Below the pieces are notes generated by a model. It saw only the letters and a list, made by a program, of their open reading frames with translations, was not told where the DNA came from and made no database searches. A DNA stretch of 64,000 nt from Pyrinomonas methylaliphatogenes (GTDB lineage Bacteria > Acidobacteriota > Blastocatellia > Pyrinomonadales > Pyrinomonadaceae): the NCBI RefSeq assembly GCF_000820845.2, contig NZ_CBXV010000006.1:124001-188000 (forward strand), written 5' to 3'. A program made the translations under genes and the position numbers. Positions 1 through 64,000 of this stretch are shown here, in pieces; positions within the stretch are counted from its first letter, which is position 1, and every line of letters begins with the position of its first letter.

Positions 1-2966
1 ATCTGAAAGTCGCGCGTTAAGGGGACGCGCGCCTCCAGATTGACGATGGCGAGCGCGTTGCCGCCGATCGGTACGGTGAATGGGCTGAGGGTCACAGGGT
101 TGCCGTTACGATCGCGCAACTGACCGCAGTTTGTCGGGATCGGACTGAGCAAGTAGCAAGATGGGACGACGAGGCGAGGCCCGGCCTCTTCGAAACCGAA
201 GCCGCGCAAGCTCGTCGCGCCTCCGGCGAAGAAACGCTCGCTGATCGGCAGCCTTCGATCGGCCTCGTCGATCACGCCATCGCCATTACGATCGCGCAAG
301 TTGAAGAGATTGGCCGCGCCGAAGGAGAATCCGCCCGCCAACGTGACGCGCCCGACTTTGTGGTAACGTCGATAGGTCGATTCGAAACGATTGAACGAGA
401 TGTTGCCGCCCAACTTATCGAGCGCGAGCGAGTAATTAAGCGTCAGATATTCGCCGCTCGTCGCATCCACGCGGCTGTTGCGCGTATCGCGTGCAAAGTC
501 GAAGGCCAAACGTGAGATGCGCACGACGCGGTCGGGCCGCAAAAGGTCGGCGATGAGCAGGCTGCCGATGTTGTACAATCGCACATCCTCATAGCTATAG
601 CGCAAGACGAGCGTATTCTGCCGTGCGACCTCTTCGGGTATTCCGGCGCGCATTCCGCCGAAGTCGCGGCGCGTTTCGATGTTGAAGCTGAAGCGATTGA
701 TGCTCGGTTCGCCCGTGCGCTCGGTCGGATTCTCACACAGAACGGGTTGCCCTTTATCATCGAGGCACTGCACGATGCCAAGACTCCCGCGATCGATCGT
801 CGAACGGAAGAAGCGCGTCACGCTCGTGTCGCGCTGATATTGCGCCGAGATCGTCAGCGGCGCAAATAGACGCCCCCCATAACGTTGGAATCTCGGGTTG
901 AAATACTCCAAGCGCAAGAGCTGGCGGCGTTGACTGGCGCGCACGCGCAATGCCCCTTGTTGCAAGCGTCCGAAGAGATTGTTGTGTTGGATTTCGAGAA
1001 GGCCGAGCGGCCCGTTGTCGGTCGAATAACCGAAGCCATAGTCGAGCACGCGCGGTTGACGTTCTTCGAGATCGATGATGACATCGCGCTGTCGGAATCC
1101 GGCGGCGTTCTCCCCAGCGGGTCTAGTGCGCACGATGACTTGGCGGAAAGCATCCGTCGCGTAAAGCGCACGTTCCGTCGCCGACAGATCATCGGCGCGC
1201 AACACAACTCCCTCGCGCAATGGGATGATCTCGAGGATCGCTTCGCGCCGCGTTCGCACGTTGCCGTTGATGTAGATGCGCCCGGTGTAAACCTTGTCGC
1301 CCTCCGTCACGGTGTAGATCAAGCGCACCTGCTCATCATCTTGGCGAAGGCGCGGCAGTTCGACGACATCCAACCGGACATCCGCATCCAAGTATCCGTT
1401 GCGTCCGTAAAAAGCCCGCAACGCATCGGCGTCGGCGCGCGCTTGCAAGCGCGAATATGGCCCGCCGACGACCGTCTTCATTTCACGAAGCAAACGCTCC
1501 GCGGTGAAGACCCTGTTGCCGCGCAACTCGATATCGGCGACGCGCGTCAGCGGGCCTTCGGTGACGACGAAGGTGATGATCAGACTTTCGCCATCGAGCG
1601 AGACGCCTTGCCTGACTTCGACGTTCGCCTGCCGATATCCCAGATCATTCAGGCGCGCCCTGATCAGACGCTGATCCTGCTCGAGATCGTCGAGGCTCGT
1701 ATAACCGCGCCCGTAACCGAGGAAAGGGATGATACCGAGCACGGTCGCCTCTTGTGAGCGCAACTCATCGCGCAGATCCTCGATCTTCAACTTATCCGTC
1801 CCTTCGATCCGGATCTCGCTTAGCCGGAAACGACGCCCCGGCACGATCTCATATTTGATGGCGACGGTGCGCCCGCTCAACTCCCCCGGGTCGAGGCTTT
1901 GACACGTCTCAGCCTCGCCGTTCGGAAGGCCGGCGAGCGGCGGCGTAACGGTGCAACGCGGTGTCACTTCGGCGAAGAAGTAGCCCTCTTCCTGAAGCCG
2001 ATTTTCCAAACGACGCTTCCCTTCCTCGATGGCCGAATATTCGATGGTCCCTTCGCGCAAGATGGGCAGCAATTCGCGCTTCTTTCGCTCGCTCAACTGA
2101 TACCCTTCTAGCTCGACATTGACCCGCGGGCCGACCGATCCCGTCAAGCTGATGATGACCGCATTCTTGGCCGAATCGAGCACGACGCGCGGCTCGTCTA
2201 AAGTCGGCGCGAGAAAGCCAGCGGAGATGATCGTCTGACGGATGCGATTGAGATCGCGGGCTAAATCTCGGCGTGTGAACGGTGCCCCGGGTTGCAGTTG
2301 GAGCCCGCTTTCTAAGCGCGCTCGATCGAAGCCAGCGATGCTGATGTTGAAGGCCTCGACCGTCGCCTGTTCGCCCGGCGCGACACGGAAGATCACCGTC
2401 GCCCGCAAACCGCTCGGATCGAGCTGTTGGACGTATTCGACGTTCGCCCTGAAAAATCCGCGGTCGCGCAGATAGGCTTGAATCAAATCGGCGTTGGCGC
2501 GCAACGTCTGTTCCGAAAGGCGCGTCTCCGGCTCGAGCATGTTCAAGCGCGCGCGCAACTCATCTTCCGTGATCCCCGTCCCAGGCGGCGCGTCGAGTTC
2601 AATGCGCACTTCGCCGATGCGCGGTTGAGGACGTACGACGAATCGCAAGGCGACTTTCCCCGAAGGCTCTTCCCTCACCTCGACGCGCGCGTTCGCGACG
2701 CGCTCGGAATCGAACAACGCCTGCAAGGCGTCGCGCACGCGCACGGCGGAATAGGCCGCGCCCGGCGCGATGTCGATCAGGCCGCGCAACTCGCTCTGCT
2801 CCGCCTCGTTAGGCGGCGCGCCTTCGAGCCCGACCTGCACAGAGGAGATCGTCCGCCCTTCGTAACGACCGATCTCCTGCGCATACAGAGGCGCCGGAGT
2901 CAAACATGCGAGCAGGCAGAGGATATCGAGACAGAACTTGCCCAACCTTGACTTTTCACTAAACAT
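1..2966 (-). CDS. bamA: Omp85-family outer membrane assembly protein (BamA/TamA-like), C-terminus outside window
   Basis: Inserts beta-barrel proteins into the outer membrane. 988 residues are visible and the frame is open at the left edge. A signal peptide (residues 1-29, ending PAPLYA) is followed by seven POTRA-like repeats at roughly 31-114, 115-201, 202-281, 282-378, 379-472, 473-557 and 558-640, then the barrel from about 640. The barrel carries the Omp85 hallmark RFFAGGATSLRGF near residue 917, so only a short C-terminal piece should be missing. It lies 69 bases downstream of tamB on the same strand, so TamA is an alternative name; seven POTRAs exceed both E. coli BamA (five) and TamA (three). 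ATG at 2966 gives the cleanest signal peptide. An in-frame ATG at 2999 has a GGAG 11 bases upstream and could be the true start. Confidence 0.9.
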   Translation of the reverse strand, partial: MFSEKSRLGKFCLDILCLLACLTPAPLYAQEIGRYEGRTISSVQVGLEGAPPNEAEQSELRGLIDIAPGAAYSAVRVRDALQALFDSERVANARVEVREEPSGKVALRFVVRPQPRIGEVRIELDAPPGTGITEDELRARLNMLEPETRLSEQTLRANADLIQAYLRDRGFFRANVEYVQQLDPSGLRATVIFRVAPGEQATVEAFNISIAGFDRARLESGLQLQPGAPFTRRDLARDLNRIRQTIISAGFLAPTLDEPRVVLDSAKNAVIISLTGSVGPRVNVELEGYQLSERKKRELLPILREGTIEYSAIEEGKRRLENRLQEEGYFFAEVTPRCTVTPPLAGLPNGEAETCQSLDPGELSGRTVAIKYEIVPGRRFRLSEIRIEGTDKLKIEDLRDELRSQEATVLGIIPFLGYGRGYTSLDDLEQDQRLIRARLNDLGYRQANVEVRQGVSLDGESLIITFVVTEGPLTRVADIELRGNRVFTAERLLREMKTVVGGPYSRLQARADADALRAFYGRNGYLDADVRLDVVELPRLRQDDEQVRLIYTVTEGDKVYTGRIYINGNVRTRREAILEIIPLREGVVLRADDLSATERALYATDAFRQVIVRTRPAGENAAGFRQRDVIIDLEERQPRVLDYGFGYSTDNGPLGLLEIQHNNLFGRLQQGALRVRASQRRQLLRLEYFNPRFQRYGGRLFAPLTISAQYQRDTSVTRFFRSTIDRGSLGIVQCLDDKGQPVLCENPTERTGEPSINRFSFNIETRRDFGGMRAGIPEEVARQNTLVLRYSYEDVRLYNIGSLLIADLLRPDRVVRISRLAFDFARDTRNSRVDATSGEYLTLNYSLALDKLGGNISFNRFESTYRRYHKVGRVTLAGGFSFGAANLFNLRDRNGDGVIDEADRRLPISERFFAGGATSLRGFGFEEAGPRLVVPSCYLLSPIPTNCGQLRDRNGNPVTLSPFTVPIGGNALAIVNLEARVPLTRDFQ

Positions 2967-3035
2967 CAATGTGGTGCCGAGATCGAGCGCATCGCACATA
3001 TGGCGTCTCGCTCCGCTGACGATGCGCATCCCTCT

Positions 3036-6000
3036 TCAGAACCTCTTCCGGAATCTTATTTCAAAGCTGAAGTTGTTATTGCGCGATGAAGCGATGTTCG
3101 CCTCAGGCCCCTGCGTGTACTGCGCGATGAACGACAACCGATCCGACACGCGATACTCGACGATGACCACTTGATTCTGCTCCGCCGTTAAATTGGTCGA
3201 ATATGTCACCGACAGATTGCGATTGATTTGGCGACCGACGGTCAAACGAGCCGTCGGAGTAGAACCGCTTCGCCCGGCGATCAGCGGGTTGATCTCGAAA
3301 CGGTTCAAGCCGAAGAGGCGATCGGTCGCACGTTGCGCACGTACATTGATGAGCGCATCGGTCAAAAGGCTCGCCGCCGTTCCCAGCCCGGTCTGCGAGA
3401 GGGTCGAAAGCGTGCGCTCGTCCGAAGCGAGGTTGCCGGTCGTGATCAACGAGACGACGTCCGCTTGCGGCAACGATGGCTCCGATCGAACGTTGGCCTG
3501 CAACCCGGAAGAGAGCGGCCCGTTCAGATTGACGATGATGCGATAGCCGCGGATTTCGGTCTCGGCTTGAATGTTCAATAATGGATCGCTCACGCGCGGC
3601 AGAAGATCTATATTGGCGCGCACTATGTCGTATCGATCGTTGCGGAAATTGAGCGTCCCGCGCGTCGCCGTGATTCGCCCTGAAATAATCGGATCCTCAA
3701 GCGAGCCGCGAATCTGCAGAGCGACCGAGCCGACCGCATCGGCCAGGTTGTTGCGCACGATGAGGGCATCGCGCCCTTCGATGTGAAGATCGAGCTGCGT
3801 CGCCGTCCCGAACATGCCGCCGCCTTCCGTAAGGCTCGGTTCTCGTCGCCGGTTAATCAGATCGGCAAGATCTATGTCGCGACGGTATTCAGCGCGACGC
3901 AAATTGATCGTCCCAGAGATGATCTGCGCTTCAGTCGAACCCTGCACGATCAATTCGCCGTCAGCCGTCGATCTGAAACCTTCGGGGAAAGGCACCGTGA
4001 CATCGTCGGCGCGAACGGTGAAGCGAAACTGCGGCGGCACATCGAGCAGGGCGCCGCCAGCGACCGAAACGCGCCCGCCCCCGAGTCGCCCGACGAGCGA
4101 TTCGATCTGCGCCTGATTCGATGTGAAACGGATCGAGCCGTTGATGCTCGAAACGGTCAAACGCTCGTTGGCGAGCAGCGTCGAGAACGAGGCGCCGCTT
4201 ACTTGCGCCGTGCCCGTCAAACGCGGGTCCGTGTAAGTGCCGTTGACGCGCAAGCCGATGCGCGCAAGCCCGGCGAGGAAGATGTTCGGCGACAGTCCGT
4301 TGAACAGACGCAAATTCAATTCACCGTTAGCGGTGAACTCTTGCTTCCCTTGCGGTCCGAGCGCGAGCGTGCCGCCCATCACGATGTTCGTGCCCGGTCC
4401 AGTAAAGCGCGTCTCATTGAGCGTCACCTGTTGCGGCGAGAACTGCACGCTGAGCGGGGCGGTGGCGGCGATCTGCGTATCGCCGATGATGACGACGAGT
4501 TGCGACAGCTCCGCCGTGCCGCGCAACGCTTGAAGGCTGAACCCCTCGGCTCCGTAAAGCGGCCCGCTCGCGCGGATCGTCCCGCTCACACGCCCTGCGA
4601 CGCGCACGCCCGTAGAAGGAAAGAGCGCCGCAAAGAGCGGCCCCAGATCGGCGTTGGTCAAAGTCGTCTCGATCGCCGCCGGCAATTCCTCTTCGCCCAA
4701 GTTGATGCGCGCCGTAAGGACATGCGGCTGGCCGAAGAGTCCGGTCGTCAATTGCAGCGTGAGTTGCCCATCCGCGGTGCGCCCGGTAAGCGTTAACTCT
4801 CCCGCTGGGCGACCATTGAGCGTCACCTCTTTCCCGTGCCCATCGATCGTGAGTTGATATGTCCGAGGATCGGAGAGTTTTCCGGATGCGGAAGCGGTGA
4901 AATCGATCACGCCTTCAATGGGCCACTCCGTTCCCGCTAGCGCTTCAAGCAGACCGAGCCGAACGCCTTCGCCGCGCGCGCGTAGATCGAAACGGGCATC
5001 CTGCAGCGCGTTCGCGCCGAGCGCGATGGTTCCGTCAGCGGTCAAACGTCCCGCTTCGAACTGCGCCTCGAGTTGCGCGAGGCGGATCTCGTTCACATCA
5101 AACGACAACTTCGCGGTCAATTCGCGTAGCGGCTCATCCTTGACGCGCCCTGGCCCGACATGAAGTTCGGCTTCGCCGCGCATCGCATTGGGGAATCCAT
5201 CGAGCGTGAGGCGTCCGGAAGCATCGCCTAAAGCAGCTAGCTCCGCACGTTGCGCCTCGCTTACCCCCGGAATGAAGGCTGCGATGTTGCCTGCATTGGC
5301 CCGGTCCAGCGTCGCCTGCAGCTGTATGTTGTTTTCGCCCATACGCGGCGCGACGAGCGAGAACGAGATGCCGCCCCCATCCGGCTCGCTCAACCTTCCG
5401 TCGAGCAGGCGCAACTCGCCCGCATCGCGCTCGATCGTCGCGCTCAAGGCTCCAAGCTCGCGCCCGTTGACGATGAGCGGATCAAGGCGCGCGCGCCCAT
5501 CGATCAGCGGATCGGTTAACGCCCCGCGCACCGTACCATCGAAGTTGAACCGGCCAGCCAATTCTATGCCATAGCTCGCCAAACCATCCGCAAGCTGCGG
5601 CACAAGACCGCTCGCAGCAATCAGTCTTTCGAATTCGCCAGCATCCGTCGAAGCGATCGAAAGCCGCAGATCGGATTCGCGCTCGATGCCGAAATTTCCA
5701 GAAGCGCTCAAACTGGTCGCACCCGCTTGCAACTTGGCGCGTTCGATCGCGAAAAGGCCGCGCTCAGCCCGCAAAGCGAGTTCGCCTTCGACCGGCGTGC
5801 GCCCCTCAGCGCTCTCAGCCGCAAGTTGCGCGCGCAGCGTGCCTGTGGCAGAGCCGAACTCCAGGCCCGGAAACGTGAGATCGACCTCCCCGCTCGCCTG
5901 GCTTGCGACGGGCATGGCGCGCCCTGAGAGAAGAGCTAAAAGCCCGCCGATGTCCACATCGTTGAACTTAGCTTGCACGCGCGAGGCGACGCCGCGCGTC

Positions 6001-7877
6001 GTGCCGATGGTCATCTCGCCGCTGGCACGGCCATTGAATAACTCCGCGTCGAAATCTTGAAACTGGACCCGACCGTTAGAGGCGATGACCCGACTCGAAG
6101 CGCGACCGAGTCTCATCTCGCCAAGCACACCGCCGCCTAAGCTCAGATCGGCGCTCGCGCGATAATTCCCCCGCGTATCAATAACGAAGATCGGACGCGC
6201 CAGTTTGACATCCTCGATTCGCCCGTTATCCAAGCTGACTGGGCCAACTTTTATGTCATCGGTTGCGCCTTCGATTCGCCCGCCGATGATCCTCAGTCGC
6301 ACTCCGGCGATGTTCAAACTTCCGGTATGCGCTCCCGCCGCAGCTAAAGAATCGAGGCGCAAGTTTTCCGCAGTGACGCGCGATGCTCCGCCTTCTTGCT
6401 TGAGAGAGACGCCGTTCACCGCGACGCCCTCGGCCCGAAGATTCGGCGCGACGACGGCCTTCGCGCCCAGGTTCTTTACCGAAGCGCTCGCTTGCCCGCG
6501 CTCGACGCGCAATCGGAGACCGGAAACGCGCGCCCCTTGAATCTTGGCGGAAGAGATGGCCATGGAAGAAGCCGATCCGTTCGAAGAAAAGGCGCTGAGC
6601 GTTTGGTCACGAAGCTCAGCGCGTACGTCCTTGAAGATCAGATCGGCGAGCGAAAGATTGCCGCTTCGCATGGCGGCAGCGCGCAATTCGCCGAGCCAGC
6701 GAAAATCGGTCCCCGTCCCCATTACGCCACCCGCAAGCTGGACCATGTTCAAGCGGATGGCTCCGACGTTGAGCAGCTCGGCAATGGCGCGCCCCTGAGC
6801 TTCATAGCTCGCCCTCTGTCCGGAAGCCCGCGCCGTCACGTTCAACCCTTGTAAACGAACGCCATCTATGGCAGCACCATCGACGACGATCCGTCCATCG
6901 ACACGATAGCTCGATCCTTCGCCTTCGATATGCCCGGCAAACGTACCGGCGCCGCGCAAGGCGACCTCTGGGCCGAGGACTTCGGAGAGGCGCGTCAGAT
7001 CAACGTTTGAATTGACTTCGAAGCGGTAGCGCAAGCGGCGCCAATCATCGAACGTGCCCGTAAGCTGCGCCTCCATTACGGGCGAACGCAAGATCAGATC
7101 GTCAACGCGCGCGCTCGTTTGGTTGATCAGGCCGCGTGCCGCGATGCTCAGATCGGCGATCCGTCTATCGTCGAAGGCGAAGTTGGAATTAGAGAGAGCG
7201 AGCGTGAAGCGATTGGCCCAACCAACGGTCGGCACCTGCGGATTCTCCGGCTCGAGCGTCAGTCTAACGTCGCGCGCTTCGCCCGCCAAGCTGTGTTGCG
7301 CGTCATCGTAATGAATGATCGAATCTTTCAAACGGATCTGCGCCGTCGAATACGAGAAGAGGATGCGGCGGTTCGGCTCCGGCGGCGGCAATCGCAATCC
7401 ATCGAAATTCGACCGACCGTGTTCGTCAAACGTCACCCATAGCTCCAGCCCTTCGACGTCGAGCGACTCGAGATCGATGTTACGTTCGAGCTTGAGCGCA
7501 AACAGATCCCTGATCGCCACGCGCGCAATCAGGCGACGGACGCGCCCGATCAATTGACCGGTCGCGGCGTTGTAAAGGACGAGTCCGCGAATTTCCGCCG
7601 TCCGCAGACCGATCTGAAAATGGAAACCCTCGATCTCCGCGCGAATGTTGTAATTGCTCAATGTGTTGATGATCTGTCTGGCGATGAGCGCATCCAACTG
7701 CCCGCTGCGATAGAAGATGACGCCCGCAAGCAGGACAGCCATGACGAGAGATGTCAGAACGATGAACGTCCACCACGCGCGGCGGCGCGTCATCAAAGGC
7801 CAGCGCGTTTTCCGAGCGCGCCCATCCTGTTCTGCCTTCAACGCCTCTTGCTGTCCGTCATGCTCATCCGTCGGCAT
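3036..7877 (-). CDS. tamB: Translocation and assembly module protein TamB (DUF490)
   Basis: A 1613-residue inner-membrane-anchored periplasmic protein of the AsmA/TamB bridge family, which is thought to carry phospholipids and assist barrel assembly between the two membranes. An N-terminal transmembrane helix (about residues 35-56) follows a basic stretch MTRRRAWW. The middle is a very long series of short beta-strand repeats. The C-terminal DUF490 region includes SLLTDALINV and ends in aromatic, strand-like sequence (SFEIRFRKRF). It sits directly upstream of the Omp85 gene, the usual partnership. ATG at 7877 is chosen; a TTG at 7931 would add 18 residues before the helix but has no visible ribosome-binding site. 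Confidence 0.93.
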   Translation of the reverse strand: MPTDEHDGQQEALKAEQDGRARKTRWPLMTRRRAWWTFIVLTSLVMAVLLAGVIFYRSGQLDALIARQIINTLSNYNIRAEIEGFHFQIGLRTAEIRGLVLYNAATGQLIGRVRRLIARVAIRDLFALKLERNIDLESLDVEGLELWVTFDEHGRSNFDGLRLPPPEPNRRILFSYSTAQIRLKDSIIHYDDAQHSLAGEARDVRLTLEPENPQVPTVGWANRFTLALSNSNFAFDDRRIADLSIAARGLINQTSARVDDLILRSPVMEAQLTGTFDDWRRLRYRFEVNSNVDLTRLSEVLGPEVALRGAGTFAGHIEGEGSSYRVDGRIVVDGAAIDGVRLQGLNVTARASGQRASYEAQGRAIAELLNVGAIRLNMVQLAGGVMGTGTDFRWLGELRAAAMRSGNLSLADLIFKDVRAELRDQTLSAFSSNGSASSMAISSAKIQGARVSGLRLRVERGQASASVKNLGAKAVVAPNLRAEGVAVNGVSLKQEGGASRVTAENLRLDSLAAAGAHTGSLNIAGVRLRIIGGRIEGATDDIKVGPVSLDNGRIEDVKLARPIFVIDTRGNYRASADLSLGGGVLGEMRLGRASSRVIASNGRVQFQDFDAELFNGRASGEMTIGTTRGVASRVQAKFNDVDIGGLLALLSGRAMPVASQASGEVDLTFPGLEFGSATGTLRAQLAAESAEGRTPVEGELALRAERGLFAIERAKLQAGATSLSASGNFGIERESDLRLSIASTDAGEFERLIAASGLVPQLADGLASYGIELAGRFNFDGTVRGALTDPLIDGRARLDPLIVNGRELGALSATIERDAGELRLLDGRLSEPDGGGISFSLVAPRMGENNIQLQATLDRANAGNIAAFIPGVSEAQRAELAALGDASGRLTLDGFPNAMRGEAELHVGPGRVKDEPLRELTAKLSFDVNEIRLAQLEAQFEAGRLTADGTIALGANALQDARFDLRARGEGVRLGLLEALAGTEWPIEGVIDFTASASGKLSDPRTYQLTIDGHGKEVTLNGRPAGELTLTGRTADGQLTLQLTTGLFGQPHVLTARINLGEEELPAAIETTLTNADLGPLFAALFPSTGVRVAGRVSGTIRASGPLYGAEGFSLQALRGTAELSQLVVIIGDTQIAATAPLSVQFSPQQVTLNETRFTGPGTNIVMGGTLALGPQGKQEFTANGELNLRLFNGLSPNIFLAGLARIGLRVNGTYTDPRLTGTAQVSGASFSTLLANERLTVSSINGSIRFTSNQAQIESLVGRLGGGRVSVAGGALLDVPPQFRFTVRADDVTVPFPEGFRSTADGELIVQGSTEAQIISGTINLRRAEYRRDIDLADLINRRREPSLTEGGGMFGTATQLDLHIEGRDALIVRNNLADAVGSVALQIRGSLEDPIISGRITATRGTLNFRNDRYDIVRANIDLLPRVSDPLLNIQAETEIRGYRIIVNLNGPLSSGLQANVRSEPSLPQADVVSLITTGNLASDERTLSTLSQTGLGTAASLLTDALINVRAQRATDRLFGLNRFEINPLIAGRSGSTPTARLTVGRQINRNLSVTYSTNLTAEQNQVVIVEYRVSDRLSFIAQYTQGPEANIASSRNNNFSFEIRFRKRF

Positions 7878-7985
7878 AGAGAGCCATCCACCATCCGAGG
7901 ATCTTTGATAAACTACTGTCCGCGCGCACAAAGCGCAAGGCGGAAACCGTTTCGGATGCTTAGCGGTGGGGGAGAGCCTGAACGC

Positions 7986-9152
7986 TCAATCGTCGGGGGT
8001 GCGCGATGCCGCCAACTCCTCTTCCGCGCCGAGCGGCAGATGGCCCACTATCTCGAGTTCAAAACCTTCGAGGGCCGAAAGCTGTGGCGGATGATTCGTC
8101 AACAGTAGGATGCGCCGTAATCCCAATTCATGCAGTATCTGGGCGCCGACGCCATAGTTGCGATCCAACCCGTATCCGGTCTCGGCGCTCGCCTCTTCGA
8201 ACGATACGCCGCGTTCCTGCATCACGGCGTAAGTGCGCAATTGATGGATGAGATCGAGACCGTGCTCGCGCTGCTTCAAGTAGAGCACGACGCCACGCCC
8301 AGCTTCCGCGATCTTCCTTAACGCCACTTGCAATTGGCGTCCCGTGTCGTTCAAGAGCGAACCGAACACGTCGCCCGCGACGTTCTCCGTATGGACGCGC
8401 ACGAGTACGGGTTCGGGCGTCCGCACGTCGCCCATCACCATCGCCAAGTGCACATCGCCGTTGATGACGTTCTCAAACGCGATGGCGCGGAAGGTCCCAT
8501 GCACGGTCGGCAGATCCGTTTCGACGACGCGCCGCACGAGCACCTCCTTGCTCATACGATAACGGATCAGATCGGCGACCGAGACTATCTTCAAATCGTG
8601 TCGTCGCGCAAACTCTTCGAGCTGCGGCAGCCGCGCCATCGTCCCATCCGGGTTCATGATCTCACAGATGACGCCCGCCGGATAAAGACCGGCGATGCGC
8701 GCCAGATCGACGATCGCCTCCGTTTGCCCTGGGCGGACGAGCACTCCGCCACGCCGCGCGCGCAGCGGGAAGACGTGTCCAGGGCGCGCCAGATCCGATG
8801 GCTTCGTTTTCGGATCGACCGCCGTTAGGATCGTCGTCGCGCGATCCGCCGCCGAGATGCCGGTCGTCACGCCTCGCCGCGCATCGATCGACACGGTGAA
8901 AGCCGTGCCGAAATTCGAGGTGTTGTCCTCGGTCTGCATCGTCAGATTGAGCTCACGACACCGCTCCTCCGTAAGAGCGAGGCAAATGAGGCCGCGCGCG
9001 TGCGTCGCCATGAAATTGACGATTTCCGGCGTCACCTTCTCCGCCGCGCACGCGAGATCGCCTTCGTTCTCGCGGTTCTCGTCATCGACGATGATGATCA
9101 TGCGGCCCTCGCGTAAATCCGCCGCCGCATCTTCAATCGAAGCGAAAGGCAT
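7986..9152 (-). CDS. ribBA: RibBA-type protein: DHBP synthase with degenerate GTP cyclohydrolase II domain
   Basis: 388 residues. The N-terminal domain (about 1-200) is 3,4-dihydroxy-2-butanone-4-phosphate synthase, making the four-carbon unit of riboflavin from ribulose 5-phosphate; [21 protein letters not shown] and [10 protein letters not shown] are intact. The C-terminal domain (about 205-388) has the GTP cyclohydrolase II fold signature, but the three zinc cysteines of E. coli RibA (SECLTGD and RCDCG) are replaced: here the segments read HTENVAGD and LLNDTG. The RQEGRGIGL segment is also changed to KQREHGLDL. The second activity is therefore doubtful. ribE lies upstream on the same strand. 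The start at ATG 9152 (MPFASIEDA) matches family length; a GTG at 9185 is possible. Confidence 0.9.
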
Positions 9153-9200
9153 AAGCGCATCCGGTATCCGACAGGAAGACTTCACTGCGATGATCTTAAC

Positions 9201-9821
9201 TTAACCCGAGGCGTTACGGGAAAGCTCTCCGCGGCCAACCGTCAGGAGCCGCTCGACGTACTTGGCGATTATATCGACCTCGAGGTTCACCTCATCGCCC
9301 GGCTGTAGGTGCCGCAAATTGGTCAACTCCCACGTCTTCGGGATGACGGCGACCTCGAAGTGATCATCGGCCAATGCGGCGATCGTCAAACTGATCCCCT
9401 CGACCGCAATTGAACCTTTAAAGACAAGATACCGCCCCAGTTCCGGCGGATAACCGATGCGCACGGTCCACGATTCGCCGTGGCTTTCGACTCGGAGCAA
9501 CCGCCCGCGACCATCGACATGTCCCTGCACGAGGTGCCCGCCCAGCCTGGTCGCAAGCGTCACCGCACGCTCCAGATTGACGAACGAACCGCGGCGCAAT
9601 CCGCCTAAGGTCGTGCGTTGCAAAGTCTCGCGCGAACAATCGGCGGCGAAGGAATCGGCTCGCACGTCGAAGGCCGTCAAACAGACGCCGCTCACGCAAA
9701 CCGATTCCCCTTCGCGCAGATCTTCGGTCACCGTCCGCGCCTCGATGACGAGGCGGCCGTTCTCACCGCATCGGGTGAACTCGCGCACGCGACCGAGTTC
9801 TTCGACGATCCCGGTAAACAT
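9201..9821 (-). CDS. ribE: Riboflavin synthase, alpha subunit
   Basis: 206 residues. Dismutates two 6,7-dimethyl-8-ribityllumazine molecules into riboflavin and a pyrimidinedione, the last step of the pathway. It begins with the classic [10 protein letters not shown] and contains two homologous lumazine-binding halves (about 1-95 and 96-195), the second opening at [12 protein letters not shown]. It sits between cmk (22 bases upstream) and ribBA (48 bases downstream), so it is probably cotranscribed in the minus-strand run. The lumazine-forming partner ribH is encoded elsewhere, at 28868. I see no FMN riboswitch; the gap upstream is too short to hold one. Confidence 0.95.
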
Positions 9822-9843
9822 ACTCTCAAACGCTCACGTGATT

Positions 9844-10542
9844 TTATGGGGCCGATTGACTCTCCCCCGCCGCCCGCTTCTCACGGATCACCTTCATCAT
9901 GCGCTCGAAGACCTCATCGATCGACAGCTCCGTGGTATCGATGACGACGGCATCATCGGCGATGCGCAACGGGGAGTCGGCGCGCGTCGAGTCGCGCTCA
10001 TCGCGGATGTTGATCTCGCGCAGGACATCATCAAAAGTCAAATCCTGTGCGCGCGCGCGGTCCTCTTCATAGCGTCGCTGCGCCCGTTCCTCAGGGGTCG
10101 CCGTCAGGAAGAACTTCACATCGGCGTCCGGGAAGACGACCGTTCCGATGTCGCGCCCAACGAGGACGCCGCCGCGCGCCCCCAATTCGCGCTGCTGCTT
10201 GACCATCTCGCGCCGCACTTCGGGGATCGCCGAGATCAACGATGCCACATGACTCACCTGTTCGGAATGGATCTCATCCGACACATCTTCGCCGTCGAGC
10301 ATGACGCGCAGACTGCTCGGATCGCCGGAAAGTTCGATGCGCGCGCGGCGGGCCAGCTCAGCGATAGCCGCAGTGTCCGTAAACTTCGCCCGCGAACGCA
10401 AAACGGCCAAGGCGATGGCGCGATACATCGCTCCGGTGTCGATGTAAAGGAGACCGAGGGCGCGCGCGATCATGCGCCCTAAAGTCGATTTGCCCGCCCC
10501 GGAAGGGCCATCGATCGCGATGATCGGGAGATTTCTACGCAT
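9844..10542 (-). CDS. cmk: Cytidylate kinase
   Basis: 232 residues, normal length for bacterial Cmk. Phosphorylates CMP and dCMP with ATP in the cytoplasm. The N-terminus has the Walker A loop GPSGAGKST (residues 12-20) followed by YIDTGAMYRA, the CMP-binding signature. GRDIGTVVFPDADVKFFLTA and RYEEDRAR, typical of the family, are present further on. It starts 9 bases after the threonine aldolase stop and 22 bases before ribE, consistent with one transcript. Confidence 0.96.
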   Translation of the reverse strand: MRRNLPIIAIDGPSGAGKSTLGRMIARALGLLYIDTGAMYRAIALAVLRSRAKFTDTAAIAELARRARIELSGDPSSLRVMLDGEDVSDEIHSEQVSHVASLISAIPEVRREMVKQQRELGARGGVLVGRDIGTVVFPDADVKFFLTATPEERAQRRYEEDRARAQDLTFDDVLREINIRDERDSTRADSPLRIADDAVVIDTTELSIDEVFERMMKVIREKRAAGESQSAP

Positions 10543-10551
10543 CGTTCGACC

Positions 10552-11583
10552 TCAATGGAGCGCTTCGCGAAAAGCCCGAAGCGCTTTTTCGATATCTTCG
10601 CGCGAGATGTCATAGTGTGTCACGAAGCGTATCCGATCGCCAAAGCTTGAGGCGAGGACGCCGCGTTCGCGCAGCCGCGCGCAAACCGTCGCGGCATCCT
10701 TTCTCGCACCCGATAAGTCGCAGATGACGATGTTCGTCACGACGCGCTCCAAATCGACGGAGACGCCCGGCAACTCCGCCAGCCCTTCGGCCAATCGGCG
10801 CGCTTTCAGATGGTCTTCGAACAGGCGCGGCGGCGTCTCCTCCAGCGCGACGAGCGCGGCGGCGGCGAGCACGCCAGCTTGACGCATCCCCCCGCCTAGA
10901 AGTTTACGCCATCGTCGCGCCTCTTCGATGAACTCCCTCGAACCAAGCAGCATCGAACCGACGGGAGCCCCCAATCCCTTCGACAAACAGAACATCACCG
11001 AATCGGCTGGACCAGCGAGCGCGGCTACCGTCTCGCCCAGCGCGACCGCAGCATTGAAGATGCGTGCCCCGTCGAGATGAACCGGGATACCGAGCGCGTG
11101 TGCGCGACGACAGATCTCCTCCATCTGGGCGCGCGGCATCACCGTCCCGCCCGCCAGATTGTGCGTGTTTTCGAGCGCAATCAAACGCGTCGGAGCGATG
11201 TAATATGGCCCACCCGCATGAAGCGCCGCTTCGATCTCATCCCACGTGAGATGACCGCTCCCATCTCGACTTCTGACGGGGCGCGCGAGCGCGCCCGAGA
11301 TGACCGCCATCGCCGCCATCTCGAAATTGAAGATGTGGCCGCGCTCTTCGATGATGACTTCCGAACCGGGGCTTGTGTGGAGCTTGACGGCGATCTGATT
11401 TCCCATCGAACCGGTCGGCACGAAAAGCGCGGCCTCCTTATCGAAAATCTCCGCCGCCCGTTCCTGCAAGCGATTGACGGTCGGGTCCTCCCCGTACACG
11501 TCATCGCCCACCTCGGCTTCAGCCATCGCGCGCCGCATCGCCGGTGTCGGTCGCGTGACCGTGTCGCTGCGTAGATCAATCAT
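10552..11583 (-). CDS. ltaE: Low-specificity L-threonine aldolase (PLP enzyme)
   Basis: 343 residues, typical length. Splits L-threonine or L-allo-threonine into glycine and acetaldehyde using pyridoxal phosphate. The N-terminus [20 protein letters not shown] is diagnostic. [25 protein letters not shown] and [10 protein letters not shown] (the Asp that holds the PLP ring nitrogen) follow, and the Schiff-base lysine lies in [12 protein letters not shown]. It is 34 bases downstream of the gamma-glutamylcyclotransferase-like gene and 9 bases before cmk. Substrate stereochemistry cannot be told from sequence. Confidence 0.93.
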
Positions 11584-11617
11584 CGCCTCTTCCTTCGGAA
11601 CGCGCTCGGGCGCGCAC

Positions 11618-12031
11618 CTACCGCCGCCCCGCTTTCTCGCGCAAATAATCGAGGTAATCGCCGCCCGGGATCAAACGGGCGGCGTCAACTCGTCCGTTGT
11701 AGAAGTAGATCCAACATTCGATCCGCTGCCCATCATCGAGCGTGGCGATCGTTCGCCGTCGCACAAAGAGACTGCCACGTTCGTCTCGCGGATCATACCC
11801 TTCATACTCGTCCAAAGCGCGCAACCTGTCTGCGGGCAAAGCGAAAAGATCGCCCCTGATCTCCGCCGATTCGTCATCACAAGCGACCGCGCCCGGATAC
11901 GGGCCGAGATCGTAAAGCTTCCCACGCACGCGCGCTTGCCCCACGAAGCTCAAACCGCGTATCAGGGCCTTCACCTCTTCAGGCGCACATTCCGGACGCA
12001 GCGTCCCGTAGACGAAGATGTGTTCTTTCAT
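11618..12031 (-). CDS. Gamma-glutamylcyclotransferase-like (GGCT/AIG2) protein
   Basis: 137 residues. The family cyclises gamma-glutamyl groups, releasing 5-oxoproline. The substrate-cradle motif FVYGTLRP is at residues 6-13, and the presumed catalytic glutamate is in ALDEYEGYD. It is short, single-domain and lacks a signal peptide, so cytoplasmic. It lies between hemW (34 bases) and the threonine aldolase (34 bases) on the same strand. The exact gamma-glutamyl substrate cannot be assigned. Confidence 0.85.
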
Positions 12032-12065
12032 GATCGTCGGCGCGAGCCATCTATCGCGTTATCGT

Positions 12066-13199
12066 TCAAATGAGCGCGACGAAGACCTCGTTCGACAACA
12101 ACGCCCCCCTGTTCGTCAAGCGCAACCGATCGCCTCGAATCTCGATCAAGCCGGCTTCGTTCAGCCGCGCCAGTTCGTTTCCGCGCTCGCGCCGCACATC
12201 ATAACCGAACCGCGCGGCGTAAGCTCGCAGATCGATCCCACGCATCAGGCGTAGACCGAGGAACAGCGCTTCGGCGCGCGCCGCATCATCATCCAACTCG
12301 ACCTCCTCGACGATCGCGCGCCCTCGCTCTTCGATCGAGCGGATGTATCGCGCGGTCGAACGTTCATTGGCCCAACGCCTGCGCCTCCCATCGAACGAAT
12401 GAGCGGAGCAGCCGAAACCGTAGACGGGCGCGCCGGTCCAGTACTTCATGTTGTGACGCGCAACCCGCCCGGGCAGACAGAAGTTCGAGATCTCGTAATG
12501 TTCGTAACCGGCCTCCTCCAACCGCTCGATCATCGCTTCATACATTCGCGCCGCAAGATCCTCATCGGGCGGCGGAGAGATGCCACGCTCGATTTCACGA
12601 GCGAGCGGCGTCCCCGGGTGCACCTCGAGCAGGTAAAGCGACATATGCTCCGGACGAAGACTGAGCGCAAGCTCCAGATTGCGCCGCCAACCGGCGAGCG
12701 TTTGGCGCGGCAATCCGGCGATCAGATCGAGGTTGAGGTTGCGGAAACCGACGGCCCGCAACTGCGCGACGGTTCGAACGGTGTCCGCCGCCGTATGAGC
12801 GCGGCGCAAACGGCGCAACTCCTCATCGTCGAAGGATTGCGCTCCGACGCTTATGCGATTGACGCCGAGCTGACGGAACTCATCGAGCGATGGCCGATCC
12901 GCCGTCGCCGGATCAACCTCCATCGTCACCTCTGCCTCGTTCGACACGCGGAAGCGCGCCCGAACGGCTTCAAGCAGAAGGGCCACGTGCGAGGGCGCGA
13001 GCGTGCTCGGCGTCCCGCCGCCCAAGTAGATGCTATCGCACTCCGGCCTTTCATCCTGCGCCGCGAAGTTTTCGATCTCGCGAACGACGGCGCGGACATA
13101 GCGTTCGACCAGTTCGCGGTGGTAGCGCGTCGTCGCGAAATCGCAGTACGAGCAACGCGCCACGCAGAACGGGATATGGATGTAGACTCCGACCCGCAT
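12066..13199 (-). CDS. hemW: Radical SAM family heme chaperone HemW
   Basis: 377 residues. HemW binds heme and a [4Fe-4S] cluster and is thought to deliver heme to respiratory proteins; it resembles coproporphyrinogen dehydrogenase HemN. The start [21 protein letters not shown] has the CxxxCxxC cluster motif, and [20 protein letters not shown] and [12 protein letters not shown] are standard family segments. HemW_C-type sequence makes up the C-terminal third. The length fits HemW and is shorter than HemN. It is the first gene of the long minus-strand run that continues to tamB. Confidence 0.92.
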
Positions 13200-13260
13200 C
13201 CGGCTGAACGATTGTAAGATTGTAACACGTGCAGGATGGCAGCGGCGCGCTCAAAACCCT

Positions 13261-14559
13261 CTAATCGTTCGAGGCCGACGTCTTCTCCAGTCGCTTCACG
13301 CTCCCTTCGCCGCTGATCGAATGGCTCATCTGCCGCGCGACGCGCTCGGCCTCTTCCATCACGCGCAGCAAATTCCCGCCGAGGATCTTGCGTATATCCT
13401 GCTCGCTGTACCCACGCCGCAACAGTTCGTATGTGATCTTCGGGAGTTGCGCGACATCCTCCATGCCGACCGGTAGACTCGTCACGCCATCGAAATCCGA
13501 ACCGAGTCCGACGTGATCCACTCCGGCTACCTTGGCGATATGATCGATGTGATCGATCAGCACGGAAAGAGGGGTGGGCGGCAACGGATTCGCCGCGTAG
13601 AGTTTTCGGGTCTCTTCCTCGAGCCGTTTCGGATCGCCTTTGTACTTCTCGCGCAACGCTTCGAGCTGCGGCTTGAGACGAGCTTCCCGTTCTCTGGAAG
13701 CGTTGATCGCGTTCTGATCGATGAAGAGCGGGTAGAAGTTGACCATCACGACGCCGCCGTTTTTAGCGATGCGGCGCAAGATGTCGTCGGGGATGTTGCG
13801 CGGATGGTTGGCGAGCGCGCGCGCCGAAGAGTGCGATGCGATGACAGGCGCACGCGAGATGTCGAGCACGTCGCTCATCGTCTTATCGGAAACGTGTGAG
13901 ATATCGACGAGCATTCCGAGCCGGTTCATCTCGCGCACCACTTCCTTGCCGAAATCCGAAAGCCCGTTGTGGCGCGGCGTGTCGCAACACGAATCGGCCC
14001 AATCGTTCGTGTTGTTATGCGTCAAAGTCATATAGCGCACGCCCAGGCGATAGAAATCTCTGAGCGCCATCAGCGAATTCTCGATCGCATGACCGCCCTC
14101 GATGCCCATCAGCGCCGCGATCTTGCCCTCTTTCTTCGCCCGCCGAATGTCCGCCGCCGAAGTCGCGATCATCATCTCGTCCGGGTGGCGTTCGACGGCG
14201 CGATAGACCATATCGATCATGTCGAGCGCGCGCCGCGCCGATCCGCACTCTTTGACGAACCGGCGATCCACATAAATGGAGAAGAATTGCCCCGTAATGC
14301 CGCCTTCCTTCATCCGTTGAAGGTCCGTGTGATATTTCCCCTTCGAGGGTTGGCCGATATCATAGCCCTCATCGACCATCGGCGTCGTAATGTCATTGTG
14401 CCCATCGACGACGATGGCCGAACGATGAAGGCGCAACGCGCGCTGCCAGAGCTTTTCGTCGCGCGGCTCAGTCGCACTTGTCCCTTGCGCCCGAGCCCCC
14501 CCTATGAAAAATAGGGTGATGATCGCAATAAAAAACGGTTTGCTAGCCACCATCCGCAT
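13261..14559 (-). CDS. Secreted membrane dipeptidase, peptidase family M19
   Basis: 432 residues. A zinc dipeptidase related to renal dipeptidase, acting outside the cytoplasm. A signal peptide (residues 1-24, ending GGARA) precedes the TIM barrel. Metal-ligand segments are VVDGHNDI, GIEGGHAIENS, DISHVSDKTM, IASHSSARAL and LGSDFDGV. An AGGAG sits 6 bases before the ATG at 14559. It is the next gene downstream of the TonB-dependent receptor, separated by a strong palindrome, so it is probably a separate transcript. Confidence 0.93.
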   Translation of the reverse strand: MRMVASKPFFIAIITLFFIGGARAQGTSATEPRDEKLWQRALRLHRSAIVVDGHNDITTPMVDEGYDIGQPSKGKYHTDLQRMKEGGITGQFFSIYVDRRFVKECGSARRALDMIDMVYRAVERHPDEMMIATSAADIRRAKKEGKIAALMGIEGGHAIENSLMALRDFYRLGVRYMTLTHNNTNDWADSCCDTPRHNGLSDFGKEVVREMNRLGMLVDISHVSDKTMSDVLDISRAPVIASHSSARALANHPRNIPDDILRRIAKNGGVVMVNFYPLFIDQNAINASREREARLKPQLEALREKYKGDPKRLEEETRKLYAANPLPPTPLSVLIDHIDHIAKVAGVDHVGLGSDFDGVTSLPVGMEDVAQLPKITYELLRRGYSEQDIRKILGGNLLRVMEEAERVARQMSHSISGEGSVKRLEKTSASND

Positions 14560-14928
14560 GCTCTCCTTCTAGAAACTCGATTTAGAACTTCCGATCTACG
14601 GCTCCCCAACCACCATCCTAACTCGATGAGAGAGTTACCATTTAACCAAGCATAACCCAACTTCACCTAACCGCGAAGGATAGATAGCCATGACCAAACG
14701 GACGCCTGTGATGATCGCCAGATCTCCTCAAACTCAAAGGGGTAGATCCTCAGATTATGACCACGCGCCGCCTTTAGCCCTGATATGCGGTTCAGCTCTC
14801 CATCTGCGCCTTCGTTCCCACTCAGACTTGCCCTCTCAACATCGCTTTACAAAGAGAGCGAAGCGGAAAGGATTCGAATCCTTTCCGCTTCGAATCGCCG
14901 GAGTTTACTCGGACGGCCTACCGCTCGG
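14560..14928. other. Intergenic region between M19 dipeptidase and TonB receptor
   Basis: 369 bases with no convincing gene. It is AT-richer than its neighbours around 14620-14680 and must hold the dipeptidase promoter on the minus strand, though I could not pick a clear -35/-10 pair. The only striking structure is the perfect palindrome at 14859-14892. Confidence 0.6.
14859..14892 (-). terminator. 34-bp perfect palindrome, probable terminator of the TonB receptor gene
   Basis: A perfect palindrome centred between 14875 and 14876; each half contains GCGGAAAGGAT or its complement. It could fold as a 15-bp stem with a TCGA loop. It lies 37 bases past the receptor stop codon. There is no clear T-run on either side, so it may act as a transcript-stabilising hairpin or a factor-dependent stop. 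Confidence 0.6.
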
Positions 14929-17900
14929 CTAGAAGATAAGCTTCAATCCCATCCGCATTGTTCTTCCACCGCCGTCTATCAGATTGTAGTTTAGGAAACT
15001 GCCTGCCTGCGTCGAAGTGACGTCGTTCGATGGAACGCCGGTAAATTGCGGATGGTTGAAGATGTTAAATGTTTCGAGCCGGTATTCGAGCTTGATGTTT
15101 TCGCGTAAGCGGAAGATCTTGAAGAAGCTCATATCGAAATTCTCCACCGGCTTCGAGCGTTCGGTGTTCCGGCCAAGCGTGGCTGCGCCGGGGAATCCGG
15201 AACCGGCTGGAACTTGAATCACGTATACGTCGTTGCGCGTAACGCACTGTCCAGTGTCCGGATTGCGCAACCCGGTCGCGCATACGGATGTCGCCACAAC
15301 TTGAGCGCGCGTGTTATGTGGCGCGTTCGGGTTGCCGACATCTGGCCGGTCCGAAGTCGTTATACCATCTCCATTCCGATCCAACCCGTTAACGATCGTA
15401 AATGGTGCGCCAGATTGAAAGACGGTGATACCGGTGATCTGCCATCCGCCCAGAACTTGGCCAAGGAAGCCCCGCGTCGGACCAGGTATCTCCCAAATAT
15501 AGCTGATCGTCAACCGGTGCGCCCGATGATAATCCGACACAGCGCGGTCCAGTTTGAGTCCCCCTTGAAAAGCCGGCACAGAAGCCAACGCTGAATTGGT
15601 CTGTCCCGTCGCAAAGATTTCACTGATCTGGTCGATCAACTTGGACCAAGTGTAGGAAGCGTTGACTTGAAAACCTCGCGCGAATCGCCGATCAACGCGC
15701 AGCTGCATCGCGTGGTAATCGGAGTTGGCTCCGCTCGACCGATATCGGCGAATTCCAAGATTCGGGTAAAGGCGCGCGCCAGTCGCCGGATTGACTACGG
15801 GGTTGAGATCTTCGGTGACGAAGAGCTTCCTTCCAGCCGAACCGACATAAGATAGATCCATCACGAGATCCAACGGCAACTGTCGTTGTACCCCGAGCGA
15901 CCAACGCTGCGTGTAAGGATTGCGGATCTTCGGATTGAAGACCGAGGTCTGTGAATCGAGCGGCGTCGGGGTGCGCGGCGTCGCTGGTAGCGCGCCCGGA
16001 TAGAAATTAGCCAAGCCGCGCCCCGAAGAGGGAGCGGTGGTGGTCGTTGATGTGTTGTTCGGCGAGTCGGCGGCGATATTCGACAGCATGTTGTTGAAGA
16101 AGGTGTCGTAGCTCACTTGGTAGCCACCGCGAATGACGCTACGGTCCTTCCGCAAAAGGTGACCGAGGATTCCCGAATCAAACCCGGGAGAGTAAGCGAA
16201 ACCGACCACCGGCCCGAAGTTATTGTTATCGACTTCGACTTTGTTCGGGATGAGGAATCGCGCCGGATCGAAGCCAGCGAAGGCCGGATATTTGAAGGCG
16301 CTATTGGCCGGTTGACCGAAATTCTCGTAACGCAACCCAAGCGTCAAGGTCAGATTCGGCGTCGCTTTCCATGTATCTTGGAAGAAATAGCTGTGGCGGA
16401 AGAGATTTGGACGGTAGAACGGTGTGCCGAAGTTTATGTTCGCGTTGCCGCTCGAACCGCTGAAGTTATCGATGAAGTTTGCCAATCCCGTATACCCACC
16501 GCCGGGGTTGAAGGTGAATGAACCGCGTTCGTTAAACGGTGGACGCTGTCGCGCGCGCTGCCAGAGCAGTTCGACGCCGAACCGGAAGGTATGGGCGCCG
16601 AAGACTTTGGTCATCGTATCTTGCACGAGGTAATTATTCGCGCGACGGAATTGCGGGATGTTCGTATTGATCCCAATCCCGGAGACCTCGCTGATGGCAA
16701 TCCGTTGCAAGGTGAAGGCGAGCGGCGGATCCGACGGCGAGATCGGAAACTCGAAATCTATCTTGCCATACGGAGAGACGCGCAACTCGTTGGTAATGGT
16801 CGGGTTCACGATCCATGTGTAGGTGACGAGGAAGTTACGCGAAATGCCGTTGAAGTCGGTGGTAAAGAAAGGCGAATTCATCGCGCTCGGCGTCGTGATC
16901 GAATCATCGTCGAGGTAACGGAAGGCCAACTTGTGACGCTCGTTGATCGAGTGATCGATGCGAATCACGTACTGTCGATCGTTCGACTTCTGCCCGGCAG
17001 AAATGCCGATCAAACCGGTTTCGATCTGGCCGCGATCGATCACGGCTCCCGTCCCTGTGGGTCCAACCCCGAGCGCGATATTCCGCAAAGTAGTCACGCC
17101 CCGTGCCGCGCCGATCGCGTTCAGATAGAGGTCAACTCGCGGGTTCGTGCCTGCCGGAAAGAGTTGACGCAATCTGGCCACCCCCGCTTCCGTCGGCACG
17201 CGGAATGGGCCGAAATTGGCTGTCGATCGATAGCGATCCCACTGAATCCCAAAGAAGAAGAAGGTTCGATCGCGCCCGTTTATAACTACCGGTCCACCTT
17301 CGCCGAAATGCGGGAGAGGGAGTGGACCGCCAATGGTCCCGCCGAAAATATTTTCGGTGAAGACCGGCGGCTTGCTCAACCCAGCGAGTCGCTGGCCATT
17401 GGTCGTCGCATTAAAAGCCTGCGAAGAGATGAGCCAGCGAGCGGTGCCATGAAACTCATTCGTGCCCGATTTAGTGATCAGATTGAAAATGCCGCCGCCA
17501 GCGCGCCCGAACTCGGCGCTGAACAATCCGGTTTGAACCGAAACTTCAGCGATCGCATCATCGTTGTTGATCTGCGTTGCCGGTCCAGTGACCGAAATAT
17601 CGTTATTTTCCGTCCCATCGATCAGATAGTTGTTGCCGCGCGGGCGCTGCCCGTTGACGGAAAACTGCGAGGCGTTGCCAAACGACGCTCCTCCAGTCGC
17701 CGTGACAACCCCAGGCAATAAACGGGCAAAGTCATACGGATTTAGACCGCTCGATGGCAACTGCGTCACCTGCCGCGGTGTAAAGTTGCCGCCACGAACA
17801 GCGTCGCTCTTTTGCAATATCTCGGTCGCGCTCGCATTCACGTCTACGACGACCGAAGTGGTGCCGATCTCCAACTGAACATCGAACGTCGCAATGCGGT

Positions 17901-18190
17901 TGGCTTGAACCTGAATGCTCCGGATGCTTACGGGCTTAAATCCATCGGCGGAGATGCTCAGATCGTAAATTCCCAAATCGACCGCATCGAAGCGGTAAAG
18001 CCCCGCCTCGTTCGTCGTGGTGGTGCGCGTTTGATTCGTTTGCGTATTCAATAACGTTACCGTCGCGCCCGCGATCACCGCGCCGTTAGGGTCACTGACA
18101 GTCCCAGTGACCGTGCCGCGGCTCGTCTGCGCATAGGTCAGCGGCGGTAAGCAATGCCGCCAGCAGAAGAACAGAGACTCGCTTGACCAT
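14929..18190 (-). CDS. Oar-type TonB-dependent receptor with carboxypeptidase regulatory-like domain; frameshift in signal peptide
   Basis: About 1086 residues if one base is removed. An outer-membrane barrel probably taking up or exporting large substrates. Order: carboxypeptidase-regulatory-like Ig fold (GTVTGTVSDPNGAVIAGATV, about 27-110), plug (VNGQRPRGNNYLIDGTENND), then the barrel to the end. ATG at 18190 has GGAGGG/AAGG upstream and opens a textbook signal peptide (MVKRVSVLLLAALLTAA), but that frame stops after 33 codons. The receptor frame has no start between an in-frame TAA beside 18190 and a GTG at 18078 that would delete the secretion signal. Dropping one base near 18140 joins the two as ALLTAATYAQTSRGT. 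A sequencing error, a real mutation or recoding are all possible. Confidence 0.85.
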
Positions 18191-18310
18191 TAACCTTCCC
18201 TCCAAGGTCTAAGTTAAAGACGAACTCTGATGAGCCACGGCAAGTCGCGTACCATAGATTATGGGCTGAAAGAATCGCTCAAATGGCCCATCATCTCGCA
18301 AAATGAAGGA

Positions 18311-18359
18311 AGCTGCCATCCGAAATTTCGGATATCGTCCGAAATCTCGGATGGCAGCT
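18311..18359. promoter_or_regulatory. Nested palindromes: two operator-like dyads within a large inverted repeat
   Basis: Two levels of symmetry are visible. The outer inverted repeat has 22-base arms (18311-18332 and 18338-18359, one mismatch) around a 5-base loop. Each arm itself contains a dyad: ATCCGAAATTTCGGAT (18318-18333, perfect 16-bp palindrome) and GTCCGAAATCTCGGAT (18337-18352, near copy), 19 bases apart. Two like dyads about two helical turns apart suggest a repressor operator for the TonB receptor, uvrA or both; a hairpin in RNA is the alternative. Confidence 0.5.
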
Positions 18360-18549
18360 GGACTCGCCAATCTCAACTTTTCAACATGACTACGGATCCA
18401 TCGCTTATGTGCAGCCCGCCGGGAACAGCCGCAGAAGGGCTCTCAAAAGCGACGAGAAAGGCGTGTGGCGATCGCAGAACCAAGCGGAAGACCTCCCTTC
18501 ATGCTGATAGCGAATCTCCCTTCATAGGCAAAAGCTTCCTCTCGCTTGC

Positions 18550-18578
18550 TTCATGACCGCGGCGTTTTGCGCTATCAT
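18550..18578 (+). promoter_or_regulatory. Candidate uvrA promoter
   Basis: TTCATG, 17 bases, TATCAT, ending 38 bases before the uvrA start. The -10 is good and the -35 is weak. Confidence 0.35.
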
Positions 18579-18616
18579 CTCTTTTTTCCCCGCTTAGCTA
18601 AGGGAAGCATTGGGTG

Positions 18617-21500
<2,884 letters not shown>

Positions 21501-21529
<29 letters not shown>

Positions 21530-21947
21530 CATGACCGCCGCGATGAAAAGCCAAGATGCGTTGCGGACCTCGACGCTTCGGATGGTCAAGGCCGCCCTCA
21601 CCAACCGGGAGATCGAGAAGGGCGGCGAACTGAGCGATGATGAGATCATCAAGATGCTCCGGTCGCTCATCAAACAGCGGCAAGAGGCCGCCGAACAATA
21701 CGAGCGCGGAGGGCGGCAGGAACTGGCGGACAAGGAACGCGCCGAGATCGAAATCATCGAATCCTATCTGCCGCAAGCCGCTACGCCAGAAGAGATCGAG
21801 CGGGCCGTCGCTGAAGCCATCGCCGAAACGGGCGCGACTTCGATCCGCGACATGGGCAAAGTGATGAAGGCAGCTCAAGCGCGCTTGGCCGGCAGAAGTT
21901 TCGATGGGCGCACCGTGAGCGAGCTCGTCAAAGCGAAGCTGAGTTAG
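21501..21947 (+). CDS. yqeY: GatB/YqeY domain protein
   Basis: 148 residues, the usual length. Family related to the tail domain of the amidotransferase GatB; its role is not settled. MSLKRRILSDMTAAMKSQD and IESYLPQA...EEIERAV are characteristic. The start is inside the last codons of uvrA, preceded by a strong AGGAGGGAGAG, so translation is probably coupled. Its last codons lie in a 30-bp sequence repeated just downstream. Confidence 0.93.
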
Positions 21948-22022
21948 GCGGCGCGTGAGGGTTTTGCGGGTCGTTGATTTCAATCGAAAGAAGTCAAAGC
22001 GAAGCTGAGTTAGGCGGCGCGT
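21927..22022 (+). repeat. 30-bp perfect direct repeat, 66-bp period, spanning the yqeY stop
   Basis: Copies at 21927-21956 and 21993-22022 are identical. The first covers the end of yqeY (codons for VKAKLS, the stop and the next bases), and the second repeats those codons out of context. The 36 bases between them do not resemble what follows the second copy, so this is not a simple tandem duplication of the whole 66 bases. Confidence 0.85.
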
Positions 22023-22139
22023 CCCTCTCGGCAAACGACCTCAGGAGCCAACTGGCCATTCTCGCGCCTCGCAAGAGCGATCCGCGGTAGAGGGCCATCT
22101 CCCGAAATCGCAAACGGGCGAAGCCACTGCCCGGCCCGC

Positions 22140-23027
22140 TCACTTTTGATAGACGAAGTCGTTTTGCAAGCGGACCAGTTTGAAGGGCGTATCCGAAGCC
22201 ATCAGCGACTCGGCGGCTCCGAGCACGAGATAGCCGCCGTCGCGCAAAGCGCGATGAAGCGTCGAGATCGCGCGCTGGCGCGCGCGCTGATCGAAATAGA
22301 TCAGCACGTTACGACAGAAGATGACATCGAAGTCGCCTAGGCTCTCGTCCGATCCTTCGGCTATCAGATTGACCCGATTGAACGTCACCATCCGGCGCAA
22401 TTCGGGGATCACCTGCCACGAACCATCCGCTTGCCGTTTGAAGTACCGGGCGCGTAATCTGCGCTCCATCGCGCGGAAGGCCGTTCGCGGATAACGCCCG
22501 AGGGTCGCTTTGGCGATCACGCGCGGCGAGATGTCGCTCCCGATGATCTTCACATCCCAGTCGACAAAAAGGCCGGACTCGAGCACGAGCATGGCGAGCG
22601 TATATGCCTCTTCGCCCGTCGAGCAACCGGCGCTCCAGATGCGGAGCGCGCGGAGATCCGAATTACTCCGTTCGAGCAGCGGAAGGATCTCTTGGCCGAA
22701 GGCCTGCAGCGCGCGCTTTTCGCGGAAGAAATATGTTTCATGCACGGCGAGCGCATCGATCGCGCGTTGCAACTCCTCGCCATCGTGATCGGCATAGCGA
22801 AGGTAAAGGTAGTACCGTTCGAAACTGTCGAAACGCAGCGCCTCAACGCGCAAGCGCAGGCGTTGTTCGAAGGTCTGTCGGTTCAGCTGATCGAAGAAGA
22901 GGCCCGACGCCTCGTAGATCAGATTACGAAGGCTCAGGAAGGTCTTCTCTCGCAGCACCAACGCGGACCGCGTTTCGGGGAAGATGGGCATAATCGAAAG
23001 TCGAGCGGATCTTCTACGAGCCGGCAT
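22140..23027 (-). CDS. cheR: CheR-type chemoreceptor methyltransferase
   Basis: 295 residues. Transfers methyl from S-adenosylmethionine to glutamates of chemoreceptors. An N-terminal helical domain (about 15-85) leads into the SAM-binding domain: VHETYFFRE, the SAM loop WSAGCSTGEEAYTLA, GSDISPRVIAKA, and FDVIFCRNVLIYFD. It follows cheW by 105 bases on the same strand. ATG at 23027 is used; ATG at 22991 (MPIFPETRSA) would remove 12 residues. No chemoreceptor or cheB is visible nearby, so its substrate is encoded elsewhere. Confidence 0.93.
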   Translation of the reverse strand: MPARRRSARLSIMPIFPETRSALVLREKTFLSLRNLIYEASGLFFDQLNRQTFEQRLRLRVEALRFDSFERYYLYLRYADHDGEELQRAIDALAVHETYFFREKRALQAFGQEILPLLERSNSDLRALRIWSAGCSTGEEAYTLAMLVLESGLFVDWDVKIIGSDISPRVIAKATLGRYPRTAFRAMERRLRARYFKRQADGSWQVIPELRRMVTFNRVNLIAEGSDESLGDFDVIFCRNVLIYFDQRARQRAISTLHRALRDGGYLVLGAAESLMASDTPFKLVRLQNDFVYQK

Positions 23028-23132
23028 CCCCCACCGCTGAACTCGTTCGGTGGACGCGACAACCTTGATCCAAGATGATCCTCGATGATTTCACGGATCA
23101 GAAGGCTCGACCGAGACCGCCGTTCAAAGAGA

Positions 23133-23609
23133 TCATCCGATCGCCGCTTCGAAGATGCGCGATGTATCGAGGATGGCAATCAACTGATCGCCGTACTCGA
23201 CCGCTCCGCGCATCAATTTCGGGCTCGTCGCCAGCACCTGTAACTCACTTTCGCGGACTTCGATCACGCCTTCGACCGCATCGACGCTGAGCGCTATCTG
23301 TTCATCGCCGCGCAGAGCGACGATAAAACCTCTTCGATCGCTTTCCCCTTGAAGATCGAGAAGCTCGTGCGAGGCGATGACGGTGTACATCTGGCCGCGA
23401 ATGGCGACCACGCCACACACCGCGCGCGGCGCCCGCGGCAAAGGCGTCAGTTTTTTATGCCGAACGATGTACCACGCTTCATCGGCGAAGATCCCGATCA
23501 GACGCGCGCCGACGCGCATGATCAACAGTTCCCGTTTCGCGGCTTCAATCTCGCCGGGGAGACCGAGCGTCCGGGGCAGAATGGCGATCGCATCGAAATC
23601 TTCGCTCAT
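23133..23609 (-). CDS. cheW: CheW-like coupling protein
   Basis: 158 residues made of one CheW fold (about 22-150). Such proteins bridge receptors and the CheA kinase. RELLIMRVGARLIGIFADEAWYIV and VVAIRGQMYTVI fit the two-barrel SH3-like structure. It is upstream of cheR on the minus strand and divergent from the AhpD-like gene. The N-terminal 20 residues are an extension of no clear meaning. A single-domain stand-alone adaptor is more likely than a CheV, since no receiver domain follows. Confidence 0.88.
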   Translation of the reverse strand: MSEDFDAIAILPRTLGLPGEIEAAKRELLIMRVGARLIGIFADEAWYIVRHKKLTPLPRAPRAVCGVVAIRGQMYTVIASHELLDLQGESDRRGFIVALRGDEQIALSVDAVEGVIEVRESELQVLATSPKLMRGAVEYGDQLIAILDTSRIFEAAIG

Positions 23610-23801
23610 GGCGAGCTGAACGGACCCGTTCGGAAGAAAGCTTAAAGAGAAAGGATCGCGCCTCGCGCGCTATGTCTTCTAACATGCGGACCGGCAAGTG
23701 TCAATAGATGAGCGCGCACGGCTGACGGGATTTCGCGCCCGCGGACGTGCTAAACTATCCGGGTGAGAAGATGTGTGTCGCCCAAAGATGAGGGGATTTC
23801 G

Positions 23802-24152
23802 ATGGATGAATTCGACCGCTATCGCGCCGAGATGAACGAACGGCTGCTGGGCAGCGGCCATTTGGGGATCAAGCGCTTCTTCGCGCTCGACACGCAGGCC
23901 TACGAGCCGGGCGCGCTCGACAGCCGGACCAAAGAGTTGATGGGACTTGTCGCCTCTCTGGTCCTGCGTTGTGACGACTGCGTGACTTACCATCTGAAAC
24001 AGTGCGTCCGTTTGGGGGTGACGCGCCCGGAATTCCTCGACGCTTTCAACGTCGCTCTGGTGGTCGGCGGCTCGATCACGATTCCACATCTTCGCCGCGC
24101 CATCGAACGTTTGGACCAGCTATTGTCCGAATCAAAGCGGAGCGAAGGCTAG
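23802..24152 (+). CDS. Carboxymuconolactone decarboxylase/AhpD-like protein
   Basis: 116 residues. The alkylhydroperoxidase-D-like fold with the redox pair in RCDDCVTYH (CxxC followed by His) and a preceding Glu (KELMGLVASLVL), as in small AhpD-like thiol peroxidase partners. ATG at 23802 follows GAGGGG by 7 bases; a GTG at 23763 lacks a good site. The stop is 13 bases before a thioredoxin-NHL lipoprotein, so the two thiol-redox genes are likely cotranscribed. A TAAACT element at 23751-23756 may be the -10. Confidence 0.85.
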   Translation: MDEFDRYRAEMNERLLGSGHLGIKRFFALDTQAYEPGALDSRTKELMGLVASLVLRCDDCVTYHLKQCVRLGVTRPEFLDAFNVALVVGGSITIPHLRRAIERLDQLLSESKRSEG

Positions 24153-24165
24153 AGGGCGCGAGACC

Positions 24166-26229
24166 ATGGTTGGGCTCCAGATCGCCGTCCCCAATCGCAC
24201 GGCGCCGCGGCGACTCGTTCGCGCTTCGCTGGCGATCTTGAACCTCGGCCTGCTGCTGATTTTGAGCGGCCTCGCATGTTCACCGAAGGCTCAAACGATG
24301 CGAACCCAAGCGCGTGTACGTGCGCCGGAGCTTGCGCCAAACAGCGGGTGGCTCAACACGGATCGTCCGCTATCGCTGACCGCGTTGCGCGGCAAGGTCG
24401 TCCTGCTCGATTTTTGGACCTACGGTTGCATCAACTGCATCCACATCATCCCCGACCTCAAACGGCTCGAGAAGAAATACGCTAATCAACTGGTCGTCAT
24501 CGGGGTTCACTCCGCCAAATTCGAGAACGAGCGCGAGACGGAGAACATCCGGCGCATCATCCTTCGCTATGGCATCGAACATCCGGTGGTCAACGATGCG
24601 TCGTTCGCTATCTGGCAAAGCTATGCGGTGCGCGGATGGCCGACGCTGGTTTTGATCGATCCGGAAGGTTACATCGCCGGAACCGTCACGGGCGAAGGCC
24701 ACTACGAGCTTTTGGATCGCGCGATTGACGAACTGGTCGCCGAATTTCGGCGGCGCGGCAAACTGAACGAAGAGCCGCTCAGCTTCGCTCTTGAGCGAGC
24801 TAAGGTCGGCGATACGCCGCTCGCCTTTCCCGGCAAGATCCTCGCGGATGAGAAAAGCCAGCGGCTCTTCATCGCCGATTCGAACCACCATCGCATCGTC
24901 GTCGCGCGTTTTGACGGCACCCTCATCGAAACCATCGGCACGGGCGCGGCGGGGATGATTGATGGGCCAACCGATCGCGCGACGTTTAAAACTCCGCAAG
25001 GGATGGCGCTCGATGGCGACATGCTCTACGTTGCCGACACGGGCAATCACGCGATCCGTCGCATCGATCTGAAGGCGCGTCGAGTCGAAACCATTGCCGG
25101 GACCGGTGAGCAACTGACCGATTATTCGATCCGCGAAGGCGACGCGCGGGCGACGGCGCTCTCTTCGCCATGGGATCTGCAGCTAATCGGACGCAAGCTC
25201 TACATCGCCATGGCCGGACCACATCAGATCTGGCAACTGGACCTCGACCGAGGCAAGCTAAGCGTCTTTGCTGGCTCCGGCGTAGAGGCGCGCGCCGATG
25301 GGACGCGCGAAGAGGCAGCCTTCGCCCAACCGTCCGGCCTGGCGACCGATGAGCGCACGCTCTATGTCGCCGATAGCGAATCGAACATCATTCGCGCGAT
25401 CGATCTCGCGACAGATGGGCGAGTGCGCACGCTCGCTGGCGGCGACCTTTTCGATTTCGGCGATCGTGATGGGCGCGGAGACGAGGCGCGTTTTCAGCAT
25501 CCTCTGGGCATCGCCTATCGCGACGGCGCGCTCTACATCGCTGATACTTATAACCACAAGATCAGACGGCTCGATCCGCTAACCCGCACCGTGACCACTT
25601 TCGCCGGCACGGGAAGACCGGGCCATGATGATGGTCGGCGCCCGAGTTTCTATGAACCGGGCGGGCTGAGCGTCACTAGTGATAAGATCTACGTCGCTGA
25701 TACAAATAACCATGCTGTGCGCGTCATCGATCTACGCAGCGCGCAGACGAGCACGCTGCCGATCAAAGGGCTCGCCCCGCCACGACCTACTGAGGAACGA
25801 TCTACGGCATATGTCCCGGCGGTCGCTCCGGTTACGCTCCCGCGAAAGCGCGTCCGAAAGGGCGAAACGGCAGTTTTGGTGCTCGATATCGCGTTGCCTT
25901 CCGGATACCATCTGAACCCATTCGCTCCCCAACGCGCGAGCGTGAAGATCGAAAAAGGGGATGGGATTCTGGAGTTAGGCGCGGCGACGAGGGAGTTGAT
26001 TTGGCGCGGCCAAGAAGTCGCGCTCCCGCTGCGCGTGCCTTTGCGCCCGTTTCGATCCGGAGAAGCGGAGATCAATGTGCAGGCGACGCTCTACTATTGC
26101 CGCGAAGACAACACGGGACTGTGTCGCGTAAGATCTTTCGCATGGCACATTCCGCTCGAATCGGTCGCGGATGAAAGCGCCCCGCACGAGGTCCGTCTCC
26201 AGGCCCAAATCGATGCCGATGGACCTTAG
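24166..26229 (+). CDS. Thioredoxin-like/NHL-repeat lipoprotein with DsbD-N-like tail (NHLRC2-like)
   Basis: 687 residues. A basic N-terminus and hydrophobic stretch end in LSGLACSPK, a lipobox with Cys near residue 38, so a lipoprotein. Residues about 50-195 are a TlpA/thioredoxin-like domain with the redox pair in FWTYGCINCIHIIP. About 215-545 contain repeated NHL blades (IADSNHHRIVVARFDG, VADTGNHAIRRIDL, IADTYNHKIRRLDP, VADTNNHAVRVIDL), forming a propeller. The last 130 residues (HLNPFAPQRA, YYCREDNTGLCR) resemble the N-terminal disulfide-exchange domain of DsbD. The first two domains match animal NHLRC2 and its bacterial relatives. Inferred role: thiol-disulfide exchange in the cell envelope. 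Confidence 0.85.
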   Translation: MVGLQIAVPNRTAPRRLVRASLAILNLGLLLILSGLACSPKAQTMRTQARVRAPELAPNSGWLNTDRPLSLTALRGKVVLLDFWTYGCINCIHIIPDLKRLEKKYANQLVVIGVHSAKFENERETENIRRIILRYGIEHPVVNDASFAIWQSYAVRGWPTLVLIDPEGYIAGTVTGEGHYELLDRAIDELVAEFRRRGKLNEEPLSFALERAKVGDTPLAFPGKILADEKSQRLFIADSNHHRIVVARFDGTLIETIGTGAAGMIDGPTDRATFKTPQGMALDGDMLYVADTGNHAIRRIDLKARRVETIAGTGEQLTDYSIREGDARATALSSPWDLQLIGRKLYIAMAGPHQIWQLDLDRGKLSVFAGSGVEARADGTREEAAFAQPSGLATDERTLYVADSESNIIRAIDLATDGRVRTLAGGDLFDFGDRDGRGDEARFQHPLGIAYRDGALYIADTYNHKIRRLDPLTRTVTTFAGTGRPGHDDGRRPSFYEPGGLSVTSDKIYVADTNNHAVRVIDLRSAQTSTLPIKGLAPPRPTEERSTAYVPAVAPVTLPRKRVRKGETAVLVLDIALPSGYHLNPFAPQRASVKIEKGDGILELGAATRELIWRGQEVALPLRVPLRPFRSGEAEINVQATLYYCREDNTGLCRVRSFAWHIPLESVADESAPHEVRLQAQIDADGP

Positions 26230-26348
26230 AAAGCGCCCAGGTCAAACGATTCACTTAGGTCACGCAACCGATGGAATGCGGATCGCGCTTCGCCCCCTTC
26301 GGTGTTAGAATCGTGAACGAGCGACGCTGAATCGAGCGAGGTTGACTC

Positions 26349-27650
26349 TTGGCGGAAGAACCTGTGGACAGAACGGCATACGTCGGGCGACCGAGCGTTT
26401 GCCGCCACTGTGGCGCGCTCGTCGGCGCAGACGAAATGTTTTGCATGCAATGCGGCGCTCCCGTTCGATTTGCGCCAGCGCGCGAATCGGAAACGCGCCG
26501 TTTCATCTACGCGATCTTCTCGCGTCCCGCCCCGTTCACGATCATCTTTCTGACGGTCAACATCTTCTTTTCCGTACTGATGGCGCTTTCCGGCGGGTCG
26601 GAGAATTACAGCGTGCTCGTCGCCTACGGGGCGAAGCTCAACGCATTGATCGATCGCGGCGAGTGGTGGCGTTTCGTCACGCCCATATTCTTGCACGCCG
26701 GCCCGATTCACCTTTTCTTCAACATGTACGGTCTATGGGTTCTCGGCCCGTATGTCGAACGGCTCTACGGTTCGGCGAAGTTCGTCGTCTTCTGGATCGT
26801 ATCGGGGATCGTCGGCGTAGCGGCAAGCTATCTGACGGTGAGGCCCGAACTGGCCACAGGGCGATTGACGAGCTTTCTCTTCCGCGCGCAGGATGCGCCA
26901 TCGGTCGGCGCCTCGGGCGCGCTGTTCGGGTTGATCGGCGTCCTCTTCGTTTTCGGCATCAAATATCGCCGCGAGCTTCCCGAAGGGTTCAAACGCGCTT
27001 TCGGTACGGGGATGCTGCCGATCATCATCGTCAATCTCATCATCGGATACGCCGGGCGCGGCTTCATCGACAACGGCGCACATATCGGCGGACTTTTAAG
27101 CGGAATCGCGCTCGCCCTCATCGTCGATTACAAACGCCCCGGCGAGAGCGCCAATTTCGCTCTGTTCTGGCGCGCGCTACAGGTCTCGCTGCTCCTGCTA
27201 GTCGTCTCGAGCTTTTACATGATCGCGACGCATTTCAGCGCGCCGCCTCCGACCATCGAGAACGCCGTCAACAAGATCAAGATGGGCAAGGGCGGCGTCG
27301 AAGCCTACGTCGAAGCGATCAATCGAGGCGAACAAGCCTTTCTCATCGCCTTCACCAAAGGCGACGCGCAAGCCGCCGAAGATGGTCTACGCGCGCTCGA
27401 TTATGCGCCCTACCTCGATGACCAAGCCGATCAACTGCGTTATGAGCTCAAGGCGCTGCTGATGCGCGCGCGCGCGCTGGCCGAGGCCACACGAAACCAA
27501 GCGCGCTCGCCGGCTCTGGGGACGGAACGCGAGAATCTTCTGCTGGCCTTCGAATCTTGGCGCGAACGGTTCAAACTCTGGGTCGAGCTTGACGGACACC
27601 GCTACGGCATCACGCTCGAACCAGCGCCGAACGGGCGCGAGAGGAGTTAA
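26349..27650 (+). CDS. Rhomboid family intramembrane serine protease with N-terminal zinc ribbon
   Basis: 433 residues. Cys18, Cys21, Cys32 and Cys35 (CRHCGAL and FCMQCGAP) form a zinc ribbon, then six or so membrane helices follow. The rhomboid core has HAGPIHLFFNMYGLW, the catalytic serine in GASGALFG (about residue 188) and the histidine in NGAHIGG (about 244). After a further helix near 285 there is a soluble tail of some 140 residues, rich in Ala, Arg and Glu, with no family I recognise. The start is TTG at 26349 with GAGG upstream; a GTG at 26364 is possible. Substrate unknown. Confidence 0.88.
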   Translation: MAEEPVDRTAYVGRPSVCRHCGALVGADEMFCMQCGAPVRFAPARESETRRFIYAIFSRPAPFTIIFLTVNIFFSVLMALSGGSENYSVLVAYGAKLNALIDRGEWWRFVTPIFLHAGPIHLFFNMYGLWVLGPYVERLYGSAKFVVFWIVSGIVGVAASYLTVRPELATGRLTSFLFRAQDAPSVGASGALFGLIGVLFVFGIKYRRELPEGFKRAFGTGMLPIIIVNLIIGYAGRGFIDNGAHIGGLLSGIALALIVDYKRPGESANFALFWRALQVSLLLLVVSSFYMIATHFSAPPPTIENAVNKIKMGKGGVEAYVEAINRGEQAFLIAFTKGDAQAAEDGLRALDYAPYLDDQADQLRYELKALLMRARALAEATRNQARSPALGTERENLLLAFESWRERFKLWVELDGHRYGITLEPAPNGRERS

Positions 27651-27800
27651 CGCTCTCCGCAAGTTTCGAGGCGCGCTTTTTCAGCCGCCTTCAACCGAAA
27701 TCGCACGAAGGTGCCGTCAAACTCTTCGCCTCTCAGGCCTGATCCTCGACGAGGGAAGGGATTAGGCGGCGAACTCTAAATCTCAACGAGGAGGAAGAGC

Positions 27801-28700
27801 ATGGAGATCAAAAAAGTCGGGGTCCTAGGTTGCGGGCTGATGGGGTCAGGGATCGCGCAAGTGGCCGCGACAGCCGGGTTCGAAACGGTGGTGCGCGAGG
27901 TGGCGGAAGAGCCGCTCGCTAAAGGGTTCTCGGCGATCGAGAACTCGCTCGCCAAATTCGTCGAGAAAGGGACGCTCACCGCCGAGCAACGCGAGGAGAT
28001 TCGCAAGCGATTGCGCGGCACGACCTCGCTCGAAGAGCTATCAGATTGCGACATCGTGATCGAAGCCATCATCGAAAATCTCGAACTCAAGTGCGATACC
28101 TTCAGGCATCTCGATTCGATCTGTAAACCGGAGACGATCTTCGCCTCGAACACCTCGTCGCTTTCGATCACCGAGATGATGACGGCGACCTCGCCCGAAC
28201 GGCAGAGACGCTTCATCGGGCTTCACTTCTTCAATCCGGTACCGATCATGAAGCTCGTCGAAGTGGTCCGCACGATTCTCACCGATGATGATGTCTATGA
28301 ACAGGCGGTCCGCTTCGCCGAACGGCTCGGCAAGATCCCAGTGCGCACGAGCGATCGCACGGGTTTTATCGTCAACCGCTTGCTCGTGCCTTATCTGCTC
28401 GACGCCATCCGCGCGCTCGAAGAAGGTGTCGGCAGCATCGTCGATATCGATACGGCGATGAGGTTAGGGTGCGGCCATCCGATGGGGCCGCTCACGCTGT
28501 GCGATTTCGTCGGACTCGATACGACCTACTACATCGCAGAGATCATGTTCAACGAGTTCCGCGAAAAGCGCTTCGCACCGCCGCCGCTGCTCAAACGTAT
28601 GGTCAAAGCCGGCCTCCATGGTCGCAAGAGCGGACGCGGGTTCTACGACTACACGAAAGATCCGAAGAATCCGGTCCCGATGGATCTGCTCCGCCTCTGA
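27801..28700 (+). CDS. hbd: 3-hydroxybutyryl-CoA dehydrogenase
   Basis: 299 residues. NAD(P)-dependent oxidation of 3-hydroxyacyl-CoA, or acetoacetyl-CoA reduction in the reverse direction. The Rossmann loop is VGVLGCGLMGSGIAQ at the start. ASNTSSLSITEM and GLHFFNPVPIMKLVE carry the catalytic Ser/His pair, and the C-terminal helical domain has DRTGFIVNRLLVPYL and GCGHPMGPLTLCDFVGLD. A strong AGGAGGA precedes ATG. No other fatty-acid genes are adjacent, so its pathway (butanoyl-CoA, PHB or beta-oxidation) cannot be decided here. Confidence 0.94.
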   Translation: MEIKKVGVLGCGLMGSGIAQVAATAGFETVVREVAEEPLAKGFSAIENSLAKFVEKGTLTAEQREEIRKRLRGTTSLEELSDCDIVIEAIIENLELKCDTFRHLDSICKPETIFASNTSSLSITEMMTATSPERQRRFIGLHFFNPVPIMKLVEVVRTILTDDDVYEQAVRFAERLGKIPVRTSDRTGFIVNRLLVPYLLDAIRALEEGVGSIVDIDTAMRLGCGHPMGPLTLCDFVGLDTTYYIAEIMFNEFREKRFAPPPLLKRMVKAGLHGRKSGRGFYDYTKDPKNPVPMDLLRL

Positions 28701-28795
28701 ACGCCGAGAGCGATCGAGATCAGGGCGAGATCTTACTTCTCCAAACCGGCCCGAGCGACACCGCTTCGCTGTGCTTGGAGCGAATGGCGAACGAC

Positions 28796-28824
28796 TTGTA
28801 ACTCAGGCAAGCTTCTCCTATACT
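28796..28824 (+). promoter_or_regulatory. Candidate promoter of ribH-nusB-cheA
   Basis: TTGTAA, 17 bases, TATACT, ending 44 bases before the ribH start. Same TATACT hexamer as other candidate promoters in this window. Confidence 0.5.
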
Positions 28825-28867
28825 GCCAGAGGCTTGAGCTAGATTCGAAAAAGTTCGTAAAGAAGAA

Positions 28868-29341
28868 GTGCAACCGATCGTTCATCAAGGGAAGTTGAAC
28901 GCGGCTGGATTTCGCTTCGCCATCATCTCCAGTCGTTGGAACGAACCTTTGACGATGCGGCTGGTCGAAGGCGCGCTCGATGCGCTCATCCGTTTAGGCG
29001 CAGATGAGAGCGCGATCGAGCATTTTCGCGTTCCCGGCTCATTCGAGATCCCGCCGCTTGCACGCAAGCTGGCCGCAGCGGGGCGTTTCGATGCCGTCAT
29101 CTGTTTAGGCGTGATCATTCGCGGCGAGACGCCGCACTTCGAATACGTCGCCTCGTGTGCGGCGACGGGGATCGCCCAAGCGGCGATGGAGACCGGCGTG
29201 CCCATCACTTTCGGCATCGTCACCGCGGAAACGGTCGAGCAAGCGATGGATCGCGCCGGATTGAAGGCTGGGAATAAGGGGTTTGAAGCAGCTCTGGCAG
29301 CAGTCGAACTCGTCAATCTGTATCATGAGATCGACAGATAA
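28868..29341 (+). CDS. ribH: 6,7-dimethyl-8-ribityllumazine synthase
   Basis: 157 residues. Condenses the RibA-derived pyrimidine with the RibB product to give lumazine, the substrate of RibE encoded at 9.2 kb. FRVPGSFEIPPLAR, CLGVIIRGETPHFEYV and ETVEQAMDRAG...GNKG are the conserved substrate-binding segments. GTG start at 28868 gives the family length; an A/G-rich stretch precedes it. nusB follows 68 bases later, the ribH-nusB order found in many bacteria. Confidence 0.95.
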   Translation: MQPIVHQGKLNAAGFRFAIISSRWNEPLTMRLVEGALDALIRLGADESAIEHFRVPGSFEIPPLARKLAAAGRFDAVICLGVIIRGETPHFEYVASCAATGIAQAAMETGVPITFGIVTAETVEQAMDRAGLKAGNKGFEAALAAVELVNLYHEIDR

Positions 29342-29409
29342 GCTGATCTCGTGCGGCAACACCGCAAACGCGGGTTTCGCGTTGAGACTCGCCCTTCGTC
29401 ACGTCAATT

Positions 29410-29859
29410 ATGGGTTTAAGGCGTAAGGCGCGCGAATGCGCCTTGCAAATGCTCTTTGCGGCTGATATCTCGAAGGCGCGTACCGATGAGTTGGTACGCA
29501 CCTACTGGACCGAGCTCGCAGATGCGGACTTGGATGAAGAGGCGCGCCAGTTCGCCACCCGGCTCGTAACCGGAGTGCTCGCGCATCTTCCGGAGCTCGA
29601 CGAGCGCATCAGGCGGCGCGCCGAACACTGGCGCATCGAGCGCATGGCGGTGGTCGATCGCAACATCCTACGCATGTCAGTCTACGAGTTCCTCTACGAA
29701 TCGACGCCGCGCGCCGTCGTCATCAACGAAGCGTTGGAGATCGCGCGCCGATTTTCGACCTTCGAAGCGACGCAGTTCATCAACGGCATCCTCGACGCCA
29801 TCAAACGCGACCTCGACCTAGAACAGCCGCGTGCCGAAGAAGCCGAAGGGGACGAGTGA
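29410..29859 (+). CDS. nusB: Transcription antitermination factor NusB
   Basis: 149 residues. Binds boxA RNA with S10 during rRNA transcription. RRKARECALQMLFAAD at the N-terminus and ILRMSVYEFLYE...PRAVVINEALEIARRFS in the second half are typical of the all-helical fold. Acidic tail EEAEGDE. Downstream of ribH and 31 bases ahead of cheA, so the chemosensory kinase probably shares this transcript. Confidence 0.95.
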   Translation: MGLRRKARECALQMLFAADISKARTDELVRTYWTELADADLDEEARQFATRLVTGVLAHLPELDERIRRRAEHWRIERMAVVDRNILRMSVYEFLYESTPRAVVINEALEIARRFSTFEATQFINGILDAIKRDLDLEQPRAEEAEGDE

Positions 29860-29890
29860 TCCATGTCGCGCGACGCTTTGAAGCTTGACT

Positions 29891-31894
29891 ATGGATGAAC
29901 TTCTACAGATCTTCTTCGCCGAAGCTGAAGAGCTCACCGAAGCCCTCTACAACGACATAAGAGCGCTCCGCGATCCCCAAACGGAGGGGCATGAACGGCG
30001 CGAACTTCTGGCGCGCATCTTCCGCCACACTCACACCCTGAAAGGGTCATCCGCAGCCCTCGGCTTCAATGAGATATCGCAACTCGCCCATGAATTCGAA
30101 TCGTTGCTCGACGCTGCGCGCATGGGTCGCATAGAGATCGACGAGACAGCCCTAGATTGCTTCGAACAAGCGGCGCATGCGCTCGATGGCGCGCTCGCCC
30201 GAGTCGCGCGCGGCGAGCCCGTCCCTTCGGCAAGCGATCTGATCGAAAGCCTGCGCCGTCTTACGATGCCGCGCCCAACCATCGACGCAATCCTCGCCGC
30301 GCTCCCTTCCGAAATCGCCAGCACGTTGACCGACTATGAACGCCACCGCATACGCGAAGCGGCAAAGGAAGGATCGCGTTTTTACCTGATCAATGTCGAA
30401 TTCGAACTAGCGAGCTTCGATGAGAAGTTCAGACAGTTGCGCGATGCGCTCAGCGAATGCGGCGAAGTCATCTCAACGCTCCCGAGCGCGGAAGCGAGCG
30501 CCACGGATAAGGTGCGCTTTCTGATCCTCTACGCCAGCGAGCGCAGCCGTGACGCGCTCGAACAGATCGGATCCTCTTTCGCCATCAACCTCGACGAACT
30601 CTCGCTGCACACGCCGCCCAAAGAGGCGCCCGAGTCGGAACGAGCCGTTACCGAGAGCGTAGATTCCGCGGCGAAGCCTGAAAGGGGCGCCGCCGAGATC
30701 GTTTCACCGAGCGCGATGGTCCGCGTTCCGCTCGATGAACTTGACGAGATAGTCTTCGCTCTGCATGAGCTTTTCACCGATACGGTAAGCGCCCTCAACC
30801 TATCCGGCGCCCGGATCGAAGCCGAACTGCTGCAGCCTCGCATCCACCGCCGTTTCCTCGAACTCGAAGAGCGGCTAGTGGAACTGCGCATGATCCCAAT
30901 CGCGCAAACGCTGGAACGGACCGCGCGCGCAGCACGCGCGACGGCGCGCGCCGCCAATAAAGATATCGAGATCGAAATCGGCGGCGGCGACGTTCGGTTA
31001 GACAAATCGCTCGCCGACAGAATATCCGATCCGCTTCTCCATCTAGTTCGAAACGCCGTCGATCACGGCATCGAAACGCCCGAAGAGCGTCGCCGGGCGA
31101 ACAAGAGCGAACGCGGCAAGATCAGCATCGAAGCGGTTTCCGAAGGCAGCCGTATACTGGTCCGCATCAGCGATGATGGACGAGGCATAGATCCCGAACG
31201 TGTGCGCCGAGTCGCCGTTGAACGCGGCCTCATCGCCGAAGATGCGCCGCTGACCGAACAACAGATCTTGCGCCTGATCTTCCGTCCCGGGTTCTCGACG
31301 GCGGCGACCGTCTCCGAAGTATCGGGACGCGGCGTCGGTCTTGACGTAGTCGAACGAACCGTGGAACAGATGGGCGGAGAACTGCGCCTTTCGAGCCATA
31401 TCGGTCGAGGGACGACCTTCGAGCTTGTCCTGCCGACGACGCTCACGCTCATGCCCTCGCTGATCGTTCGTTCGCTGGACCAGCGATATTGCATTCCAGC
31501 CAATCACATCATCGAAGCCGGCTTCATCAAAAAGTCCGAGATCGAGAAGATCGGGACAGTAGAAACCATCCGCTGGCGCGGCGCGCTTCTGCCCTTCGTT
31601 CATCTGCGCACCTTGCTCGCGCAACCTCCCGACAAGAGCAAGCGCGCCGACGAACGACTCCCCGTGATCATCTCGCGCATCCACCAAGGCCACCGGTTCG
31701 AATCGAACGGCCCGATGCAGACCTTGCGCGTCGCCGTAGCCGTCGATAGCTGGGAGGGGCACAGCGAAGTTCTAGTCCGCGGCCTCGGTCGCCACGCCGC
31801 ACATTGGCGCGGCATCAGCGGCGCCACCGAACTTCCCGATGGCACCCTTGCGCTCATCCTCGACCTCCCGCGCCTGCTTGAAATGAATCTCTGA
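29891..31894 (+). CDS. cheA: CheA-type chemotaxis histidine kinase
   Basis: 667 residues. Order: Hpt domain (1-105) with phospho-acceptor His48 in THTLKGSSAALG; a middle segment (about 155-235) that could be a P2-like regulator-binding region; dimerisation helices P3 (about 280-340); HATPase (about 345-520) with N box LLHLVRNAVDHGIE, G1 DDGRGID and G2 GRGVGLDVV; and a CheW-like P5 domain (about 525-667). No receiver domain is fused. It starts 31 bases after nusB. cheW and cheR are 6-8 kb away on the other strand; no CheY, CheB or receptor is in view. ATG at 29891 is preferred over a TTG two codons earlier. Confidence 0.92.
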   Translation: MDELLQIFFAEAEELTEALYNDIRALRDPQTEGHERRELLARIFRHTHTLKGSSAALGFNEISQLAHEFESLLDAARMGRIEIDETALDCFEQAAHALDGALARVARGEPVPSASDLIESLRRLTMPRPTIDAILAALPSEIASTLTDYERHRIREAAKEGSRFYLINVEFELASFDEKFRQLRDALSECGEVISTLPSAEASATDKVRFLILYASERSRDALEQIGSSFAINLDELSLHTPPKEAPESERAVTESVDSAAKPERGAAEIVSPSAMVRVPLDELDEIVFALHELFTDTVSALNLSGARIEAELLQPRIHRRFLELEERLVELRMIPIAQTLERTARAARATARAANKDIEIEIGGGDVRLDKSLADRISDPLLHLVRNAVDHGIETPEERRRANKSERGKISIEAVSEGSRILVRISDDGRGIDPERVRRVAVERGLIAEDAPLTEQQILRLIFRPGFSTAATVSEVSGRGVGLDVVERTVEQMGGELRLSSHIGRGTTFELVLPTTLTLMPSLIVRSLDQRYCIPANHIIEAGFIKKSEIEKIGTVETIRWRGALLPFVHLRTLLAQPPDKSKRADERLPVIISRIHQGHRFESNGPMQTLRVAVAVDSWEGHSEVLVRGLGRHAAHWRGISGATELPDGTLALILDLPRLLEMNL

Positions 31895-32016
31895 GCGAAA
31901 CGGCGCGCGCTGAGGCGGTCCGATCGAAAGTCGCCCTCCGATCATAGGTCGAGCGGCATAGAGCTTTCGCCCAGAGCCCCGCGTTTAGAGACGATTCGCC
32001 GACTGAGTAACGCTGG

Positions 32017-32114
32017 GCTACGGGCCAACTTTCTGTTGGCCCTGCGACGGAAAGCGTCTATCGCTGATTGGTTAGCGATTGATGCTACGGTCCAACTCTC
32101 TGCTGGCCCTGCGA
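32017..32114. repeat. 31-bp direct repeat pair with internal hairpin, 67-bp period
   Basis: Copies at 32017-32047 and 32084-32114 match at 28 of 31 positions. The first contains a perfect hairpin, GGGCCAAC-TTTCT-GTTGGCCC (32022-32042); differences in the second weaken it. The 36 bases between copies show partial similarity to those before the first copy, so this may be an older 67-bp tandem unit. It lies between the convergent cheA and the hypothetical gene that ends at 32085; the second copy encodes that gene's last nine residues. The hairpin may end one or both transcripts. Confidence 0.75.
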
Positions 32115-32603
32115 AGCCGTTTCGTAGATCAGCTTGCGCGATCTCCTCTCACCGATCTTTCGCCCGATGAGTCCGCCGACGACCGGCGCTCCTAGTAATA
32201 AGAGGCTGCCCGTGACACCGCCACCGCGCCCTCCGCTTATGCCCAACCCGATGAAACTGAGCAGCCCAACCGCCCCACCGATGGCTCCGCCGATCGCACC
32301 GTAGGTCTTCGCCTCTTTCGAATCCTCAGGCAGAAGATAAATCTTCGCCACCTCCTCACGCTTCAACACCAAGATCTCTTCCCTGCGCGAAAGGCGCAGC
32401 ATCTCATCCGTAATCTGCAGCAGCCGACCTTCAACGCTTTTGCTAGTTTTCAACCGCACTAGCAACCTCTCGCCAACCCGCAGAGATTTAACGGTCATCC
32501 AAGCATCCAACTTCGCATCGGCCGCGCCCTGTGCGATGCCGCTTTGCGCGAGCAGCGAAGTCGCGACAAGGAGACACAAGCTCGATCGCACCAGACTCAG
32601 CAT
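32085..32603 (-). CDS. Secreted/membrane protein with SH3-like and glycine-zipper segments, function unknown
   Basis: 172 residues. A signal peptide (1-25, ending SGIAQG) is followed by a compact beta segment (about 34-85: SLRVGERLLVRLKTSK...VEGRLLQITDEMLRLSRRE) resembling Lsm/SH3-like folds. A glycine zipper AIGGAIGGAVGLLSF (about 98-112) and a second hydrophobic stretch (LLLLGAPVVGGLIG) could enter a membrane. ATG at 32603 follows GGGAGG by 8 bases. The C-terminal nine residues come from a dispersed repeat copy, so the stop may have shifted recently. I do not recognise a named family. Confidence 0.75.
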   Translation of the reverse strand: MLSLVRSSLCLLVATSLLAQSGIAQGAADAKLDAWMTVKSLRVGERLLVRLKTSKSVEGRLLQITDEMLRLSRREEILVLKREEVAKIYLLPEDSKEAKTYGAIGGAIGGAVGLLSFIGLGISGGRGGGVTGSLLLLGAPVVGGLIGRKIGERRSRKLIYETASQGQQRVGP

Positions 32604-32740
32604 ACGGCCAACCTCCCGATCGCCAAGCTTTGGCAAAGGCGATGCCACAAAGGTCGCCCCGTTGAATTACAGCGGGAGACCAGCGCGCTGAAGCCCTTGG
32701 GTGCCGTAATCAGTTGACAGGTGTGATCGCTTTCAGGCGC

Positions 32741-34150
32741 TCAGCTCAACTTCGGATGCCGCTCATGCCAAGCGGTCATTTGCTGATAGCGATGGGCGAC
32801 TTCGATCAAGAGATTTTCGCTGAACGCTGGGCCGATGAACTGTATGCCAGTGGGAAGATCGCTCTGACCGAAACCATTCGGCACGGAGATAGCCGGAACG
32901 CCCACCAAATTGCTCGCCCCGATCGGCGACGAAGCCGCGATGCCCGGATAGGCTTGATTGAAAGGCTTATCGAGCGGGTAGGCGACGGTCGAGCGCGACG
33001 GCGCGACGAGCACGTCGTACTTTTTGAACATCGCGGCCCACGCCCGACGCATCGGCGCGCGCATGCGCATCGCGTGAAGATAATCGACCGCCGTTACGAG
33101 CGAAGCCGCGTATCCGCCGACGCGCCCTTGCGGCGAGGCTAGTTCACGCACGCGCCCCGATTCGATCAGATCGCGAAAGGCGCTCGCGCCTTCGGCATCG
33201 ACGATCGTTCCGACCGCTGGGCCATATGGGAAGTCCGGCAGCGCGACATCCATCTCGACAGCAGCGAAGCGGCGGAGAACGTCGAGCGCACGCAGGAAAT
33301 TTTCGCGCACCTCGCGCTGCGCTTTCTCGTATGAATCCTTCATCACGGCGATGCGCAGACGCCGCAAAGGCATCGCGCGGCGCCGGAACGGATAGGAGAA
33401 TTTCACATCGCGCGTCGTCGGATCGAGCGGGTCCGGTCCAGCGATCGCCGCAAGCACCAGACCGCAATCGTCCGCCGTGCGGCACATCGGGCCGAGCTTG
33501 TCGAGCGTCCACGAAAGGGCCATCGCCCCATGCCGCGAAACCAGACCGTAAGTGGGGCGCAAACCCGCAACGCCACAGAAAGCCGCCGGCGTGATGATTG
33601 AACCGGAAGTCTCCGAACCGATGGCGAAGGCGACGAGTCCAGCGGCGACCGCGGCGCCCGGCCCGGAAGACGAACCGCCGCTCCAGTAGTTCAAGTTCCA
33701 CGGCGTGCGACATGGACCAGTGAAGGAAGCGCTCGCTTCGTTGTAACCCATGCCGCCCGCAAGCTCGATCATCGCCAGCTTCGCCACGAGCACGGCACCC
33801 GCTTCGCGCAGGCGGCGAATGACCGTCGCATCGTAGTCGAAGCGTTGATCTTTGTAAGGCGCCGCGCCCCACGTCGTCGGCGCGTTGCGCGTCGCAAGCA
33901 GATCCTTCGCGCCGTATGGGATGCCGTGCAGCGGCCCGCGCCAGCGTCCACGACGCAACTCGCGCTCTCGCTCGCGCGCCTCTTCAAGAGCCGCCTCGCG
34001 CATCACCGTGACCACGGCTCCAAGCCGCGGTCCGATACTCTCTAAACGGTCGAGATATATTTCCGCAAGTTCGACCGGCGAGAGCCGCCGCGTGCGTATC
34101 TGTTCGGCCAACTCGCGCACGGGAGCGAACGGAATCGTGTCGGGAAGCAT
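32741..34150 (-). CDS. Amidase signature family hydrolase
   Basis: 469 residues. Hydrolyses amides with a Ser-cisSer-Lys triad: Lys in GIPYGAKDLL, cis-Ser in WSGGSSSGPGAAVAAG and nucleophile Ser in GSETSGSI. The family includes GatA, but no gatB or gatC is adjacent, and the tail (HRYQQMTAWHERHP) is unlike GatA, so a free-standing amidase is more likely. ATG at 34150 is used. A TTG at 34162 overlaps the TGA of the upstream Uma2 gene as TTGA, which would mean coupled translation. No signal peptide is visible. Confidence 0.9.
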   Translation of the reverse strand: MLPDTIPFAPVRELAEQIRTRRLSPVELAEIYLDRLESIGPRLGAVVTVMREAALEEARERERELRRGRWRGPLHGIPYGAKDLLATRNAPTTWGAAPYKDQRFDYDATVIRRLREAGAVLVAKLAMIELAGGMGYNEASASFTGPCRTPWNLNYWSGGSSSGPGAAVAAGLVAFAIGSETSGSIITPAAFCGVAGLRPTYGLVSRHGAMALSWTLDKLGPMCRTADDCGLVLAAIAGPDPLDPTTRDVKFSYPFRRRAMPLRRLRIAVMKDSYEKAQREVRENFLRALDVLRRFAAVEMDVALPDFPYGPAVGTIVDAEGASAFRDLIESGRVRELASPQGRVGGYAASLVTAVDYLHAMRMRAPMRRAWAAMFKKYDVLVAPSRSTVAYPLDKPFNQAYPGIAASSPIGASNLVGVPAISVPNGFGQSDLPTGIQFIGPAFSENLLIEVAHRYQQMTAWHERHPKLS

Positions 34151-34158
34151 GGTTTTCG

Positions 34159-34719
34159 TCAAACCAAAATTTGGGCAACTTCTAAATGAAGATCGGGGAA
34201 AGCCTGCGGCGCGAGCGCATCGCCATATTTCAGACGTTTGAAGACTTGGTATGCGCCACTAACCGGTTGCGCATAAACTTCGATTAGGCTCTCCGTAAGA
34301 TCGATCAACCAGACTTCGACGACGCCTGCACGCGCATAGAGCGGGACTTTCAGCTTTCGATCGTACTCGACTGACGAATCCCCGACCTCAACGATCAACA
34401 ACACATCTTCAGGCGTCGGAGCGCTTTGCGAGTAGAAATCTTCGCGCCGCCGAAGAAGCGCGATGTCCGGTTCCGGCTCCGAACGTTCATCCAAACGAAC
34501 TGGATTCTGCACCCAGATGATCGCCGCGCTCTGCAAATATCGGCTGAACACTTCAGCGAGCTTTGCGACGCACGCGGCATGCCGCACACCGATTGGTGCC
34601 ATCTCGATGATCTCCCCGTCGATCAACTCCACACGATCGTCTTCTGTAAAGATACCCGCTGTAGCCATACGGTGATATTCGCTGACGGTGAAATGACGAC
34701 GCTCGATCTGCACGGACAT
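34159..34719 (-). CDS. Uma2 family (DUF820) putative restriction-endonuclease-like protein, copy 1
   Basis: 186 residues. Uma2 proteins have a PD-(D/E)xK nuclease fold and are often found in many copies per genome; their biological role is unknown. Core residues are visible: DDRVELIDGEIIEM, EPDIALLRRR, LLIVEVGDSSVEYDRKLKVPLYA and VVEVWLIDL. ATG at 34719 follows AAGGAGCGAGAGCG. It ends at the amidase start. The neighbouring copy at 34816-35373 is a clear paralogue, with the N-terminal third almost identical. Confidence 0.88.
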   Translation of the reverse strand: MSVQIERRHFTVSEYHRMATAGIFTEDDRVELIDGEIIEMAPIGVRHAACVAKLAEVFSRYLQSAAIIWVQNPVRLDERSEPEPDIALLRRREDFYSQSAPTPEDVLLIVEVGDSSVEYDRKLKVPLYARAGVVEVWLIDLTESLIEVYAQPVSGAYQVFKRLKYGDALAPQAFPDLHLEVAQILV

Positions 34720-34815
34720 CGCTCTCGCTCCTTGAAGATCCTTTCGCAAAATTCTATAACACAACGCTTCCGAGCATAAGCTCCACTCGACGGCCTGCGA
34801 TTGTCCGTCCGCGCC

Positions 34816-35373
34816 TCAGAAAATATCCGCGACTTCGAGATGAAGATCGGGGAAAGCCTGCGGCGCGAGCGTGTCGCCCCGTTTCAAATTTTCAAATTTT
34901 AAGTAACCTCCGCCAAACGGCTGGGCGTAGACTTCGACCGACTCTTCGACAAGATCGACCAGCCAAACTTCGGTGACCTGCGCTCGCGCATAGAGCGGAA
35001 CTTTGACCTTCCGGTCGTATTCAGCGGAAGAATCGCTCACTTCGACGATCAGAAAGACGTCGTTTGGCGTCGGAGCGCTTTGCGAGTAGAAATCTTCGCG
35101 CCGCCGAAGAAGCGCGATGTCCGGTTCCGGCTCTGAGTACTCGTCTAATCGAATAGGGTTTTGCACTCGAACGATCGCAGCGCGACCCAGCCGTTCCCGG
35201 AACCAATCAGCCAGCTTGTCAACGCACGCGGCATGTCGCACGCCGATTGGTGCCATCTCGATGATCTCCCCGTCGATCAACTCCACACGATCGTCTTCCG
35301 TTAAAATGCCCGCCTCGGCCATACGGTGATATTCGCTGACGGTGAAATGACGACGCTCGATCTGCACGGACAT
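34816..35373 (-). CDS. Uma2 family (DUF820) putative restriction-endonuclease-like protein, copy 2
   Basis: 185 residues, paralogue of the next gene. The same nuclease-core segments are present (DDRVELIDGEIIEM, EPDIALLRRR, LIVEVSDSSAEYDRKVKVP). It differs most at residues 52-70 and in the last third. The ribosome-binding region (GGGAGCGAGAGCG) and first 17 codons are nearly the same as in copy 1, indicating tandem duplication including the leader. The 96 bases between the copies show no insertion-sequence ends. Confidence 0.88.
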   Translation of the reverse strand: MSVQIERRHFTVSEYHRMAEAGILTEDDRVELIDGEIIEMAPIGVRHAACVDKLADWFRERLGRAAIVRVQNPIRLDEYSEPEPDIALLRRREDFYSQSAPTPNDVFLIVEVSDSSAEYDRKVKVPLYARAQVTEVWLVDLVEESVEVYAQPFGGGYLKFENLKRGDTLAPQAFPDLHLEVADIF

Positions 35374-35429
35374 CGCTCTCGCTCCCTAACAAGTACTTCT
35401 CGTTAATCAAGCCAACAGCGCGTAACCTT

Positions 35430-35771
35430 TTAAGCGCGGAAGATGAAATCGGGTTCGTCGCTGTTCTTCAGCTTGAATGCACGCAGTCGTTCGCTCGAAC
35501 GCGCGTAGCCATCGAGTTCACGCTTCAACCGATCCATCTCCTCGGAAGTCAACTGCTGGCCGAAGCGCGCGCGCGCAACTTCCGCATAGGCCTTGACAAG
35601 AGCTGAGGCTTTGGCCGCAGTTGAAGGCGCACTCTGAGCTGTGGCCGCCTGTTTCGCCTGAGCCTCGCCGCGGTGGGTCGTAAGTAGCGGCGCTGAGATC
35701 AGCGCCGCCGCTACGGATTTCGCAAAACGTCTCCGTTCGGGCCGCACATCCTGCCGCTTGCACTTCCCCAT
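35430..35771 (-). CDS. Small protein with twin-arginine-type signal, function unknown
   Basis: 113 residues. The N-terminus PERRRFAKSVAAALISAPLL fits a Tat signal (RRxFxK then a hydrophobic stretch). The rest is short and helical (LVKAYAEVARARFG, LTSEEMDRLKRELDGY) and ends LKNSDEPDFIFRA. From memory, small Tat-signal proteins with this ending occur beside oxidoreductases or amidases in Acidobacteriota; this is unchecked. If so, the amidase at 32.7-34.2 kb may be its partner, with the two Uma2 genes inserted between. GGAGG lies 6-7 bases before the ATG. Confidence 0.75.
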   Translation of the reverse strand: MGKCKRQDVRPERRRFAKSVAAALISAPLLTTHRGEAQAKQAATAQSAPSTAAKASALVKAYAEVARARFGQQLTSEEMDRLKRELDGYARSSERLRAFKLKNSDEPDFIFRA

Positions 35772-35817
35772 TTTGGGCCTCCACTCCGCATTTTCGCGCC
35801 TAAGATATTAGCGACCG

Positions 35818-35907
35818 CGCGCCTTCCCGTCCAGATCAACAGCGGATGGCGATGACGGCGGCGTGGCATAGAGCGAGTTAGCCACAACGCGCCTTCCCGT
35901 CCAGATC
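35818..35907 (+). repeat. 20-bp direct repeats upstream of kgd, 70-bp period
   Basis: Identical 20-mers CGCGCCTTCCCGTCCAGATC at 35818-35837 and 35888-35907, in the gap between the Tat-signal gene and kgd. The ending TCCAGATC and an ACAAC just before the second copy also occur in the four repeats at 40095-40333 on the other side of kgd. Confidence 0.7.
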
Positions 35908-35992
35908 GCCACACTCGCACCCCATGCGCTTCTCCGGATGCAATCTGCATCGGTTAGTGCTACTCTATTAGTTTAAGCGGTTGGCCTTTGAC

Positions 35993-38900
35993 ATGCGCAT
36001 TACCGCGAAAGTTCACGAGGACGCTGGCGAGATGAACCCAAACGGACGAAACGTGGATCTATCAGAATATATCGCAGAACATTTCGGCGCCAACGCCACC
36101 TATGTCGAGACGCTCTTCAATCGGTTTCGGAGCGATCCGAGCCTGGTGGACGAATCTTGGCGCGCCTATTTCACAGAGCTATTGAGCGAACTCGGCATCA
36201 ACGGCGAACAATTGCCCGAAGCGGTCGCCACACAACCGCCGAAACCGAAAGCGGTCGCCACCTCTGCAGCGACGGCCGTGATCGCTGAAGGCGAAGCGGA
36301 GCCGATTCGCGGGCCGGCGCTGAAGATCGTCGAGAACATGGAGACGAGCCTGTCGGTGCCGACCGCCACTTCGCAGCGGAAGGTGCCCGTCAAGGTTCTT
36401 GAAGAGAATCGCCTCATCATCAATCGCCACCTGCAACAGAAAGGGCGCGGCAAGGCCTCTTACACGCACTTGATCGCGTGGGCCATCGTGCGTGCGCTCG
36501 AAGCCTTCCCACGCCTGAACGATGCTTACGCCGTGGTCAACGGCGTTCCTTCGCGCATCCGTCGGCGCGAGATCAATCTCGGCATCGCCGTCGATCTCGA
36601 ACGCAAAGACGGCACGCGCTCGCTCGTCGTGCCGAACATCAAGAACGTCGGCGCGATGCGTTTTTCAGAGTTTCTCGCCGCCTACGACGACATCATCCGG
36701 CGCGCGCGCGACGGGAAACTCCAGGTCGCCGATTTTCAAGGCACCACCGTCTCCTTGACCAATCCGGGCACTATCGGCACGGTCGCATCCATGCCGCGCC
36801 TGATGGCCGGTCAATCGGTCATCATCGCCACGGGCGCGATCGAGTACCCGGCTGAGTATCAAGCGATGGCGCCTGAACTGCTGTCGCAACTGGCGATCAG
36901 CAAGGTCATCAACATCACGAGCACATATGACCACCGCATCATTCAGGGGGCCGAATCGGGCGCGTTCTTGGCTCGCATTCACGAACTGCTGCTCGGCGAG
37001 CACGATTTCTATCAAGAGATCTTCGCGGATCTTGGCATCCCCTATAAACCGATGCGCTGGTCGGTCGATCGTCTGCCGCCGATCTTCGATGCCGAGCATC
37101 AGCGCGAGCAGATGGTCAAACAGGTGCGCGTGCGCGAGTTGATCAACGCCTATCGCATTCGCGGCCACCTGATCGCCGATCTCGATCCGCTCCATGCGAT
37201 GCCCGTGCTCTATCATCCGGAGCTTGACATTGAAACTTACGGGCTGACGATCTGGGATCTGGATCGCGAGTTTGTCACCGGGGGGTTGGGCGGCGTCGAG
37301 CGCGCGACCTTGCGCCAGATCCTCGACATGCTCCATCGCTCCTACTGCGGCACGATCGGCGTCGAGTATCGCCACATCCAGAGCCTCGAACAGAAGCGCT
37401 GGTTGCAGGAGCGGTTGGAAGCGCCGCCCGAACCCGTGCCCGTCGAGGTCAAGAAGCAGATCCTCTGGAAGCTCATCTCCGCCGAGCAGTTCGAGCGTTT
37501 CCTGCACACGAAGTATCTGGGCCAGAAGCGTTTCTCGCTCGAAGGGACGGAGACGATCATCCCGCTCTTGGACCAGCTGATCGAAGGCGCGGCTCGGCGC
37601 GGCGTCGAAGATATCACCATCGGCATGGCCCATCGCGGGCGTTTGAACGTGCTGGCCAACGTCATCGGACGCTTCTGCGAACGGATCTTCGTCGCCTTCG
37701 AAGGATCGGTCCACCCGAACTTCCCGGCTGACGAGGGCGACGTCAAATACCACCAAGGCGCGACCGGCGTGCGCGAGACGGCTGACGGGCGACAGGTGCG
37801 TTTGACCGTCTCGCCCAACCCGAGCCATCTCGAAGCTGTCGATCCGGTGGTCGAGGGCATGGTTCGCGCCAAACAGGACATCGCCAAGGACGAACAGGGC
37901 CTCTCGCCGGAAGAAGCCTGGGCGCGCTACTTGCCCGTGCTGCTTCACGGCGATGCGGCCTTCGCCGGGCAGGGCGTCGTCATGGAGACGCTCAACCTCG
38001 CCGACCTCAAAGGGTATCGCACCGGCGGCACGATCCACATCATCATCAACAATCAGATCGGCTTTACCACTTCGCCTGAAGCCGGACGTTCGACCATCTA
38101 TTCGACCGACGTGGCGAAGATGACGCAGCTTCCGATCTTTCACGTCAACGCTGACGATCCGGAAGCGGCCTATCGCGTGCTTCAGATCGCGCTCGATTTT
38201 CGCCAGAAGTTCCACAAGGATGTGGTGATCGATCTGGTCGGTTTCCGCCGACTGGGCCACAACGAAACGGATGAGCCGAGTTACACGCAACCGCTCATGT
38301 ACGCGCGCGTGCGCGAGCACGAAGGCGTGCGCGTCAAATACGCGCGCCAGCTTATCCGCGAAGGCGTCATCACCGAAGAGGAACTGCAACAACTCATCGA
38401 AGAGCGCGTGCGCCGCTACGAAGAGGTCTGGGCGCGCGCCAAAGAGCAGGTCAAGCTGCGTCCGGCGCCGAAAGAGCTTCCGCCGCCCGTGCCCGAAGAG
38501 GACGGCTCAACGGTGATCGAAACGCCCGTCTCGGTCGAAGTGGTGCGCGAGATCGGACACAAGATCGCCGTTGTACCCGAAGGCTTCCACGTCAACCCGA
38601 AGATGGTCAGCCAACTGACGCGCCGTGCCAAGATGAGCGAAGGGCAAGCGCCGATCGATTGGGCGTTTGCCGAAGCGGTCGCCTTCGGCTCTTTGGTGAT
38701 CGAAGGCCGGCGCGTGCGCTTGAGCGGGCAGGATTCCGGGCGCGGCACCTTCAGCCAGCGCCACGCCGTGCTCTACGACACGCAAACGGGCGAAGCGTGG
38801 TCGCCGCTTGCGGAGCTTCGTTCGCCCGTCAATCCGACGGCGCGCTTCGAAGTCTACGATAGTTCTCTTTCGGAAGAGGGCGTGCTCGGCTTCGAGTACG

Positions 38901-39748
38901 GCTATTCGGTGGTCGCGCGCGATGCGCTCGTGATGTGGGAAGCGCAATTCGGCGACTTCGCCAACGGCGCGCAGATCATGATCGATCAGTTCATCGCTTC
39001 AGGCCAAGACAAATGGCAACAGCCGTCGCGCCTCACTCTGCTGCTCCCGCACGGCTACGAAGGGCAGGGGCCGGAGCATTCGAGCGCACGGCTCGAACGC
39101 TTCCTGCAACTGTGCGCCGAAAACAACATGACCGTCTGCTACCCGACGACTCCAGCGCAATACTTTCACCTTCTGCGCCGACAAGTGAAGCAAGAAGCGG
39201 CGCGTCCGCTCGTCGTGATGACGCCGAAGAGTTTGCTCCGCTTGCCGGCAGCGAGTTCGACGCTGGACCAGTTGACGTCGGGCGGGTTCCAACCCGTGCT
39301 CGATGACCCGGAGGTGAAGGATGCGTCGCGCGTGCATCGCGTGATCTTCTGTAGCGGCAAGGTCTATTACGATCTGAGCGAAGCGCGCAAGCGCTCGGAA
39401 GACGTGCGCATTGCCATCGTGCGTTTGGAGCAGCTCTATCCTTTCCCCGAAAGCGCTTTGCGTGCGGCGCTCGCGCGTTACGAACGAGCGCGCGAGTTCC
39501 TCTGGGTGCAAGAGGAGCCGAAGAACATGGGCGCTTGGACCTTCGTCCAACCGCGCATCGAAGCGCTGCTTCCCGAAGACGCGCGCTTGCGCTACGTCGG
39601 ACGCGCACCGTCGGCCAGTCCGGCGACCGGTTCGTACACGATTCACGAACTCGAACAACGCAAACTCGTGGACGAAGCGCTGATGGAAGACGCGCCCATC
39701 CTGTCCGAAGCGAGCAAGCGCACGCTCGCTGGCCAAGCGGCGGGATAA
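35993..39748 (+). CDS. kgd: Multifunctional 2-oxoglutarate dehydrogenase/decarboxylase (fused E2-E1)
   Basis: About 1251 residues. Oxidative decarboxylation of 2-oxoglutarate in the TCA cycle. An N-terminal E1 peripheral segment (YVETLFNRFRSDPSLVDESW) and an Ala/Pro linker come first. The succinyltransferase (E2) core follows, with catalytic TSTYDHRIIQGAESG near residue 315. The thiamine-dependent E1 part (about 380-1251) has TIGMAHRGRLNVLANV, HGDAAFAGQGVVMET, INNQIGFTTSPE and RRLGHNETDEP. There is no lipoyl domain, as in the actinobacterial KGD/OdhA type, so lipoate must come from another protein. ATG at 35993 is used; TTG at 35981 and ATG at 36032 (MNPNGRNVDL) are alternatives. Confidence 0.95.
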   Translation: MRITAKVHEDAGEMNPNGRNVDLSEYIAEHFGANATYVETLFNRFRSDPSLVDESWRAYFTELLSELGINGEQLPEAVATQPPKPKAVATSAATAVIAEGEAEPIRGPALKIVENMETSLSVPTATSQRKVPVKVLEENRLIINRHLQQKGRGKASYTHLIAWAIVRALEAFPRLNDAYAVVNGVPSRIRRREINLGIAVDLERKDGTRSLVVPNIKNVGAMRFSEFLAAYDDIIRRARDGKLQVADFQGTTVSLTNPGTIGTVASMPRLMAGQSVIIATGAIEYPAEYQAMAPELLSQLAISKVINITSTYDHRIIQGAESGAFLARIHELLLGEHDFYQEIFADLGIPYKPMRWSVDRLPPIFDAEHQREQMVKQVRVRELINAYRIRGHLIADLDPLHAMPVLYHPELDIETYGLTIWDLDREFVTGGLGGVERATLRQILDMLHRSYCGTIGVEYRHIQSLEQKRWLQERLEAPPEPVPVEVKKQILWKLISAEQFERFLHTKYLGQKRFSLEGTETIIPLLDQLIEGAARRGVEDITIGMAHRGRLNVLANVIGRFCERIFVAFEGSVHPNFPADEGDVKYHQGATGVRETADGRQVRLTVSPNPSHLEAVDPVVEGMVRAKQDIAKDEQGLSPEEAWARYLPVLLHGDAAFAGQGVVMETLNLADLKGYRTGGTIHIIINNQIGFTTSPEAGRSTIYSTDVAKMTQLPIFHVNADDPEAAYRVLQIALDFRQKFHKDVVIDLVGFRRLGHNETDEPSYTQPLMYARVREHEGVRVKYARQLIREGVITEEELQQLIEERVRRYEEVWARAKEQVKLRPAPKELPPPVPEEDGSTVIETPVSVEVVREIGHKIAVVPEGFHVNPKMVSQLTRRAKMSEGQAPIDWAFAEAVAFGSLVIEGRRVRLSGQDSGRGTFSQRHAVLYDTQTGEAWSPLAELRSPVNPTARFEVYDSSLSEEGVLGFEYGYSVVARDALVMWEAQFGDFANGAQIMIDQFIASGQDKWQQPSRLTLLLPHGYEGQGPEHSSARLERFLQLCAENNMTVCYPTTPAQYFHLLRRQVKQEAARPLVVMTPKSLLRLPAASSTLDQLTSGGFQPVLDDPEVKDASRVHRVIFCSGKVYYDLSEARKRSEDVRIAIVRLEQLYPFPESALRAALARYERAREFLWVQEEPKNMGAWTFVQPRIEALLPEDARLRYVGRAPSASPATGSYTIHELEQRKLVDEALMEDAPILSEASKRTLAGQAAG

Positions 39749-39822
39749 AATCGACGCCCAAAGCTTGGGCTTTCAGCAAAGAGGCCGCCTGAACTATTTC
39801 AGAAGTTCAATGGGGAAATCCG

Positions 39823-39859
39823 GAGGCGGAAGGATGCGCTGCAAGAATCCTTCCGCCTC
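39823..39859 (+). terminator. Hairpin downstream of kgd
   Basis: Arms GAGGCGGAAGGAT (39823-39835) and its exact complement (39847-39859), 13-bp stem with an 11-base loop, 75 bases past the kgd stop. No strong T-run follows. The stem sequence closely matches that of the palindrome at 14859-14892. Confidence 0.55.
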
Positions 39860-39925
39860 GATCCTTTAGACATGGACTTTCGTCGGCGCTTCGAAAGCGC
39901 GCGGTTGAAGGCCGCCCTGCCATCT

Positions 39926-40094
39926 ATTTGAAGTCGTTTGGCTCGATCCGCGCCGCGACTCCCGCGCGCTCTAAATGGCCGTCTCGCTCTCGATTGAAAC
40001 CGTTTGCCCTTTTCGAGCGTAGGGCAGGTTTTACTAGTCTTCGACCGGCGAGCGAGTTTCGCTCCTCTATTGAAACCGTTTGCCCTTTTCGAGC
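39926..40094 (+). repeat. CRISPR-like repeat family A: two 38/39-bp copies with a 37-bp spacer, plus a decayed copy
   Basis: Copies at 39981-40018 and 40056-40094 agree at 36 of 39 positions; the last 26 bases (39993-40018 and 40069-40094) are identical. The gap is 37 unrelated bases. Each contains ATTGAAAC, a hallmark of the 3' end of many type I and III CRISPR repeats, but here conserved sequence continues for another 18 bases. A diverged copy is at about 39926-39948. No cas genes are in the window, so I call it a repeat cluster and not an array. Confidence 0.6.
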
Positions 40095-40333
40095 ACAACC
40101 ACTTCACCCTGCGCTAGGTCAAACGCGAATGCGCGTTGATGTCAAGCATTGCCGAAACTGACAACCACTTCACTCTGCATCCAGATCAACGGTCTCCCGA
40201 CTGAATCTTTCGATCAATCGTTCGATCAACTCGACCAAATAACCACTTTGCCATACATCTAGATCAACCGCGCTCAGACGGCTCAAGACGCGACTGTGAC
40301 CGAGACAACCACTTTACCATACATCTAGATCAC
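40095..40333 (+). repeat. CRISPR-like repeat family B: four degenerate 28-29-bp copies
   Basis: Copies at 40095-40122, 40161-40189, 40239-40267 and 40305-40333, with consensus RYAACCACTTYRCYMTRC followed by ATCYAGATCAA. The intervening sequences are 38, 49 and 37 bases and unrelated to one another. The first copy starts directly at the end of family A. Copies 3 and 4 differ at only a few positions; copy 1 is the most diverged. The geometry equals a small CRISPR array; the divergence suggests decay or another repeat type. Confidence 0.6.
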
Positions 40334-40460
40334 CCTCATTCGGAGTCATGCGGTCGCTTCTGGCACCTCGATGCCGCCATCCCCAAGCCTTTTCGAGCAA
40401 AATCAGGCCCGCTAGCGACCGAGCAAGGTGTGTGCCGCCGCGCTGTCTTAAAAATCCCCC

Positions 40461-40488
40461 TTGACACCGCAAAAAAAAACGCTACATT
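40461..40488 (+). promoter_or_regulatory. Near-consensus sigma-70 promoter
   Basis: TTGACA (40461-40466), a 16-base spacer containing nine A residues, and TACATT (40483-40488). It is the best promoter match in the window, yet no convincing protein gene follows for hundreds of bases. The expected transcript start is near 40495. Confidence 0.6.
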
Positions 40489-40494
40489 GGCGTC

Positions 40495-40945
40495 CACGTT
40501 GTCAAGAAGGCGTGCCGCAGATCAATGTGATCTGCTGGTACAAGGTGCAGAGTTGATCCTTAACGTCAGACTCTCGCTGACGTATCGTACAGATAGCTTG
40601 GGCGCGTGGTCACCCCACCACCCTCGGAAGCGGCAACTCGATAGCCCCTGAACGCTCTCTCACTTGCGTTCGGGAAGCGGGACGAACAACCCAGGAGCAA
40701 GTCTAAGATGTTCACCTCGCCGCCTTCGCCTCCACCTGCCCGAAATGCCACTGTAAGCCATTGCTGGCTCACGATTCATCCAGAGAGAAGTTGGCCCGCG
40801 TGGTCGCTAGTGCGCGTTGCCACTGCTAACGGCTCAGCGCTCAGGAGGGCAGCCTTGTGGCGAAGGGCGACGAGATGGATGAGCGACAGCGGTCAAAGAA
40901 AAGCCTCGCCAGCACACCAGCCAGTGCACTGACGAGGCTTGCTTA
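40495..40945 (+). ncRNA. Candidate structured non-coding RNA
   Basis: Non-coding sequence directly downstream of the strong promoter with closely spaced perfect or near-perfect hairpins: GCAGATCA-ATG-TGATCTGC (40517-40535), ACGTCAG...CTGACGT (40563-40583), CCTGAACGC...GCGTTCGGG with one G-T pair (40647-40674), AGCCA-TTGC-TGGCT (40756-40769), and a closing AAGCCTCG...CGAGGCTT (40901-40940) that could end transcription. The third-position GC bias seen in neighbouring genes is absent. I looked for and did not find RNase P, tmRNA, or cobalamin-riboswitch signatures. Extent and strand are inferred from promoter direction. Confidence 0.35.
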
Positions 40946-41050
40946 TCAACCATGACCTCTGCGCCACCCTTGCGCAAAGGTGCAGGCACGCGACACACAT
41001 CTTAGCGCAGGGCGGCGCAAGGTCCCAAACACAGAAAGGGGATTTCAAAA

Positions 41051-41308
41051 ATGCGTGGACACTTCGCGCCCCCTACCAGCCTAATAATGACTCTGGTGCT
41101 TCTTTCCTTAACGCCAACTGATGCGCCCCTTCGATCCCTCTTAACTACGAGACAAAGCGGGAGAGCGGACGCGCCTTGCCTAGCTAATAGCCAAGGCCAT
41201 TTACCCATACAACTCGGCTATTCCACCTCCAATTCGGCTTTTACTCACATATCGCCAATCCTAGCCGAGTTCGATAATCCTAGGCAACACGTTAGGCTCT
41301 CGCCATAG
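41051..41308 (+). CDS. Possible small secreted protein
   Basis: An 85-codon frame with AAGGGG 9 bases before ATG. The N-terminus MRGHFAPPTSLIMTLVLLSL followed by TPTDA looks like a signal peptide. The remainder has no recognisable family and little codon bias. Two inverted repeats (41173-41197 and 41211-41271) lie inside it, so the region could instead be part of a structured RNA. I include it because the ribosome-binding site and signal-like start coincide. Confidence 0.25.
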   Translation: MRGHFAPPTSLIMTLVLLSLTPTDAPLRSLLTTRQSGRADAPCLANSQGHLPIQLGYSTSNSAFTHISPILAEFDNPRQHVRLSP

Positions 41309-41384
41309 GGTCAAGGCGAAAACTTCTAGATTTTCAGCTCAATTCCAGTTCGGTATAAAGTTAGATGAATGTGCGCGCCTAACG
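41173..41384. other. Further inverted repeats of the non-coding locus
   Basis: GCCTTG/CAAGGC (41173-41178 and 41192-41197), the exact 10-bp pair AACTCGGCTA/TAGCCGAGTT (41211-41220 and 41262-41271) with a rival left arm AATTCGGCTT between them, and CGTTAGGC/GCCTAACG (41290-41297 and 41377-41384). Alternative left arms competing for one right arm is the kind of arrangement seen in switchable RNAs, but this is only suggestive. Confidence 0.4.
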
Positions 41385-41409
41385 GTTAAGACCGATGCCA
41401 CTATTACAG

Positions 41410-42138
41410 CTAGCCGAAGATCATCTTCAATCCAGCGACCACCAGCACGAGCGCTAGCACGCGGCGGAGCGTTCGCGGAGGCAAACGACGTCGCCCCAAC
41501 TCTGAACCGATCAGTCCGCCGATGAGCGCAGCAGCGGCCCAGAACGGGAAGGAACTCGGAAGCAATCGCAGGCTCGCCGGATTGCCCATCAACCCGGCTG
41601 CCGAATTGACGAAGATGAAGGCAGCGGAAATGCCTGCGGTCTGTCGCGCCGTCGCCCACCCGGCCAATATCAACAGCGGACTAAGGAAGATGCCACCGCC
41701 GACGCCCGTCAATCCTGACAACAACCCGATCAATCCGCCGAGCAGAAGCGCGAGCGCAAGAGGCGGATCTTTCACCTCTTCGCTCCCTCCGCGCAGGCTG
41801 GTCCACAAACGCCACGCAGCGAAGAGCAGCACGCACCCGACGAGCGGTTTATAAACGCGCGTCGGAAGGTGTATGCTCCCGCCGAGATAGGCTGCCGGAA
41901 TGGACGCCGCGGCGAACATCGAGAAGAGGCGCCACGAAAAGTGGCCTTCGCGATAGAATTGCAGAGCGGCGATCAGCGAGACGATCAGGTTGAGCGTGAG
42001 CGCGCTCGGGCGCATGATCTCTGGCGGAACGCCGAAAAGGGCCATCGCGGCTAGATAGCCCGATGCTCCACCATGCCCGACCGAAGAGTAAAGAAGGGCC
42101 ATTAAGAAGATCGCCATCGGCAAAAATAGCAGCTTCAT
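41410..42138 (-). CDS. TauE/SafE family sulfite/organosulfonate exporter-like permease
   Basis: 242 residues, almost all hydrophobic, giving about seven to eight membrane helices in two repeats. YSSVGHGGASGYLAAMA in the first half and LSGLTGVGGGIFLSPLLI in the second are the family signatures. Substrate is not predictable; members move sulfite, sulfonates or other anions. ATG at 42138 follows GAGG by 10 bases and begins MKLLFLPMA; an upstream in-frame start at 42192 would add a charged, unlikely leader. Confidence 0.9.
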   Translation of the reverse strand: MKLLFLPMAIFLMALLYSSVGHGGASGYLAAMALFGVPPEIMRPSALTLNLIVSLIAALQFYREGHFSWRLFSMFAAASIPAAYLGGSIHLPTRVYKPLVGCVLLFAAWRLWTSLRGGSEEVKDPPLALALLLGGLIGLLSGLTGVGGGIFLSPLLILAGWATARQTAGISAAFIFVNSAAGLMGNPASLRLLPSSFPFWAAAALIGGLIGSELGRRRLPPRTLRRVLALVLVVAGLKMIFG

Positions 42139-42318
42139 GAAGCAGAACCTCGGTGCGAAATCCCGCTCGACCGTCGGATCGAAACGACGCAAAGGTTACG
42201 CGACCGGACCATAAGTTTACACCAATCCGATGAAATCCGAAGGTTCGGCGTCGCGGTCAAAGACGTTTTTGAAATGCGGCGGACCGCTTCAAACTTCCGC
42301 CCTTTTGCGGAGCGTGCG

Positions 42319-43794
42319 TTATGACCAGAGGCGCTTTTGCAGTGCGGCGAACTCCGCCGCGATCTCGTCTTGCGCTTCGTGCTTTCCGTCGCGCACGATC
42401 ATCTTCCCGCCTACGACGACATCACGCACGGCGCTGCGCCCGGCGGCGAAGACGATATGCGCAAGGAGAGATGAATCGTCCGCGCCGACGATGGCCGGAT
42501 CGTTCAGGTCCATCGTAAAGAAATCGGCCCACGCTCCGGCTGCGAGTCGGCCCGCCTCACATCCTAGGCTTGATGCCCCATTCTCCGTCGCCGCTGCAAA
42601 CAATCGCGTCGCAAGGCTCTCGCCTTCAGATTCGTCCCCACCGCCGGAACCAATCGCTGAGTTTCGCTCGTCCTTCATGGCCGGGGCAAGCAACGCGCGC
42701 CCTAAACGTTTGAGGCGCAGATTCAACTCAAGCTCGCGCGCGTCTTCGAAAAGATCGATCTGCGCGTGGCTGTCCGTCCCAAGAGCGATCCTCGCGCCGT
42801 GACGCAAGAGCGTATCGGCAGCGACGATGCCATCGCCGAGATTCCTCTCCGTCGTCGGACACGCGCAAACGTGCGCCTTGGCTTCGCCGAGAAGTCGAGC
42901 TTCGTCTTCATCAATGTGAATGGCATGGATCGCCGTGAAGCGTTCGTTCAGCATCCCCTCTTCGGCGAGCAACCGGACGGGCGTGTGCCCGTACTCTTGC
43001 AGACATGCTTCGATTTCGGCTGGTTGCTCCGCGACGTGCATGTGGACCGGAAGACGCTCATGCGCAGCGAACTTGGCGACTTCACGCAACGCCTCTCGCG
43101 GCACGGCACGCACGCTGTGCGGCGCAACGCCGACGCGCACGCGCTCTTCGTCGCGGAATTCGCGGCGGAGCGCCTTCACTCCCTCGAAGTACGTCTCAAC
43201 GTCCTCGTGAACGAAGCGCCGTTGCCGCTTGTCGAGCGCGCGGTCGAAGCCAGCGCGCATGTAAAGCGCGTGCAACAAACTGACCCTCAATCCAACGTCG
43301 AGCGCGGCGCGGATGACCACCTTGGCTAAAAGCACCGGTTCGTCATAAGGCGTCCCTTCCGGCGCGTGGTGCAAGTAGTGGAATTCGCCGACCGTGGAGA
43401 CGCCGCCGAGCGCCATCTCCAAAAAGGCCATGCGTGAGATCGCGCGCAGTTCTTCCGGTCCGAGCCGCGCCGCAAGCTCATACATCATCTCGCGCCACGT
43501 CCAAAAGGAATCGCGCTCAGCGGTGCGCCGTTCCGTTCTCGCACGAAGCGCGCGATGAAAAGCGTGCGAGTGCGCATTGACCAGTCCCGGCAAGATCACG
43601 CGCCCGCGCAAACGCACTACGTGAACGCCATCCGGCAGAGAACGAGTCAGTTGAACAACGCGCCCGCGCCGGTCGCAAACGAGCGCGAGGCTCCGTTCGA
43701 ACCGCCCATTCACGTAGACTAGATCGGCGAGCCACGCCATCTCTCCGCGCGGCGAGTCGAAACTTTCTTGTTCAACTGACAGTTCGCTCGACAT
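42319..43794 (-). CDS. hutF: Formimidoylglutamate deiminase
   Basis: About 491 residues. Deiminates N-formimidoyl-L-glutamate to N-formyl-L-glutamate and ammonia in the five-step histidine degradation route. Amidohydrolase metal-site segments: PGLVNAHSHAFHRALR, VHMHVAEQPAEIE, FTAIHAIHIDEDE and IALGTDSHAQIDLFED; CPTTERNLGDG is also typical of HutF. hutU, for an earlier step, is about 18 kb away at 61748. The start is uncertain: ATG at 43794, 43809 and 43740 (MAWLADLVYV, closest to family starts) are all in frame. Confidence 0.9.
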   Translation of the reverse strand: MSSELSVEQESFDSPRGEMAWLADLVYVNGRFERSLALVCDRRGRVVQLTRSLPDGVHVVRLRGRVILPGLVNAHSHAFHRALRARTERRTAERDSFWTWREMMYELAARLGPEELRAISRMAFLEMALGGVSTVGEFHYLHHAPEGTPYDEPVLLAKVVIRAALDVGLRVSLLHALYMRAGFDRALDKRQRRFVHEDVETYFEGVKALRREFRDEERVRVGVAPHSVRAVPREALREVAKFAAHERLPVHMHVAEQPAEIEACLQEYGHTPVRLLAEEGMLNERFTAIHAIHIDEDEARLLGEAKAHVCACPTTERNLGDGIVAADTLLRHGARIALGTDSHAQIDLFEDARELELNLRLKRLGRALLAPAMKDERNSAIGSGGGDESEGESLATRLFAAATENGASSLGCEAGRLAAGAWADFFTMDLNDPAIVGADDSSLLAHIVFAAGRSAVRDVVVGGKMIVRDGKHEAQDEIAAEFAALQKRLWS

Positions 43795-43817
43795 CGTCAC
43801 TATGGTCATTATGAAGT

Positions 43818-43851
43818 GCAAGCCGCCGCTCCAGATGAGCGGACGGCTTGC
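43818..43851 (-). terminator. Hairpin between the DUF885 gene and hutF
   Basis: Arms at 43818-43831 and 43837-43851 complement each other with one bulged base, around a 5-base loop. On the minus strand it lies 71 bases beyond the DUF885 stop and just before the hutF start, so it may end the upstream transcript. No T-run. Confidence 0.45.
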
Positions 43852-43921
43852 GAATCATGACCGTGGCAAGCTGAAAGCGGCCCATCGACGGCGGATCGAT
43901 CGCGCTCATGAAGACCGGTCA

Positions 43922-45688
43922 TCATTTTTGCCCTTTCTTCTGCGCGATCCAATCGTTGACGTTGCGCTCTAGAACGTCGAGCGGCACGGCTCCGGCGCCG
44001 AGCACGACGTCATGAAATTCGCGTATATCGAAATCAGGGCCGAGTTCGCGGCTGGCGCGCGCGCGCAGTTCCTTGATCTTGAGTTCGCCGATCTTGTAGG
44101 CGAGCGCTTGCCCGGGCCACGCGATGTAACGATCGATCTCGTTCGTGATGTCGAGTTCCGTCTTCGCAGCGTTCTCCTTGAAGAAATTGATCGCCTGCTC
44201 GCGCGTCCAGTGCATGTAGTGCATCCCTGTATCGACGACGAGGCGAACGGCGCGCCACATCTCGTAGGTCAATTGCCCGAACTTCGAGTACGGATCGTCG
44301 TAAAGGCCCATGTCGTCGCCGAGCGATTCGGCATACAGCCCCCAGCCTTCGATGAAGGCTGTATAACCGCCGTAGCGCCGGAATTTCGGCACTTCTCCCA
44401 ATTCTTGCGCGAGCGCGATCTGCAAGTGATGACCGGGCACGGCCTCGTGCAGGCTGAGCGCCATCATCTCATACTTGGGGCGCGTCTCGGGCTTGTAGAG
44501 GTTGACGTAGTATGTCCCGGCGCGCGAGCCATCCGCCGCTGGCTCTTGATAATAAGCGGTCGTCGTGTCGGGCGCGATCTTCTCCGGGATGGGTTCGACG
44601 CCATACGGCATGCGCGGCAACCGGCGAAAGACTTTCACCAAATTGGGATCGATCCGTTTGGCCGTCGCGCGGTAAGCCATTAACAGCTCTTCCGGCGTCT
44701 TGTAGTAGAAGCGCGGATCGGTGCGCAGGAATTGGAAGAAATCTTGCAACGAACCTTTGAAGCCCAATTGATCGATGATCCGTTGCATCTCGGCCCGAAT
44801 GCGCCGAACCTCGTTGAGACCGAGTTCGTGGATCTCGCGCGGCGTCAGGTTGGTCGTCGTGTAGCGACGCGCGAAATAGGCGTACATCTCTTCGCCGTTC
44901 GGAAGCTGCCAGATGCCGACCTGATCGAGCGACGCGGGCAAATATTCACTGACGAAGAACTCTTTGAACTTTTTGAACGAAGGGATGATGTTCTCGGCGA
45001 TCGCTTGACGCGCCGCTTGCGCGAGCCGCTCGCGTTCGGTTGGCGGGATCGAATCAGGGAAACGTTTGAAAGGTTTGTAGAATGGGCTCTCTTGCGGATC
45101 GGCGACGATCTGCTTGTCTATCTGCGCCGGAACGCGCTGCATGATGATCTTAGGAAGCAGCATGTGCGCGCGTATGCCTTCGCGCATGAGCGCGATCGTC
45201 TGATCCATGTAGCGCGGGAAGCTGCGCAGACGCGCGATCCAGTCTTCGTAATCCTTGACGGTGGCGAAACGGAGCGAATCGGCGAGTTCATCCGCCGTCT
45301 GAATGCCGTTGCGCTGATTGAGCGGGATCAAGTACCACTGATATTTGAAGCCTTCGACCTCTGTCTCATACTGCTTTTTGAAGAGGTCGTAATTGAGCTG
45401 ATCTTGAGGCGACAATTGGCGACGATCTATTTGGGCCAAACGCGCCAACACTTCCTTGTAATGCTCATGCCGTTTGCGGATCGCGTCAAGGCTCACATCC
45501 CGCCAACGGTCGTTCCAACGTCGATCGCCGAGCAACGAAGCGCGAACCGGGTCCTGCTCCATTTGATAATCCCACTCGGCATCGAAAAGGGCATGGAGCG
45601 CTCTGGTCGCTTCATTGTTTCGATCTTGCCCGTGGATCAGTCCAACCATAAGGATGCAAGCGAAGACGGAAAGGATCCTCAAGCGCAT
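43922..45688 (-). CDS. DUF885 family secreted metallopeptidase-like protein
   Basis: 588 residues. A signal peptide (residues 1-20, ending GLIHGQ) precedes a mostly helical domain. The zinc-type motif LSLHEAVPGHHLQIALAQE is followed by an acidic helix including AFIEGWGLYAESLGDDMG, which supplies the third ligand in this family. DUF885 proteins are common in Acidobacteriota; peptidase activity is suspected, and substrates are not established as far as I know. ATG at 45688 follows GGGGGAA by 7 bases. Confidence 0.88.
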   Translation of the reverse strand: MRLRILSVFACILMVGLIHGQDRNNEATRALHALFDAEWDYQMEQDPVRASLLGDRRWNDRWRDVSLDAIRKRHEHYKEVLARLAQIDRRQLSPQDQLNYDLFKKQYETEVEGFKYQWYLIPLNQRNGIQTADELADSLRFATVKDYEDWIARLRSFPRYMDQTIALMREGIRAHMLLPKIIMQRVPAQIDKQIVADPQESPFYKPFKRFPDSIPPTERERLAQAARQAIAENIIPSFKKFKEFFVSEYLPASLDQVGIWQLPNGEEMYAYFARRYTTTNLTPREIHELGLNEVRRIRAEMQRIIDQLGFKGSLQDFFQFLRTDPRFYYKTPEELLMAYRATAKRIDPNLVKVFRRLPRMPYGVEPIPEKIAPDTTTAYYQEPAADGSRAGTYYVNLYKPETRPKYEMMALSLHEAVPGHHLQIALAQELGEVPKFRRYGGYTAFIEGWGLYAESLGDDMGLYDDPYSKFGQLTYEMWRAVRLVVDTGMHYMHWTREQAINFFKENAAKTELDITNEIDRYIAWPGQALAYKIGELKIKELRARASRELGPDFDIREFHDVVLGAGAVPLDVLERNVNDWIAQKKGQK

Positions 45689-46012
45689 TCGATTTCCCCC
45701 TGAATCTCGCAGAGATGCAAAGAACGAATCGGCCAAAGCATATAACAGAGAGGCTCGCGGATGAAATCGCGACGCTATTATCAGTAACAAGCGCGAATGG
45801 GATAGCTTGAAAGGCTTGAAGCGTGGCCGTTCGATCGAAGCGCGCGCTCGACTCCGCATCTTTGATCGAGCGGCCACTCTCCTGCGGAAAACTCGAGCGC
45901 TGACTTCAAGCCGAGCTTGATCATTGCTATACTTTACGAGCAACAGCCGCGAATCAGCAGGCATCACAGTTGCGAACGCTTCTCAGGTCGCTTCGCCAAC
46001 GAAGAAGTAGCT
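45689..46012. other. Divergent intergenic region between DUF885 and VWFA genes
   Basis: 324 bases with no gene. It holds an imperfect inverted repeat (45821-45840 and 45860-45879, 17 of 20 matching, 19-base loop) and the candidate promoter at 45905-45933 facing the VWFA pair. Confidence 0.6.
45905..45933 (+). promoter_or_regulatory. Candidate promoter of the VWFA gene pair
   Basis: TTCAAG, 17 bases, TATACT, preceded by TTGC as in an extended -10. It ends 79 bases before the first VWFA start. Confidence 0.45.
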
Positions 46013-47020
46013 ATGAAGAGCGCGATCAGATTGTCCGCAACCCTACTCGTCCTATTGGCGCAAGCGGTGTCCGCGCAGCAGAACAGACAATCGAAAGCCG
46101 CCGCGCCGCCCGACGAAGGCCCGCAAACTCAAGACAGGCAAGGCGTCGAGCGCGTCTTCATCCGCCGCGTGCAGCTTCCCGTGACGGTTCTCGATAAGAA
46201 AGGGCAACCGGTGTCAGGTTTAAAGCAGAGCGATTTCCTCGTACTCGAAGACAAACAGCCCCAGCAGATCGAAAGCTTCACGGAGAGCAGCGAGTCGCTT
46301 CCGCTCTACATCGCCGTGCTTTTGGACACTTCGGCTTCGACGGCAGGCAAACTGAAATTCGAACAAGAGGCGGCGCTCAACTTCATCTACACGATCGCAC
46401 GCCCCCGCCGCGATAAGGTCGCCCTCGGGACGTTCGATGATGAGGTGCGGCTTCTGCAAGATTTCACCGACCGTTACGATCTGGTTGACAAAGCCATCCG
46501 CAGCATCAAGAAGCCGGGGACGCAAACGTCGCTTTATGACGCCGTGTGGCAGTTCTGCAACGAGAAGATGCGTTCCGTGCCGGGCCGCCGCGTGATCGTC
46601 ATCATCACCGATGGCGATGATACTTACAGCCGCGCGACGTTGCGCGACGCCATCGACATCGCACAGCGGACCGAGACGCTCGTCTTCGCCATCTCCACCA
46701 AAGCGGGCTTTTCCGGCGTCGTCCCCGGAGTCGAAGCGGGGACCGTCGCCGACAAAGGCGATCGCGATCTCGAACGGCTCTGCGAAGAGACCGGCGGGCG
46801 CGCCTTCTTTACGGGCGACATGCTGGCTTTGGAGCGATCCTTTTCGCGCATCGCGCACGAGCTGCGTTCGCAATACATCATCACCTATCGCCCGAGCAAC
46901 GACCGTTACGATGGCAGCTTCCGCCGCATCGAGGTGAAGCTCGTGAACAATCGCGACGGGTGGAAGGTGCGCACGCGGCGCGGCTACACAGCAACTGCCG
47001 ATAGCGCCAGCGCGCAATGA
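46013..47020 (+). CDS. Secreted VWFA-related protein of acidobacterial type, copy 1
   Basis: 335 residues. Signal peptide (1-22, ending AQAVSAQ), a short low-complexity linker, an N-terminal beta region with LPVTVLDKKGQPVSGLKQSDF, then a von Willebrand A domain (about 95-290). The metal-ion site is complete: DTSAS, the Thr in GTQTSLYDAV and Asp in IITDGDD. YIITYRPSNDRYDGSFRRIEVK near the end is typical of the acidobacterial family. Likely an extracytoplasmic binding protein; partners unknown. A second family member follows 11 bases later. Confidence 0.9.
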   Translation: MKSAIRLSATLLVLLAQAVSAQQNRQSKAAAPPDEGPQTQDRQGVERVFIRRVQLPVTVLDKKGQPVSGLKQSDFLVLEDKQPQQIESFTESSESLPLYIAVLLDTSASTAGKLKFEQEAALNFIYTIARPRRDKVALGTFDDEVRLLQDFTDRYDLVDKAIRSIKKPGTQTSLYDAVWQFCNEKMRSVPGRRVIVIITDGDDTYSRATLRDAIDIAQRTETLVFAISTKAGFSGVVPGVEAGTVADKGDRDLERLCEETGGRAFFTGDMLALERSFSRIAHELRSQYIITYRPSNDRYDGSFRRIEVKLVNNRDGWKVRTRRGYTATADSASAQ

Positions 47021-47031
47021 AAGGGTAGAAG

Positions 47032-48243
47032 ATGAACGTCGAGCGTGGATCGCCGAAATTATGGATGGATCGCAAGAACCCTCGTCTCTCCATCGCTTTA
47101 ATCGCGCTCGCCATCCTCTCTCTCGCGCTCGATGCATCCGCCGCGCAAGATCCGACACACGTGACGCGCCCGCGCCGCGTCGAAGCGCCTTCTGCTCAAA
47201 CGTCTTCCGAACAGGCGGGACGCTCTCAACAGCCCGCGGGTCCAGAGCAAAATCCGCCTCAACGTCCAACACAACAAGGCGAGCCGGTCGGCGAAGACGA
47301 GGTCGTGCGCATCGAAACGGATCTGACCAACGTGCTCTTCAGCGTGCGCGATAAGAATCGCAGGTTCGTTACCACCTTGCAACGCGACGACATTCGCGTT
47401 TACGAAGATGACATCCCGCAGGAGATCTTCACCTTTGAACGGCAGACCGAACGCCCGCTCTCGCTCGCGATCTTGATCGATACGAGCCTCTCGCAAGAAT
47501 TGACGCTGCCCGTGGAGAAGATGGCGGCGCGAGCCTTCGTCCGCTCGGTCATGCGCCCCGACAAGGACGAAGTCGCCGTCATCTCGTTCACAGGCGATGC
47601 GACGCTCGAGCAGGGATTGACGAGCAACGTCGAACGCATCCAACGCGCCATCGACCGCGTCAGTCTATCTGTGCCCGCAGGTTACGTCGGCGGAGGGATG
47701 ACCGTGCCGGGGACGCCGCCCATCTCCGGTCACACGACTGAAGGGACGACGGCCATCTGGGATGCGATCTGGGTGACCTGCGATGAGGTTCTGGCGCAGA
47801 CATCCGATCGGACCAGACGCGCGATCATCCTCCTCTCCGATGGACAGGATACGAGCAGCCGCTACAAGATCCAACAAGCGATCGATCAAGCGATCAAAAC
47901 GGAGACTTCGATCTACGTCATCGGCATCGGCGACCTTTACAACTTCGGCATAGATGAGAAGGCGCTGCGGAAATTGGCTGAAAACACCGGCGGGCGCGCC
48001 TTCTTCCCGCACGATGAGAGGGAGTTGCACGCCGCCTTCGCGCAGATCCAAGAGGAGCTGCGCTCGCAGTATCTCGTCGCCTATTCACCAACGAACAAGC
48101 GGCGCGATGGCTCCTATCGTCGCGTGCGCATCGAAATCGTCAATCCCGAACTCCGCAAGCAGAAGTTACAACTCTCCTACCGACAGGGGTATTTCGCTAA
48201 AAGCGACGCGCCGCAGAGCAAGAAGAACGGCGCGACACCGTGA
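47032..48243 (+). CDS. Secreted VWFA-related protein of acidobacterial type, copy 2
   Basis: 403 residues. Signal-like helix at residues 21-38, then a Pro/Gln-rich linker to about residue 85. The same N-terminal beta region follows (NVLFSVRDKNRRFVTTLQRDD), and the VWA domain has metal-site residues DTSLS, GTTAIWDAIW and LLSDGQDTSS. Ends with YLVAYSPTNKRRDGSYRRVRI. It starts 11 bases after copy 1, so the pair is cotranscribed, and the two are diverged paralogues. GGGTAGAAG precedes ATG. Confidence 0.9.
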   Translation: MNVERGSPKLWMDRKNPRLSIALIALAILSLALDASAAQDPTHVTRPRRVEAPSAQTSSEQAGRSQQPAGPEQNPPQRPTQQGEPVGEDEVVRIETDLTNVLFSVRDKNRRFVTTLQRDDIRVYEDDIPQEIFTFERQTERPLSLAILIDTSLSQELTLPVEKMAARAFVRSVMRPDKDEVAVISFTGDATLEQGLTSNVERIQRAIDRVSLSVPAGYVGGGMTVPGTPPISGHTTEGTTAIWDAIWVTCDEVLAQTSDRTRRAIILLSDGQDTSSRYKIQQAIDQAIKTETSIYVIGIGDLYNFGIDEKALRKLAENTGGRAFFPHDERELHAAFAQIQEELRSQYLVAYSPTNKRRDGSYRRVRIEIVNPELRKQKLQLSYRQGYFAKSDAPQSKKNGATP

Positions 48244-48625
48244 ATTTGAAAGCCTCGACTCAGAACCTTCAGGCGCATCATCAGGCATCCGAGTTTCGCC
48301 ATCAAGGTGATGACAAACCGCCACGCGACTTGCTATACTGTCCCCCGCTTTGCGGCGTTTTCGCTTCAGATCGCGGCAAAGCGGGAGTTCTCCTCGAAGT
48401 CGATCATCTCTCGTCCGAGGCGACGTCTCAAAGGATTCTTTAAAATCGCGTCAATATCGCTATGGGTAAAATCCGGATCCGCTCTTCTCTTCCTTCATCG
48501 CGCGCCGAATCCCTCGCGCCCGGTTCATGATCGCGATCGGGCGAAGCTCCTGCGATGAAGCGAACGCGATAGCGTTCACCGAGACCGGCTTCGAGTTAAC
48601 CTGCAGATCGAACAGCCACGGGTTT
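48244..48625. other. Intergenic region between VWFA copy 2 and the hybrid kinase
   Basis: 382 bases with no convincing gene. It contains the promoter candidate at 48310-48339, leaving a leader of about 280 bases before the kinase start, in which I see no clear structure. Confidence 0.55.
48310..48339 (+). promoter_or_regulatory. Candidate promoter of the hybrid kinase gene
   Basis: ATGACA, 18 bases, TATACT with TTGC just upstream of the -10, the same extended -10 as at 45924. Confidence 0.45.
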
Positions 48626-51600
48626 ATGAACGATCAAGCATGTCGAGCCACGGTGCTCATCGTCAACGATGAGCCAGAGACTCTGGAAGTCCTGACCGTA
48701 CTGTTACAGAATGAAGGCTATCGCACCATCGGAGCAATTAGCGGCGAAGAGGCGCTCCAGCGCGCGCGCGAGGTCAATCCCGACCTGGTCATCAGCGATG
48801 TGGTCATGCCCGGCATGGATGGCATCGAACTATGTCGTCGCCTCAAAGAGGATGTGCACACGAGCAGCATCCCGGTGCTTCTGGCCAGCGCGCGCCACTC
48901 GGCGAGCGAAGCGGGAGTCAAAGGTCTCGAAGCCGGGGCCGATGATTTCCTCGAAATGCCATTTCGCCTTCAAGAGCTTCTGATCAAAACGGCCCGCCTC
49001 GTCGAAAGGAGTCGCGTCGAGCGCCACTACCGTGATCTCGTCGAACAAGCGGCGGACATCATCTTCACAGAAGACCGTCATGGGCGGTTGACGAGCATCA
49101 ATCGCGCGGGGACGCTCCTTTTCGGACGCTCGACCGCGGAATTGATCGGGACGCCGACCGAGCGGCTCTTCGGCACGCCGCAGGAGGCACCTCAGGCTGA
49201 GCAACGCGAACGATCCGAGCGAGGGGTTCACCGCATCATAGACGCCAATCAATCGATCCGCTATCTCGAAGTGATCACCACGCCGATTCACGATTCGCGC
49301 GGCGAGGTGATCGGCAAACGCGGCATCGCGCGTGACATCACCGAGCGAAAGCTGCTCGAGAAACACCTAGCCCGCCAACTCGAACGCGAAGCCGTCATCG
49401 GGCGCATTACGCGCGCCGTCCACCAATCGCTCGATCCGGCAGAGGTGTTCCGCGCAGCGGTCATGGAACTGGGCCAGATCCTCGAAGCCGATCGCTGTGT
49501 GCTCTTCATCCCGGATGAGGAGAGCGGGATCGTGCGCGCCGTCGCCGAATACTCCGTGGATTGCGTCGCCCCGCCGATACGCGAATACAAGCTAGAAGAT
49601 CTCGAGGAACTGCGCCGGCAGATCAAAGCCGCAGGCTTCCTCGCCAGCGACGATGCCGCTAACGATCCACGACTGAGCTCGATCTACGAACGTTTCTTGC
49701 TCAAATCTGGGATCCGCTCGGTGCTTTACGCGGCGATCAAAGTGGGCGAAGACATGCACGGCGCCTTCGCCATCTCGACCGTCAGATGTGTGCGCCGCTG
49801 GAGCGAGATGGATATCGCGCTCGCCTGCGCCGTCGCCGAACAGACAGGTTTAGCCATCCGCCAAGCTCAGCTCTACCAGCAGGCCAACGCCGCTTCCATG
49901 CGCGAAGCGTTAATCAATCGCCTCGGCCAAACGATTCGCGCGTCGCTCGATCTTCCCGAGATACTTCACACGGCGACCCATGAGCTGGGGCGTGCGCTCG
50001 GAGTGTCGCGCGTGCACTTGAGCTTGTATGAAACCAATTCCGAAAAGCTGCTCCACGAATACACATACGCGACCGATGGGACGAGCGCTCGACCGGAAAG
50101 CGAGGGGCATCTCGTGGAATCGATCCGGCGACGCTTGAAAGTTGAACTTCAACCGCTCATCTTCGATGAACTGAGAACGGACGGCGAGCGCGATGAAGCA
50201 TGTCAGATCCTCACGGAATGCGGCGCGCGCGCGGCGATCTTCTATCCGCTCATCATCCAAGAGAACTTTCGCGGCATCCTGTCAATCTATCAACTCGACC
50301 GCGCGCGGCGTTGGAGCAAAGACGAACTGACGTTGATCGAAGCCGTCACCGCGCAACTTTCGACGGGGATCGCGCATGCGGAGACGTTCGGCATGGTGGC
50401 CCATGCCAAACGCGAATGGGAAGTGACTTTCGATGCGATGTCCGATGGGATCTTCATCTTCGACGCGCAGAAGAGGCTCGCGCGCGTCAACCGCGCCGGA
50501 GCGGCGCTGGAAGATTCATGGCCGCACCTGCTGATCGGACGTCGCTGCTGCGACGTTCTGCGCTCCGCCGATCAGACCTGTCTCGTCGAACGAACCTTCC
50601 ATGAAAAGCGTCGCATCGTTCAAGAGTACATTCTAGAAAGCTCTGTCCGCCCGCTCCTCGTCATAGCCGAACCTCTGCTCGACGAGCACGGGCAAGTCAA
50701 CGGAGTGATCTGCACGGCACGCGATCTGACCGAACTGCGCGAAGCGCAAGCGACGGCGCGGCAGCAACAGGCGCTTTTGCTCAGCGTCCTGCAGACCTCA
50801 CGCGAAGCGATCTATGCCACCGATGCCGAAGGGCGCGTGCAGTGGGGCAATCGCGCCGTCTTCGAACTGATCGGGCGCACGGGGGATGAATTGATCGGAC
50901 GCCATATCGGCGATTTCATCCACGAGGATGATCGCGAGCTCGTGCGGCGCTGCATCCAAAAGACTCTCGATGGTCAATCGCAGTCCTATGAAGCGCGCTA
51001 TTGCTCCGCCGACGGCAGCGTGCGCAGCGCGCTCGTCACCTGCACCCCGCTGCGCGTCGATGAGCAGATCACCGGCATCCTCTGTTTCGCTCACGATATC
51101 ACCGAACAGAAGCAACAACGCGAACGTCTGGCGCAGGCCGAAAAGCTTCGCGCGCTCGGCCAACTCGCCTTCGGCGTCGCGCATGACTTCAATAATGCGC
51201 TGGCCGCGATCCTCGGACGAACTCAACTGATGCGCCGCTATATAGACGACCCGAAGCTCCTTCAAAGCCTGGATGTGATTCAAACCGCCGCCGAGGACGC
51301 CGCCGCCATCACCCGTCGCATTCAAACCTTCGCTCGCCAATCTCCGCTCGAGAGATTTGAACGGCTCGACGTCGCCCTGCTCGTGCTCGACGCCATCGAG
51401 ATCACGCGCACACAATGGGAAGACGAGGCTCATGCGCGCGGCGTGAACTACGATGTGAAGATGCAGATGCCGAACGATCTGTTCGTCGCCGGCAACGCTT
51501 CCGAACTCCGCGAAGTCTTCGTCAATCTGATCATCAACGCGATCCACGCGATGCCGAACGGCGGACGTCTCGCCATCTCAGGCGAACGGCGCGACAATCA

Positions 51601-52294
51601 GATCGTTCTGCAATTCAGCGATGAGGGGATCGGCATCCCTGCCGACTCCCTCGAAAGGATCTTCGAACCTTTCTACACAACAAAAGGCGTGCATGGGACC
51701 GGATTGGGTCTCTTCGTCAGCTATGGGATTATCGAACGCCACCGCGGCCTGATCGAAGTCGAATCGGAAGTCGGACGCGGCACGACCTTCACCATCAAAC
51801 TTCCGGCCACCTGCGCCACAGCCCCGAAGAGACGCAAGCGGCGGCGAGAGATGACAGAATCGCTCTGCATACTCGTCGCCGATGATGATCCAGCCGTGCG
51901 CGAAACGCTCGCCGATATGCTCACCGCAATGAACCATCGCGTCGTCGAAGTAGACGGCGGACACGCCGCGTTCGCCGCGCTGGCCACGCAGCCTTTCGAT
52001 CTAGTCTTCACCGACCTTTCGATGCCCGAGATAGATGGTTGGCAGTTGGCGCGTACCATCCGCCGCCATCAACCGGAGATAGGCATCATCCTCGTCACCG
52101 GATATGGGTATGACGCCCTCGCCCAAACGGAAGAGAGGAACCTAGTCGACGGCGTCATCGCCAAACCGTTCAACTTCGACGAACTGGCCGAGATCATCGC
52201 CCAAACGATCGAACGCCGCAACGCCATCCTCGCCTCGTTCGACGATCGTTTGACGGGAGAGGTCGAAACGGCGCTGGACCATACGAGCAACTGA
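48626..52294 (+). CDS. Multidomain hybrid sensor histidine kinase with receiver domains at both ends
   Basis: 1222 residues, no membrane helices, so a cytoplasmic sensor. Order: receiver (8-122, Asp58 in ISDVVMPGMDG); PAS (about 130-250); two GAF domains (about 265-420, 425-590); two PAS domains (about 595-710, 715-840); HisKA with His near 853 (GVAHDFNNALAAILG); HATPase (EVFVNLIINAIHAMP, FSDEGIGI, GTGLGLFVSYGI); and a C-terminal receiver (about 1080-1200, FTDLSMPEIDGW, IAKPFNF). The N-terminal receiver has Met111 in place of the invariant Lys (FLEMPF), so its phosphorylation response may be altered. Signal unknown. ATG at 48626 is used. Confidence 0.92.
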   Translation: MNDQACRATVLIVNDEPETLEVLTVLLQNEGYRTIGAISGEEALQRAREVNPDLVISDVVMPGMDGIELCRRLKEDVHTSSIPVLLASARHSASEAGVKGLEAGADDFLEMPFRLQELLIKTARLVERSRVERHYRDLVEQAADIIFTEDRHGRLTSINRAGTLLFGRSTAELIGTPTERLFGTPQEAPQAEQRERSERGVHRIIDANQSIRYLEVITTPIHDSRGEVIGKRGIARDITERKLLEKHLARQLEREAVIGRITRAVHQSLDPAEVFRAAVMELGQILEADRCVLFIPDEESGIVRAVAEYSVDCVAPPIREYKLEDLEELRRQIKAAGFLASDDAANDPRLSSIYERFLLKSGIRSVLYAAIKVGEDMHGAFAISTVRCVRRWSEMDIALACAVAEQTGLAIRQAQLYQQANAASMREALINRLGQTIRASLDLPEILHTATHELGRALGVSRVHLSLYETNSEKLLHEYTYATDGTSARPESEGHLVESIRRRLKVELQPLIFDELRTDGERDEACQILTECGARAAIFYPLIIQENFRGILSIYQLDRARRWSKDELTLIEAVTAQLSTGIAHAETFGMVAHAKREWEVTFDAMSDGIFIFDAQKRLARVNRAGAALEDSWPHLLIGRRCCDVLRSADQTCLVERTFHEKRRIVQEYILESSVRPLLVIAEPLLDEHGQVNGVICTARDLTELREAQATARQQQALLLSVLQTSREAIYATDAEGRVQWGNRAVFELIGRTGDELIGRHIGDFIHEDDRELVRRCIQKTLDGQSQSYEARYCSADGSVRSALVTCTPLRVDEQITGILCFAHDITEQKQQRERLAQAEKLRALGQLAFGVAHDFNNALAAILGRTQLMRRYIDDPKLLQSLDVIQTAAEDAAAITRRIQTFARQSPLERFERLDVALLVLDAIEITRTQWEDEAHARGVNYDVKMQMPNDLFVAGNASELREVFVNLIINAIHAMPNGGRLAISGERRDNQIVLQFSDEGIGIPADSLERIFEPFYTTKGVHGTGLGLFVSYGIIERHRGLIEVESEVGRGTTFTIKLPATCATAPKRRKRRREMTESLCILVADDDPAVRETLADMLTAMNHRVVEVDGGHAAFAALATQPFDLVFTDLSMPEIDGWQLARTIRRHQPEIGIILVTGYGYDALAQTEERNLVDGVIAKPFNFDELAEIIAQTIERRNAILASFDDRLTGEVETALDHTSN

Positions 52295-52319
52295 AATTGA
52301 AACCGCTCGTCATTGAAGA

Positions 52320-52345
52320 GGGGCGGTGGCTGACGCCACCACCCC
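52320..52345. terminator. GC-rich hairpin between convergent genes
   Basis: GGGG-C-GGTGGC-TGAC-GCCACC-A-CCCC: an 11-step stem with one mismatch and a 4-base loop, 26 bases past the hybrid kinase stop and 61 bases past the stop of the facing gene. Likely ends both transcripts. Confidence 0.6.
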
Positions 52346-52405
52346 CACTTCTCGCTGATTGCTTTCCCCCTTGTTCAATCGTTGCCCGCCCGAAGCTGAA
52401 GGCGA

Positions 52406-53344
52406 TCAACCGCGCCTCTTTATCCGAAACTCCCTCTGCGGCACCGGCAACTCCTCGATCGTGTAGTTGGAAGGGACCTCGAAAAGCGAGCGATCCGGCT
52501 CGCCGCGTTTGATGTTCGTCAATCTATAGGTCGTCTCACCAAAACGCGGATCGCTGTGTCGCGTCATCACGACCATCTGCAACTCGGGCGAATACCAGCG
52601 CTCGAAGACGACCTCAATCGGCCTCTCGTTCCCGATCGCGCCCGCCGGAATGGTCAGCGTAAGGCGCGTGCCCTCGGCTTCGACGCCTTCGATCACCTGC
52701 TTGCCGAGCGATTCGCTTTTGACCTCTTCGGAACCGAACTTTTCGCTTGGTCCTACCGCCGTGATCGTAGAGATCGGTCCGGGCGGCGGTAGAGGCGTGG
52801 CATCCGGCCCCGGCTTCCCCTCACCGTGCGGCGGCGGACTCATCGGACCGAGGTCTTTGGGCAACTCGAGGAAAGCGTGCTTACGCGCCGTATTCGTTCG
52901 CGGGTCGAGGATGTAGTTGACCTTCGCCACCGGATCGCTGATGAAGATCAGATGCAGCGGCTCAACTTTCGCCGGAAACGGGCCGATCATGTCCAACACC
53001 TGCTCGCGCCGCACGCGCCCCTCGCCATCTCGATAGATGGTCGCCGTCGAACGCCGCGCGATGCGATTCCCGTCGGCTAATGTCTGGACCGATTCCGTCA
53101 CTTCCTCCGCGGCAAAAGGGGCGCCTTTGACGATCTTATTGAAGCTCATCTCGGATGAGATGAAGACGAATGTTCCACTGGCCGGACCTGGGCCGGTCTG
53201 AACGCTGACATACCGCTTCTCGGGCGGCCAGCCTTTCGCCCCTTGATCCTGCGCTTTGGCGAAGCTGACAAACGACACGAGCAATAAAGATGAGATCATG
53301 ACGGCATATCTCTTCACACATGGGGTCGAGTTCGACAGTCTCAT
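52406..53344 (-). CDS. Secreted protein of unknown function, downstream of sigma/anti-sigma pair
   Basis: 312 residues. Signal peptide (about 1-32, ending VSFAKAQ), then a soluble domain with a Pro/Gly-rich central linker (PPPHGEGKPGPD, TPLPPPGPIS). No cysteines or metal motif stand out. The half-and-half layout (STATIYRDGEGRVRRE and LNYILDPRTNTARKH; later VVMTRHSDPRFGETTYRLTNI) recalls acidobacterial secreted proteins placed beside ECF sigma factors. Third gene of a sigma/anti-sigma/secreted-protein set. ATG at 53344 has GGAGG 10 bases upstream. Confidence 0.8.
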   Translation of the reverse strand: MRLSNSTPCVKRYAVMISSLLLVSFVSFAKAQDQGAKGWPPEKRYVSVQTGPGPASGTFVFISSEMSFNKIVKGAPFAAEEVTESVQTLADGNRIARRSTATIYRDGEGRVRREQVLDMIGPFPAKVEPLHLIFISDPVAKVNYILDPRTNTARKHAFLELPKDLGPMSPPPHGEGKPGPDATPLPPPGPISTITAVGPSEKFGSEEVKSESLGKQVIEGVEAEGTRLTLTIPAGAIGNERPIEVVFERWYSPELQMVVMTRHSDPRFGETTYRLTNIKRGEPDRSLFEVPSNYTIEELPVPQREFRIKRRG

Positions 53345-53376
53345 AAGTTTCATGCCTCCGTTCGATTGACTAGCTT

Positions 53377-54180
53377 TCAACGCACAAACCGCACGGCACG
53401 CGCCAGTCCATCAGCGCCGATGACGACATCAGCCCTCACCCACTCTCCGGATCGCTCTGCGTTTATCGGCCACCCTAAAGAGACCAGAGCCGCGCGCGGG
53501 AGCTCTACGCGCACGATCTGACCGCTCTCGAACGGGAGAAGTTCAGGCGGCACGAGCGGAATGAATTCCGTCGCGATCTCTCCAGCGATCGAATCCCCAT
53601 CGATCGCTCTTCTTCCCGGCGCGCGCTCTCTCCGTTGCCGAAGCGATTCGCCCCTTCTGACTCCTTTCCTCACCACATTGAGCGAACCCTTCTTTGAAAC
53701 GGCCTTCTCAGGCACGACGGACTCGATTGCGGGCGACCCGCTTGCCCGCAACTCATGCCGCTCGGCCCGCGCCGCACGCTCATCCTGAACGGACTGTGAC
53801 CGATTCGATCCCGATTGTCTGTATGCGATGAGGAGACCGGTGACAAATAGAGCGCAAACGGCCAACAGCCAAGCGTAGCGCAAGGATCGCGCTCTTGCCG
53901 GAAGAGATCCGATCGCCACACGCTCCTTCGAAGCGAAATGCTGGCGGAAGGCGATGACCAGATCTCGTTCTAGTTCTTCCGGCACGCCATCACGCTCATC
54001 TTCGACCGCCAGCCCGTGGAGCGCGAGCGCAAGCGCTTGCGCGCTCGCGAGTCGCCGCGCGCACTCTGCGCATTCGGCAGCATGCGCGAGCGCAGCTTCG
54101 AATCGTTCAGCGTCCGCCGGGCGATTGCGCACCAGATCGTGCACTGACGAAGCGAACTTTTTGCACCTCAAGCGTAACAT
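53377..54180 (-). CDS. Zinc-finger anti-sigma-like membrane protein
   Basis: 267 residues. The N-terminus has the HxxxCxxC zinc motif of zf-HC2 anti-sigma factors (His33, Cys37, Cys40 in HAAECAEC), followed by a helical region, one membrane helix (about 101-120), a basic, disordered linker and a C-terminal domain with PPELLPFESGQIVRVELP and ADVVIGADGLARAVRFV. It overlaps the sigma factor gene by 13 bases, a standard sign of a regulator pair. Inferred role: holds the sigma factor at the membrane and releases it on an envelope signal. ATG at 54180 follows GGAG by 8 bases. Confidence 0.82.
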   Translation of the reverse strand: MLRLRCKKFASSVHDLVRNRPADAERFEAALAHAAECAECARRLASAQALALALHGLAVEDERDGVPEELERDLVIAFRQHFASKERVAIGSLPARARSLRYAWLLAVCALFVTGLLIAYRQSGSNRSQSVQDERAARAERHELRASGSPAIESVVPEKAVSKKGSLNVVRKGVRRGESLRQRRERAPGRRAIDGDSIAGEIATEFIPLVPPELLPFESGQIVRVELPRAALVSLGWPINAERSGEWVRADVVIGADGLARAVRFVR

Positions 54181-54755
54181 CTCTTCGTCTCCACCGGAGC
54201 GCTTGTGGAAGAGCCCAATCTTTCGCTGAGCAACGCACGCGCCCGATTGAGCCGCGAACGTATCGTTCCGACTGCGCATCCCAGCGCCGCAGCCGCCTCC
54301 GCATAGCTCATCCCATGCAGATCACAAAGGATCACAACTTCGCGATAGTGCACGGGCAAAGCGAGGATCGCGCGGCGCACGCGCGCAACCGTTTCGGCGC
54401 GTTCCATCTCGGCAAACAGATCGCCCGCTTCGACCTGATCGAGCGCGCCATCGCCATCTTGCATCGTCACGAAGGATGACGCGCGCTCGATGGCACGCCG
54501 CACCAGATTTCGCGTCATCCCGTAAAGATAAGCCGGAAACGATCCCCGATCCGCATCGAACCTTTCCGCCTCGCGGATCAACGCCAGGAAGACATCTTGC
54601 GTCACGTCCTCGGCAATCGAAGTCGAGCCGCTCATCTGACGGGCGAACCGGTAAACACAACCGCTCCACCGCCTGTAGAGCGTCACGAAAGCCTCTTCGT
54701 CTCCCGCGGCCATGCGCCGAAGCAGGTCCTGATCGCTGAGAATTTCGGCTGCCAT
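54168..54755 (-). CDS. ECF-type RNA polymerase sigma factor
   Basis: 195 residues. Region 2 (about 25-95: EDVTQDVFLALIREAERFD, SFPAYLYGMTRNLVRRA) and region 4 (about 130-180: LPVHYREVVILCDLHGMSYAEAA, GTIRSRLNRARALL) are complete, with no region 1.1 or 3, as expected for an extracytoplasmic-function sigma. First gene of a three-gene minus-strand set with its probable zinc-finger anti-sigma and a secreted protein. Its target promoters cannot be read from this window. Confidence 0.93.
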   Translation of the reverse strand: MAAEILSDQDLLRRMAAGDEEAFVTLYRRWSGCVYRFARQMSGSTSIAEDVTQDVFLALIREAERFDADRGSFPAYLYGMTRNLVRRAIERASSFVTMQDGDGALDQVEAGDLFAEMERAETVARVRRAILALPVHYREVVILCDLHGMSYAEAAAALGCAVGTIRSRLNRARALLSERLGSSTSAPVETKRCYA

Positions 54756-54837
54756 CGGATCGCCTTTTCGTCAGATAATTCCCCGCGAGGCGTGGAAAAG
54801 TTCCAAAATTCGCCAGCCATCGCGCCTTCGCTTCTGT

Positions 54838-54843
54838 TATACT
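54838..54843 (+). promoter_or_regulatory. Candidate -10 element of queG
   Basis: TATACT 15 bases before the queG ATG, giving a leader of under 10 bases. No convincing -35. Confidence 0.3.
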
Positions 54844-54858
54844 CGAACCCGAAGTTGG

Positions 54859-55827
54859 ATGCAGGGAACGATCTCAAAAGACGCTTCCCCTCGAACGCGC
54901 GCGGCGAAGATTCGCGAGCGCGCCCTCAATCTGGGCTTTCACAAAGTCGGGATCGCACGCGCCGAACCGCTCACCGAAGAGCGAGCGCGGCTCGAGGAGT
55001 GGTTGGCGCGTGGATTTCACGCGACGATGCAATGGATGGCGCGCGATACGGAACGCCGCGCGGATCCGCGCCATCTTCTGCCTTCGGCAAAATCGGTTGT
55101 CGTCGTCGCGCTCAACTACTACACGCCCCACGAGCATGATGAAGATCCCGATCGAGGGAAGATTTCGCGTTACGCTTGGGGCGACGATTACCATGAGATC
55201 ATCGGCGACAAATTGCGCACGCTGCTCGATTGGATCAGAGCCGAATGGCCTGAGGCTGAAGGGCGCATCTGCGTCGATGCCCAGCCGACGATGGATAAAG
55301 CGTGGGCCGTCCGCGCCGGATTGGGCTGGATCGGCAAACATTCGAATCTGATCACGCGCGAATATGGATCATGGGTCTTCTTGGGCGAACTACTGCTCAA
55401 TCTGGAGCTGGAACCAGACGTTGGTCCAGCAGAAGATCACTGCGGCACCTGCACGCTCTGCCTAGAAGCTTGTCCGACCGGGGCGATCGTCGAACCGCGC
55501 GTAGTCGATGCGAACCGATGCATCTCGTATGCGACGATCGAACTCCGCGCCGCACAAATCCCCGAGGAGATCGCGCGCAATTTGCGCGGTTGGCTTTACG
55601 GTTGCGACATCTGCCAAGACGTCTGCCCGTGGAATCGCTTCGAAAAACCGACCGATGAGCCGCGCTTCGAACCGCGATACGGACAAACGACGTTGCCGCT
55701 TGCTGAAGTGATCGCGATGGATCATGAAACGTATGTCGCGCGGTTCCGCCGCAGCCCCATCAAACGAGCTAAACTCGCCGGATTGCAACGAAACGCGCGC
55801 GCGCTTCGAAACAGAAGCGGCGATTAG
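54859..55827 (+). CDS. queG: Epoxyqueuosine reductase
   Basis: 322 residues. Final step of queuosine synthesis: cobalamin-dependent reduction of epoxyqueuosine in tRNA. Two [4Fe-4S] motifs are clear: HCGTCTLCLEACPTGAI and CDICQDVCPWN. VDAQPTMDKAWAVRAGLGWIGKHSN and FLGELLLN are family hallmarks. Shorter than E. coli QueG, lacking the C-terminal repeat region, which is a common variant. No queuosine partner genes are nearby. Confidence 0.95.
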   Translation: MQGTISKDASPRTRAAKIRERALNLGFHKVGIARAEPLTEERARLEEWLARGFHATMQWMARDTERRADPRHLLPSAKSVVVVALNYYTPHEHDEDPDRGKISRYAWGDDYHEIIGDKLRTLLDWIRAEWPEAEGRICVDAQPTMDKAWAVRAGLGWIGKHSNLITREYGSWVFLGELLLNLELEPDVGPAEDHCGTCTLCLEACPTGAIVEPRVVDANRCISYATIELRAAQIPEEIARNLRGWLYGCDICQDVCPWNRFEKPTDEPRFEPRYGQTTLPLAEVIAMDHETYVARFRRSPIKRAKLAGLQRNARALRNRSGD

Positions 55828-55983
55828 AGCGCCGCCGCCTCGCGCGAAGAACAGGCCAATCGAACTCAAACGTTAGCCCCCAATCGAGGATCGAAAGATG
55901 AGCCTTTCGCCTTGCACTTTCGCCATTCCCATGTTGATAATTATGGGTTTCCAAACTAACGCGACCGATTAGGAGGAGATTGA

Positions 55984-56148
55984 ATGGGTAAAGGAGATTT
56001 GCGGACCAGGCGTGGGAAGCTCTTCCGCGGCACTTACGGTAAATCGCGCCCGAGGAAGAAAAAGAAGAAAGCGGCGGCGCAAAAGCTTCAATCCGCAACC
56101 GCTCAACCTCCCGCGACGGAGAACCGCGCCCAGCAAGCCGAAAGCTAA
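55984..56148 (+). CDS. thx: 30S ribosomal protein THX
   Basis: 54 residues. The small basic protein that sits in the head of the 30S subunit in Thermus and relatives. [19 protein letters not shown] followed by [10 protein letters not shown] matches the family closely; the last 20 residues (Gln/Ala/Pro-rich) are a lineage-specific tail. A very strong AGGAGGAG lies 6 bases before ATG. Stands alone between queG and a lipoprotein gene, with a hairpin shortly after. Confidence 0.9.
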
Positions 56149-56187
56149 GTCCAAATAGTCGCCCTCTGAGAAGCGCCGGGCCGCCCG

Positions 56188-56209
56188 AGCGCAAGGCGAA
56201 TCTTGCGCT
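56188..56209 (+). terminator. Hairpin downstream of thx
   Basis: AGCGCAAG-GCGAAT-CTTGCGCT, 8-bp perfect stem, 39 bases past the thx stop. A wider pair, GAAGCGCCG (56170-56178) with CGGCGCTTC (56228-56236), encloses it, giving a two-stem structure. Confidence 0.5.
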
Positions 56210-56357
56210 TCCGCCATTTCCGCAGCTCGGCGCTTCGGGCGGTTCCGTCAACTCTGCCTCACTCTTCCATCGAATGATCCGAGCGTGATATGCTCGCAGA
56301 CGGCTTCCCCCAATCCACCTTCCCCCGCAGTACGAAGCCTATTTGAGGAGAAGGACC

Positions 56358-57212
56358 ATGTCACGTTTTAACCTTTTCGCGATCTTCGTCGCGATCGTCG
56401 CGTTTTTCAACTCCTGTCAGCAACAGACGCCGATCAACAATGCGAACCTGAGCACGACGAACGCCAACACCTATGCCGGTCCAGTCGAATCGCCGAGCCC
56501 GCCGATCGAAGCGCGCGAACCGGACACCTACAGCGCGACCGTCACCTTGACGGCCCAAACGGCGGGCAGCGAGCGCGTGCTCGGCATTCCGCCTTTGACT
56601 TTCGAAGTGTCGCGCGACGGCGACTATCGGCGTTACGCTTTCCGCTTGCCTAACGGTGAACAGGTCATCTACCTGGACCGCGGCGACCAACGTTACCTCC
56701 TCTTGCCCGATCGGCGACAGTACGTCGAATTGAATCGTGAAACGATCGGGTTCGAAGTGCCCCGCGTGATGACGCCAAGCGAGATGGTTGACGAACTGCG
56801 ACGGCGCGGCGGTTATGAGCGCGTCGGCGAAGAGGAGATCAATGGGCGCACCGTCATCAAGTATCGCTATGCGACGACGACGCGCACCGACACGCAGGCG
56901 GGCAATGTGCAGGCTGAGAACTTCGTCTACGTCGATAAAGAGACCGGGCTTCCGCTCCGCTCCGAACTCTTCTCCGAAGCCGAACGCGAAGTGCAAGGCG
57001 TCAAAAGCGTGCGCATCGTCGCCGAGATGCGCGATCTCAGGATCGCGGCGGATCCGAAACTCTTCGAGGTCCCGCAAGGCTTCGCGCGCGTATCCGGCGA
57101 ACAGGTGAAGCAACAGATCGATGCGCTCGCCGCATTGATAAGCGCCACATTACAAGGTATCGCGCAAGCCGCGGCGCAACCATCGCCGACCGCGTCGCCG
57201 ACAGGCCGATGA
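56358..57212 (+). CDS. Putative lipoprotein, function unknown
   Basis: 284 residues. The hydrophobic N-terminus ends AFFNSCQQQ, so Cys near residue 20 could be lipidated, though the lipobox is not perfect. After an Asn/Thr/Pro-rich linker the domain (about 50-255) is beta-rich: TFEVSRDGDYRRYAFRLPNG, EEEINGRTVIKYRYA and LRIAADPKLFEVPQGF recall LolA-like or DUF4412-like lipoprotein folds. A GAGGAGAAGG lies before ATG 56358. Followed by an anchored protein of unknown function and an M1 aminopeptidase on the same strand. Confidence 0.78.
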   Translation: MSRFNLFAIFVAIVAFFNSCQQQTPINNANLSTTNANTYAGPVESPSPPIEAREPDTYSATVTLTAQTAGSERVLGIPPLTFEVSRDGDYRRYAFRLPNGEQVIYLDRGDQRYLLLPDRRQYVELNRETIGFEVPRVMTPSEMVDELRRRGGYERVGEEEINGRTVIKYRYATTTRTDTQAGNVQAENFVYVDKETGLPLRSELFSEAEREVQGVKSVRIVAEMRDLRIAADPKLFEVPQGFARVSGEQVKQQIDALAALISATLQGIAQAAAQPSPTASPTGR

Positions 57213-57330
57213 ACGGTTCGCGACCGCTTTCGGCGCCGAAAGCGAGGCTGAAAGCGATCGCCTTCGATGATGGCGGATATCGAATGATTTTGCGGTCTAT
57301 GCGCCGCAAACCTTACGAGGAGGATAGCAG

Positions 57331-58065
57331 ATGAGATATGCGCTCGTTCTCCTGTTAGGCGCGCTCGTCGGTGGGGCGCTCGTCTATTTTCTGCTCGCCA
57401 ATGCTCTTTACGCGAGAAAGCTTCCCGATCTGCCTCCGCCCCATCTCGACGAGGGCGAAGATTCAACCGTCGCCCACATCACGTTCGACGAACGATTCTT
57501 CAATTCGGCACTCGAGACCATCTTCAAAGAGATCGGCGCGCCGACGTTCCGCCTAGCGGCGAATGGCAGCGCGCCGCAACTTATCGGCGTTCAGGACAGC
57601 GCTTGCCCGAGCCAGATCACCATCATGCCAGAGGGGACGAACACGCGCACCTTTGTTCGCTTGACCGATGGTAAGATCGCCGTCCCTCTCGCTTTCGTCG
57701 GCAATTACAACGTCTTCGGGCGTTGCCTGAATTTCCGCGGTTCGGCGCAAACCGATTTCCAACTTCGCTTCGACCCGACTCGACAAATACTCTACGGGCA
57801 ACTCAACGTTGAAGGCGTCTCGCCCGAAGGTATTTCGCCCGCGTTCGCCGGGCTGATCACGCTTCTAGTGCAACGCGCGCTTAACGAGCGAGTCAATCCG
57901 ATCGCGATCCTGCACGGCGAGCAGCTAGCCCTCGATCTACCGGTACAAGCCGCAGGCGGCAGTTTGCGCGCGCGCGTCAAAGACATTCGCGCCGAGACGG
58001 GCGATGGGACATTGCGATTGAATATCGTTTACGATTTCAATGGGCATCGCTCTCCCGTAAAATGA
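57331..58065 (+). CDS. Membrane-anchored protein of unknown function
   Basis: 244 residues. One N-terminal helix (ALVLLLGALVGGALVYFLLA) anchors an extracytoplasmic beta-rich domain. Segments VAHITFDERFFNSALETIF, GKIAVPLAFVGNYNVFGRCLNF and LNERVNPIAIL suggest a lipid-binding tubular fold, but I cannot assign a family. Cysteines at about 93 and 132 may pair. CGAGGAGG is close upstream of ATG. M1 aminopeptidase follows after 46 bases. Confidence 0.78.
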   Translation: MRYALVLLLGALVGGALVYFLLANALYARKLPDLPPPHLDEGEDSTVAHITFDERFFNSALETIFKEIGAPTFRLAANGSAPQLIGVQDSACPSQITIMPEGTNTRTFVRLTDGKIAVPLAFVGNYNVFGRCLNFRGSAQTDFQLRFDPTRQILYGQLNVEGVSPEGISPAFAGLITLLVQRALNERVNPIAILHGEQLALDLPVQAAGGSLRARVKDIRAETGDGTLRLNIVYDFNGHRSPVK

Positions 58066-58111
58066 TGTCCGGCGAAGATAGACCACTACACGCGCACCAT
58101 TTGAGCGTTCG

Positions 58112-60745
58112 ATGAAACTCCTCGTCCCACTGCTGTGCCTCTTTTCGATGTGCACCGTGATCTATGCTGCGGGATCCTCTTCGCTGCTCGAACCGGGAAT
58201 AAGCCGCGAACTGGCAGAGTTTCGCGCCGCGCGCTACCGCCACGTCCGGTACGACCTGCGCATAGAGCTGAGTCCGATGGCCGAAAACCTTCGCGGCGAG
58301 GAGGAGATTCGCGTCACGCTCGATAGGGTGACCGGCCCACTTATACTCGACTGGCGCATCGATCCTCGCCAAGGTCGCTCACCGGCTCGCGTATGGGACC
58401 TCATCGTTAACGGTCGCGCCGTCACGGTCAATCACGTCCAAGATCACATCGCGATTTCACAAGAACATCTGACCGCGGGGGAGAACATCATAAAGCTCGC
58501 CTTTGAATCGCCGATCAGCGCTTCCGGCAGTGCCGTCACGCGCTACATCGATCATGAAGATGGCAGCGAATATCTTTACACGCTCTTCGTGCCAGCCGAT
58601 GCCAGCACCGTTTTCCCCTGTTTCGATCAACCCGACTTGAAAGCCCGCTTCCGCCTCCGCGTCACGCTACCGCGAGATTGGCAGATCATCTCGAACACCG
58701 ATCCGGAGAGCGTTTCGTCCGAAGCGAACGTAAAGCAGGTCCGCTTCGCGGAGACAGCGCCGATCAGCACCTATCTCTTCGCCTTCGCCGCTGGCCCATT
58801 CGCCGAATTTCGCGATGAGAAGTCACCATTCGATACGCGCGTCTACGTGCGCCGATCAAGGCGCGAGCGCGCGATCAAAGAGATGGATGAGATCTTCCGT
58901 TTGAACCGCGAGGCCTTGGAGTTCTTCGCTCGCTACTTCGCTCATCCCTATCCGTTCAAGAAATACGATCTGGTCATCGTGCCCGAATTCGCTTACGGCG
59001 GGATGGAACATGCGGGCGCGACCTTTTTACGCGAAGAGGCGATCCTCTTCCCTTCCGACCCGACGGCCAACGATCTACTGTCGCGCGCCGAAGTGATCTT
59101 CCATGAAGCAGCCCACCAATGGTTCGGCGATCTCGTGACGATGCGTTGGTTCGACGATCTGTGGCTCAAAGAAGGATTTGCGACCTTCATGGCCTATAAG
59201 GCAATCGAAGCGCTCTTGCCACATAGCAACGCTTGGAAAGCCTTCTATCAAAGGACCAAACCGGCTGCCTACGCGACCGATGCGACCAAGGGGACGACGC
59301 CGATCTATCAAGAGATCGCGAACCTTTCGGCAGCTAAATCAGCCTACGGCAACATCGTCTATCGCAAAGCCCCATCGATGCTTCGCCAGGCCGAGTTCTT
59401 CCTCGGATCGGAGGTCTTCCAGCGCGCCATCCGTTCGTTCGTCAACGAATACGCCTTCGGCAATGCGACTTGGTCTGATCTGGTGCGCGCCTTCGAACGC
59501 GCTTCCGGGCGCAAACTCGACCGCTGGGCTGCGGCTTGGGTGAAGAAGCGCGGCATGGCTGACGTTCGCGTCAGTCTGGCGTTGGACCAACGCGGGCGCA
59601 TCGCCAAACTTACGCTCACTCAACATGACATCCTCAACGAAGGCGGCATGTGGCCGATGCGACTGAAGCTTCTTCTCGCCTATGATGCGCCGCTTGCGCC
59701 AAAGGTGCTGACCGTCATGCTCGAAGACGCTCGACAAACGCCCGTGCCCGAAGCGACGGGACTCCCTCGCCCGCTATACATCTTCGCCAACTACGAAGAC
59801 TACGGCTATGGCCGTTTTCTGCTCGATCGAGAGAGTCGCGAAGCGGTGATCGAAAGACTCGGCGCGATCGAGGATGATTTCCTTCGCGCGCTGTTGTGGG
59901 GCGCGCTCTGGGATAGCGTGCGCGAAGCCGAGCTGGCACCGATGAGGTATCTCGAGCTTGGGCTCAAGCTGCTTGCGCGCGAACGCGATGAGGTGACGGC
60001 CCAGAGCATCTTGAATCGCATGCAGATCGCTTTCAATCGCTATCTCTCTGACGCGCAACAGCGCGCCATCGCCCCGCGCTTGGAATCTTTTCTCGCAGAA
60101 CAGGCGCAACTCGCCCCGTCGCTGGGATTGCGAATCACCTATTTTCGCGCCTTCCAAGCAGTGGCGATGACCGACGCCGGTCGCGGTTTCCTCAAGAGGC
60201 TACTGCGCGGCGAAGTCTCCATTCCCGGGATGACGCTGCGCTCGCGCGACCGCTTCGCGATCATCACAGCTCTTCTCGCGCGCGATGACCCGGACGCTTC
60301 TGCGTTTCTCGAGGAGGAGAGCCGTCAGGATAGAACGGACGATGGTCGGCGCTATGCTTACGCTGCGCGCGCTGCGCGCAAAGACGAAGATGTGAAGCGC
60401 GAGTATTTCAACGCCTACTTGAATGATGAGAAGCTACCTGAAAGCTGGATCGAAGCGAGCCTCCCCTCCTTCAACACCATCCATCAAGCGGAACTTACCT
60501 TGCCTTATCTCGAACCCGCATTGCAACAACTGCCGCGCTTGAAACGGACGCGCAAAATCTTCTTCGTCAACAACTGGCTCGCCGCCTTCATCGGCGGTCA
60601 ATGCGATGAACGCGCGATGACGATCGTGCAAAAGTTCCTCGAGCGAGAACACTCGCTCGATCCAGATCTTCGTTTGAAAGTGCTCGAAGCGGCTGATGAA
60701 CTCGAACGTTGCGTGCGCATAAGAAGAACGTTCGCTACGCCCTGA
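58112..60745 (+). CDS. Secreted M1 family zinc aminopeptidase
   Basis: 877 residues. Signal peptide (1-19, ending VIYAAG), then the N-terminal saddle domain (about 35-230). The catalytic domain has the GAMEN-type exopeptidase motif as YGGMEHAGATF, the zinc site in IFHEAAHQWFGDLVT with the second Glu in LWLKEGFATFMAY, and the usual tyrosine further on. The remainder is the helical C-terminal ERAP1-like domain. Length matches aminopeptidase N. With the M19 dipeptidase it suggests extracytoplasmic peptide use. Confidence 0.94.
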   Translation: MKLLVPLLCLFSMCTVIYAAGSSSLLEPGISRELAEFRAARYRHVRYDLRIELSPMAENLRGEEEIRVTLDRVTGPLILDWRIDPRQGRSPARVWDLIVNGRAVTVNHVQDHIAISQEHLTAGENIIKLAFESPISASGSAVTRYIDHEDGSEYLYTLFVPADASTVFPCFDQPDLKARFRLRVTLPRDWQIISNTDPESVSSEANVKQVRFAETAPISTYLFAFAAGPFAEFRDEKSPFDTRVYVRRSRRERAIKEMDEIFRLNREALEFFARYFAHPYPFKKYDLVIVPEFAYGGMEHAGATFLREEAILFPSDPTANDLLSRAEVIFHEAAHQWFGDLVTMRWFDDLWLKEGFATFMAYKAIEALLPHSNAWKAFYQRTKPAAYATDATKGTTPIYQEIANLSAAKSAYGNIVYRKAPSMLRQAEFFLGSEVFQRAIRSFVNEYAFGNATWSDLVRAFERASGRKLDRWAAAWVKKRGMADVRVSLALDQRGRIAKLTLTQHDILNEGGMWPMRLKLLLAYDAPLAPKVLTVMLEDARQTPVPEATGLPRPLYIFANYEDYGYGRFLLDRESREAVIERLGAIEDDFLRALLWGALWDSVREAELAPMRYLELGLKLLARERDEVTAQSILNRMQIAFNRYLSDAQQRAIAPRLESFLAEQAQLAPSLGLRITYFRAFQAVAMTDAGRGFLKRLLRGEVSIPGMTLRSRDRFAIITALLARDDPDASAFLEEESRQDRTDDGRRYAYAARAARKDEDVKREYFNAYLNDEKLPESWIEASLPSFNTIHQAELTLPYLEPALQQLPRLKRTRKIFFVNNWLAAFIGGQCDERAMTIVQKFLEREHSLDPDLRLKVLEAADELERCVRIRRTFATP

Positions 60746-60790
60746 AAACTTGCGTCAAAGAACCGCAGGCTCGCTCGTTCAATCGGCAGA

Positions 60791-61555
60791 TCAGGTCGGA
60801 GCTAGCACGCGCATCATCGCCTCATGGATCAATCCATTACTTGCAAGGACCGGCGCGTAGTAGCTCGAGAACGGATGCCCTGCATAATCGGTCACACGCC
60901 CGCCGGCTTCTTCAACGAGCAAAACTCCAGCCGCCACATCCCACGGATTCAGCCCTTCTTCCCAGAAGCCGTCGAAGCGCCCGCAAGCGACATACGCGAG
61001 ATCGAGCGCGGCGCTGCCATCACGTCTGACGGCCTGCGCCGTCATGATGAAATTTCGAAAGTGGCCGATTAACTCGCCGCGTTCGCGCACGTCGTAGGGG
61101 AATCCTGTGCAGAGCATCGCTTTGCTTAAATCTTCGACATCGGAGACGCGCACTCTTCTGCCGTTCAACGTCGCGCCCGCGCCGCGCTCGGCGGCGAACA
61201 ACTCGTCGCGCATCGGATCATAGACGACGCCGAGCACGATCTCGCCTCGATATTCGAGCGCGATGGAAACGGCGAAGACCGGATAGCCGTGCGCATAGTT
61301 GGTCGTCCCATCGAGCGGATCCACGATCCAAACGTAATCGCTCCCGCGTTCGACTGACGCGCCTGACTCTTCCGCGAGAATGGCATGCCGCGGGTAGTAG
61401 CTTTTGATGCGTTCGATGATGAAGCGTTCGGAAGCGAGATCCGCTTCCGTTACGAGATTTATCTCACCTTTGTGCGAAACTTCGGTGACGCGCCCGAAGC
61501 GCTCGGCCAAGATGTGCCCCGCCTCGCGCGCTGTTTGAACTGCAAAATCGAGCAA
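60791..61555 (-). CDS. suhB: Inositol-1-monophosphatase family protein
   Basis: 254 residues. Mg-dependent phosphatase of inositol phosphate and related sugars. Metal-site segments are EADLASE, AILAEESG, WIVDPLDGTTNYAHG and GLNPWDVAAGVLLVEEAGG. The start is TTG at 61555 with GGAGGG 12 bases upstream; no better start is in frame. Lies 192 bases downstream of hutU on the same strand, with a small AAGGCG/CGCCTT hairpin between them. Confidence 0.92.
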   Translation of the reverse strand: MLDFAVQTAREAGHILAERFGRVTEVSHKGEINLVTEADLASERFIIERIKSYYPRHAILAEESGASVERGSDYVWIVDPLDGTTNYAHGYPVFAVSIALEYRGEIVLGVVYDPMRDELFAAERGAGATLNGRRVRVSDVEDLSKAMLCTGFPYDVRERGELIGHFRNFIMTAQAVRRDGSAALDLAYVACGRFDGFWEEGLNPWDVAAGVLLVEEAGGRVTDYAGHPFSSYYAPVLASNGLIHEAMMRVLAPT

Positions 61556-61747
61556 GTTTCAGCTAATCCCTCCGTCCTTAAAGACTATTCGAAAAGGCGC
61601 CGTCGCAGTGAATCAATCGCTGCGCGGCGATCAATTAAAGATCTCTCGCCAAGGCGCACTCGCTCGCCTTAGCACGACGCCGCGCTGAATAGAACGGAAG
61701 CGCATCTTTCGCGGCGCTTCTAGATCCGTCAAACGCAAGCCCTGCAT

Positions 61748-63400
61748 TTAAAGCATGGGGATTTTGATCCCCTTCTGCCGAGCCGTCTCGATCGCCTCAT
61801 CGTAACCGGCATCCACGTGGCGCGCGACGCCCAAACCAGGATCGTTCGTCAGGACGCGCTCGATCCGACGCGCGCTTTCGTCCGTGCCATCAGCGACCGT
61901 CACTTGTCCGGCGTGCAGGCTGTAGCCTATGCCGACGCCGCCGCCGTGATGGAACGAGACCCAACTTGCTCCGCTCGCGGTATTGAGCAATGCGTTCAAG
62001 ATGGGCCAGTCGGCGACCGCATCCGATCCATCCTTCATCCCCTCCGTTTCGCGAAAAGGCGAGGCGACCGATCCGGCATCGAGATGATCGCGCCCGATCG
62101 CCACCGGCGCCTGAAGTTCGCCGCGCCGGACCAGTTCATTGATCGCTTCGCCCATCTCCGCTCGTTCGCCGTAACCGAGCCAGCAGATGCGCGCCGGCAA
62201 CCCTTGAAACCTCACGCGCTCGCGCGCTAACCGCAGCCACCGGGTCAACGTTCGATCCTCAGGGAAAAGCTCGAGCGCCAAATCATCCGTGCGCTGTATG
62301 TCGCGCGGATCGCCCGACAGCGCGACCCAGCGGAAGGGACCGCGCCCCTCGCAAAAGAGCGGGCGTATATATTCGGGCACGAATCCCGGAATCTCGAAAG
62401 CATCCGCGACGCCAGCATCGAAAGCCTGCTTGCGTATGTTGTTGCCGTAGTCGAAAGCGACGGCTCCAGCCCGCTTCAAAGCGAGCATCGCTTCGACATG
62501 CCGCGCGATGGATTCCAAAGATCGTTTGACGTAACCTTGCGGATCGCGCTCACGTAACCGCGCCGCTTCTTCCAAGCTCAACCCAGCCGGGACGTAACCG
62601 TTCAGCGGATCGTGCGCGCTCGTCTGATCCGTGACGGCATCGATCGGCACGCCGCGCCGGACCAGTTCGGGAAGAACTTCGGCGCAATTTCCGACGAGGC
62701 CGATCGAAAGGGCGCGCTTCCGCTGACGCGCCTCTTCGCACAGACGCAACGCTTCGTCTAAATCCTCGACGAGCAGATCACAGTAACCGGTGCGCACGCG
62801 CCGCGCGATCCGTTCGCGCTCCACTTCGATCCCGAGGAAGACTGCGCCGTTCATCGTCGCCGCCAGCGGCTGCGCGCCGCCCATCCCGCCCATGCCCCCC
62901 GAGACGATGAGTCTGCCGGAAAGATCGCCGCCAAAATGCTTTTCGCCCATCGCGGCGAACGTCTCGAACGTCCCCTGCACGATGCCCTGCGTGCCGATGT
63001 AGATCCAAGAGCCGGCGGTCATCTGACCGTACATCATCAAACCCTTACGCTCAAGCTCGTGGAAGTGTTCCCAGGTGGCCCACGCGCCGACTAAGTTGGA
63101 ATTGGCGATGAGCACGCGCGGCGCCCAGTCATGCGTGCGAAAGATGGCGACGGGCTTGCCAGATTGGACCAGCAAAGTTTCATCGTTTTCGAGCCTTTGC
63201 AACTCGCGCACGATCGCCTCGAACGACGCCCAATCGCGCGCCGCACGTCCACGCCCGCCGTAGACGACGAGATCTTCGGGCCGCTCGGCGACCTCTGGAT
63301 CGAGGTTGTTCATCAAACAGCGCAGCGCTGCTTCTTGGTGCCACCCTTTGCAACTCAGTTGCGCGCCGCGCGGCGCCCGCACAACCCTTTGCATGGTCAT
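61748..63400 (-). CDS. hutU: Urocanate hydratase
   Basis: 550 residues. Converts urocanate to imidazolone propionate, the second step of histidine degradation, with bound [57 protein letters not shown] and the active-site Cys region [12 protein letters not shown] are diagnostic, as is [19 protein letters not shown] at 63400 follows GAGGGGAGTCG. hutF is at 42.3 kb; hutH and hutI are not in this window. Confidence 0.96.
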
Positions 63401-63454
63401 CGACTCCCCTCTATTACTGCACACTCTGATTTCGCCATCTTCACAACCATCGAG

Positions 63455-64000
63455 TCAAAACGGAAGCGTCCGCTTGCCCGCCGCTTGCTGACGCAATTGC
63501 TCGATGATGGAACGAATCGCTGGAGCGAAGCTCCCATTGGGCGCAAGCTCCAAGTACTTCTCGTAGGCGGCGATGGCCTCTTTATACCTCTCCATCTTCT
63601 CATACGCTGCGCCGAGCAACTGGTAGAGTGCGGGTTCCGTATCGAAGAGCTGCGCGATGGCGCGTTTGAACGACGCTGCGGCTTCTTCATACTTCCCTTG
63701 ATCCTCGAAGATCAGCCCGATGCCGGTATAGGCTTCAGGTTGGAACCCTCGCCCTTCGCGGATCGCGCGCCGGTAAGCAGCGAGCGCGGCCACATAATCG
63801 CCCGTCGCGCGCATGATGCGACCTTCGACCGCCGAGGCTTCCGGATAGATGGGCCGCACGCGACGCGCCGCGTTGATCTCTTCGAGCGCCGCATCGTATT
63901 CGCCAAGCTCCATGGCGACGCGCGCTAGCCCGACGTGAGCTTGCGCGAAACGCGGTCGCAATCTGAGGGCCTGACGGTAAAGCTCTGCGGCGCGGCGTCG
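63455..64000 (-). CDS. TPR-repeat protein, N-terminus outside window
   Basis: 181 residues are visible, and the frame is open at the right edge. Four to five tetratricopeptide repeats run in register (AAELYRQALRLRPRFAQAHV, YDAALEEINAARRVRPIYPE, YVAALAAYRRAIREGRGFQP, YEEAAASFKRAIAQLFDTEP, YKEAIAAYEKYLELAPNGSF). Protein-protein scaffold; nothing here shows its partner. The stop lies 54 bases before the hutU start on the same strand. Confidence 0.85.
   Translation of the reverse strand, partial: RRRAAELYRQALRLRPRFAQAHVGLARVAMELGEYDAALEEINAARRVRPIYPEASAVEGRIMRATGDYVAALAAYRRAIREGRGFQPEAYTGIGLIFEDQGKYEEAAASFKRAIAQLFDTEPALYQLLGAAYEKMERYKEAIAAYEKYLELAPNGSFAPAIRSIIEQLRQQAAGKRTLPF

Follow-up and report, generated by a model that had tools for sequence, protein, structure and literature searches.

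Large ornate non-coding RNAs, among them OLE, GOLLD, ROOL and similar families, were recognised by their conservation across species and by covariation; long structured 5′ leaders of bacterial mRNAs include attenuators and riboswitch-like elements. An intergenic interval of Pyrinomonas methylaliphatogenes K22, a heat-loving soil bacterium, had been proposed in a sequence-only reading to encode a long ornate RNA behind a strong promoter. We find that the region from about 40495 to 41030 is non-coding and unusually rich in hairpins. Our tentative interpretation is that it represents the promoter and structured untranslated leader of a strain-variable gene slot, orphaned in K22, and we weigh this below against other explanations.

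Promoter, hairpins and coding potential

All positions refer to the window, the whole 64-kb stretch of DNA that was analysed, which lies in contig C6. The interval follows a gene at 35981–39748 that, judging from its sequence, we take to be 2-oxoglutarate dehydrogenase-like, and it is bounded on the other side by a TauE-family gene (Table 1). The assembly comprises 3,788,560 bases in 16 contigs; the genome size and scaffold number of P. methylaliphatogenes K22 are printed in PMC4644332. The TTGACA-16-TACATT promoter described previously is indeed present and of fair quality; across both strands of the window, just one other site reaches 10 or more of 12 hexamer matches. At a looser threshold of 9/12, a single promoter site was identified within 39740–41420, where 0.8 would be expected by chance.

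Table 1. Features of the intergenic interval and its borders (window coordinates).
Feature	Position	Strand	Remarks
Sigma-70-like promoter, TTGACA-16-TACATT	40461–40488	+	hexamer match 10/12
Predicted untranslated leader, ~556 nt	40495–41050	+	fold z; transcription start predicted from promoter
Predicted multi-branched domain, closed by long-range 6-bp helix	40506–40727	+	folding
Hairpin A, 8-bp perfect stem	40517–40535	+	
Hairpin B, 7-bp perfect stem	40563–40583	+	
Hairpin C, 9-bp stem including one G-U pair	40647–40674	+	
Small frame proposed earlier	40708–40932	+	gene status not supported: stop in MAG, no codon-like substitution
Hairpin D, arms 40901–40940	40896–40944		terminator-like on minus strand (T-rich tail after stem)
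Hairpin E, immediately 5′ of ribosome-binding site	40954–41024	+	C-G to U-A double change, 40968/41011
Zone where homology to MAG fades, then ends	40965–41028		alignment
85-codon frame, no known family	41051–41308	+	start codon 30 bases past GGTC closing hairpin E, as in MAG
Inverted repeat, 10-bp perfect arms, K22 only	41211–41271		
TauE-family gene	41410–42192	−	ends at 41410

The four inverted repeats quoted in the sequence-only reading (hairpins A, B and D and the K22-only repeat) proved exact, with perfect arms of 8, 7, 8 and 10 bp, respectively. Its count of at least eight such repeats is reached only when imperfect ones are admitted, as there are six perfect stems of at least 7 bp. Between 40490 and 41400, perfect stems of at least 8 bp number four, compared with 0.63 (sd 0.77) in shuffled sequences, a count equalled in 0 of 100 shuffles; the six stems of at least 7 bp compare with 2.5 (4 of 100 shuffles equal), and the one stem of at least 9 bp was equalled in 8 of 100. 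Folding of 40495–41050 gave a z-score of −3.99 relative to shuffles (−3.34 with other shuffles), and all 60 of 60 random 556-nt windows taken from the 64 kb fold more weakly, the lowest having a z of −3.04. The 531-nt counterpart of the leader in an uncultured Pyrinomonas MAG, introduced below, reaches −4.79. The minus strand of the same K22 interval is about as structured (z −3.41). In a 200-nt scan, for which 80 random windows provided the background (mean z −0.23, sd 1.05, lowest −3.33), the signal at 40400–40599 is far stronger on the plus strand (−4.11) than on the minus strand (−1.46), and that at 40800–41099 is found on both. The remainder of the interval originally proposed, 41028–41410, folds no better than chance (z −0.46); the earlier extent of about 850 bases is thus too long, with the structured part common to K22 and the MAG stopping near 41028.

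None of 4227 Rfam covariance models matched anywhere in the window at the gathering score. When E values up to 5 were admitted for 39740–41420, there was no match in the leader and one microRNA-family match outside it, far below threshold, and a tRNA/tmRNA search likewise returned nothing in the leader. These results agree with the earlier failure to find signatures of RNase P RNA, tmRNA or common riboswitches. The statement that the interval holds no convincing coding frame is also borne out for the small frames tested, with no Pfam match for three plus-strand frames and no NCBIfam match for two frames at the locus. A small protein beginning at 40708, previously left as an option, is contradicted by the MAG, in which a TGA at 40876–40878 interrupts the frame; the substitutions between the two sequences fall 2/4/5 at codon positions 1/2/3, and 7 of the 11 changed codons are non-synonymous. 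This coding test took in both strands and covered eight informative frames, in which substitutions occur, plus a ninth lacking any, and placed MAG stops in the 40708 frame, in the frame that contains it and in 40566–40775 (minus). The other frames are open in the MAG with few changes each, so the coding test cannot rule them out. At the position of the K22 41051 frame, the MAG sequence is unrelated.

Relatives of the predicted leader and the shared segment

Promoter and leader were found together in one other genome only, the uncultured Pyrinomonas MAG (contig CAKZOF010000425.1, hereafter C425), whose promoter reads TTGACT-17-TACATT, differing from that of K22 by one inserted base and one change in the −35 element. 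A DNA search of 60 relatives, with up to five candidates scored per genome, gave any match in just 4 of 60, K22 itself included, and beyond K22 and the MAG these span only 31–42 bases. Extension to 162 genomes of the class (E up to 0.1, up to three candidates scored per genome) gave matches in 32; all but those in K22 and the MAG are 19–44 bases long and are taken as chance, and several land on a GC-rich stretch at 40711–40745. A covariance model of 40499–40730, made from two sequences and searched with stricter filters, matched in 4 of the 162 genomes, two of the matches being weak (E 0.04 and 0.26). Pattern scanning found the MAG together with two Amycolatopsis contigs among genome contigs and nothing among viral contigs; plasmid and phage searches were negative. 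Conservation in relatives amounts to one MAG copy, with no homologue found further out among either the 60 relatives or the 162 class genomes, and the recurrence in the MAG may be regarded as weak evidence of conservation.

Over 40495–40967, the two sequences differ by 14 substitutions with no gap. To the left, where the DNA is carried by MAG contig C89 (placed next to C425 on the basis of K22 order), identity to K22 in 250-base bins is 64–85% up to 31.9 kb, whereas from 33.0 to 41.0 kb (C89 and C425) it is 92–100% in 28 of 32 bins, the other four being at 74–77% (34.75–35.25 kb) and 87–90% (35.75–36.25 kb). The sole long matches to the MAG on the right of the leader lie at 47.6–52.0 kb, at 72–78%. 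The high-identity stretch, approximately 32766–41028 or about 8 kb, ends inside the leader and is set between DNA of 64–85% identity. It looks like a recently exchanged segment, which would explain the step in identity from 64–85% to 92–100%. Taken by itself, C425 could be a stray contig of a closer strain; this is not enough for C89, since the step occurs within that single contig. The C-terminus of the dehydrogenase has one match in the MAG, 100% identical over 399 amino acids.

Resemblance to a single relative may stem from such a recently shared segment, and neighbouring synonymous sites should be compared before conservation of an RNA is claimed. Changes in the leader (14/473) do not differ from those at 4-fold sites of the adjoining gene (7/340, p 0.51), and its first half (40495–40732, which holds the predicted multi-branched domain), with 3/238 positions changed, is not below these sites either (p 0.54), although it is below the upstream intergenic DNA (20/362, p 0.008). 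In an amidase-like gene of the same stretch (32741–34162), 4-fold sites are changed far more often (38/285), so the first half of the leader may still be under some constraint. Because the leader lies inside the high-identity stretch and evolves no more slowly than adjoining 4-fold sites, the case for RNA conservation is weak.

Nor do the substitutions appear to respect the fold. The 14 changes in 40495–40967 break 8 pairs of the K22 fold, compared with 6.7 on average at random, and 16% of 400 random mutants equal or surpass the MAG sequence in folding; the reverse comparison gives 19%, with 3 pairs broken versus 3.1. Real substitutions thus break pairs as often as random ones, giving no sign of selection on this fold. 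A consensus fold of K22 and the MAG contains 165 pairs, none broken and two changed on both sides, but as it was fitted to both sequences while the K22-only fold is broken as at random, it lends no support beyond hairpin E. In that hairpin, 9 of 21 substitutions fall in the stem and break 4 pairs versus 6.7 expected, with 6.75% of 2000 trials as good, and the two sequences compared show one clear compensatory pair, C-G to U-A at 40968/41011. This is a hint only that selection may have retained the stem. No covariation was seen in the 40506–40727 domain. With a single homologue, in the MAG, substitutions in 40495–40967 that carry no structure signal, and one compensatory pair in hairpin E, the long ornate RNA of the sequence-only reading is unsupported as such.

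A possible variable slot and competing explanations

Past the homology break, the MAG carries a cluster of same-strand genes. The first, of 85 codons, apparently encodes a short secreted protein with, as read from its sequence, a hydrophobic N-terminus and many Cys residues; a protein weakly resembling DsbE and then proteins of 619 and 451 amino acids follow. K22 has instead about 375 bases of unrelated DNA and then the end of the TauE-family gene. After the break the G+C content is 49.1% in K22 and 50.7% in the MAG, compared with 59.8% for the whole window, and in both sequences a start codon stands 30 bases past the same GGTC, preceded by a purine-rich site. The MAG first gene has no match in the K22 genome, and the 619-residue protein has only paralogues elsewhere in it, at no more than 35% identity. 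Homology between the 85-codon K22 frame and the 85-codon MAG gene was considered and rejected, as they share no similarity, and their equal length is taken as coincidence.

The 619-residue family (MAG copy L009 1713–3572, minus) occurs in 65 of the 162 class genomes, often in multiple and tandem copies, and gives no strong match in Pfam or NCBIfam. When 29 loci of this family (L040–L068; 28 from other genomes and that of the MAG, with flanks of 1.5 kb at most, less where a contig ends) were inspected by eye, a similar Cys-rich peptide was seen in the MAG only. Searching extracted loci by tblastn with the Cys-rich peptide and the DsbE-like protein recovered the MAG's own copies, and the peptide gave one further weak match (E 0.023), at a place where another search had also produced a weak hit, in a frame with stops.

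According to the leader interpretation that we tentatively prefer, the promoter would drive a hairpin-rich non-coding leader, about 550 nt long, leading into whichever gene occupies a variable slot behind the 2-oxoglutarate dehydrogenase-like gene. The MAG slot would hold the cluster of the Cys-rich, DsbE-like, 619-residue and 451-residue proteins; K22 would have lost, or never had, this cluster, its leader now running into AT-richer DNA with the 85-codon frame. As the MAG cluster is absent from K22 and unrelated DNA follows, the K22 leader is probably orphaned. Hairpin E, lying before the ribosome-binding site, may be the controlling element, and the leader may be transcribed and control the slot gene. 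This interpretation is supported by the alignment of promoter and leader in the two genomes, with homology stopping just before equally spaced start codons, and by the hairpin excess, the z-scores, the stem of hairpin E and the AT-richer DNA past the break in both. By sequence, the MAG has a promoter and structured untranslated region co-linear with a downstream gene, and K22 has the 85-codon frame only. Against it, there are two sequences, recently related here, the K22 fold is broken as at random and the minus strand folds equally. Because the MAG first gene is unrelated to what stands in its place in K22, any functional coupling of leader and cargo is conjectural. A stronger version, in which a structured, Pyrinomonas-specific RNA leader some 530 nt long forms a constant regulatory cassette to which different strains join different cargo genes, seems quite doubtful; if correct, it would offer an attractive example of modular gene capture in Acidobacteriota.

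Only slightly less probable than the preferred leader is that the interval is intergenic DNA, neutral or in decay, whose hairpins arose by chance and which travelled with a segment exchanged recently. Its divergence equals that of neighbouring 4-fold sites, its substitutions ignore the fold and no homologue was found beyond the genus. The adjoining sequence further suggests that this gap gathers debris: 39989–40334 contains two families of degenerate 28–30 nt repeats at a spacing of 66–78 bases, for which a genome search at up to three mismatches found no further copies, and the MAG array is short of one unit of about 76 bp. A 37-nt interval within it (40269–40305; one base different in the MAG copy) matches perfectly elsewhere in the same genome, close to the 3′ end of an AcrB-family efflux gene of 1086 codons (loci listed for array and self-match: L007 1501–1537 and L010 6376–6412). 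K22 has two Cas1 matches and intact arrays with other repeats, and we read 39989–40334 as a putative relic CRISPR array with a self-matching spacer. What neutral decay would not readily predict is an excess of 8-bp stems seen in none of 100 shuffles, a z-score below all 60 random windows, and a promoter and equally spaced start codons kept in both genomes.

A second cluster of 30-nt repeats, irregular and with 57–68 bases between copies, was noted on contig C5 (L074 2082–2372), a short way past the final copy listed for that contig's main CRISPR array.

A free-standing structured non-coding RNA transcribed from the 40461 promoter, with its compact domain at about 40506–40727 and limited to the genus, is unlikely. 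The fold z-scores of both genomes, the plus-strand bias at 40400–40599 and the few changes in the domain relative to upstream intergenic DNA and to the amidase-like 4-fold sites would fit it, but the changes are not fewer than at adjoining 4-fold sites, the covariance model gives only two weak matches beyond K22 and the MAG in 162 genomes, the domain lacks covariation and no plus-strand terminator was found in a scan. It is kept among the alternatives because the K22 and MAG sequences are too alike to test it. That hairpin D serves to terminate minus-strand transcripts, for example of the TauE-family gene, with the plus-strand reading incidental, is highly improbable, for although the stem (40940–40901) precedes a T-rich tail on that strand and the gene runs towards it, the hairpin lies about 470 nt past the gene end, its run of T residues is broken in the MAG, which has no DNA match to the K22 TauE gene, and one hairpin only would be accounted for.

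Comparison with known systems

With large ornate RNAs such as OLE, GOLLD and ROOL, the locus shares an abundance of stems and a size of at least roughly half a kilobase, but it matches none of the 4227 Rfam models, and the cross-species conservation and covariation that mark those families are here limited to one MAG and a single base pair. Compared with long structured 5′ leaders, it differs in having no Rfam match or known ligand class and in that no recognisable gene follows it in K22. It nonetheless resembles them in its general layout, in which a promoter is followed by a stem-bearing untranslated stretch several hundred bases long, then by a stem immediately ahead of the ribosome-binding site and a start codon.
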